35,857 bases of DNA from an uncultured Lachnospiraceae bacterium. GTDB lineage: Bacteria > Bacillota > Clostridia > Lachnospirales > Lachnospiraceae. The first letter of the stretch is position 1, and each line of letters begins with the position of its first letter. The notes under the pieces were generated by a model, which saw nothing but the letters and a program-made list of their open reading frames with translations, was not told the DNA's origin and did no database searches. Where the stretch lies: assembly GCA_947626795.1 (NCBI GenBank), contig CANQTH010000025.1, forward strand, positions 1 through 35,857, in the 5' to 3' direction. The position numbers were made by a program, and so were the translations under genes. This document shows, piece by piece, positions 1-35,857 of the stretch.

Positions 1-327
1 TTGAGGAAATTGCTGAGCGAGCATAGGGCGGAGGTATGTGAGATGATATTGTTTGAATATGATGAGGAGGCGCATATCGCGAGCGAGAGGGAGATCGCGC
101 GGGAGGAAGGCCTGGAACAGGGGATGCGCCGCGGCCAAAAGCGTGGCAGCACCCTGACCCTGATCGCCATGACGAGGAAGAAGCTGCAGCGCGGGAAGTC
201 CCTGGAAGAAATTGCCGAGGACTTAGAGGAAGAGGAGCAGGCGCTGGAGCCGATCTACCGGGCAGTGTCGGAGAACCCGCAGAGAAGTCCGGAAGAGATC
301 CTGGAACTTCTGCCGGAGGATGCGTGA
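1..327 (+). CDS. Rpn family nuclease / putative transposase, C-terminal fragment
   Basis: Only the 3' end is present: the frame is open from the first base and stops at TGA 325-327, leaving 108 residues. The visible part resembles the C-terminal tail of Rpn proteins (PD-(D/E)XK recombination-promoting nucleases, often labelled putative transposase): a segment LSEHRAEV then LFEYDEE, a charged helix containing EREIAREEGLEQG, a Gly/Arg turn (GMRRGQKRG), and an acidic helix with alternating Glu and Leu. The catalytic core would lie upstream and is not seen. The TTG at position 1 is most likely an internal codon. These genes are usually multicopy in Lachnospiraceae genomes, and their cellular role is poorly defined. 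The family call is from tail motifs only, so it is moderately confident. Confidence 0.6.
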   Translation: MRKLLSEHRAEVCEMILFEYDEEAHIASEREIAREEGLEQGMRRGQKRGSTLTLIAMTRKKLQRGKSLEEIAEDLEEEEQALEPIYRAVSENPQRSPEEILELLPEDA

Positions 328-470
328 GCGGCAATTCCTTCGTTGCTCATTTTCTCTTTTTCACTTCCGTATTTTTACTGAAGCCATCGAAAGCAAAGTA
401 TCTTGCGGGAGCTTTGTGTTTTCTCTCTATTTAACAGGGAATTCGGAAAGTCAAGTTATTGTTTCACACA

Positions 471-498
471 GCATCCAGGCATCTTGCTGCCTGGATGC
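471..498. other. Perfect 11-bp hairpin in the 328-637 intergenic region
   Basis: GCATCCAGGCA (471-481) is the exact reverse complement of TGCCTGGATGC (488-498), with a 6-base loop. No T-run follows on either strand, so it is not a classical intrinsic terminator. It lies between the Rpn-like gene and the promoter of the LytTR gene and could be a weak terminator or a mobile palindrome. The rest of the 310-base gap holds only the promoter described next. Confidence 0.6.
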
Positions 499-572
499 GT
501 AAGAACATGAAACAGGGGTGAGCAGGCTTCATTTGTGAAGCGAATTTACTTCCTCTTCGGCGGGGCGGGCGT

Positions 573-601
573 TTGACAATCGGACGCATTGGTTTTATAA
601 T
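573..601 (+). promoter_or_regulatory. Sigma-A promoter of the LytTR regulator gene
   Basis: TTGACA at 573-578 and TATAAT at 596-601 are both exact consensus hexamers, separated by the optimal 17 bases. Transcription would start near 607-608 and leave a leader of about 30 bases. The downstream ribosome site GGGAGGGGAA (625-634) is very close to the GTG start at 638. Confidence 0.85.
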
Positions 602-637
602 GAAGAAAAACCAGGATGCCATGCGGGAGGGGAAGTT

Positions 638-1348
638 GTGGAAGAACAAGCGAAATTAGCGGCGGCCGTCTGCGACGACGACGGCCATGTGCATGACGCG
701 GTCGAGGGATTGATGCGCCTCTATGGGGAAGCGCGCGGGCTGTCCTGTGAATTGCGCCATTTGTATTCCGCGGAAGAATTGCTGGCGTTTGAAGGGACGC
801 CAGATTTTTTATTGCTGGACATCGATATGCCTGGGATGGATGGGATTGAGGCGGCGCGGGCGTTGGAACGGCAGGGGAAGGATTACCGGATCGTCATGCT
901 GACGGGGCGGGAGGACCGTTACAAGGACGCGTTCAAGATCGGGGCGTTCCGGTTTGTGACGAAGCCCATCGTGAAAGAGGAACTGTTTGAAGCTGTGGAC
1001 GGGGTGCTGGAGCGTCTGGCCGGGATGCGGAAGATCCGCGCGTGCTTAGACGGGGTGGAGCGCGAGATTTTCCAGAAAGATATCCTGTACCTTATGGCGG
1101 AGGGGAACGCCGTCCACATTTTTACGGAGCGTTCGGATTATCGGAGCGAGCAGCCCTTGAAGCAGTGGGCGGCCCAACTGGATCCGGGGCTGTTTTTTGC
1201 GTGCCACAGGAGCTATATCGTGAACTTGCGGAAGGTTCTGTCGCTGGAGAACGGCGCGGCGGTCCTGGCGACCGGGGAAAAAGTCCCGGTCGCGCGGCGC
1301 AGCAAGAAGGCGTTGGAACAGGAACTTTTGGCATGCGGCGCGAAATGA
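638..1348 (+). CDS. LytTR-family response regulator (AgrA/LytR type)
   Basis: A 236-residue two-domain regulator. The N-terminal receiver domain (about 8-125) has the acidic pocket D13-D15, the phospho-acceptor D61 in the context LLLDIDMPGMDG, the switch residue T89 and the conserved K109 of the VTKP motif. The C-terminal LytTR DNA-binding domain (about 135-232) carries the typical CHRSYIVNL segment. Proteins of this class bind direct repeats upstream of target promoters and often control quorum, bacteriocin or surface functions. GTG at 638 is chosen because it follows GGGAGGGG and is the first start after a strong promoter. No sensor histidine kinase lies next to it, so it is an orphan here. 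The MATE gene starts 25 bases downstream and probably shares the transcript. Confidence 0.9.
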   Translation: MEEQAKLAAAVCDDDGHVHDAVEGLMRLYGEARGLSCELRHLYSAEELLAFEGTPDFLLLDIDMPGMDGIEAARALERQGKDYRIVMLTGREDRYKDAFKIGAFRFVTKPIVKEELFEAVDGVLERLAGMRKIRACLDGVEREIFQKDILYLMAEGNAVHIFTERSDYRSEQPLKQWAAQLDPGLFFACHRSYIVNLRKVLSLENGAAVLATGEKVPVARRSKKALEQELLACGAK

Positions 1349-1372
1349 GAGAGGCAAAGGGGTGGGAATCAG

Positions 1373-2815
1373 ATGCGTGGGACGGAAGAGGATTTACAAT
1401 ATGAGAAAATGACAGCGACGCCTGTATCCAGGCTTATTTTTACGCTGTCCATACCAAGCGTGATCTCGATGCTGGTAAATAATATCTACAACCTTGTGGA
1501 CACGGCTTTTGTAGGGCGGCTCGGCACGAGCGCGAGCGGGGCGGTCGGGGTCGTCTTCGGATTCATGGCGGTCATACAGGCGTTTGGGTTCATGTTCGGG
1601 CAGGGCGCGGGCAGCATCCTTTCCCGGGAGCTTGGGAGGCGGGATCCGGAAAGCGCGTCGCGCTTTGCGTCCATGGGATTTTTTGCGTCCATGGGCTGCG
1701 GGCTTCTGATCGCGCTGGCGGGGTTCCTGTTTTTGGGGGATATCGTGATGCTGCTTGGAAGCACGGAAACCATTGCCCCGTATGCGAAAACGTATATCTC
1801 GTATATCCTGGCCGCGGCCCCGTTCATGTGCGGAAGCCTGACTCTGAACAATATCCTGCGTTACGAGGGGAAAGCGGCTCTTGGCATGGTCGGGCTGATG
1901 ACGGGCGCGGTCCTGAACATGGCGGGCGACCCGATCCTCATGTTTGGCTTCCATATGGGGATCGCAGGCGCGGGCCTGTCCACGGCGTTAAGCCAGATCG
2001 TCAGTTGGGGGATCTTGCTTTTTATGTTTTTGTCGGGGAAAACGGAATCCAGGATCAGCATCCGAAACGTGGGGAAAGGGGACGTGTCGCAGCTTTTCAA
2101 CATCATGGCGACTGGCTTCCCAAGCCTGCTCCGGCAGGGGCTGAACAGCTTTAACACGGTGCTGCTCAATTCGCAGTGCGCGGCATATGGGGACGCGGCG
2201 GTCGCGGGCATGAGCATTGTTTCGAGGATCATTTTCTTCGCGTTCTCCATCGCGCTCGGGATCGGGCAGGGATTCCAGCCTGTCTCCGCATTCAATTACG
2301 GCGCGGGGAAATATGGGCGTATCCGGAAAGGATTCCGCTTTACGGCAGCCGCCGCTGAAGGGATCATCTTTGTCGGGTGCGCGGTCTTGTTCCTTTTTTC
2401 GGAGGAACTGGTCGCGGTGTTCCGGGACGACCCGGAGGTTGTCGCGGTCGGGGCGCGGGCGCTCCGGCTTCAGGCCCTGGCGAACCTGCTGCTCCCGTTT
2501 TGTATGACGACGGAAATGCTGTTCCAAAGCACGGGGAAACGGCTTGGCGCGTCGCTGCTCTCAGCGTTCCGAAACGGCCTTTTGTTCATCCCTCTGATCC
2601 TGCTGCTGCCGCGTTTCCGCGGGCTTGCGGGGATACAGGAGGCGCAGCCGCGATCCTCCTGTCGTTCCCTGCCGCGCTCCTTTTCGCGGCCTGGTTTTTC
2701 CGGAGGCTGCCGAAAGGGGAAACGACAGAAAAGAGCGGAGCGTGAGCCGGATTCCCACTCGGCAAAATTTACACGTTCTTACGGACTTTGCGGCAAGTGC
2801 AAAGTCCTGGGCTGA
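1373..2815 (+). CDS. MATE family efflux transporter, C-terminus frameshifted
   Basis: A multidrug/toxin extrusion (MATE) membrane transporter expected to have 12 helices and to export organic cations or drugs in exchange for Na+ or H+. Residues 1 to about 424 read cleanly as the family: the motif NNIYNLVDTAFVGRLG near the start, repeated hydrophobic segments, and LAGIQEAQP near the end, where the last helix begins. The frame then breaks near 2640-2660. The expected C-terminus (LLSFPAALLFAAWFFRRLP) continues in another frame of the same strand to TGA at 2745. As read, the protein instead carries a basic 50-residue tail that runs into the hairpin repeat downstream and stops at 2815. AAAGGGG (1356-1362) supports the start. 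It is either a natural frameshift or a base error; loss of the last helix may or may not abolish transport. Confidence 0.85.
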   Translation: MRGTEEDLQYEKMTATPVSRLIFTLSIPSVISMLVNNIYNLVDTAFVGRLGTSASGAVGVVFGFMAVIQAFGFMFGQGAGSILSRELGRRDPESASRFASMGFFASMGCGLLIALAGFLFLGDIVMLLGSTETIAPYAKTYISYILAAAPFMCGSLTLNNILRYEGKAALGMVGLMTGAVLNMAGDPILMFGFHMGIAGAGLSTALSQIVSWGILLFMFLSGKTESRISIRNVGKGDVSQLFNIMATGFPSLLRQGLNSFNTVLLNSQCAAYGDAAVAGMSIVSRIIFFAFSIALGIGQGFQPVSAFNYGAGKYGRIRKGFRFTAAAAEGIIFVGCAVLFLFSEELVAVFRDDPEVVAVGARALRLQALANLLLPFCMTTEMLFQSTGKRLGASLLSAFRNGLLFIPLILLLPRFRGLAGIQEAQPRSSCRSLPRSFSRPGFSGGCRKGKRQKRAEREPDSHSAKFTRSYGLCGKCKVLG

Positions 2816-2826
2816 ACTGTTACTGC
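2783..2826 (+). repeat. Dispersed hairpin repeat, copy 1
   Basis: A perfect 9-bp stem, GGACTTTGC (2783-2791) and GCAAAGTCC (2799-2807) with a 7-base loop, followed by CTGGGCTGAACTGTTACTG. The same architecture, a CTTTGCG/CGCAAAG stem followed by CTGGGC-n-GTTAC-n-GAAT, recurs at 27129-27430 and 32113-32156 in the same orientation. It overlaps the out-of-frame tail of the MATE gene. Confidence 0.7.
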
Positions 2827-2856
2827 GGAATTTCAAAAAATTTCAATTTTCAGATG

Positions 2857-2870
2857 CAAACAAATGTTTG
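2857..2870. promoter_or_regulatory. Candidate LexA (SOS) box upstream of uvrB
   Basis: CAAACAAATGTTTG has perfect 5-bp inverted arms (CAAAC / GTTTG) around AAAT. Against the Gram-positive SOS consensus CGAACRNRYGTTYC it differs at two positions only, G2 to A and C14 to G. It lies 7 bases upstream of the -35 box of the promoter leading to uvrB, a classical SOS gene, so LexA binding here could block RNA polymerase. The operator assignment is inferred from sequence and position. Confidence 0.6.
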
Positions 2871-2877
2871 TGCTTTG

Positions 2878-2906
2878 TAGACAAGAGCGAATGAATATGA
2901 TATAAT
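2878..2906 (+). promoter_or_regulatory. Sigma-A promoter of uvrB(A)
   Basis: TAGACA (2878-2883), a 17-base spacer and TATAAT (2901-2906), with an extended -10 TG at 2898-2899. Transcription would start near 2913 and give a leader of about 210 bases before uvrB. Confidence 0.75.
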
Positions 2907-3016
2907 TTGCCCTAAAGTGGAATCATTAGATGAGATGGAAGCGTTGAAATGCGGCGTATACTGTTCCTTTGGTTTTATGATTTTCGTTTGGCATGGAAAA
3001 GATAAATGAGTAACCC

Positions 3017-3071
3017 AAATTCGTCGAAAGACTTTTTTTCGGGAAAACAGGATATCTGCTTCGACGAATTT
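3017..3071. other. 12-bp inverted repeat in the uvrB leader
   Basis: AAATTCGTCGAA (3017-3028) is the exact reverse complement of TTCGACGAATTT (3060-3071), separated by 31 bases that include a T7 run. In RNA this would close a long stem about 50 bases before the uvrB start and just upstream of its ribosome site (AGAGGAG, 3106-3112). It may be a leader structure or a protein-binding palindrome. No known riboswitch was recognised. Confidence 0.65.
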
Positions 3072-3123
3072 TAGGCGAATGCACGAACTTTCTGACTATG
3101 AAAATAGAGGAGATTTTGAACCT

Positions 3124-5106
3124 ATGTTGTTCAAATTGCACAGTGATTATAAACCCACCGGCGACCAGCCGCAGGCGATCGAAGCCCTTGTCAGGGGATT
3201 TCAGGAGGGCAATCAATTCCAGACTTTACTGGGGGTTACGGGATCCGGCAAGACCTTCACGATGGCGAATGTGATACAGCAGTTACAGAAGCCGACTTTG
3301 GTAATAGCGCACAATAAGACGTTAGCTGCCCAGTTATACAGCGAGTTCAAGGAATTTTTTCCGGAAAACGCGGTAGAGTATTTTGTGAGCTATTACGATT
3401 ATTATCAGCCGGAAGCCTATGTGCCGTCCACAGATACGTACATCGCGAAAGATTCCTCCATTAACGAAGAGATCGACAAGCTGCGCCTTTCCGCCACGGC
3501 CGCGCTTGTGGAGCGCAGGGACGTGGTCGTCATCGCGTCGGTGTCCTGCATTTACGGGTTGGGCAGCCCGGAAGACTACCTGGGGATGATGGTGTCTTTG
3601 CGTCCGGGCATGGAAAAGGACCGGGACGAGGTGATCCGCGCGCTGATCGATATCCAGTACACGCGCAGCGACATGGATTTCCACAGGGGGACGTTCCGCG
3701 TGCGTGGGGACGTCGTGGAGATCTTCCCGGCGAACTATGGGGAGACGGCCGTGCGGGTAGAGTTTTTCGGAGATGAGATAGACCGGATCGCGGAAATAGA
3801 CGTCCTGACCGGGGAGATCAAGAGCAGGCTGGAGCATTTTGCCGTGTTCCCGGCGTCCCATTATGTCGTGCCGCAGGAAAAGATCTGGAAGGCGTGTGGG
3901 GAGATCGAGAAAGAGTTAGAAGAGCGCGTGCGCTTTTTTAAGGGGGAGGACAAGCTCTTAGAGGCGCAGCGGATCGCGGAGCGGACGAATTTTGACGTCG
4001 AGATGCTCAAGGAGACGGGATTCTGCAGCGGCATCGAGAACTACTCGCGCCATCTGGCGGGGCTTCCGGCAGGTGCGACGCCGCATACGCTGATGGATTA
4101 TTTCAAGGACGATTTCCTGATCATCGTGGACGAGTCCCATATCACGATACCGCAGGTGCGGGGGATGTACGCGGGCGACCAGTCCCGGAAGACGACGCTG
4201 GTGGATTACGGCTTCCGCCTCCCGTCGGCCAAAGACAACCGCCCCCTGAATTTTGAGGAATTTGAAGGCAAGATCGATCAGATGCTGTTTGTGTCGGCGA
4301 CGCCGAACGTCTATGAGGAAGAGCATGAGCTTCTGCGGGCGGAGCAGATCATCCGCCCGACCGGGCTGCTGGATCCCAGGGTGGAGGTGCGCCCGGTCGA
4401 AGGGCAGATCGACGACCTGATCGGGGAAGTCAACCGGGAGGCGGCGGCCCATAATAAAGTCCTGGTCACGACGCTTACGAAGAAGATGGCGGAGGATCTG
4501 ACCGATTATATGCGCGAGGTAGGCATCCGGGTAAAATATCTCCATTCCGACATCGACGCGTTGGAGCGCGCGGAGATCATCCGCGACCTGCGGCTGGACA
4601 TCTTCGACGTGCTGGTGGGCATTAATCTGCTGCGCGAGGGGCTGGACATCCCGGAGATCACGCTCGTGGCGATCCTGGACGCGGACAAGGAAGGGTTCCT
4701 GCGCTCGGAGACGTCCCTCATCCAGACGATCGGGCGGGCGGCGCGCAATTCGGAAGGGCATGTCATCATGTACGCGGACGTCGTCACGGAGTCCATGCGT
4801 GTCGCGATCGAGGAGACGGAGCGCAGGCGCGGCATCCAGGAAGCCTATAATAAAGAGCATGGGATCACCCCGGAGACGATCAAGAAGTCCGTCCGCGACC
4901 TGATCAGCATTTCCAAGAAAGTCGCCAAGGAGGAATACCGTTTCGAGAAAGACCCGGAATCCATGGGCAGGAAGGAATTGGAGAAGCTGATCGCGGAGAT
5001 CCAGAAGAAGATGAAGGCGGCTGCGGCGGAGCTGAATTTTGAGGCTGCGGCGGAGCTGCGCGATAAGATGATAGAGCTGAAGAAGAATTTGCGGGACCTG
5101 CAGTGA
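3124..5106 (+). CDS. uvrB: Excinuclease ABC subunit B
   Basis: UvrB, the damage-verifying helicase-like subunit of nucleotide excision repair; it is loaded by UvrA and then recruits UvrC. 660 residues, the usual family length. Residues 37-44 (GVTGSGKT) form Walker A; the damage-probing beta-hairpin follows around 90-126 ([15 protein letters not shown]); the later helicase motifs include [10 protein letters not shown] and the QTIGRAARN motif VI. The C-terminal UVR helix pair (about 620-655, [13 protein letters not shown]) contacts UvrC. The ATG at 3124 is preferred over the in-frame ATG at 3079 because the protein then begins [16 protein letters not shown], as family members do, and AGAGGAG lies 11 bases upstream. 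uvrA follows in the same direction, and the candidate SOS box upstream fits damage induction. Confidence 0.98.
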
Positions 5107-5123
5107 TGGGACCAGATGCGGGG

Positions 5124-5227
5124 GCGCACAGGGATTTGGATCAGAAGATGCCTGCAAGCGGGAGAGCTTTGCGCTCTCACTCGCTTGCTCCCTCGCGCAT
5201 AGGGATCCGGATCAGAAGATGCCTGCA
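5124..5227 (+). repeat. 33-bp direct repeat in the uvrB-uvrA gap
   Basis: GCGCAnAGGGATnnGGATCAGAAGATGCCTGCA occurs at 5124-5156 and again at 5195-5227, 71 bases apart, with about three mismatches. Between the copies is a hairpin: AAGCG-GAGAGC at 5156-5167 pairs with GCTCTC-CGCTT at 5173-5186, with a bulge. The uvrB-uvrA gap holds nothing else apart from the uvrA ribosome site. Confidence 0.7.
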
Positions 5228-5316
5228 GGAGCAGGCCCGGATCTCACGCCAAGGCCCGCAGGCAAGGCTTGCGCGCAGGACCCGGTTCGGCTGACAGGCA
5301 GAAGGAGTCATGGGAA

Positions 5317-8154
5317 ATGGAAAGACCAGAGAGAAAATATATCAAGATACGCGGCGCAAACGAGCATAACCTGAAGAACTTAGACGTGGATATCCCGCGG
5401 AACGAGTTTGTCGTGTTCACCGGGCTGAGCGGGTCGGGGAAGTCCTCGCTTGCGTTCGACACGATCTATGCCGAGGGGCAGCGCAGGTACATGGAATCGC
5501 TTTCCTCATACGCCAGGCAGTTCTTGGGGCAGATGGAAAAGCCGAACGTGGAGAAGATCGAGGGGCTTTCCCCGGCGATCTCCATCGACCAGAAGTCCAC
5601 GAACCGCAACCCCCGCTCCACGGTCGGGACCGTGACGGAGATCTACGACTATTTCCGCCTGCTGTACGCGAGGATCGGGATCCCGCATTGCCCGGTATGC
5701 GGCAGGGAGATCAGGAAGCAGTCCGTGGATCAGATGGTGGATCAGATCATGTCCCTGCCCGAAGGGAGCAGGATCCAACTGCTCGCTCCGGTCGTGCGCG
5801 GGCGCAAGGGCATGCACCAGAAGCTGTTCGAGCGGGCGAAGCGCAGCGGCTACGTCCGCGTCCAGGTAGACGGGAACGTCTATGAGCTGACGGAAGAGAT
5901 CCCGCTGGAAAAAAACGTCAAGCATGACATTGAGATCGTCGTGGACCGCCTGATCGTGAAGCCGGGGATCGAGAAGCGCCTCACGGATTCCGTGGAAAAC
6001 GTGCTGGAGCTTGCGGACGGCTTGCTCATGGTGGACGTCATCGGGGGTGAGACGGTGAATTTTTCCCAGAGCTTTTCCTGCCCCGACTGCGGCGTCAGCG
6101 TTGACGAGATCGAGCCGAGGAGCTTTTCGTTCAACAACCCGTTCGGCGCATGCCCGGAATGTTACGGGCTGGGCTACCGGATGGAGTTTGACGAGGATCT
6201 GATGATACCGGACAGGTCGCTTAGCCTTTCGGAAGGCGCGATCCAGGTGATGGGCTGGCAGTCCAGCGCGGAGAAGGGGAGCTTTACCCATGCGACGTTA
6301 GAGGCGCTGGCGGAAGAATACAAGTTCAGCCTGGATACGCCGTACGGGGAGCTGCCGCCCAAGATCCGCCATGTCCTGATCCATGGGACGGGCGGGAAGG
6401 AAGTCAAGGTGCATTATAAGGGGCAGCGTGGGGAAGGCGTTTACGACGTGGCGTTTGAAGGGCTGATCCGGAATGTGGAGCGGCGTTACCGGGAGACGGG
6501 ATCGGATACGATGAAGCAGGAATATGAGACGTTCATGCGCGTGACGCCCTGCAAGGCCTGCGGCGGCCAGCGCCTGAAACGATCCTCCCTTGCCGTGACG
6601 GTCGCGGACAAGAATATCCATGAGGTGACATCAATGTCCATCCGGGACCTGCAGGCGTTCCTGGAAGGGCTGGAGCTGAGCAGGCAGCAGCAGTTGATCG
6701 GCGCGCAGATCTTAAAGGAGATCAAGGCGCGGGTCGGCTTTCTGGTGGACGTCGGGCTGGAATACCTGACGCTCTCCCGGGCGACCGGGACGCTTTCCGG
6801 CGGGGAGGCGCAGCGCATCCGCTTAGCGACGCAGATCGGGTCGGGGCTTGTGGGCGTGGCTTATATCCTGGACGAGCCGAGCATCGGGCTTCACCAGCGC
6901 GACAACGACAAGCTGCTAAGCACGTTAAAGAGCCTGAAGGATCTGGGGAACACGCTGATCGTGGTGGAGCATGACGAAGAGACGATGCTTGCGGCGGACC
7001 ATATCGTGGATATCGGGCCGGGCGCAGGGGAGCATGGCGGCCGTCTCGTGGCGCAGGGGACGGCGCAGGAGATCATGGCAAGCCCGGATTCCATTACCGG
7101 GGCCTATCTGAGCGGGAAAAAGAAGATCCCCGTCCCAAAGGAGCGGAGGAAGCCGACCGGGTTCTTGAAGATCAAGGGGGCGCGGGAAAATAACCTGCGC
7201 GGCATTGACGTGGACATCCCGCTGGGCGTCATGACCTGCGTGACGGGCGTGTCCGGGTCGGGCAAGTCCTCCCTGACGAACGAGATCCTGTACAAGCGGC
7301 TTGCCCGGGACTTGAACCGCGCGCGTGTGATCCCCGGGAAACACAGGGCCATCGAGGGGATGGAGCAGTTGGACAAAGTCATCGACATCGACCAGTCCCC
7401 GATCGGACGGACGCCGCGTTCCAACCCCGCGACGTATACAGGGGTGTTCGACCAGATCCGGGAGCTGTTCGCCACGACGCCGGACGCGAAGGCGAAAGGC
7501 TACTCGAAGGGGCGGTTCAGCTTTAATGTCAAGGGCGGGCGGTGCGAGGCGTGCGCCGGGGACGGCATCTTAAAGATCGAGATGCATTTCCTGCCGGACG
7601 TCTACGTCCCGTGCGAGGTCTGCGGCGGGAAACGCTACAACCGGGAGACGCTGGAGGTAAAATACAAAGGGAAGAGCATCTACGACGTGCTGGACATGAC
7701 GGTGGAGGAAGCCCTGGAATTTTTCGGGAACGTCCCGTCCATCCGCAGGAAGATCGAGACGCTCTACGACGTGGGGCTTTCCTATATCAAGCTGGGGCAG
7801 CCGTCGACGACGCTTTCCGGCGGGGAGGCGCAGCGCATCAAGCTGGCGACGGAACTGAGCAGGCGCAGCACGGGGAAGACGATCTACATTTTGGACGAGC
7901 CGACCACGGGGCTTCATTTCGCGGATGTGCATAAGCTGACGGAGATCCTGCGCCGCTTAGCGGAGGGCGGCAACACGGTCGTCGTCATCGAGCATAACCT
8001 GGACGTGATCAAGACGGCGGACTATATCATCGACATGGGCCCGGAAGGCGGGGACGGCGGCGGGACGGTCGTCGCCCAGGGAACGCCGGAGGAGGTCGCG
8101 GCGAACGAGGCGTCTTTCACGGGGCGGTATATTCGGAAATATCTGGGAAATTGA
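5317..8154 (+). CDS. uvrA: Excinuclease ABC subunit A
   Basis: UvrA, the dimeric ABC-type ATPase that scans DNA for bulky lesions and delivers UvrB in nucleotide excision repair. 945 residues, the normal length. It contains two ABC modules. The first has Walker A GLSGSGKS (36-43), a zinc-binding CPVC module, a second Cys pair set (CPDC, CPEC) and the signature [12 protein letters not shown] with [10 protein letters not shown]. The second has Walker A GVSGSGKS (644-651), the large zinc module CEAC ... CEVC, and the signature [12 protein letters not shown] with [13 protein letters not shown] 5317 is chosen because AAGGAG (5302-5307) sits 9 bases upstream and [14 protein letters not shown] is the usual beginning. 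It lies 210 bases after uvrB and probably belongs to the same transcript. Confidence 0.98.
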
Positions 8155-8245
8155 CGGAAATTCTTAAGATACTATAAACTTTTATAAGAAATGATACGAA
8201 AAAAATTAAGAATGGATGTTTTTTGATATTTTGCTAAAAAATACT
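8155..8245. other. AT-rich uvrA-mbl spacer with weak terminator-like symmetry
   Basis: This AT-rich stretch contains ATTCTTAA (8160-8167) matched by TTAAGAAT (8206-8213), with a nested TATAAA-ct-TTTATA hairpin at 8173-8186, followed by a T6 run near 8219. The stem is all AT with a long loop, so it would be at best a weak end for the uvr transcript. No gene was found here. Confidence 0.35.
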
Positions 8246-8273
8246 TTGAAAATTACGGATGATTGTATATAAT
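8246..8273 (+). promoter_or_regulatory. Sigma-A promoter of the mbl-flagellar operon
   Basis: TTGAAA (8246-8251), a 16-base spacer and TATAAT (8268-8273). Transcription would begin near 8280, leaving a leader of about 248 bases before mbl. Confidence 0.7.
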
Positions 8274-8279
8274 GTAACT

Positions 8280-8520
8280 ATATATGGAAAAATAAGTTTT
8301 GATCAGCACGGGAGAACCAGGCCATTTCCGGCCATGGCCCGGGAAATAGGTGAGAGAAGGGCGATTGCCCGGCGCGGGCGGAAGCACCTGCGGTTTTGCG
8401 CGCAAAAGCGCGGCCCGGGGAACAGCCCGCCGCCGCAGGCGGCCGATGGGCGGCTGCGCAGCAGCCGTGGAGGTGCCGGGCGGCCGTGCCAAGAAGCTCA
8501 GATAGGGAAACGAAAGGGGA
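8280..8520 (+). promoter_or_regulatory. GC-rich structured 5' leader of mbl, unknown class
   Basis: The leader changes abruptly from AT-rich to very GC-rich. AGGTG (8348-8352) can pair with CACCT (8385-8389), enclosing the hairpin GGGC-GATT-GCCC (8359-8370). The same CACCT segment, extended to GCACCT (8384-8389), can instead pair with AGGTGC (8471-8476), close to the mbl ribosome site. A 14-base palindrome TTTTGCGCGCAAAA lies at about 8393-8406. Mutually exclusive pairings are typical of cis-regulatory leaders, but no known riboswitch core was recognised, and such pairings are easy to find by chance in GC-rich DNA. Confidence 0.4.
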
Positions 8521-8527
8521 CAATCGA

Positions 8528-9523
8528 ATGGCCGCAGATATTGGAATTGATTTGGGAACAGCAAGTATCCTTGTATATATCAAAGGTAAGGGAGTCGTAT
8601 TGAAGGAGCCGTCTGTCGTCGCGTTTGACCGGGATACGAATAAGATAAAGGCGATCGGGGAAGAGGCGCGGCTGATGCTCGGCAGGACGCCCGGGAACAT
8701 CGTCGCGGTGAGGCCGCTGCGCCAGGGCGTGATCTCGGATTATACCGTTACCGAGAAGATGCTGAAGTATTTCATACAGAAAGCCCTCGGCAAGAAGAAC
8801 TTCCGCAAGCCGCGGATCAGCGTGTGCGTGCCGAGCGGCGTTACCGAAGTGGAGAAGAAGGCGGTGGAGGACGCGACGTACCAGGCAGGGGCGAGGGACG
8901 TCTCCATCATTGAAGAGCCGATCGCGGCGGCGATCGGGGCGGGCGTCGATATCTCGAAGCCATGCGGCAACATGATCGTGGACATTGGCGGCGGCACGGC
9001 CGACATCGCGGTCATTTCCCTTGGCGGGACGGTCGTCAGCACGTCCATTAAGATCGCCGGGGATGATTTCGACGAGGCGATCGTGCGTTATATGAGGAAG
9101 AAGCACAACCTCCTGATCGGGGAACGTACCGCGGAGGATATCAAGATCAAGATCGGGACCTGCTTCCCGCTGGCGCAGAGTGATACGATGGACGTCCGCG
9201 GGCGGAATCTCGTGACGGGCCTCCCCAAGACGGTATCCGTGTCTTCCGAGGAGACGGAAGAGGCGCTGCGCGAGGCGACGCTCCAGATCGTGGAGGCCGT
9301 TCACAGCGTATTGGAGAAGACGCCGCCGGAGCTGGCCGCGGACGTGGCGGACCGGGGCATCATCCTGACCGGGGGCGGCGCGCTGCTGCGCGGGTTAGAG
9401 GAGCTGATCGAGGATCGGACGGGGATCAACACGATGACGGCGGAAGAGCCGATGACGTGCGTTGCGATCGGGACCGGGAAATATGTGGAGTTTTTGTTCG
9501 GGAAGGGCAAGATGGAAGAATAG
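8528..9523 (+). CDS. mbl: Rod shape-determining actin homolog, MreB/Mbl family
   Basis: A bacterial actin that forms membrane-associated filaments and guides the cell-wall elongation machinery. 331 residues, normal for the family. The phosphate-1 loop IGIDLGTAS is at 5-13; the second nucleotide motif VDIGGGTADIAV is central; the adenosine motif LTGGGALLRGL is near the C-terminus. The sequence VCVPSGVTEVEKKAV is typical of MreB/Mbl. ATG 8528 is chosen because AGGGGA (8515-8520) precedes it by 7 bases and the protein begins MAADIGIDLGT, whereas upstream in-frame codons read through the leader. Its position directly before two flagellar rod genes matches mbl-flhO-flhP of Bacillus subtilis, so Mbl is preferred over MreB. 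Confidence 0.93.
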   Translation: MAADIGIDLGTASILVYIKGKGVVLKEPSVVAFDRDTNKIKAIGEEARLMLGRTPGNIVAVRPLRQGVISDYTVTEKMLKYFIQKALGKKNFRKPRISVCVPSGVTEVEKKAVEDATYQAGARDVSIIEEPIAAAIGAGVDISKPCGNMIVDIGGGTADIAVISLGGTVVSTSIKIAGDDFDEAIVRYMRKKHNLLIGERTAEDIKIKIGTCFPLAQSDTMDVRGRNLVTGLPKTVSVSSEETEEALREATLQIVEAVHSVLEKTPPELAADVADRGIILTGGGALLRGLEELIEDRTGINTMTAEEPMTCVAIGTGKYVEFLFGKGKMEE

Positions 9524-9547
9524 CGATAACAGAAAAGGAGCGGCGTT

Positions 9548-10348
9548 ATGGTAAAAGGGTTATATACTGCGTATACAGGGATGATAAACCAGCAGAACAG
9601 GCTGGATGTGCTTACGAACAACCTGGCCAATTCCGCGACGAACGGCTTCAAGAAGGAAGGGTCGACGTCGCAGTCTTTCGACGAGATGCTGGCGATCAAG
9701 ATCAAGGACACGTCCGCGTTCGGGCTGCCGAGGGGGATCGGCGACGTCAGCCTCGGCGTCAAGATCGGCGAGTGCTATACGGATTACGGGCAGGGCGCGT
9801 TCCGCGTGACGGATAACAATTACGACCTTGCGCTCGACGGCGACGGGTTTTTTGCGATATCCTTTACGAACAAGGCTGGCGAGACGTCCGTGAAGTATAC
9901 GCGGGACGGCGCGTTTACCGTCAGCCGCGACGGATACCTCCGGACAAAGGACGGCGACTTTGTGCTGAATCAGGCGGCGGCCCAGGCTGGCAACCCGGGG
10001 CAGGCCGGATACATACAGGTGGATCCCAACGTGGAGATCGTCGTGGACGAGAACGGGAACATTTACCAGAACGGCGCGTTCGTGGCGCAGGTCGGGGTCG
10101 TGGATTTTGCGGATTATAATTTCCTGGCGCATTACGGGGAAAATATGTATGAGCTGGTAGACGGCGGGCAGGCGCAGGCGTCTGACGCGCAGGTCATCCA
10201 GGGGACGTTGGAGATGTCCAATGTGAACGTCATTTCAGAGATGGTCGAGATGATCACGATCTCAAGGGCGTACGAGTCGAACCAGAAGGTGATCCAGACG
10301 ATCGACTCCACGCTTGAGAAAGCAGTGAACGATATTGGAAAAGTATAG
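9548..10348 (+). CDS. flhO: Flagellar hook-basal body rod protein, FlgF/FlhO family
   Basis: A distal rod-type axial protein of the flagellar basal body, exported by the flagellar type III apparatus and polymerised outside the membrane. 266 residues. The N-terminal rod signature is intact (LDVLTNNLANSATNGFKKEG, about 19-38). A central variable domain contains LALDGDGFFAIS, and the C-terminal coiled segment VNVISEMVEMITISRAYESN is the conserved family end. There is no cleavable signal, as expected for this export route. AAAAGGAG (9533-9540) lies 7 bases before the ATG. The next gene is a paralog starting 30 bases later. Within the family the split between FlgF and FlgG is not sharp; the name follows the mbl-flhO-flhP order. 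Confidence 0.9.
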   Translation: MVKGLYTAYTGMINQQNRLDVLTNNLANSATNGFKKEGSTSQSFDEMLAIKIKDTSAFGLPRGIGDVSLGVKIGECYTDYGQGAFRVTDNNYDLALDGDGFFAISFTNKAGETSVKYTRDGAFTVSRDGYLRTKDGDFVLNQAAAQAGNPGQAGYIQVDPNVEIVVDENGNIYQNGAFVAQVGVVDFADYNFLAHYGENMYELVDGGQAQASDAQVIQGTLEMSNVNVISEMVEMITISRAYESNQKVIQTIDSTLEKAVNDIGKV

Positions 10349-10378
10349 GAATAGAAGATAGGAAGGGGCTGAATTGAT

Positions 10379-11197
10379 ATGATGAGAGCGTTATGGTCGG
10401 CAGCGTCCGGCATGATCGCGCAGCAGACCGCGGTGGATACCATTGCGAACAACCTGGCGAATGTGAACACCATGGGATATAAGAATGAGAAAGCGGAGTT
10501 TAAGTCGCTGCTGTACCAGACCCTGCAGACAAGGACGACGACGGCGAACGGCGAGCAGAAGCCGATCGACGCGCAGGTTGGCCTGGGGACGAGGATCGCG
10601 TCCATCACCTCCAGCTTTACCCAGGGGCCTTTGCTTGAAAATGAGAGCAAGTCCGCGTTCGGGATCGAGGGCGACGGATTTTTTGCCGTGCGGGGCGCGG
10701 ACGGCAATACGTATTATACCCGGAACGGGGATTTTAAGCTGAGCGTGGGTGCGGACGGGAACATCACTCTGGTGACGGCGAGCGGGTATCCGGTGCTGGA
10801 CGTCGACGGGGAGACGATCACGATGCCGGGGACGGTCAGCTCGGCGAACCTGATGGTGACGTCGGAAGGGAACGTCGGATATTTGGACGCGGACCGCAAT
10901 TTCGTGGATCTGAACACGTCCTTCGCGCTGTACCAGTTCAGCAACCCGGCAGGCCTTGACAAGCTTTCCAACAGCCTGCTGGCCGTAACGGACGCGTCCG
11001 GCGAGCCGATGCTGGAAGCGGAGAACGCCAACCTGACGCAAAGCTCCGTCCGCCAGGGATACCTGGAGGGGTCGAACGTCCAGGTCGCGGACGAGATGGT
11101 AAACCTGATCGTGGCCCAGAGGGCTTATGAGATGAATTCCAAGGCGATCCAGGCGTCCGACGAGATGTTAGGGCAGGCGAACCAGTTGAAGCGGTAG
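10379..11197 (+). CDS. flhP: Flagellar hook-basal body rod protein, FlgG/FlhP family
   Basis: The second distal rod protein, paralogous to the gene before it. 272 residues. It begins MMRALWSAASGM, the classic FlgG-type start, followed by the rod motif VDTIANNLANVNTMGYKNEK, the central FGIEGDGFFAV segment and the C-terminal VADEMVNLIVAQRAYEMNSK. It should form the outer rod that joins the hook. Translation could start at either of two adjacent ATG codons (10379 or 10382). Together with the preceding gene and the FlgJ-like gene it forms a short rod-assembly operon driven from the mbl promoter. Confidence 0.92.
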   Translation: MMRALWSAASGMIAQQTAVDTIANNLANVNTMGYKNEKAEFKSLLYQTLQTRTTTANGEQKPIDAQVGLGTRIASITSSFTQGPLLENESKSAFGIEGDGFFAVRGADGNTYYTRNGDFKLSVGADGNITLVTASGYPVLDVDGETITMPGTVSSANLMVTSEGNVGYLDADRNFVDLNTSFALYQFSNPAGLDKLSNSLLAVTDASGEPMLEAENANLTQSSVRQGYLEGSNVQVADEMVNLIVAQRAYEMNSKAIQASDEMLGQANQLKR

Positions 11198-11231
11198 CCG
11201 CGGGCGCCGGGGATAAGGAAGGAGCGTACAT

Positions 11232-11588
11232 ATGAGCTTAGGCATAGAGAATTTAAGCACTTATTACAATACGGACTACAATATGGAGACGAGTTCCGCA
11301 AGCAAATTGGAAGAGACGTTAAATTCCGATCTGTCTACGGCGACAGACGACGAATTGATGGACGTCTGCAAGGATTTCGAGGCATATTTCACGGAGCAGA
11401 TGTTCAAGGCGATGCGGCGGATGGTGCCGGAATCGGACGAAGAGGTGTCGGCTTCCACCAAACAGCTTCGGGATTATTACGAAGAGCAGATGATACAAAG
11501 CTATGCGGAGCAGTCCGCCGAAGGGGAAGGGCTTGGGATTGCGCAGATGCTGTATGAGCAGATGAAGCGCAATTATGGCATGGAATAA
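11232..11588 (+). CDS. flgJ: FlgJ N-terminal-type rod-binding protein
   Basis: A 118-residue protein matching only the rod-scaffolding domain of FlgJ (PF10135): VCKDFEAYFTEQMFKAMRRMVP at about 40-61 and a C-terminal GLGIAQMLYEQM helix. The peptidoglycan-hydrolase half found in proteobacterial FlgJ is absent, as in many Firmicutes, so a separate enzyme must open the wall for the rod. The N-terminal 35 residues are Ser/Thr/Asn-rich. AAGGAAGGAG (11215-11224) is a strong ribosome site. The last 14 bases overlap the recD2 start, so the flagellar gene is translationally coupled to a DNA helicase. The gene symbol is used for the family only. Confidence 0.85.
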   Translation: MSLGIENLSTYYNTDYNMETSSASKLEETLNSDLSTATDDELMDVCKDFEAYFTEQMFKAMRRMVPESDEEVSASTKQLRDYYEEQMIQSYAEQSAEGEGLGIAQMLYEQMKRNYGME

Positions 11589-13851
11589 AGACGTGGAGAC
11601 ATTGACAGGGTATGTGAGCCATATCGTGTACCAGAATACGGAAAACGGGTATATGGTATTGAATTTTGCCTGCGGGGAGGAAGAGATCACCTGCGTGGGG
11701 AATTTCCACGGGGTCAGCGAGGGCGAGAGCCTGGAGCTGGAAGGCGAGTATGCCAACCATCCTTCCTATGGGCGGCAATTCAAGATGCAGTCGTTCCGGG
11801 TGAAGCCCCCGGAAGACACGGAGTCCATGGAACGGTATCTGGGTTCCGGGGCGATCAAGGGGGTCGGAGCCGCGCTCGCCGCGCGGATCGTTAAGAAATT
11901 TAAGGAAGACACCTTCCGGATCATGGAAGAGGAGCCGGAGCGGCTGGCGGAGATCAAGGGGATCAGCGCGCGGAAGGCCATGGAGATCGCGGAGCAGGTG
12001 GAGGGGAAGCGCGAGATGCGCCAGGCGATGATCTTCCTGCAGCAGTACGGGATCTCCCAGACGCTGGCAGTCAAGATCTACCGCGCATACGGGCAGGAGA
12101 CTTACCATATTTTGAAAGAGAATCCGTACCGCTTGGCGGAGGACATCCAGGGCGTGGGGTTCCGGATCGCGGACGAGATCGCGTCGCGGGTCGGCATCCA
12201 TCCGGATTCTGATTTCCGCATTCGGAGCGGGATCTTGCACACGCTGCTTTTAGCGTCCCAGGAAGGCCACACCTGCCTGCCCATGGAGACGCTGACGAGG
12301 CGGGCGTGCGAGCTTTTGGGAACCTGCCCGGAAGATATGGAACAGCATTATAGGAACCTTGCCATAGACAAAAAGCTGATGATAAAGGAAATCGCGGGCA
12401 GCCGATATGTGTATATGGCAAGTTTTTATTATATGGAATCAAACACGGCATTTTTGTTAAAGCAGCTGGACGTCGCTTACAAAGCGCCGGAAGACGAGGT
12501 GATGGGCCGGATCCGGGCGATCGAGGAAGACACGGGCATGAAGCTGGACGGGCTGCAGGCGGAGGCCGTGAAGGAAGCGGTCGGGAACGGCCTGGTGATC
12601 ATCACAGGCGGGCCCGGGACCGGAAAGACGACGACCATCAATACGATCATCCGCTATTTTGAAATGGAGGGCATGGATATTTTCCTTGCGGCACCGACAG
12701 GGCGCGCCGCTAAGCGGATGAGCGAGACGACAGGGTTTGAGGCGCGCACGATACACCGGATGCTGGAGATCAACGGCGGCATGGAGGAGGATGGCGCGCC
12801 TTTTGGCGTATCCAAAACGGGCGAGGGAAGCCCGGATATGCGCTCGTCCGGGAGCGCGCGGTTCGAGCGCAACGAGCAGAACCCGTTGGAGGCGGACGTC
12901 GTCATCATCGACGAAGTTTCCATGGTTGACATCACGCTGATGCATTCCCTTTTGAAGGCCGTGGCCGCAGGGACGCGGCTGATCCTGGTCGGGGACGTGA
13001 ACCAACTGCCCAGCGTGGGGCCGGGGAGCGTATTGCGGGACATCATTGACTCCGGGCAGTTCCACGTCGTGCGCCTGACGAAGATCTTCCGCCAGGCGGC
13101 GCAGAGCGACATCATCGTGAACGCCCACAAGATCAACCGCGGGGAAGAGGTGGCGCTGGACAACAAGAGCATGGATTTCTTTTTCCTGAAGCGGTTCGAC
13201 GCGAATGTGATCATCAGCGTCATGCTGCAGCTCATCCAGAAGAAGCTGCCGAAATTCGTGGACGCGAAGCCGTATGACATCCAGGTGCTGACCCCGATGC
13301 GCAAGGGGCTTCTGGGCGTGGAGCGGCTGAACGGCATCTTGCAGCAGTACTTAAACCCGCCCGGGGACGGCAAGCGGGAGAAGGAGCATGGGGACGTTGT
13401 CTTCCGGGAGGGGGACAAGGTCATGCAGATCAAGAACAACTACCAGCTTGCCTGGGAGATCCGCAGCAGGTACGGGCTTGCCATTGACCGGGGGACGGGT
13501 ATTTTTAACGGGGATATGGGGACGATAAGCCATATAGACGCGTATCAGGAGATCCTGACGGTGGAGTTTGAGGAAGGGCGGATGGTGGAATATGCCTTTA
13601 AGCAGTTGGACGAGCTGGAGCTTGCCTATGCCGTCACGATCCACAAGTCCCAGGGGAGCGAGTACCCGGCCGTAGTCATCCCGCTGCTGTCAGGCCCGAA
13701 GATGCTGATGAACCGGAACCTCCTCTACACGGCGGTGACGCGGGCCAAAAAATGCGTCACGATCGTAGGTGACGACCGGACGTTCCGGGAGATGGAGGCG
13801 AATGTCAGCGAGCAGAAGCGTTACACAGGATTAAAAGGATTTATTGCATGA
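11575..13851 (+). CDS. recD2: ATP-dependent RecD2-like DNA helicase
   Basis: RecD2, a stand-alone 5'-3' superfamily-1B helicase of Gram-positive bacteria, not part of RecBCD, linked to mismatch and fork repair. 758 residues. An OB-like N-terminal region (about 8-75) is followed by helix-hairpin-helix motifs (GAIKGVGAALA, IQGVGFRIADEIA). Walker A is GGPGTGKT (345-352); the DEAD-like motif is VIIDEVSMVD; motif III is LVGDVNQLPSVGPG; the C-terminal UvrD-like module has AVTIHKSQGSEYP and YTAVTRAKK. It starts inside the FlgJ-like gene and its stop overlaps comF as ATGA, showing tight coupling across genes of unrelated function. Confidence 0.95.
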   Translation: MAWNKDVETLTGYVSHIVYQNTENGYMVLNFACGEEEITCVGNFHGVSEGESLELEGEYANHPSYGRQFKMQSFRVKPPEDTESMERYLGSGAIKGVGAALAARIVKKFKEDTFRIMEEEPERLAEIKGISARKAMEIAEQVEGKREMRQAMIFLQQYGISQTLAVKIYRAYGQETYHILKENPYRLAEDIQGVGFRIADEIASRVGIHPDSDFRIRSGILHTLLLASQEGHTCLPMETLTRRACELLGTCPEDMEQHYRNLAIDKKLMIKEIAGSRYVYMASFYYMESNTAFLLKQLDVAYKAPEDEVMGRIRAIEEDTGMKLDGLQAEAVKEAVGNGLVIITGGPGTGKTTTINTIIRYFEMEGMDIFLAAPTGRAAKRMSETTGFEARTIHRMLEINGGMEEDGAPFGVSKTGEGSPDMRSSGSARFERNEQNPLEADVVIIDEVSMVDITLMHSLLKAVAAGTRLILVGDVNQLPSVGPGSVLRDIIDSGQFHVVRLTKIFRQAAQSDIIVNAHKINRGEEVALDNKSMDFFFLKRFDANVIISVMLQLIQKKLPKFVDAKPYDIQVLTPMRKGLLGVERLNGILQQYLNPPGDGKREKEHGDVVFREGDKVMQIKNNYQLAWEIRSRYGLAIDRGTGIFNGDMGTISHIDAYQEILTVEFEEGRMVEYAFKQLDELELAYAVTIHKSQGSEYPAVVIPLLSGPKMLMNRNLLYTAVTRAKKCVTIVGDDRTFREMEANVSEQKRYTGLKGFIA

Positions 13852-14576
13852 AGATTTATATGGAAAATCTCCCGCGCCTTTTGTTCCCGCCGAGATGCCC
13901 GTTCTGCGACAAGGTCCTGTTCCATTCCATTTTCGCCCCTGCGGAGAAGGCGTGCGGTGCCTGCCGCGGGAAGCCGGAATATGTAAAGGAGCCGATGTGC
14001 AAGCGGTGCGGGAAGCCGATCGCGGATGAGCGGCAGGAATACTGCCTGGACTGCGGCGAAAAAGAGCGGCCGTACGCGCAGGGGAAAGCGCTGTGGGTGT
14101 ACGAGGGGGCCGTGAAGGAGTCCCTGTACCGTTTTAAGTATGCGGGCCGGAGGGAGTATGCCGGATATTATGGGGAAGAGCTGGCGCGGGCGTACGGCGG
14201 CTGGATCCGGGGGCGCGGCGTCGAGGGGATCGTGCCGATCCCTCTTTCCAGGAAGCGGAAGCGCAGGCGCGGGTTTAATCAGGCAGAGCTGGTGGCGAAG
14301 GAGGTCGGCAGGCGCCTGGGGATCCCGGTATACCGCGATCTTCTGCTCCGCGTCCGCGACACGCGGGCGCAGAAAGCACTCAGCGGCGCGGAACGCAAAA
14401 ATAATTTGAAAAACGCTTTTAAAACAAAAGGAAATAAAGTACAATTAAACCATATATTGTTGGTGGATGATATTTACACGACGGGAAGCACGATGGATGA
14501 GGCCGCGGAAACATTAATGCGGGCGGGAGCGCGGAAAGTGTATTGCCTGAGCGTCAGCATCGGGAGAGGGTACTAG
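13848..14576 (+). CDS. comF: ComF family protein (phosphoribosyltransferase-like)
   Basis: A ComF/ComFC-type protein needed for natural DNA uptake in competent species; it consists of an N-terminal zinc ribbon and a C-terminal phosphoribosyltransferase-like fold. 242 residues. C17/C20 (CPFC) and the later pairs CGAC, CKRC and CLDC provide zinc ligands. The PRT segment contains VPIPLSRKRKRRRGFNQAE and the PRPP loop LLVDDIYTTGST (about 205-216). Its ATG overlaps the recD2 stop (ATGA). It is followed by yvyF, as in B. subtilis, where comF genes sit next to flagellar genes. Other competence genes are not in the window, so competence cannot be inferred. Confidence 0.92.
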   Translation: MKIYMENLPRLLFPPRCPFCDKVLFHSIFAPAEKACGACRGKPEYVKEPMCKRCGKPIADERQEYCLDCGEKERPYAQGKALWVYEGAVKESLYRFKYAGRREYAGYYGEELARAYGGWIRGRGVEGIVPIPLSRKRKRRRGFNQAELVAKEVGRRLGIPVYRDLLLRVRDTRAQKALSGAERKNNLKNAFKTKGNKVQLNHILLVDDIYTTGSTMDEAAETLMRAGARKVYCLSVSIGRGY

Positions 14577-14589
14577 GAGGGCGTAAGGT

Positions 14590-14997
14590 ATGGATGTAAA
14601 AAATTGCAAGGGCTGTGGGAGGTTGTTTAATTATATGTATGGGCCGCAGTTATGTCCGGCCTGTGCGGACGATCTGGAAAAGAAGTTCCAGAACGTGAAG
14701 GAGTTTTTGAGGCTGAACCCCAAGGCGTCCCTGAAGGACATTGCGGAGGTGAACGAGGTTTCCACAAAACAGATCCGCCAGTGGGTCCGGGAAGAGCGGC
14801 TGTCGTTCACGGAGGATTCCCAGATCGCAATGGAATGCGAGATGTGCGGGGGGAAGGTGCTGACGGGGCGTTTCTGCGCAAAATGCAAGGCCAACCTGCA
14901 GAATGGGTTTAACAACGCCGTCCGCCCGAAAGGGGTGGCGGTCGCGCCGAAGAAAAATACCCGCGACAAGGATAAGATGCGGTATTTGGAGAGGTAG
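14590..14997 (+). CDS. yvyF: Flagellar operon protein YvyF
   Basis: A 135-residue zinc-binding protein of the YvyF/TIGR03826 family found in Gram-positive flagellar loci. Two zinc ribbons are visible: CKGC and CPAC at the N-terminus, CEMC and CAKC after residue 75. Between them is a helix-turn-helix-like segment (LKDIAEVNEVSTKQIRQWVREERL, split at roughly 50-72) suggestive of DNA or protein binding. The tail is basic (KKNTRDKDK). AGGAGG (14575-14580) overlaps the comF stop, so the pair is coupled. In B. subtilis the equivalent gene precedes flgM; here no flgM or hook-filament junction genes follow. A regulatory role in flagellar expression is likely but not visible in the sequence. Confidence 0.88.
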   Translation: MDVKNCKGCGRLFNYMYGPQLCPACADDLEKKFQNVKEFLRLNPKASLKDIAEVNEVSTKQIRQWVREERLSFTEDSQIAMECEMCGGKVLTGRFCAKCKANLQNGFNNAVRPKGVAVAPKKNTRDKDKMRYLER

Positions 14998-15089
14998 GCG
15001 CGTTCTCCGGCGCGGTCTGAAATGGGCGGATCCCATGCCAGGGCAGCCGGAGGAGGAACGGTTACGGAACATAAAGGAGGCGGCACGCC

Positions 15090-15509
15090 ATGCTGAATGA
15101 AGAACGGATCCGGCTCATGACGAAAATGGCTTCTTATGAGGAAGGGGAAGGCAGGGAGCATATGCCGATCCGAAAATATTACCGGAAGGATTATGTCGGC
15201 TACGAGATGCTCAAGACGTTTTTCACCTCGACGGCGGCGTTCGGGATCTTGCTGGCGCTCTGGCTGATCTATAACATGGAAGGGCTGACGGCCTTGACGG
15301 ACACGGGAGATCTCGCGGATCTTGGTGGGCTGGCGCTCGCGGCCTACATCGGCTTTTGCGCAGTCTACCAGATCATCGCCTGCATCGTGTACAACCACCG
15401 TTACGCGAAGGCCGCCGCCGGCTTGAAAAAATACCAGGCCACCTTAAAGAAAGTGGAGAAGCTTCAGGAGAAGGAAGAAAAAGCGCAATCTTTGGAGGAA
15501 CGGAAATGA
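15090..15509 (+). CDS. Hypothetical two-helix membrane protein
   Basis: 139 residues, family not recognised. After a charged N-terminus there are two hydrophobic segments (about 42-64 and 82-108), then a highly charged, Lys/Glu-rich helix likely to form a coiled coil in the cytoplasm. The strong ribosome site AAAGGAGG (15072-15079) and the ATGA overlap with the next gene support it as real. It forms a coupled pair with the downstream polytopic membrane protein, directly before the c-di-AMP operon, so the two could act together at the membrane. No enzymatic motif was seen. Confidence 0.75.
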   Translation: MLNEERIRLMTKMASYEEGEGREHMPIRKYYRKDYVGYEMLKTFFTSTAAFGILLALWLIYNMEGLTALTDTGDLADLGGLALAAYIGFCAVYQIIACIVYNHRYAKAAAGLKKYQATLKKVEKLQEKEEKAQSLEERK

Positions 15510-16480
15510 CAGGTTTATTGGAGCTGCGGGAACGGCTGCGGAATTTTTATGGGAAATATGAGGTTTATGCGGTGGCGGGCATAAAATTCGCGCTTAGCCT
15601 GGCGGTGTTTTGCATGATCAACGCCAGGATGGGTTACATGGATCGGCTCGTCCATCCGGCACTGGCACTGCTCCTCGCGCTGGCCTGCGCGTTTTTCCCG
15701 GCGAATTTCATGGTGTTGGCGGGCAGCGCGCTGATCCTGGCGCATCTGTTCGCGCTGGCGCCGGAAGCCTGCGTGATCGGGCTGTGCCTGTTCCTGCTTC
15801 TGTTCTTCCTTTACCTGCGGTTCGCGTCCGGGAACGGATACAGCGTGGCCGTGACGTTTTTGCTGTGGTTTTTCCGGATCCCGCAGGTAATGCCCGTGGC
15901 GGTCGGCCTGCTAAAAGGCCCGTCCTCGTATCTGTCGGTCCTTTGCGGGACGACGGCGTTCTTCTATGTCCGGGACGTGCAGGAGAGCGTCGCAAGCTCC
16001 GCTGCGGGGGATGAAGAGACCCTTTCCAAGATGACGGCGGCCCTGCGGGCACTGACGGGGGATAAGGAGCTGTATCTCGTGCTTGCGGCGTTTTTGGCCA
16101 CGTCGCTGGTCGTTTATGTCATCCGCAGGAAGTCGGCCAACTATTCCTGGCGGATCGCCCTGCTCGTGGGGAATATGGTGGACCTGGCGATCCTGCTGGT
16201 GGGCTATATCCTCCTTGGGATGACGGAGAACGCGGCCTGGGCCGCTGTCGGGACGGCGGTTTCCGTGGCGGTTTCCCTGCTGCTGGAATTTCTCTTCCAT
16301 AACCTGGATTATTCCAGAGTGGAGCGGGTGCAGTTTGAGGACGATGAATATTATTACTATGTGAAGGCGGTCCCCAAGGCGTTCGTGGCACAGAAGGATA
16401 AGCGCGTCAAGAAGATCACGCCCGGGAAGCGGGCCGGGGGCAGCCGACAGGAGCCGACGGGCGAAGAGAGCCTGCTGTAG
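15506..16480 (+). CDS. Polytopic membrane protein, function unknown
   Basis: 324 residues with about nine hydrophobic segments between residues 19 and 265. The C-terminal cytoplasmic tail of about 60 residues contains an acidic-aromatic motif, VQFEDDEYYYYVKAVPK, followed by basic residues. The ATG at 15506 overlaps the stop of the preceding small membrane gene, with GGAGG just upstream; translation from further upstream in the same frame would read through that gene. cdaA begins 43 bases later. I do not recognise a named family. The position suggests a role in envelope physiology, and the unusual tail may be a docking site, but this is inference. Confidence 0.78.
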   Translation: MTGLLELRERLRNFYGKYEVYAVAGIKFALSLAVFCMINARMGYMDRLVHPALALLLALACAFFPANFMVLAGSALILAHLFALAPEACVIGLCLFLLLFFLYLRFASGNGYSVAVTFLLWFFRIPQVMPVAVGLLKGPSSYLSVLCGTTAFFYVRDVQESVASSAAGDEETLSKMTAALRALTGDKELYLVLAAFLATSLVVYVIRRKSANYSWRIALLVGNMVDLAILLVGYILLGMTENAAWAAVGTAVSVAVSLLLEFLFHNLDYSRVERVQFEDDEYYYYVKAVPKAFVAQKDKRVKKITPGKRAGGSRQEPTGEESLL

Positions 16481-16522
16481 GCGGGCCGGGCATGGGTTTG
16501 GCAGAAAGGGGATAGCTGGGAA

Positions 16523-17389
16523 ATGATGCAGAATCTATTCGCGACATTAAATTCGTTCGCGTCCAAATACCTGTTTTGGATCGACAGGCCGACGATCACA
16601 AAAATAGATATTGCGGAGATCATCATCATATCATTCCTGATCTACAGCATTTTGGTGTGGGTGAAGCAGACGAGGGCATGGAACCTGCTGAAGGGCATCA
16701 TCGTAGTGCTGGCTTTTGTGCTGCTCGCGGCGATGTTCCAGATGAACACGATCCTGTGGATCGCGGGGAAGAGCTTAAATATCCTGGTGATTGCCATTGT
16801 CGTCGTGTTCCAGCCGGAGCTGCGCCGGGCGTTAGAGCAGCTTGGGCAGAAGAATTTCATCACGTCGCTGTTCTCCTTCGACTCCCAGAAGAACCAGGAG
16901 CGGTTCAGCGAACGCATCGTCAACGAGATTACGAAGGCGACGTACGAGATGGCGAAGGTGAAGACCGGGGCGCTGATCGTGATCGAGCAGAACGTCGTGC
17001 TGGAGGAATACGAGCGGACGGGGATCGCCCTGGATTCCCTTGTGTCCAGCCAGCTTTTGATCAATATTTTCGAACATAATACGCCGCTGCACGACGGGGC
17101 GGTCATCCTGCGCGGGGAGCGGATCGTGTCCGCGACCTGCTACCTCCCGCTTTCCGACAACATGGAGCTGAGCAAGGAGCTTGGAACGAGGCACCGCGCG
17201 GCCGTGGGCATCAGCGAGGTGTGCGACGCCCTGGCGATCGGCGGCGAGCTGTACCGCAACGTGGACGCGGAGTATTTGAAGCGGAAGCTGAATTTCATCC
17301 GGAAAGGCGAGATCGACGTGGCGAGGTTTCGGATATGGAAAAGGAGGATGAAGAATGTTCAAGAAAATGATGAAGCATCTGGCAAATAA
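16523..17389 (+). CDS. cdaA: Diadenylate cyclase CdaA with an apparent internal deletion
   Basis: CdaA, the membrane-bound diadenylate cyclase that makes c-di-AMP from two ATP; c-di-AMP controls potassium uptake and wall homeostasis. 288 residues: three hydrophobic segments (about 30-46, 58-72, 77-96) then the DAC domain. DGA is present at 191-193 and RHR at 223-225. After EVCDAL (232-237) the sequence jumps directly to AIGGELYRNVDAEYLK, whereas family members have about a dozen more residues here, containing the conserved block usually reading VSEETG. The loss is in frame and may impair catalysis or metal binding. The conventional neighbours cdaR and glmM follow. The 3' end overlaps cdaR by 35 bases. 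Confidence 0.9.
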   Translation: MMQNLFATLNSFASKYLFWIDRPTITKIDIAEIIIISFLIYSILVWVKQTRAWNLLKGIIVVLAFVLLAAMFQMNTILWIAGKSLNILVIAIVVVFQPELRRALEQLGQKNFITSLFSFDSQKNQERFSERIVNEITKATYEMAKVKTGALIVIEQNVVLEEYERTGIALDSLVSSQLLINIFEHNTPLHDGAVILRGERIVSATCYLPLSDNMELSKELGTRHRAAVGISEVCDALAIGGELYRNVDAEYLKRKLNFIRKGEIDVARFRIWKRRMKNVQENDEASGK

Positions 17390-18752
17390 CCCAGGGCTGA
17401 AGCTTCTTTCCATCCTGTTCGCCATCGTGCTTTGGCTCGTCGTCGTCAACGTCGCCGACCCGGACATGACGAAGTCGTTTTCCGTCCCGGTCGAGATCCT
17501 GAATAAGGACGTCATCGCGGAGATGGGGAAAGTCCCGGATATCGTGGGGGACACGGATATCGCGGTGTTCTATATCACGGGACCGAGAAGCTATGTCGAG
17601 GATATGAGCGGCGACGATTTCAGCGTGACCGCGGACTTAAGTCAGATCGACCTGAGCCAGGAAGGGGAGCAGAAGCTTGTCCCGATCGAGGTCGTGGCAA
17701 AGAAGAACGACCGGAAGATCGACATCATACGGAAGACCGTCAATATGCAGATCACGCTGGAGGATCTGTCCGAGAAGAAATTCATCATTTCGGCCGAGAC
17801 GACCGGGACCCCGGCGGAAGGCTGCGCCATCGGAGAGGTCGAGGTCACGCCGAACCTCCTGACGGTCTCGGGGCCGGAGACGGTCGTATCGCGCATCAGC
17901 CGCGTGACGGCGAGCATCAACGTGGACGGGATCTCCAGCGATGTGTCGGACAGTGTGATCCCGACGCTGTATGACGAGGAAGAGAATGTCGTCTCCTCGG
18001 ATATGCTGGACATGAATCGGGAGGCAGTCACGATCCGGGCGAATATCCTGGCGACGAAGAAAGTGCCTGTGCGGTTCCAGGTAAGCGGGACTCCGGCGGA
18101 CGGCTATGTCTGCCAGGGGCTGGAATATGCGCCGGAGAACGTCCAGATCAAGGGCGAGGCGGACGTTTTGAACGCCATCAGCGCCATCGACGTCCCGGCA
18201 GGCGTCATCGACGTGACCGGGGCGACGAAGGACATGGATTTTACGGTGGACATTACGCCGTACCTGCGGGACGACGATGTCCTTTTGACGGACGAGTCGG
18301 AGAACAAGATCGCGGTCAAGGCCCTGATCGTGCAAAAAGCGGTGAAGACGTTCAATATCCCGACGAGCCAGGTGGAGGTCACGGGCCTGGACGATGCGGC
18401 GTACCGCCTCTCGTTTAACGGAAATACGATCCCCGTCACAGTGCGGGCGCTGCAGGAGGACATGGAGAGCCTGCGGGCGGAGGACATTGCGGTGGCGCTC
18501 GATGTGTCCGGGATGGCGGCGGGCGCGCATTCCGTGGAGCTTTCCGTGACGCTGCCGGGGACGCAGTACGAGCTGGCCGGGGACGTTTCCGCGCAGGTGG
18601 TGATCGCGGCCCGCAGGGAAGTGCTGGGCGCGGGCGACAGCCCTGTGTCCGGCAATGCGCAGGACGGCTCCGCCGGAGATACGGACGGCGACGCGCAGGA
18701 CGGCCCCGCCGGGGATACGGGCGGCGACGCGCAGGAGGAAGACGGGGAATGA
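17355..18752 (+). CDS. cdaR: YbbR-domain protein CdaR, regulator of CdaA
   Basis: CdaR (YbbR), a single-pass membrane protein that binds CdaA and tunes c-di-AMP synthesis. 465 residues. One N-terminal helix (about 16-34, LKLLSILFAIVLWLVVVNV) anchors it, and the rest is extracytoplasmic. Four YbbR-like beta domains follow; recurring motifs are SVPVEI, GTPAEGCAIGEVEVTPN, GTPADGYVCQGLEYAPENV and PTSQVEVTGL. The tail from about 435 is a low-complexity acidic repeat (AQDG-AGDT-GD), unusual for the family. AAGGAGG (17341-17347) lies inside cdaA, so the two are translationally coupled. glmM follows, giving the standard cdaA-cdaR-glmM operon. Confidence 0.93.
   Translation: MFKKMMKHLANNPGLKLLSILFAIVLWLVVVNVADPDMTKSFSVPVEILNKDVIAEMGKVPDIVGDTDIAVFYITGPRSYVEDMSGDDFSVTADLSQIDLSQEGEQKLVPIEVVAKKNDRKIDIIRKTVNMQITLEDLSEKKFIISAETTGTPAEGCAIGEVEVTPNLLTVSGPETVVSRISRVTASINVDGISSDVSDSVIPTLYDEEENVVSSDMLDMNREAVTIRANILATKKVPVRFQVSGTPADGYVCQGLEYAPENVQIKGEADVLNAISAIDVPAGVIDVTGATKDMDFTVDITPYLRDDDVLLTDESENKIAVKALIVQKAVKTFNIPTSQVEVTGLDDAAYRLSFNGNTIPVTVRALQEDMESLRAEDIAVALDVSGMAAGAHSVELSVTLPGTQYELAGDVSAQVVIAARREVLGAGDSPVSGNAQDGSAGDTDGDAQDGPAGDTGGDAQEEDGE
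18657..18735 (+). repeat. 36-bp in-frame tandem repeat in cdaR
   Basis: Two copies start at 18657 and 18693, each opening GCGCAGGACGGC, with a third partial copy from 18729. They encode the 12-residue unit AQDG(S/P)AGDT(D/G)GD in the acidic tail of CdaR. A period divisible by three keeps the frame, so copy number could vary between strains. Confidence 0.8.
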
Positions 18753-18801
18753 TGGAAGCCTGGGGCTGTTACAAAAATAAGTAGGAGAGAAGGATCAGAT
18801 T

Positions 18802-20151
18802 ATGGCAAGGATGTTTGGGACAGACGGCGTAAGGGGCGTCGCGGGGACGGAGCTTACGATCGGGCTGGCAATGGAGCTGGGGCAGGCGGGTGCGTACGTC
18901 CTGACGAAAGAGACGGCGCATCAGCCGACGATCATTGTGGGCTGCGACACCAGGATCTCCGGAGGGATGCTGGCGAACGCATTGATGGCGGGAATCTGCT
19001 CCGTCGGGGCGAACGCCGTATATATGGGCGTGCTGCCCACGCCCGCAGTCGCTTATTTAGTCAGGAAGCACAAGGTGGAAGCGGGGGTTGTGATCTCGGC
19101 TTCCCACAACCCGATGGAATTTAACGGGATCAAGTTTTTTAACGGGGAAGGCTATAAGCTTTCAGACAGCCTGGAAGATGAGATAGAGGCGTTGATCAAG
19201 AACGGCATGAAGGACGTCCCGATGCCGCTCGGGAGCGGGATCGGGAGCATAAGCTATCGGTTCGACGCGCGGGAAGAATATGTGTTTTTCATGAAGAAGA
19301 CGGTTCCGGTGGATCTGGGCAGCTTAAAGATCGTCGTGGATTGCGCGGAGGGCGCGTCCCATTACACGGCGGTCGAGACGCTGCGCGGGCTGGGCGCGAA
19401 CCTGGTGGCGATCCATACGAATCCGGACGGGCGCAACATCAACGCCAATTGCGGGTCCACCCATATGGATGAGCTGCGCGCCCGGGTCGTGTACGAGAAA
19501 GCGGACGTCGGGATCGCGTTCGACGGGGACGCCGACCGTATGCTCGCCGTGGATGAAAAGGGCAATATCGTGGACGGCGACCAGATCATGGCGGTCATCG
19601 GCAATTACATGAAGGAAAAGGGGACGCTGAAAAAGGACACGATCGTGGGGACGGTTATGAGCAACTTAGGATTCACGATAATGGGGAAAGAGCGCGGCAT
19701 CCACATTGAGCAGACGAAAGTCGGCGACCGCTACGTCCTGGAGAATATGCGGGAGAACGGGTACAACATCGGCGGGGAGCAGTCCGGGCATATCATCTTC
19801 TTGGATGAGAATACGACGGGCGACGGGCTTTTGAGCGCGCTGCACCTGCTCCAGGTCATGGTGGAGACGGGGAAGCCGCTTTCGGAGCTGGCGCAGATCA
19901 TGGAGGTCCTGCCGCAGTCGCTGGTCAACGCAAAAGTGCCGAACCACAAGAAAGAGCATTTTATGGAATATCCGGAGATCGCGCAGGCGATCCAGAAACT
20001 GGAAGAGAAATTCGCGGGAGAAGGAAGGGTCTTGATCCGCCCGTCCGGGACAGAGCCGCTGGTACGCGTCATGATCGAGGGGAAGGATCAGGAAATGATC
20101 ACCCGGGACGCAAGGGAGCTGGCGGATCTGATCATGAAGAATATGTTATGA
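18802..20151 (+). CDS. glmM: Phosphoglucosamine mutase
   Basis: GlmM converts glucosamine-6-phosphate to glucosamine-1-phosphate, feeding UDP-GlcNAc and peptidoglycan synthesis. 449 residues, the family norm. It begins MARMFGTDGVRG; the phosphoserine loop ISASHNP holds S101; the Mg-binding loop FDGDADRM is at about 241-248; the substrate loop GEQSGH and the phosphate-binding RPSGTEPLVRV near the C-terminus are intact. It is the last gene of the cdaA-cdaR-glmM set, where GlmM is known to bind and inhibit CdaA, coupling precursor supply to c-di-AMP. The upstream gap (18753-18801) contains GCCTGGGGCTGTTAC, a fragment resembling the tail of the dispersed hairpin repeat. Confidence 0.97.
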   Translation: MARMFGTDGVRGVAGTELTIGLAMELGQAGAYVLTKETAHQPTIIVGCDTRISGGMLANALMAGICSVGANAVYMGVLPTPAVAYLVRKHKVEAGVVISASHNPMEFNGIKFFNGEGYKLSDSLEDEIEALIKNGMKDVPMPLGSGIGSISYRFDAREEYVFFMKKTVPVDLGSLKIVVDCAEGASHYTAVETLRGLGANLVAIHTNPDGRNINANCGSTHMDELRARVVYEKADVGIAFDGDADRMLAVDEKGNIVDGDQIMAVIGNYMKEKGTLKKDTIVGTVMSNLGFTIMGKERGIHIEQTKVGDRYVLENMRENGYNIGGEQSGHIIFLDENTTGDGLLSALHLLQVMVETGKPLSELAQIMEVLPQSLVNAKVPNHKKEHFMEYPEIAQAIQKLEEKFAGEGRVLIRPSGTEPLVRVMIEGKDQEMITRDARELADLIMKNML

Positions 20152-20185
20152 CTGCTGGGAAGGGAAAGAGGAGGAGAACACTGGA

Positions 20186-20449
20186 ATGGTAAGCCAAAAA
20201 ATCACGATCAAAAACCCTACGGGGCTGCATCTGCGCCCTGCCGGGATCTTATGCAAGGAGGCGGTGAAATACAAGGCGCTGATCACCTTTAATTTTAAGG
20301 GCGGGACTGCCAATGCCAAGAGCGTGCTGAGCGTGCTGGGGGCGTGCATCAAGTCCGGGGACACGATCGAGTTCGTCTGCGAGGGGGAAGATGAGGAAGA
20401 GGCGTTAAAAGGCGTCGTGGCGGCCGTTGAGAACGGATTGGGAGAATGA
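20186..20449 (+). CDS. HPr family phosphocarrier protein
   Basis: An 87-residue HPr-like protein. The phosphorylatable H15 is present in GLHLRPAG (the classic form is GxHARPA), and S46, the HPr-kinase site, is present in NAKSVLSVLG. This layout fits either PtsH of the sugar phosphotransferase system or a Crh-like regulator; because H15 is kept, it can in principle carry phosphate. AGGAGGAG lies about 9 bases before the ATG. It sits 34 bases after glmM and only 6 bases before a glycosyltransferase gene, without ptsI. The flanking residues are more divergent than in housekeeping HPr, so a second, specialised HPr is possible. Confidence 0.85.
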   Translation: MVSQKITIKNPTGLHLRPAGILCKEAVKYKALITFNFKGGTANAKSVLSVLGACIKSGDTIEFVCEGEDEEEALKGVVAAVENGLGE

Positions 20450-20455
20450 CGGGGC

Positions 20456-21349
20456 ATGGAAGCGAAGAAAGCGCAGATCCTGCTCTCCACGTATAACGGG
20501 GAACGGTTCTTGCGGGAGCAGCTTGACAGCCTGATGCGGCAGACGTGGGGCAGCATCGAGGTTCTGGCCCGCGACGACGGCTCCTCGGACGGGACGGTCG
20601 GGATCCTCCGGGAGTATGCGGGGCGTTATGGGAACATACGGGTTTATCCCGAAGAAAATAAAGGGGTCGCGGAGAGCTTCTTCGAGCTTTTGAAAAAAAG
20701 CGACGCGGATTACGTGGCATTTTGCGACCAGGATGACGTGTGGCTGGAAGATAAGCTGGAGACCGCCGTTGCGAGGTTGGAGACGGAGAGCGGCCCCGCG
20801 CTGTACTGCGGCAATAAGATCCTGGTGGATTCTGATCTGGAACCGCTGGCAAAGCAGGACGCGCGGGAGAAGCGGCCGGGGTTCGGCAACGCCGTGGTGG
20901 AATGCATCTGCACCGGATGCACGGCGGTCATGAACCGGAAGCTGGCGGATATCATGCGGGCGCGGCTGCCGGAGCATGCCATCATGCATGACTGGTGGGC
21001 TTATCTGGCGGCCTCCTATGTAGGAAATGTTATTTTTGACAAAGAGGCGCATATCCTGTACCGCCAGCATGGCGGCAACGTGGTGGGCGCGAAAGGGGGA
21101 TTTTGGGGAGAGCTGCGCCTGAAGGCGGCATATCTGAAAAAGAGCCGGGGAAAGCTTAGGGCGCAGCTTTCGGATTTTTCCCGCCTGTACCATGGCGACG
21201 CGGAGAAGGACGCCCTCGTGCGGAAGGTCCTGGCGGCCGAAAGCGGCAAGGGGCGGCTTCGGATCGCGGGGAGCCGGGAGATCTATCGGCAGAGCCTGCT
21301 GGACGGGGCGGTCATGCGCGCGCTCTTTTTGGCGGGGCGGATGCTGTAA
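20456..21349 (+). CDS. GT2 glycosyltransferase (rhamnosyltransferase-like)
   Basis: A family-2, GT-A-fold glycosyltransferase of 297 residues that should transfer a sugar from a nucleotide donor onto a growing surface glycan at the cytoplasmic face. The N-terminus reads ILLSTYNGERFLREQLDSL, then ARDDGSSDGT (donor binding), and FCDQDDVW supplies the DxD-type metal site at about 93-100. A later HDWW motif is likely catalytic-loop sequence. There is no transmembrane segment. The family branch is often annotated as rhamnosyltransferase, which fits rmlD and rmlB downstream, but donor and acceptor cannot be read from sequence. A divergent homolog with the same FCDQDDVW motif lies at the far end of the locus. 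Confidence 0.88.
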   Translation: MEAKKAQILLSTYNGERFLREQLDSLMRQTWGSIEVLARDDGSSDGTVGILREYAGRYGNIRVYPEENKGVAESFFELLKKSDADYVAFCDQDDVWLEDKLETAVARLETESGPALYCGNKILVDSDLEPLAKQDAREKRPGFGNAVVECICTGCTAVMNRKLADIMRARLPEHAIMHDWWAYLAASYVGNVIFDKEAHILYRQHGGNVVGAKGGFWGELRLKAAYLKKSRGKLRAQLSDFSRLYHGDAEKDALVRKVLAAESGKGRLRIAGSREIYRQSLLDGAVMRALFLAGRML

Positions 21350-21376
21350 GGGAAAAAGATAGAAAGGGAAAGAATC

Positions 21377-22255
21377 ATGAAGAAAATACTTGTCACAGGA
21401 TGCAACGGACAGCTTGGGAGAGCGATCAACAAGGAGTATGCGGGAAGCGGCGTGGAACTCATCAATACGGATGTGCAGGCGGGCGAAGGCGTGTCCGCGC
21501 TGGACATCACGAAGGTGGAGGAAACGCTGCGTTTTGTGCGGGGCTGCGGCCCGGACGTGATCGTCAACTGCGCGGCGCATACGGCGGTGGATCTCTGCGA
21601 GGAGCAGTGGGACCGGGCGTATCAGATCAACGCCATCGGCCCGCGGAACTTGAGCATCGCGGCCTCGGAGGTTGGCGCGAAGATAATCCACATCTCGACG
21701 GATTATGTCTTCGCGGGGGACGGGTCGAGGCCTTATACGGAATTTGACCCGACGGCCCCGAACAGCGCGTATGGGAAGACGAAGCTCGAAGGCGAGAATT
21801 TTGTGAGGGATTTCGCGGATCGTTATTTTATCCTGCGGACGGCGTGGCTCTACGGCGAGGGCAAGAATTTTGTGAAGACCATGCTGCGCTTGGCGGAATC
21901 GCATGAGAAAGTGACCGTGGTGGACGACCAGGTGGGAAGCCCGACGAGCGCGGCGGAGCTGGCGCGGCTCATCCGGTATCTGGAGCCGACGGAAAATTAC
22001 GGGCTGTTCCATGCGACCTGCGAGGGGAGCTGCAGCTGGGCGGCGTTTGCCCGCGCGATCTTCGCGCTTGCCGGGAAGGCGACGGAAGTCGTGTCTGTGA
22101 CGACGGAGGCGTATATGCAGATGAACCCGAACCAGGCGCGCAGGCCGGCATATTCCGTTTTGGACAATTATATGCTGCGGCTGACGACGGATTATCAGAT
22201 GGCTGGCTGGGAAGAGGCGCTGAAAGAATATATGGGGCAGCCGAAAGCGGAGTGA
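21377..22255 (+). CDS. rmlD: dTDP-4-dehydrorhamnose reductase
   Basis: RmlD reduces dTDP-4-keto-L-rhamnose to dTDP-L-rhamnose with NADPH, the last step of the activated rhamnose pathway. 292 residues, a short-chain-dehydrogenase fold. The Rossmann glycine motif is VTGCNGQLG (6-14); STDYVFAGDG precedes the catalytic pair Y132/K136 in YGKTK; RTAWLYGEGKNFV and RRPAYSVLDN are typical RmlD segments. rmlB follows after a repeat-filled gap, whereas rmlA and rmlC are not seen in the window, so the pathway must be completed elsewhere in the genome. Confidence 0.93.
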   Translation: MKKILVTGCNGQLGRAINKEYAGSGVELINTDVQAGEGVSALDITKVEETLRFVRGCGPDVIVNCAAHTAVDLCEEQWDRAYQINAIGPRNLSIAASEVGAKIIHISTDYVFAGDGSRPYTEFDPTAPNSAYGKTKLEGENFVRDFADRYFILRTAWLYGEGKNFVKTMLRLAESHEKVTVVDDQVGSPTSAAELARLIRYLEPTENYGLFHATCEGSCSWAAFARAIFALAGKATEVVSVTTEAYMQMNPNQARRPAYSVLDNYMLRLTTDYQMAGWEEALKEYMGQPKAE

Positions 22256-22424
22256 GGCCGCGCCGCGAGAGGCGGTCGAAGGGCCGGCAGCGGCAAGAGG
22301 CCGCGCCGTGAAAGGCGGCGGGTTGCCGGAAGGCGGTCGAAGGGTCGGCAGCGGCAGGAGGCTGCGCCGCGAGAGGCAGCGGGTTGCCGGAAGGCGGTCG
22401 AAGGGTCGGCAGCGGCAGGAGGCA
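22254..22424 (+). repeat. 61-bp tandem repeat between rmlD and rmlB
   Basis: A GC-rich tandem array: a shortened 43-base unit from 22254, two full 61-base units from 22297 and 22358, and the start of a fourth at 22419. The common core AGGCGGTCGAAGGG begins at 22270, 22331 and 22392. It starts at the rmlD stop codon and ends 30 bases before rmlB. No gene is supported on either strand, although both strands happen to stay open. Confidence 0.9.
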
Positions 22425-22454
22425 CGAAAGATCAGGAGAAAAAGGAGAATCGTT

Positions 22455-23537
22455 ATGAGGACTTATTTGGTAACAGGCGGCGCGGGATTTATTGGATCGA
22501 ATTATATCCATTATATGTTCCGCAAATATGGCGGCGAGATCCGCATCATCAACGTGGACAAGCTGACGTACGCGGGGAATCTGGAGAATCTGAAGGATGT
22601 CGAGGGCCGGGAGAATTATACGTTCGTGAAAGCGGATATCTGCGACAAGGAGGCGATCCGCAAGATCTTCGCGGAAAACGACATAGACCGCGTGGTGCAT
22701 TTTGCGGCGGAGAGCCATGTGGACCGGAGCATCAAGGAGCCGGAAGTCTTTGTGCGGACGAACGTGCTTGGCACGGCGGTCATGCTCAATTGCGCGAAAG
22801 AGGCCTGGGAGCTTGAAGACGGCAGCTTCCGGGAAGGGAAGAAGTTCCTTCATGTTTCCACGGACGAGGTATATGGGTCTTTGGAAGAGGACGGCGGCTA
22901 TTTTTATGAGACGACCCCCTACGACCCGCACAGCCCGTATTCCGCGAGCAAGGCCAGCTCGGATTTTCTGGTGAAGGCTTATATCGACACGTATCATTTC
23001 CCGGCGAACATTACGAACTGTTCGAACAATTACGGCCCGTATCAGTTCCCGGAAAAACTGATCCCGCTGATCATCAACAATGCGCTCCAGGGCAAGAAGC
23101 TCCCAGTCTACGGCGACGGGAAGAATGTCAGGGACTGGCTCTATGTGGACGACCACGCGAAAGGCATCGACATGGTGCAGGAGCATGGGAAGCTGGGCGA
23201 GACTTACAACATCGGCGGGCATAACGAGAAGCAGAATATCGAGATCATCCATATCATCTTGGAGACGCTGCAGGAGATGCTGCCGGAGGGCGATCCGAGG
23301 CGCGAGCGGGTAAGCACGGATCTGATCACGTTTGTGGAGGACCGGAAAGGGCATGACAGGCGTTACGCCATCGCGCCGGACAAGATCAAGGCGGAGATCG
23401 GCTGGGAGCCGGAGACGATGTTCAAGGACGGGATCCGCAAGACCATCGCGTGGTTCTTCGAACATGAGGAATGGATGAAGAACGTGACGAGCGGCGATTA
23501 CCAGAAATATTATGAGGATATGTACAGCGGAAGATAG
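22455..23537 (+). CDS. rmlB: dTDP-glucose 4,6-dehydratase
   Basis: RmlB removes water from dTDP-glucose to give dTDP-4-keto-6-deoxyglucose, the second step of dTDP-rhamnose synthesis. 360 residues, as expected. The NAD-binding motif is TGGAGFIGSN (7-16); the catalytic T136-D137-E138 lie in STDEVYGS; the Tyr-Lys pair is Y162/K166 in YSASK; NNYGPYQFPEKLIP and WLYVDDHAKGI are family signatures. ATG 22455 is chosen because AAAGGAG (22441-22447) precedes it by 7 bases and the protein begins at the Rossmann strand. Codons further upstream in frame belong to the tandem repeat. Confidence 0.96.
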   Translation: MRTYLVTGGAGFIGSNYIHYMFRKYGGEIRIINVDKLTYAGNLENLKDVEGRENYTFVKADICDKEAIRKIFAENDIDRVVHFAAESHVDRSIKEPEVFVRTNVLGTAVMLNCAKEAWELEDGSFREGKKFLHVSTDEVYGSLEEDGGYFYETTPYDPHSPYSASKASSDFLVKAYIDTYHFPANITNCSNNYGPYQFPEKLIPLIINNALQGKKLPVYGDGKNVRDWLYVDDHAKGIDMVQEHGKLGETYNIGGHNEKQNIEIIHIILETLQEMLPEGDPRRERVSTDLITFVEDRKGHDRRYAIAPDKIKAEIGWEPETMFKDGIRKTIAWFFEHEEWMKNVTSGDYQKYYEDMYSGR

Positions 23538-23547
23538 GAAGAAGGAC

Positions 23548-24357
23548 ATGGCATTTTCAGCAAAGGACCATACGTTCGTCGTATGCGCTTATAAAGAAAG
23601 CCCATTTTTGGAAGAATGCATCCGATCCTTGAAAAAACAGACGGTTCCCACGCGGATCCTCATGGCGACTTCGACGGATAACGGGCATATCCGGGCGATG
23701 GCGGAAAAATATGGGATCCCGCTGCAGGTGAACCCGGGCGACGGCGGCATCGCGAACGACTGGAATTTTGCCTACCGCTGCGCGGGGACGGAGCTGGTCA
23801 CGCTGGCGCACCAGGACGACCGCTATCAGCCGGAGTACGTGGCCGATATGCTGGCGCGCGTCAACCGCGCGAAGCGCCCGCTTGTCTATTTCGCGGATTA
23901 TTACGAGCTGCGGAACGGGCGCGTGGTGGAAAAAAGCACGATGCTGCGGATCAAGCGGCTGATGCTCCTGCCGATCCGGCCAAGGGGGCTTCAGGGGCTT
24001 AGGCTGGCGAAACGGCTGATCCTGGCGTTTGGGAACCCGGTGGCCTGCTGGTCCGTGACTTATGTCCGGAGGAATCTTCCGGAGACGGTTTTTGAATCGC
24101 AGTTCCGCAGCAACCTGGACTGGGAGGAATGGGAAAAATTGTCCCGGCAAAAGGGGGCGTTCGTGTATTCGCCCCGTCCGACGACCTGCCACAGGGTGCA
24201 TGAGGGCTCGGAAACCTCGCAGACGATCCGGGAAGGGAACATCCGCGCGAAGGAAGATTATGCGATGTTTCTGAAATTCTGGCCGAAATGGTTCGCGGGA
24301 TTTCTGATGCATTTTTATATCAAAGGAGAAAAGTTAAATGAAGCAAGCCATAAGTGA
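23548..24357 (+). CDS. GT2 family glycosyltransferase
   Basis: 269 residues, GT-A-like. The N-terminus HTFVVCAYKESPFLEECIRSL and later LAHQDDRYQPEYV (QDD as the metal site) place it in family 2, though the usual DDGS motif is replaced by TSTDNGH, so it is a divergent branch. Arg/Lys-rich segments around 150-165 could contact the membrane. It should add one sugar to the surface glycan; the specificity is unknown. AGAAGGA lies just before ATG 23548, preferred over an upstream in-frame start inside rmlB. It starts 10 bases after rmlB and overlaps the next gene by 20 bases. Confidence 0.82.
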   Translation: MAFSAKDHTFVVCAYKESPFLEECIRSLKKQTVPTRILMATSTDNGHIRAMAEKYGIPLQVNPGDGGIANDWNFAYRCAGTELVTLAHQDDRYQPEYVADMLARVNRAKRPLVYFADYYELRNGRVVEKSTMLRIKRLMLLPIRPRGLQGLRLAKRLILAFGNPVACWSVTYVRRNLPETVFESQFRSNLDWEEWEKLSRQKGAFVYSPRPTTCHRVHEGSETSQTIREGNIRAKEDYAMFLKFWPKWFAGFLMHFYIKGEKLNEASHK

Positions 24358-25906
24358 GGGACGGCAGGCGTCCCGCGTCCCGGCGGGCGCGAAAAAGATC
24401 CTGCTCGTCCTCCTGGCCTCTGCGGCGCTGTCCTACGGGCTGGAGCGGCTGGCCGCTTTTCTTTTTTATAGGGGGGACGCGTTTTATTTCGGGCGTTACA
24501 TCGCGATCTTCGCGTGCGCGGAGATGGCCGGGCTGTTTTTCTGTTTCCGCGATGTGGTGGCGAAAAGGGTTGAGATCGCGGTCTTTGTCGTCGTCTTGAG
24601 CGTGGGGACGGTCTATGCCGCCGCGCTTCCGGCCTCCTGCGGGATTTCCTGGGACGATGAGTGGCATTATTATTATCCGATGCTGATGTCCCACGTCCTA
24701 AGCCCGGGGATCACGGGGGCGGAGCTGTATTACATCGAGAATTTCACGGATACGGCGTTAGACCGCGAGGGATACGACAGGGAGAGCCAGGAGAAGCTTT
24801 ATCAGAAGGTGGACGGGCTGTATCAGCCGGACAAGAAAGGGCTGGTGGACCGGACCTGGCCGAGGCCGTACTACCTTCCGGCGGCGTTCGGGCTGTGGCT
24901 GGGGCGCGTGGCGAACCTCCCGTACCATATGACTTTTATTCTCGGGCGGTGGATGAACCTGCTGTTTTACGCCTGCCTGTCGTTCTTGGCGGTACGTAGG
25001 CTGCAGTCGGGAAAGATGATCGCCGCCGTCGTCCTGCTGCTTCCGTTCAACATCTTTATGGCGGCGTCTTATTCTTACGATCCCTGGGTGACGGCATGGT
25101 TTTTATATGGATTCTGCTTCTATTTCGGCGAGCTGCAGCAGCCGGAAAAGAAGATCAGGACGTGGGAATGGCTGTGCATGGCGCTCGCGTTTTTCTTAGG
25201 GGCCGGGCCGAAGCTTCTCTATATTCCCATGATGCTGGCGATCTTGTTTTTGCCAAAGGAAAAATTTGAGAGCAAGAAGCAGAGGAGAGCGTTGCTGCTG
25301 CTTGCGGCGGGGCTGACGGCGCTCGGCTTGGGGGCGATGGGGCTTTCTTTCGCGCTGCCGGGGTCCGGCGGCGGGGTCGGGGACGTCCGCGGCGGGGACG
25401 GCGTGGATCCCATGGGGCAGATCGCATATATCTTTTCCCATCCCCTCGCTTATACGAAAATACTCCTCTCGTTCCTGGCGGATTATGTGTCGCCGCAGAT
25501 GGCGAGCCAATATATGGGATACCTGCATTATTTCACCAACCTGCAGCCTGCGCCCTGCAGTGCGCTGATGCTCGTCACGCTGATGGTCGTGGGCTTTACG
25601 GATAAGTCCAGGCGCGATTTGGAGGTGTCCGTCCTGCAACGCGGCGTGACGCTGACCTTGTCCTTCGGGGTCTTGTGCCTGGCGGCGACCTCGATGTATC
25701 TTGCGTTTACGGAAGTGGGGAACGACGAGATCTTAGGCTGCCAGTACCGCTATATCGCCCCGGTCATTTTCCCGGTCCTGTACTGCATCGGGAGCGGGCG
25801 GATCGAGAACCGGATGCGGAGGGAGTATTACAACGGGGCGGCGCTTGCGGTCTGCGCGCTTTCGTCCATCACTACGGTATGGACGTACGCCATTGACTTA
25901 TATTAA
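24338..25906 (+). CDS. DUF2142-type polytopic membrane protein
   Basis: 522 residues with about eleven hydrophobic segments. It shows the hallmarks of DUF2142: WDDEWHYYYP in the first extracytoplasmic loop, SYSYDPWVTAWFL, GPKLLYIPMMLAILFLPKEKF, and near the end GCQYRYIAPVIFPVLY. DUF2142 proteins resemble GT-C glycosyltransferases, in which an acidic pair in the first loop acts in catalysis with a lipid-linked sugar donor; here DDE around residue 107 is the candidate. It may therefore add side-branch sugars outside the membrane. AAAGGAG (24322-24328) lies inside the preceding gene, so the two are coupled. Confidence 0.78.
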   Translation: MKQAISEGRQASRVPAGAKKILLVLLASAALSYGLERLAAFLFYRGDAFYFGRYIAIFACAEMAGLFFCFRDVVAKRVEIAVFVVVLSVGTVYAAALPASCGISWDDEWHYYYPMLMSHVLSPGITGAELYYIENFTDTALDREGYDRESQEKLYQKVDGLYQPDKKGLVDRTWPRPYYLPAAFGLWLGRVANLPYHMTFILGRWMNLLFYACLSFLAVRRLQSGKMIAAVVLLLPFNIFMAASYSYDPWVTAWFLYGFCFYFGELQQPEKKIRTWEWLCMALAFFLGAGPKLLYIPMMLAILFLPKEKFESKKQRRALLLLAAGLTALGLGAMGLSFALPGSGGGVGDVRGGDGVDPMGQIAYIFSHPLAYTKILLSFLADYVSPQMASQYMGYLHYFTNLQPAPCSALMLVTLMVVGFTDKSRRDLEVSVLQRGVTLTLSFGVLCLAATSMYLAFTEVGNDEILGCQYRYIAPVIFPVLYCIGSGRIENRMRREYYNGAALAVCALSSITTVWTYAIDLY

Positions 25907-25937
25907 TGGAGGCACGCCATTGGCTTATATGAAAGGA

Positions 25938-25954
25938 TCCCGCGCTGCGCGGGA
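25938..25954. other. Short GC hairpin between membrane protein and GT2 gene
   Basis: TCCCGCG (25938-25944) and CGCGGGA (25948-25954) form a perfect 7-bp stem with a 3-base loop, without a T-run. It lies just before the strong ribosome site GGGAGGA (25961-25967) of the next gene and could modulate its translation or mark a processing point. Confidence 0.5.
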
Positions 25955-25975
25955 CCGTTAGGGAGGAATTTACGG

Positions 25976-27130
25976 ATGAAGGAAGAATATGAACTGACGA
26001 TACTGATGCCTTGCTTAAACGAGGCGGAGACGCTGGCCGTCTGCATTGAGAAGGCGAAGACGTTTCTGCAGGAAAGCGGCGTAAACGGCGAGATCGTGAT
26101 CGCGGACAACGGAAGCACGGATGGATCTAAGCAGATCGCGAAAGAGCATGGCGCGCGCGTCGTGGAGGTGGAAGAGAAAGGATACGGGGCCGCGCTGATC
26201 GGCGGCTGCAACGGGGCGCGCGGGAAGTACGTGATCATGGGAGACGCGGACGACAGCTATGATTTCCTGCATCTGACGCCGTTTGTGGAAAAATTGCGCG
26301 AGGGCTACGACTTGGTGATGGGCAACCGGTTCAAGGGCGGGATCGAGCCGGGCGCGATGCCGCCGCTTCACCGTTACCTGGGCAATCCGGTCCTGTCTTT
26401 CATCGCGAGGTTGTTTTTCCCATGCAAGATCGGGGATTACCACTGCGGGCTGCGCGGGTATAACCGGGAGGCTATCCAGGGCCTCGGCCTGGTTACGACC
26501 GGGATGGAATATGCCAGCGAGATGGTGGTGAAGGCGACGCTGAACCACCTGAAGATCGCGGAAGTTCCGACGACGCTGAAAAAAGACGGGCGTTCCCACG
26601 CCCCGCACTTGAGGAGCTGGTCGGACGGCTGGCGGCATTTGAAATTCCTGCTGATGCACAGCCCGAACTGGCTCTTCATGTATCCGGGGCTTGCGCTGTT
26701 TCTGATCGGCCTGGTCCTGACGGTGACGCTAAGCATTGGGAATATCCGGATCGGCTCGGTCGGGCTTGGCGTGCATACGCTCATGTATGCGGCCGCCGCG
26801 ATGATGGTAGGATCGAACCTGGTCATGTTTTCCCTGTTTGTCCGGTCTTACGCCGGGGTGACGGGATTTATCCCGACGGAGGGCAAGCTGGACAAATGGC
26901 TGGAAAAGACGTCGATGGAAAAGGGCGTCGTGATCGGGATCGTTTTGTTCCTGCTCGGGATCATCGGGACGGTCATTGCGTTCTGCATCTGGGGCAAGAC
27001 CGGGTTCGGCGGGCTTACTCCGGAAAAGATGATGCGGATCACGATCCCGGCCATGCTTTTTATCGTAGTGGGGATCGAGATCATATTTGGCAGCTTTTTC
27101 ATCGGGATCCTGCATATTAAGCACAAGTGA
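25976..27130 (+). CDS. Membrane-anchored GT2 glycosyltransferase (polyprenyl-phosphate type)
   Basis: 384 residues. The N-terminal GT-A domain has LTILMPCLNEAETL, IADNGSTDGS and MGDADDSYD (D90-D93 as metal ligands), typical of dolichol-phosphate mannosyltransferase-like enzymes that load a sugar onto undecaprenyl phosphate. The middle contains GDYHCGLRGYNREA and HLRSWSDGWRHLKFLL, also characteristic of this branch. Four hydrophobic segments follow (about 230-250, 262-282, 315-337, 355-376). Such an enzyme would supply the lipid-linked donor for a GT-C enzyme, for which the DUF2142 protein or the large membrane protein downstream are candidates. GGGAGGA is 8 bases before ATG. Confidence 0.88.
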   Translation: MKEEYELTILMPCLNEAETLAVCIEKAKTFLQESGVNGEIVIADNGSTDGSKQIAKEHGARVVEVEEKGYGAALIGGCNGARGKYVIMGDADDSYDFLHLTPFVEKLREGYDLVMGNRFKGGIEPGAMPPLHRYLGNPVLSFIARLFFPCKIGDYHCGLRGYNREAIQGLGLVTTGMEYASEMVVKATLNHLKIAEVPTTLKKDGRSHAPHLRSWSDGWRHLKFLLMHSPNWLFMYPGLALFLIGLVLTVTLSIGNIRIGSVGLGVHTLMYAAAAMMVGSNLVMFSLFVRSYAGVTGFIPTEGKLDKWLEKTSMEKGVVIGIVLFLLGIIGTVIAFCIWGKTGFGGLTPEKMMRITIPAMLFIVVGIEIIFGSFFIGILHIKHK

Positions 27131-27430
27131 TGAAACAGCCGGGACTTTGCGCATGGCGCAAGGCCCGTAAGGATACGAAGGCTGGGCTGTTACGGAATGA
27201 TGAAACAGGTCGAGGCTTTGCGTTTGACGTAAGACCCGTAAGGGTACGAAGGCTGGGCCGTTACTGAATGATGAAACAGGCCGGGACTTTGCGCATGGCG
27301 CAAGGTCCGTAAGGATACGAAGGCGGCGGGGAGGCCGGGTTGTTACTGAATGATGAAACAGGCCGGGACTTTGCGCATGGCGCAAAGCCCGTAAGGATAC
27401 AAAAGCGGCGGGGAGGCCGGAAGGCTGAGC
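27129..27430 (+). repeat. Array of four dispersed hairpin repeats
   Basis: Four tandem copies start with GATGAAACAG at 27129, 27199, 27270 and 27352 (spacing 70, 71 and 82). Each has a stem CTTTGCGC-atg-GCGCAAgG or a degenerate form of it, then CCGTAAGG; the first three end in GTTAC-n-GAAT. The first copy begins at the stop codon of the glycosyltransferase. The fourth runs into the ribosome site of the next gene. No gene is supported in this stretch. Confidence 0.9.
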
Positions 27431-27457
27431 CGCCGCCGGGGGATGAGGATTGCGCAA

Positions 27458-29494
27458 ATGGGAAAAACGTGGGGGAAAAATCGGAAATGGGCGTTCGGGC
27501 TTGTCTTGGCGGGGATGTTCCTGGCGAAGATGCTGCTGCTGCGCGGCCTGACGATTTACCCGCTTCCTTCCGCGGCCTGCGACGACGGCCTGCTGGAGCG
27601 GTGGGCGTGGAATATCCTGGGAGGAGACTGGCTGGGGCCGTTCTCCTGCTATACGTTTACGAAAGAAGCGGGGTTTTCCGTGTATCTGGCAGCTCTCTAC
27701 CGCCTGCGCCTGCCGTACATCTTCGCCACGAACCTGCTGTATGCGGCGGGATGCCTGGCCTTGCTCTACGCCGTGAGCCATATGGTAAAGGGAAAAAAGC
27801 TCTTGGCGGCCATTTACGCAGTTCTTTTGTTCTGCCCGATCCTGACGGCGGCGGAGACGGGGCAGCGCGTCTACCGGAACGGCCTGGGGGCTGCGCTGAC
27901 CGTCTGGGTCGTCGGATGTGTGCTGAACCTCTATTTTGAGATCGGGGAAGTGCCTGTTTGGAGGAACCTCTTGTGGGCGGCCGCGGCGGCCGGAAGCCTT
28001 GGCTTCTTGTGGGAAACGAAAAGCGACACAGTCTGGCTCGTGCCGTTTGTCGCGGCGGTTCTGGCGGTCGCGGCAGTCCGGACGGCCAGGAGCCGGAAGG
28101 GGGCGGCCATGCTCAAGCGCCTGGCGCTGCTGGCCCTGCCGCTTTGCGGCATCGTCCTTAGCGTGAAGGCGGCGGATCTGATCAATGTCCATAAGTACGG
28201 GGCGTCCGGCGTCCCATATTACGATTCTGCCCTGTCGCTGATGCTGGGGATCGATTTCGCGGACGCGACGGAAAAGGTAAGCCTTTCGAAAGAAGATTTC
28301 GGGCGGCTGTGCGAGACGTCGCCTGCCCTGGCGTCAGTCCGGGGCGAGGTGGAGCGGCAGATGGAGCGGTACGACGCCTGGGACACCCAGCCGGGGGACG
28401 GGAACGTGGAGGACGGCTGGATCGGCTGGGCGTTGGCCACGGGCTTTGAAAAGGCCGGGCGTTACGAAAGCTGCGCGGAGGCGGGGAACTTTTACCGCCA
28501 GGTGTATGAGGAGCTGTCCGCTGCAGTGGATCGCGGCGAACTTGCGCTTGCGGACAAGCCGTTTCTGGCGTCCTTCCATATGGCGACGGGGCGGCAGAGA
28601 AAGGAGCTGCTCGGGACAGTCTGGGAGATCTGGCGATATGTCGCCGGGCATGGGGAGCTTACGTCCGAGGTTTACGAGCCAAAGGATGAGGAGATCCCGG
28701 GATGCCGGGAATTTGGGCGGCTGACGCGCAGCGAGGTCAGCTATGGGAAGATCGAGGGGGATTATTACCTCAACGGCTGGGTCTTGTATCCCGGCCATAA
28801 GCTGAGCGGGCTTGAGGTTTATGTCGAGGATGCGGAAGGGAACCGCGCGGCGCGCGTCCGTTTCCGGGAGAGCCGGGACATCGGATGGCAGTATCGGGAG
28901 CTTGAGAACGCGGGGGCGGGAGAATGCCGTTTCGATATGAAATGGGATTACGGCGGCGCAGAGGACGACCCGGCGTTTTACCTTGCCGCCTATGAAGGCG
29001 GGACGCTGGTGGAGCGGACGGAGATCACCCGGGACGGCCTCGCGGGCGGCCGGAAGGGCGCGCAGATCGGCTCGGTTGACGTATACGTCACAAGAAAAGA
29101 GCAGGAGGAAGTCCGGCAGGGGGCGGCGCGGGCCGCCGCGCGGTGCAACGCGGTGTCCGGCATTTATCGGACGCTCGGCGGCCTGCTGTCCTGGGGAGGC
29201 CTGGCGGCGTACGCGGCGTTCACGGCCCTGGCGGTCTGGGAATGGCGGAAAAAGCAGTTTGGCACGGTAAATCCCTGGCTGGTGTCCACCGGGCTTGGGC
29301 TGAGCCTGTTGCTGCTGTTTTTTGGGATCGCGGTCACGCATCTGGAAAATTGCCCGGCCGTCAATTATATGTATCTGAGCGCGGCTTATCCGCTGCTTGA
29401 GCTGATCTCGCTGCTGTCGGCCATCCAGTGCGCGCAGTGCGCGGGCAGGCTCGCGCGGGAGAAGAAGGCGGCGGGGCGCGGGGAAGGCGCGTAG
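27458..29494 (+). CDS. Large membrane protein with extracytoplasmic insert, GT-C-like
   Basis: 678 residues from ATG 27458, chosen because TGAGGA (27444-27449) is 8 bases upstream; an ATG at 27443 has its G-run directly abutting it. The first half has about eight hydrophobic segments, the last part about three, and between them (about 245-555) lies a soluble region. That region includes a beta-rich section (YYLNGWVLYPGHKLSGLEVY onward, about 438-550) which resembles a small sandwich domain. An early acidic pair CDDGLLERW near residue 42, after the first helix, fits the GT-C/GT39-like layout. I do not recognise a named family. The neighbours imply a role in glycan transfer or modification at the outer face. 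Confidence 0.75.
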   Translation: MGKTWGKNRKWAFGLVLAGMFLAKMLLLRGLTIYPLPSAACDDGLLERWAWNILGGDWLGPFSCYTFTKEAGFSVYLAALYRLRLPYIFATNLLYAAGCLALLYAVSHMVKGKKLLAAIYAVLLFCPILTAAETGQRVYRNGLGAALTVWVVGCVLNLYFEIGEVPVWRNLLWAAAAAGSLGFLWETKSDTVWLVPFVAAVLAVAAVRTARSRKGAAMLKRLALLALPLCGIVLSVKAADLINVHKYGASGVPYYDSALSLMLGIDFADATEKVSLSKEDFGRLCETSPALASVRGEVERQMERYDAWDTQPGDGNVEDGWIGWALATGFEKAGRYESCAEAGNFYRQVYEELSAAVDRGELALADKPFLASFHMATGRQRKELLGTVWEIWRYVAGHGELTSEVYEPKDEEIPGCREFGRLTRSEVSYGKIEGDYYLNGWVLYPGHKLSGLEVYVEDAEGNRAARVRFRESRDIGWQYRELENAGAGECRFDMKWDYGGAEDDPAFYLAAYEGGTLVERTEITRDGLAGGRKGAQIGSVDVYVTRKEQEEVRQGAARAAARCNAVSGIYRTLGGLLSWGGLAAYAAFTALAVWEWRKKQFGTVNPWLVSTGLGLSLLLLFFGIAVTHLENCPAVNYMYLSAAYPLLELISLLSAIQCAQCAGRLAREKKAAGRGEGA

Positions 29495-29616
29495 GATTCG
29501 GAGCAAAAAGAACGGCCAAGCGTCCGGATATGCGCGAGAACAGCGCGGGCGCGCAGGATTCGGAGCAAAAAGAACGGCCAAACGTCCGGATATGCGCAGG
29601 AACGGCGCGGACGTTT
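29493..29616 (+). repeat. 62-bp direct duplication before the flippase gene
   Basis: Two copies begin AGGATTCGGAGCAAAAAGAA at 29493 and 29555; the first about 45 bases differ by only a few substitutions. In the second copy AAACGTCCG (29580-29588) can pair with CGGACGTTT (29608-29616) to give a hairpin. The unit fills the 146-base gap and contains no gene. It begins at the stop codon of the preceding gene. Confidence 0.88.
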
Positions 29617-29640
29617 GGGATCAGATAAGAAGGGATGGAA

Positions 29641-31065
29641 ATGGGAAAAGAGAGGGCGGAAAATCTGAAAAATATCGTTCTGGTGGTAAGCAGCAATGTC
29701 CTGACGATCGTCGTTTCCCTGCTGCTGGGCTTTTTCCTGCCCAAGGAGATGAGCATCCCGGATTACGCGAATTACAGGGGCTACATCCTCTATATCGCTT
29801 ATGCGGGCTTTTTTCATATCGGCCTGGTGAACGGCATCTACTTAAAATACGGAAACATGAGCCTGGCGCAGCTCCCGAAGCGGGAGTTTTGCGCGTACAG
29901 CCGCTTCATGTTCTGGCTGCAGGCTGCGGCCGCCGCGGTTTTGGCGCTTGCGCTCGGCGCGGCCTCATTTTTCCTGGAAACGGAAAAGACGGTGATGTTC
30001 GCGTTTGTCATCATCAATATCCCGCTGGTGAACATCAAGTGGTTCTATTCGTCCATCAACCAGTTTACGAAACGTTTCGCGCCGGATAGCTATGTGACGT
30101 ATCTCCAGAACGTGCTGAACCTGCTGATGGCGGTTTGCGTCTTGTGGTTCGGCTGGCGTGATTTTGAGTGGGTCCTGGTGTTCACGACGGTGAATAACGC
30201 GGTCTGCATGGCGATCGTCATGTGGCAGAACCGGGAGGTCTTTATCGGGAAATGCGCAAAGCTGCGGGACACGCCCGTCGCGCCGATGGTGAGGAGCGGG
30301 TTTTTCCTGATGCTCAGCGAGTTCGTGGGGATCATGATCTTGAGCATTGACAGCGTGTTCGTGGACAATCTGTTCAGCCAGACGGAGTTTGCCATGTATA
30401 CGTTCGCCGTGTCGGTCATCGCGGTCATCTTCATGCTGATCACGGCGGTGTCCAACCTGGTTTACCCTTATCTTGTCCGGGCGCGCGAAGAAAAATATGC
30501 GGAATATTATACGCTGATGAGCGACGCGCTGGTTATTTTGAGCCTGTTTTCCATGCTCGCTTTTTATGCGGCGGAATTTATCATCCTGCATTGGCTCGAT
30601 AAGTTCGTGCCGAGCATCCCGGTCGTGGCGATCCTGTTCGGGACGGTGCTGTTCCGTACCGTCATCACGCTCGTGTGCGGGAATTATTTTAAGGTGCTGA
30701 AAATGATCCCGGAATATACGAAGAACAATATATTTGCGGTCGCGATCTCCTTTGCGGCGAACGTGTTCGCCTATCTGGCGTTCCATGACTATCGGGCCAT
30801 TGCCGTGGCGAGCCTGGCGTCGTTCCTCGTCTGGTATCTGGTGACGGACCGCATTTTCATCCGGCGGATGCGCATCCCGTTTCGGAGCTGCGTCCCGCGG
30901 TACTTGTGCATCCTCCTGTGCTATGCGGCGTTCTATCTGACGGTTGGGCTGGATCCCGTCCCGGCGTTCTTTTTGTATCTTGCCGCGGTATGCGTAAGCT
31001 GCCTGTTGTGCTACGGAAGGCAGGCGGGCCGCGCGTTATCCCATATGCGTGAGTGGAAAAAGTGA
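29641..31065 (+). CDS. Oligosaccharide flippase, Wzx-like polysaccharide exporter
   Basis: 474 residues with about twelve to fourteen hydrophobic segments and few charged loops, the layout of the MOP-superfamily Wzx/RfbX flippases that move undecaprenyl-linked repeat units across the membrane. The N-terminus NIVLVVSSNVLTIVVSLLLGFFLPKEMSIPDY, split across the first helix, is characteristic, and DSVFVDNLFSQTEFAMYTFAVSV occurs mid-protein. ATG 29641 is preferred over 29635 because the AAGGG ribosome site abuts the latter but is 6 bases from the former. The presence of a flippase points to a Wzx/Wzy-like route, yet no clear Wzy polymerase or Wzz is visible; one of the two large membrane proteins could fill that place. 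The final codons are duplicated downstream. Confidence 0.85.
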   Translation: MGKERAENLKNIVLVVSSNVLTIVVSLLLGFFLPKEMSIPDYANYRGYILYIAYAGFFHIGLVNGIYLKYGNMSLAQLPKREFCAYSRFMFWLQAAAAAVLALALGAASFFLETEKTVMFAFVIINIPLVNIKWFYSSINQFTKRFAPDSYVTYLQNVLNLLMAVCVLWFGWRDFEWVLVFTTVNNAVCMAIVMWQNREVFIGKCAKLRDTPVAPMVRSGFFLMLSEFVGIMILSIDSVFVDNLFSQTEFAMYTFAVSVIAVIFMLITAVSNLVYPYLVRAREEKYAEYYTLMSDALVILSLFSMLAFYAAEFIILHWLDKFVPSIPVVAILFGTVLFRTVITLVCGNYFKVLKMIPEYTKNNIFAVAISFAANVFAYLAFHDYRAIAVASLASFLVWYLVTDRIFIRRMRIPFRSCVPRYLCILLCYAAFYLTVGLDPVPAFFLYLAAVCVSCLLCYGRQAGRALSHMREWKK

Positions 31066-31152
31066 GCGGCGTGCGTAAGCTGCCTGTTGTGCTACGGAAG
31101 GCAGGCGGGCCGCGCGTTATCCCATATGCGGGAATGGAAAAAGTGGGAGGCC
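30991..31152 (+). repeat. 81-bp tandem duplication at the flippase 3' end
   Basis: The copy at 30991-31071 contains the last ~25 codons and stop of the flippase gene; the copy at 31072-31152 repeats it almost exactly, both opening TGCGTAAGCTGCCTGTTGTG. The period equals 27 codons, so the second copy keeps the frame (CYGRQAGRALSHM) but lies beyond the stop. It ends at the stop codon of the convergent glycosyltransferase gene, filling the gap of 90 bases. Confidence 0.92.
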
Positions 31153-31155
31153 TGC

Positions 31156-32088
31156 TTAGATCTTCCCGAGCAGGAACAGGATGCGGATCGCGAGTTCCCC
31201 CGCAAGGCGCGCGCGGAGGCGCTTTGGGTAGCAGGCTTTTTTGATCTGCCGCAGGAAGCTGTTCGGCGCGGTGAAGAGCGAAAGGGTCTTTTGCTGCTCT
31301 TTCGAGAGGCGTCCCTGGAACGTTTCCTGGAAATGGCGGAGGCATTCCTTACTGTCGGTCATGGCCGTGCCGCCGATCTCATTTTGGATAAAGCTGCGAA
31401 AGAGGTTGGCGTTGCTGGAATCTTCCGCCGTCACTGCGCTCGCGTGGCGGATATGCCGCGCGGTGCAGCGGGGATCGGAGACGACCGTGCCAAAGCACGC
31501 CGCGCCGCGCAGCAGCCAGCGGTCGTGCATTTCGTTCCCGGGATCCGCTTTTAACACCAGTTCCTGGCGCGCCGTTTCGTTGAAGAGCAGCACGAACCCG
31601 GAAGCCGGGGTGTAATAAAGGGTGTCCGTGAGCGCGATCCGCTCTTTTTGGCGTGGGGAACGCCGCAAAAAGTCCCCGGCGTCGGTATAGTATTCGTAAG
31701 CGGAGAAGTAGACGCCGGGCTTGTTTTTGGGCATTTTTTCCTCGGCGGCCTCCACCGCCCATTGGATCTTGGCTGGATACCAGACGTCGTCCTGGTCGCA
31801 GAACGCGTAGTAATCCGCGGGGGCGCATTCTCTTAGGATCTGATAGAATGAGGCGGGGCAGCGCAGGTTCTTCCCGCCGCTTTCCAGCAAAATGATCTTC
31901 GGCCCGGCCGAATGGCTGGAAATATATTCTTTGAGCAAAGGAACCGTATGGTCGGTTGAGCCGTCGTCCCGGATGTAAATGGTGAAATTCGGGTAAGTCT
32001 GGGCGAGAAGGCTGTCTAGCTGCCTTTCGATATATCCGCTGCCATTGTAGGCGGCGAGCAAAACGTTCACGCTTGGCATAGCGTCCAT
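31156..32088 (-). CDS. GT2 glycosyltransferase (rhamnosyltransferase-like)
   Basis: 310 residues on the minus strand, the only reversed gene in the polysaccharide locus. The GT-A motifs are NVLLAAYNGSGYIERQLDSL, IRDDGSTDHT and YYAFCDQDDVWYPAKIQW; EMHDRWL corresponds to the HDWW motif of its paralog at the other end of the locus. It should act in the cytoplasm on the same or an alternative glycan. A strong site AAGGAGGA lies about 8 bases before the ATG at 32088. Its promoter and leader contain one copy of the dispersed hairpin repeat. It converges with the flippase gene, from which it is separated only by the 81-bp duplication. Confidence 0.9.
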   Translation of the reverse strand: MDAMPSVNVLLAAYNGSGYIERQLDSLLAQTYPNFTIYIRDDGSTDHTVPLLKEYISSHSAGPKIILLESGGKNLRCPASFYQILRECAPADYYAFCDQDDVWYPAKIQWAVEAAEEKMPKNKPGVYFSAYEYYTDAGDFLRRSPRQKERIALTDTLYYTPASGFVLLFNETARQELVLKADPGNEMHDRWLLRGAACFGTVVSDPRCTARHIRHASAVTAEDSSNANLFRSFIQNEIGGTAMTDSKECLRHFQETFQGRLSKEQQKTLSLFTAPNSFLRQIKKACYPKRLRARLAGELAIRILFLLGKI

Positions 32089-32112
32089 GCCGATCTCCTC
32101 CTTTTTTGCGGA

Positions 32113-32156
32113 TCATGCTTTGCGGCAAGCGCAAAGTCCTGGGCCGTTACGGAATC
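32113..32156 (+). repeat. Dispersed hairpin repeat, copy in divergent intergenic region
   Basis: CTTTGCG (32118-32124) and CGCAAAG (32130-32136) form a stem with a 5-base loop, followed by TCCTGGGCCGTTACGGAAT, the same tail as at 2807-2829 and in the 27-kb array. It lies in the transcribed leader of the minus-strand glycosyltransferase gene. Confidence 0.75.
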
Positions 32157-32184
32157 ATTATACATGGAAGAAGGAAATTTTAAA
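32157..32184 (-). promoter_or_regulatory. Candidate promoter of the minus-strand glycosyltransferase
   Basis: On the minus strand, TATAAT (plus-strand 32157-32162) is preceded at 16 bases by TTTAAA (plus-strand 32179-32184), a 4/6 match to the -35 consensus. Transcription would start near 32150 and run through the hairpin repeat into the gene starting at 32088. Confidence 0.5.
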
Positions 32185-32194
32185 AGGGGAAAGA

Positions 32195-32223
32195 TTGTAT
32201 TTTCCTGCCAGAAACGTTATAAT
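32195..32223 (+). promoter_or_regulatory. Sigma-A promoter of the surface-protein gene
   Basis: TTGTAT (32195-32200), a 17-base spacer and an exact TATAAT (32218-32223). Transcription would start near 32230, about 90 bases before the ATG at 32320. Only 11 bases separate it from the divergent minus-strand -35 box, so the two promoters could share a regulator. Confidence 0.72.
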
Positions 32224-32319
32224 AAGTACCGTTGGCCGGGACTTGCGGGCCGCGCGCTGCCTGCGCGCGCTGCAGGGCGACGGTCTCGGATATACATACG
32301 GAAGAGAAGGGGCTGGCAT

Positions 32320-35300
32320 ATGGGAAAACGAATCATTTCCCTGCTTTTGGCGGCGGCCCTCCTGTGCGGCGGCGGGCCGGGATCGGCCAGGGCGGCGCAG
32401 GCGATCGGCGCCGCGCGGCCGGGGCAGGCGGAAACAGGGATAAGCGATACAAAGACAAAAGAGGCTGGAAAAGATGCGGAAGCCGCGCCGGGAAGCCAGA
32501 ATGGCGGAAACACGGGCGGAACGGGAAGCGAGAATAGCGGAAACGCAGGCGGAACGGGAAGCGAAAACAGCGGAAACGCGGGCGGAACGGGAAGCGAAAA
32601 CAGCGGGAACGCGGGCGGAACGGGAAGCGAAAACAGCGGAAACACGGGCGGAACGGGAAGCGAGGACGGCGGGAACGCGGGCGGAACGGGAAGCGAGGAC
32701 GGCGGGAACGCAGGCGGAACGGGAAACGAGGACGGCGGGAACGCGGGCGACGCGGAAGAGCCGGGAGCGCGTTATTATACGATCACGTTCGACATGGCGG
32801 GCGGGCAGACCGCGGAAGGGATCACATATACGTTCCAGATCGTCGGGGCGGGCGAGACGCCCTCGGTTGACAGCGTGAAGATCCCCGAGCGGGTCGGCTA
32901 CCTTTTCCAGGGCTGGAAAGACGGGGATGGGGAATTTTATTTCTTTGACAGACCCGTCTGGGAGGACGTCGCCCTGTACGCCGCATGGCAGCCGATCGCG
33001 TATACCGTCCGTTTCGAGGGCGGCTCGGGGATCGGGACGCCTCCGGCGGACATGGAATTTACATACGATGAGGAACAGCGGCTCCCGGAAAACCCATTTT
33101 ACCTGAAAGGATACGCGTTTGCCGGATGGAAGGCGGGCAACGGGGAAGTTTTCCAGGCGGGCGCGCTGGTGAAGAACTTAACGGCCCAAAAGGACGGGAC
33201 GGTCGTTTTGCGCGCCATTTGGAAAGTCGGGAAGTACAGCGTCTTTTTCCAGCCGAACGGCGGCGCGGGAAATATGACGAGCCAGGTATTCTCCTGCGGG
33301 AAAGGGAAGAAGCTTGCCAGGAACCGATATCAGCGCGCGGGCTATACGTTTGCGGGCTGGAATACGAAAAGAGACGGGACGGGGACCTGGTATGGAAACC
33401 GCCAGAGCGTGAAGGACTTAGCCTCGGAGGACGGGGCCGTGATCACGCTGTATGCGATGTGGAAGGGCGTCCCTTATAAGGTGCGTTACGACGGGAACGG
33501 CGCGGAAGGCGGGAGCATGCAGGACAGCAGCCATGTGTACGGGACGGCGAGCCGTCTTTTCGCGAACCGCTTCTGGAAGCGGGGCTATGTCTTTGCGGGC
33601 TGGTCGCTTGAGGCGAACGGGACGGGGCGGATCTATAAGGACAGGTCGGAAGTCCGCACATTGTCCGTAAAGAAGGATAAGACGGTCACGCTTTATGCGA
33701 AATGGAGCCTTGCGAGCTATGCGCTCACGTATGACACGAACGGGGGGAAGCTGAGCGCTTCCGCCAGGCGGCGGTATACGATGAACACAGCGACGTTCCT
33801 GCTGCCAAGGCCCACGCGGAAGGGGTATGATTTTGACGGATGGTATTATGACAAGGCGTTCCGCTCCCGCGTCGGGGAGATCAAAAAGGGCAGCACGGGG
33901 AATCGGATGCTGTACGCAAAGTGGGTGCGCTGTTCCGGGAAAGTGAGGCGGGACGCCGTCAAGCTCACTTCCTGCGAGGCGGCCGGGCCGGGGAAAGTAA
34001 AGATCCGGGCGTCTGTCCGCAGGCGCGTGGCAAGTTCGGACGATTACTATTACCTCGTGTACGTGAACCCGATCAGCCAGAAAGCGTACCGGGCCGCCGC
34101 GAAGACGTATAAGAAAGGCAAGCTCTCGTTTTCCTTGAATGCGGCGGAAAACCAGGGATACGTTGTGTCCCGGTTCGGGATCGCCGTCAAAAAAGGCGGG
34201 AAGTACCGCCTAGTCAGCAACGCGTCTTATGTGTCGAAGCCTGAGAGGGCGGCGCGGAACAAGAAAAAATACAGGCCCGGGGAGACGAAAAAGGGGCTTC
34301 AGTATTATTCAGACATGAGCGAGGTCACGGAATGCGGGGCGAAGCAGCTATTCCTGAACCTTACGGTTTACGATGTGTGCGCCAATGGGAACATCCCTTA
34401 CGAATACAATGGGCGGACGTATTATTTCAAAAATATGGACAAATACAAGCAGATCGTGGAGGAGTGCAACAAAAGGGACATCGTCGTCACGATGCAGGTG
34501 ATGCTGAACTGGGTGCCGGGGCATACGAACCTGATCCATCCGTCCGCCAGGAAGCGGGGCGCGGCACCGTATTATACCTGGAATATCTATTCCACGGAGG
34601 CGCGCGAGGAAGCGGAAGCGATCTTTTGTTATCTTGGCGAGACGTTCGGGAAAAAGAACCGCTATGTGTCCAATTGGATCCTGGGGAATGAGGTGAACAG
34701 CCCCAAAGGCTGGAATTATGATGGGGGTCTGTCGGAGCATTCTTACGTCCGGACGTACGCCTACGCGTTCCGCGCCCTGTATTACGCGGTGAGGAGCCAG
34801 TATGCGAACGCCCATGTGTTCATCTGCACGGATCACCAGTGGAACAGCGCGCAGGCCGGGGGCTATACGGCGAAGAGCCTGATCGCGTCCTTCCAGAGGC
34901 AGCTTGGCAAGTTCCAGAAAGGGCTGAAATGGAACCTGGCGTACCACGCGTACTCCTATCCGCTGACGTATACGAACGTCTGGGAGGGGTATGGCGTGAC
35001 GAACCGCGCGGATACGCCGTATGTCACGATGCGGAACTTAAAAGTGCTTACGGGCTATATCCGCAAAAAATACGGGAAGTCCGTGCGCATCATCTTGTCC
35101 GAGCAGGGCTATTCTTCCACCTGGGGGCAGAAGAACCAGGCGGCGGCGATCGCCTACAGCTATTACGTCGCGGCCTGCGACCCGATGGTGGACGCGTTTA
35201 TCATCCGCAGTTACCGCGACCATCCGACCGAGGTGGCGCAGGGGCTGCGGATGGGGATCAAAGGCAAAGAGGCGTTCTGGACGTTTAAATATATGGACAC

Positions 35301-35418
35301 GCCGTGGGGACTGCGGTATACGTCGCGTTATTTAAAGACCATCCATGCGAAGTCCTGGAAGAAGATCGTGCCGGGCTATAAGGCGGGCAGGCTTACGAGG
35401 ATGTACCGAAAGACATAG
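32320..35418 (+). CDS. Secreted protein: repeat linker, five InlB-type repeats, DUF5722-like glycosidase domain
   Basis: 1032 residues. A signal peptide (MGKRIISLLLAAALLCGGG, cleavage near ARA-AQ) shows export. Residues 58-143 are 11-residue Gly/Asn/Ser/Glu repeats. About 151-540 hold five Listeria-Bacteroides (InlB B-type, PF09479) repeats, each ending in a GYxFxGW ... LYAxW pattern. From about 560 the protein looks like a DUF5722-type TIM barrel: LNWVPGH, WILGNEVN (E791), NLAYHAYSYPL and RIILSEQGYSS (E928). The two Glu sites resemble the acid/base and nucleophile of clan GH-A glycosidases, so it probably cleaves or binds a glycan; the substrate is unknown. There is no LPXTG or SLH anchor. 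ATG 32320 follows AGAAGGGG by 7 bases; in-frame codons upstream lack a signal peptide. Confidence 0.87.
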   Translation: MGKRIISLLLAAALLCGGGPGSARAAQAIGAARPGQAETGISDTKTKEAGKDAEAAPGSQNGGNTGGTGSENSGNAGGTGSENSGNAGGTGSENSGNAGGTGSENSGNTGGTGSEDGGNAGGTGSEDGGNAGGTGNEDGGNAGDAEEPGARYYTITFDMAGGQTAEGITYTFQIVGAGETPSVDSVKIPERVGYLFQGWKDGDGEFYFFDRPVWEDVALYAAWQPIAYTVRFEGGSGIGTPPADMEFTYDEEQRLPENPFYLKGYAFAGWKAGNGEVFQAGALVKNLTAQKDGTVVLRAIWKVGKYSVFFQPNGGAGNMTSQVFSCGKGKKLARNRYQRAGYTFAGWNTKRDGTGTWYGNRQSVKDLASEDGAVITLYAMWKGVPYKVRYDGNGAEGGSMQDSSHVYGTASRLFANRFWKRGYVFAGWSLEANGTGRIYKDRSEVRTLSVKKDKTVTLYAKWSLASYALTYDTNGGKLSASARRRYTMNTATFLLPRPTRKGYDFDGWYYDKAFRSRVGEIKKGSTGNRMLYAKWVRCSGKVRRDAVKLTSCEAAGPGKVKIRASVRRRVASSDDYYYLVYVNPISQKAYRAAAKTYKKGKLSFSLNAAENQGYVVSRFGIAVKKGGKYRLVSNASYVSKPERAARNKKKYRPGETKKGLQYYSDMSEVTECGAKQLFLNLTVYDVCANGNIPYEYNGRTYYFKNMDKYKQIVEECNKRDIVVTMQVMLNWVPGHTNLIHPSARKRGAAPYYTWNIYSTEAREEAEAIFCYLGETFGKKNRYVSNWILGNEVNSPKGWNYDGGLSEHSYVRTYAYAFRALYYAVRSQYANAHVFICTDHQWNSAQAGGYTAKSLIASFQRQLGKFQKGLKWNLAYHAYSYPLTYTNVWEGYGVTNRADTPYVTMRNLKVLTGYIRKKYGKSVRIILSEQGYSSTWGQKNQAAAIAYSYYVAACDPMVDAFIIRSYRDHPTEVAQGLRMGIKGKEAFWTFKYMDTPWGLRYTSRYLKTIHAKSWKKIVPGYKAGRLTRMYRKT
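32491..32748 (+). repeat. 33-bp in-frame tandem repeat in the surface protein
   Basis: Seven units of 33 bases start with GGAACGGGAA at 32518, 32551, 32584, 32617, 32650, 32683 and 32716, preceded by one degenerate unit from 32491. They encode GTGSE(N/D)(S/G)GN(A/T)G. The early units carry Asn-Ser, the late ones Asp-Gly, suggesting sub-block amplification. Confidence 0.93.
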
Positions 35419-35491
35419 GGCTGCAACTTTTATCACATTTCAGAAGTAAGATAGTGAGGGGGAAACAGCAAAATTGGCAAGGAGGAAAGAC

Positions 35492-35857
35492 ATGAGGAAA
35501 CGGATCGGAATCTTTTTATTGGCGGCGTCCTGCCTGGCTGGGAGCCTGCATTTGGAGACACTTGGCGCGCCTGCGGGCGCTGTGTGGCAGCAGCGGCAGG
35601 AAGAGGCGGAAGGGACGCCGGGCGGAAATGAAGGAAACGAAGGAACGCCGGGCGGAAGCGAGGGAAGCGAAGGGACGCCGGGCGGAAATGAAGGAAGCGA
35701 AGGAACGCCGGGCGGAAATGAAGGAAGCGAAGGAACGCCGGGCGGAAATGAAGGAAGTGAAGGGACGCCGGGCGGAAGCGAGGGAAGCGAAGGGACGCCG
35801 GGCGGGAGCGAAGGAAGCGAAGGGACGCCGGGCGGGAGCGAAGGAAGCGAAGGGACG
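35492..35857 (+). CDS. Secreted repeat protein, N-terminal part only
   Basis: The gene runs off the window end with no stop, leaving 122 residues. ATG 35492 follows GGAGGA (about 35481-35486) by 5 bases. The first 30 residues form a signal peptide (MRKRIGIFLLAASCLAGS onward), and after WQQRQEEAE comes a strict 10-residue repeat, GTPGG(N/S)EG(N/S)E. The layout (signal peptide, then a long Gly/Glu-rich linker) mirrors the upstream protein, so the missing part probably carries a comparable surface domain. No terminator is visible between the two genes (35419-35491), so they may be co-transcribed. The function cannot be stated. Confidence 0.85.
   Translation, partial: MRKRIGIFLLAASCLAGSLHLETLGAPAGAVWQQRQEEAEGTPGGNEGNEGTPGGSEGSEGTPGGNEGSEGTPGGNEGSEGTPGGNEGSEGTPGGSEGSEGTPGGSEGSEGTPGGSEGSEGT
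35611..35857 (+). repeat. 30-bp in-frame tandem repeat at the window end
   Basis: Eight exact-period units begin AGG(G/A)ACGCCGGGCGG at 35611, 35641, 35671, 35701, 35731, 35761, 35791 and 35821, with a ninth cut off at 35851. They encode a 10-residue Gly/Glu/Ser/Asn-rich linker, and the array continues beyond the window. Confidence 0.95.

Follow-up and report, generated by a model that had tools for sequence, protein, structure and literature searches.

The shortened cdaA gene lies on a 35,857-nucleotide stretch of DNA, referred to here as the window, which is the whole of contig C25 in the draft genome of an uncultured Lachnospiraceae bacterium (2.89 Mb, 144 contigs, 96.25% complete). The gene is part of an operon with cdaR and glmM, and the relevant features are as follows:

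16523..17389, + strand: cdaA, shortened diadenylate cyclase gene (open reading frame, in frame, 288 amino acids; TIGR00159, Pfam CdaA_N and DAC)
17093..17101, + strand: DGA motif, residues 191–193, intact (invariant columns D191, G192 and A193)
17189..17197, + strand: RHR motif, residues 223–225, intact (invariant columns R223, H224 and R225)
between 17233 and 17234, + strand: deletion junction, where alignment to congeners places an absent 39 nucleotides (13 codons) with the (V/I)SEE block
17355..18752, + strand: cdaR, YbbR-domain regulator (Pfam YbbR), whose first 35 nucleotides are shared with the end of cdaA
18802..20151, + strand: glmM, intact phosphoglucosamine mutase (TIGR01455, 582.7 bits; cut-off 447.55)

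The cdaA product scored 211.7 bits against TIGR00159, the NCBIfam equivalog for CdaA (cut-off 188.8), and 30.2 bits against the N-terminal transmembrane domain CdaA_N (PF19293; cut-off 23.8), and its Pfam DAC match reaches no further than model position 102 of 119. Like CdaA/DacA proteins (TIGR00159; PDB 4RV7, 6HVL, 6GYW, 8OGK), it combines an N-terminal transmembrane domain with a DAC domain, contains GALI, DGA and RHR motifs and is encoded in a cdaA-cdaR-glmM operon. Unlike them, it lacks 13 residues that include the (V/I)SEE motif – one mark of CdaA membership – and its core is predicted to be perturbed. The DAC domain is also common to the other DAC classes, DisA, CdaS and CdaM, which gave weak NCBIfam matches, but the window gene falls far below their cut-offs. 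Judged by its sequence, the gene is a cdaA orthologue by descent, which we do not call a working cyclase.

The original prediction held that this cdaA lacks a catalytic-domain block of about a dozen residues, with the DGA and RHR motifs intact, the frame kept and both flanks normal. Alignment to 28 congeneric genomes bore out each of these points and set the loss at exactly 13 residues (39 nucleotides, in frame; TIVVSEETGNVSI-like in congeners). All 28 congeners read ISEV[CS]DAL-T[IV]VVSEE[TN]GNVS[IL]-A[IV]GG, whereas the window reads ISEVCDAL-AIGG, with position 17233 ending Leu237 (CTG) and position 17234 starting Ala238 (GCG). VSEE[TN]G follows the RHR motif in every one of 108 loci examined – the 28 congeners and the 80 best-matching of 589 loci in a one-genome-per-species collection, several of which are the same contigs under two identifiers and overlap the congeners. 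The short form, which had been named as a possible refutation if present in close relatives with proven activity, occurs in 0 of 28 congeners. The congeners, from a genus inferred to include Petralouisia muris and Eubacterium sp. 14-2, encode CdaA proteins 84–88% identical to the window protein and share its 35-nucleotide cdaR overlap, but all 28 carry the block. The 39-nucleotide in-frame deletion is thus private to the window genome among the genomes compared.

To place this gap against a background, we aligned 17 of the 19 window genes (two had too few sequences) across up to 29 genomes, outgroup excluded, for 120,449 residues in all. Private gaps were defined as internal, at least 3 residues long and filled in at least 90% of the other sequences. 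Five were found, among which the cdaA gap (13 amino acids, mean column conservation 0.95) is the longest within a well conserved stretch and the only one with at least 5 residues in columns conserved above 0.9. The sole longer private gap, of 19 amino acids, lies close to the beginning of a different gene of a 63%-complete genome (G010), in columns of conservation 0.72.

We observed other length differences within the window. The membrane-protein gene upstream of cdaA (15503–16480) lacks a conserved 4-residue piece near its C-terminus (16440–16480), and its C-terminal tail diverges from those of congeners. A RecD2-type helicase gene (11575–13851) carries a 21-amino-acid insertion that is not in the 25 congener sequences covering the site (25 of 26 rows).

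Work on L. monocytogenes CdaA assigns binding of the ATP phosphates to the Ser and first Glu of (V/I)SEE and binding of a metal ion to its second Glu (PMC7288161), and an account of Leptospira CdaA names SEET as cation-coordinating (PMC12974146). The latter source also reports that D172A and R203A abolish activity, and that S222A, a Ser-to-Ala replacement within SEET, leaves about half of it – loss of this Ser alone is therefore not fatal. All 56 aligned relatives keep the V, S, E, E and G of the block unchanged. Mapped onto a model of an intact congener, the deletion would remove the greater part of two strands along with the turn that joins them.

Consistent with such a loss, an AlphaFold2 model of the short form (57 rows) had a mean pLDDT of 66.1, with values below 50 over residues 213–234, the region of the RHR helix; successive 10-residue blocks over residues 211–240 scored 48, 38 and 45. 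An intact congener protein (L032) modelled with the same relatives had a mean pLDDT of 76.0 and scored 68, 84 and 87 over these blocks. Comparison with solved DAC structures, a check proposed with the original prediction, was run with Foldseek: among the 50 matches listed, the short form matched CdaA structures with a target TM score of 0.61–0.74 and an rmsd of 3.6–6.5 Å, against 0.78–0.92 and 1.3–3.6 Å for the intact control. The deletion is thus predicted to perturb the DAC core. With an active-site motif lost and the modelled core perturbed, the encoded enzyme probably lacks activity, as had been suggested.

The suggestion that the organism may depend on DisA or another cyclase fared less well. 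A search of its own genome for a second DAC gene gave one match only (Pfam DAC, E ≤ 0.001). Each of the 28 congeners likewise had a single match with the window protein as query, and 383 of the 387 DAC-bearing genomes in a family-wide sample have a single DAC match; two of the other four reflect one gene split at contig ends. An intact DAC gene that lets the window copy decay would have to lie in the small part of the genome missing from the assembly. A completeness short of 100% leaves room for one, but the single matches throughout the genus and nearly throughout the family sample make this highly improbable, and with only one DAC gene in a 96%-complete genome the idea of a back-up cyclase is unsupported.

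The rest of the operon, by comparison, is as anticipated: the 35-nucleotide cdaA-cdaR overlap is found in 29 of 29 genomes, the window included, and glmM scores above its cut-off. The third-position G+C of glmM (18802–20151) is 0.80, a strong within-genus shift from the 0.29–0.66 of congeners, some of whose genes are partial.

Elsewhere in the genome, we found an intact GdpP with GGDEF, DHH and DHHA1 domains in a 713-amino-acid frame. The GdpP domain is present in 29 of 29 genus genomes, the GGDEF score of the window genome being the lowest (97.2 bits, against 99.4–110.2). RCK_C is also present in all 29, with three matches in the window genome and two to five in congeners. The c-di-AMP riboswitch RF00379 is absent from the window genome and from 29 of 29 genus genomes, and its absence is therefore uninformative about this one. 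PstA (PF06153) was searched for in the window genome alone, where it is absent, and PF07698 (PgpH-type) gave weak matches in 3 of 29 genus genomes, none of them in the window genome. No decay of the c-di-AMP pathway particular to this genome was seen.

We also looked for relaxed selection on the remainder of the gene. Private changes at otherwise invariant columns number 1 of 81 in the DAC domain outside the block, 1 of 25 after the junction, 2 of 59 in the N-terminal part and 1 of 197 in glmM. The DAC-domain count is matched by several congeners, and the window ranks second to third of 29 for private changes in cdaA segments, tied or nearly tied with congeners that also have one. Over the DAC segment the window protein differs from congeners by 8.3–11.9% of amino acids (mean 9.9%), and congener pairs differ by a mean of 8.1% and a maximum of 14.7%. 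With both measures within the congener range, relaxed selection on the rest of the DAC domain is not clearly seen. At fourfold sites of the same segment, about 65% differ from congeners; the deletion therefore cannot be dated. In a nucleotide tree the window groups with G001, G008 and G018, a grouping that does not appear in the protein tree.

Amino-acid differences within the congener range, set beside so many fourfold differences, make prolonged neutral decay from the time the species diverged very unlikely on these alignments. A conserved gene with intact neighbours and no pathway decay instead points to a very recent deletion, an assembly error or a protein under selection, and as read from sequence the selection data do not choose among the three.

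A slip between two short CGATC-like repeats had been put forward as a way to produce the deletion. In congeners the deletion edges form imperfect repeats, identical at 4–8 of 12 nucleotides with a longest exact run of 1–6, the edge codons being mostly ACN ATH GTN GTN on the left and GCN ATH GGN GGN on the right. Such look-alikes make slippage between the edges possible, and we consider it plausible from the congener sequences. The details fit less well, as the junction codon GCG agrees with the right-hand copy at every base and the window no longer contains the supposed left-hand repeat. Had the left codon been Thr, as it is in all 28 congeners, there would be no exact homology at the first base of the junction.

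The same junction bears on whether the deletion exists in the organism at all. The main rival to a real, recent loss is an assembly, library or consensus error, in which the organism carries a full-length cdaA and the 39 nucleotides dropped out during sequencing, through bubble collapse or at gap closing. The genome is a draft of 144 contigs, the gene is otherwise constrained with no pathway decay, as expected of a working gene, and assembly errors are known to give rise to false pseudogenes (PMC11017572). Against an error are the clean in-frame junction, which chance would give one time in three, and the lack of any comparable gap of more than 4 residues in the other 16 aligned genes of the window. 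The longest run of identical bases between the congener edges, moreover, is 6 over the 12 nucleotides compared, and the usual word lengths of assemblers far exceed this. An error is possible, and we hold it to be somewhat doubtful.

We favor a real, recent loss-of-function allele – a 39-nucleotide in-frame deletion in the only DAC gene found – and give this reading a probability of about 0.5. Under a real loss, the deletion would remove the strand-turn-strand that carries the (V/I)SEE motif, so that the short protein should lose its grip on the ATP phosphates and the metal, its DAC core should not fold properly and little or no c-di-AMP should be made. Ribosomes would still reach the end of cdaA, and cdaR and glmM would still be expressed, because the deletion is in frame and cdaA overlaps cdaR by 35 nucleotides. 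An in-frame loss is in keeping with selection for cdaR-glmM expression, though a third of random deletions would be in frame anyway. Whether such a cell could live is a further point. Reports describe c-di-AMP as essential for growth in several Firmicutes (PMC7288161), and in S. aureus dacA is reported to be dispensable, with mutants growing under anaerobic conditions (PMC5836111). A cyclase-null gut anaerobe is conceivable on the strength of those mutants.

Several observations weigh against a recent loss. The deletion is known from a single assembly, the rest of the DAC domain is without clear relaxation, GdpP and RCK_C are kept and replacing the SEET Ser leaves about half the activity in Leptospira CdaA. 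Genomes without any DAC are also rare, numbering 2 among 320 good ones in the family sample and 15 of 384 in the class sample.

Continued conservation could also mean that the short protein is real, catalytically dead or weakly active, and retained for a scaffold role at the membrane, binding CdaR and GlmM. Consistent with this, CdaA is reported to bind GlmM and YbbR (PMC8573169, PMC6368335), the operon layout is unchanged and conservation of the remaining gene is close to that in congeners. Recency or error would give the same conservation, however, and the short form occurs in no other genome compared, its predicted core is perturbed and GdpP would be left without a substrate. We regard a retained scaffold as unlikely. 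We would be similarly surprised by the broader picture of a cyclase-dead CdaA under selection in a gut anaerobe that has no or very little c-di-AMP and keeps GdpP and RCK_C receptors.

If the deletion is real, as a recent loss of function would have it, the organism offers a natural test of a gut anaerobe doing without c-di-AMP, and also of a non-catalytic role of CdaA with GlmM and CdaR. Should it prove to be an error, it would serve as a reminder that loss of an active site in one assembly needs reads first.

Wider samples were searched for other short forms. A DAC match was present in 387 of 397 genomes of the family sample, the window genome included (318 of 320 good genomes), and in 377 of 392 genomes of a class sample restricted to genomes at least 95% complete. 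Among the matches listed for the family, four of the five lowest scorers (G092, G249, G277 and G330) are truncated by contig ends, as inferred from match places and locus lengths; the fifth, G253, covers DAC model positions 2–118, and its motif was not picked up by the search patterns. Among those listed for the class, the 18 low scorers followed up all reach model position 117 or 118 and show SEE[TR]. No second short-form cdaA was found among these low scorers (5 family, 18 class), to which one-by-one motif reading was confined; similar low scorers, largely of the same genus (g399), and higher scorers lay outside it. The open-licence literature, mostly at the level of titles and abstracts, yielded no report of a natural CdaA without the SEET block.

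Two further observations were made. Thirteen of the 15 DAC-less genomes in the class sample come from a single family (f29), whose genomes are small (0.8–1.3 Mb) and which seems to get by with no diadenylate cyclase at all. In several Clostridia families (f58, f44, f93 and f98), the DAC domain lies within a long open frame, of 450–533 amino acids at L165, L166, L168 and L170–L180. A domain scan of one of these loci, L177 (positions 1060–2562; G492), identified CdaA_N, DAC and YbbR in a single 500-amino-acid protein – a natural CdaA-CdaR fusion.
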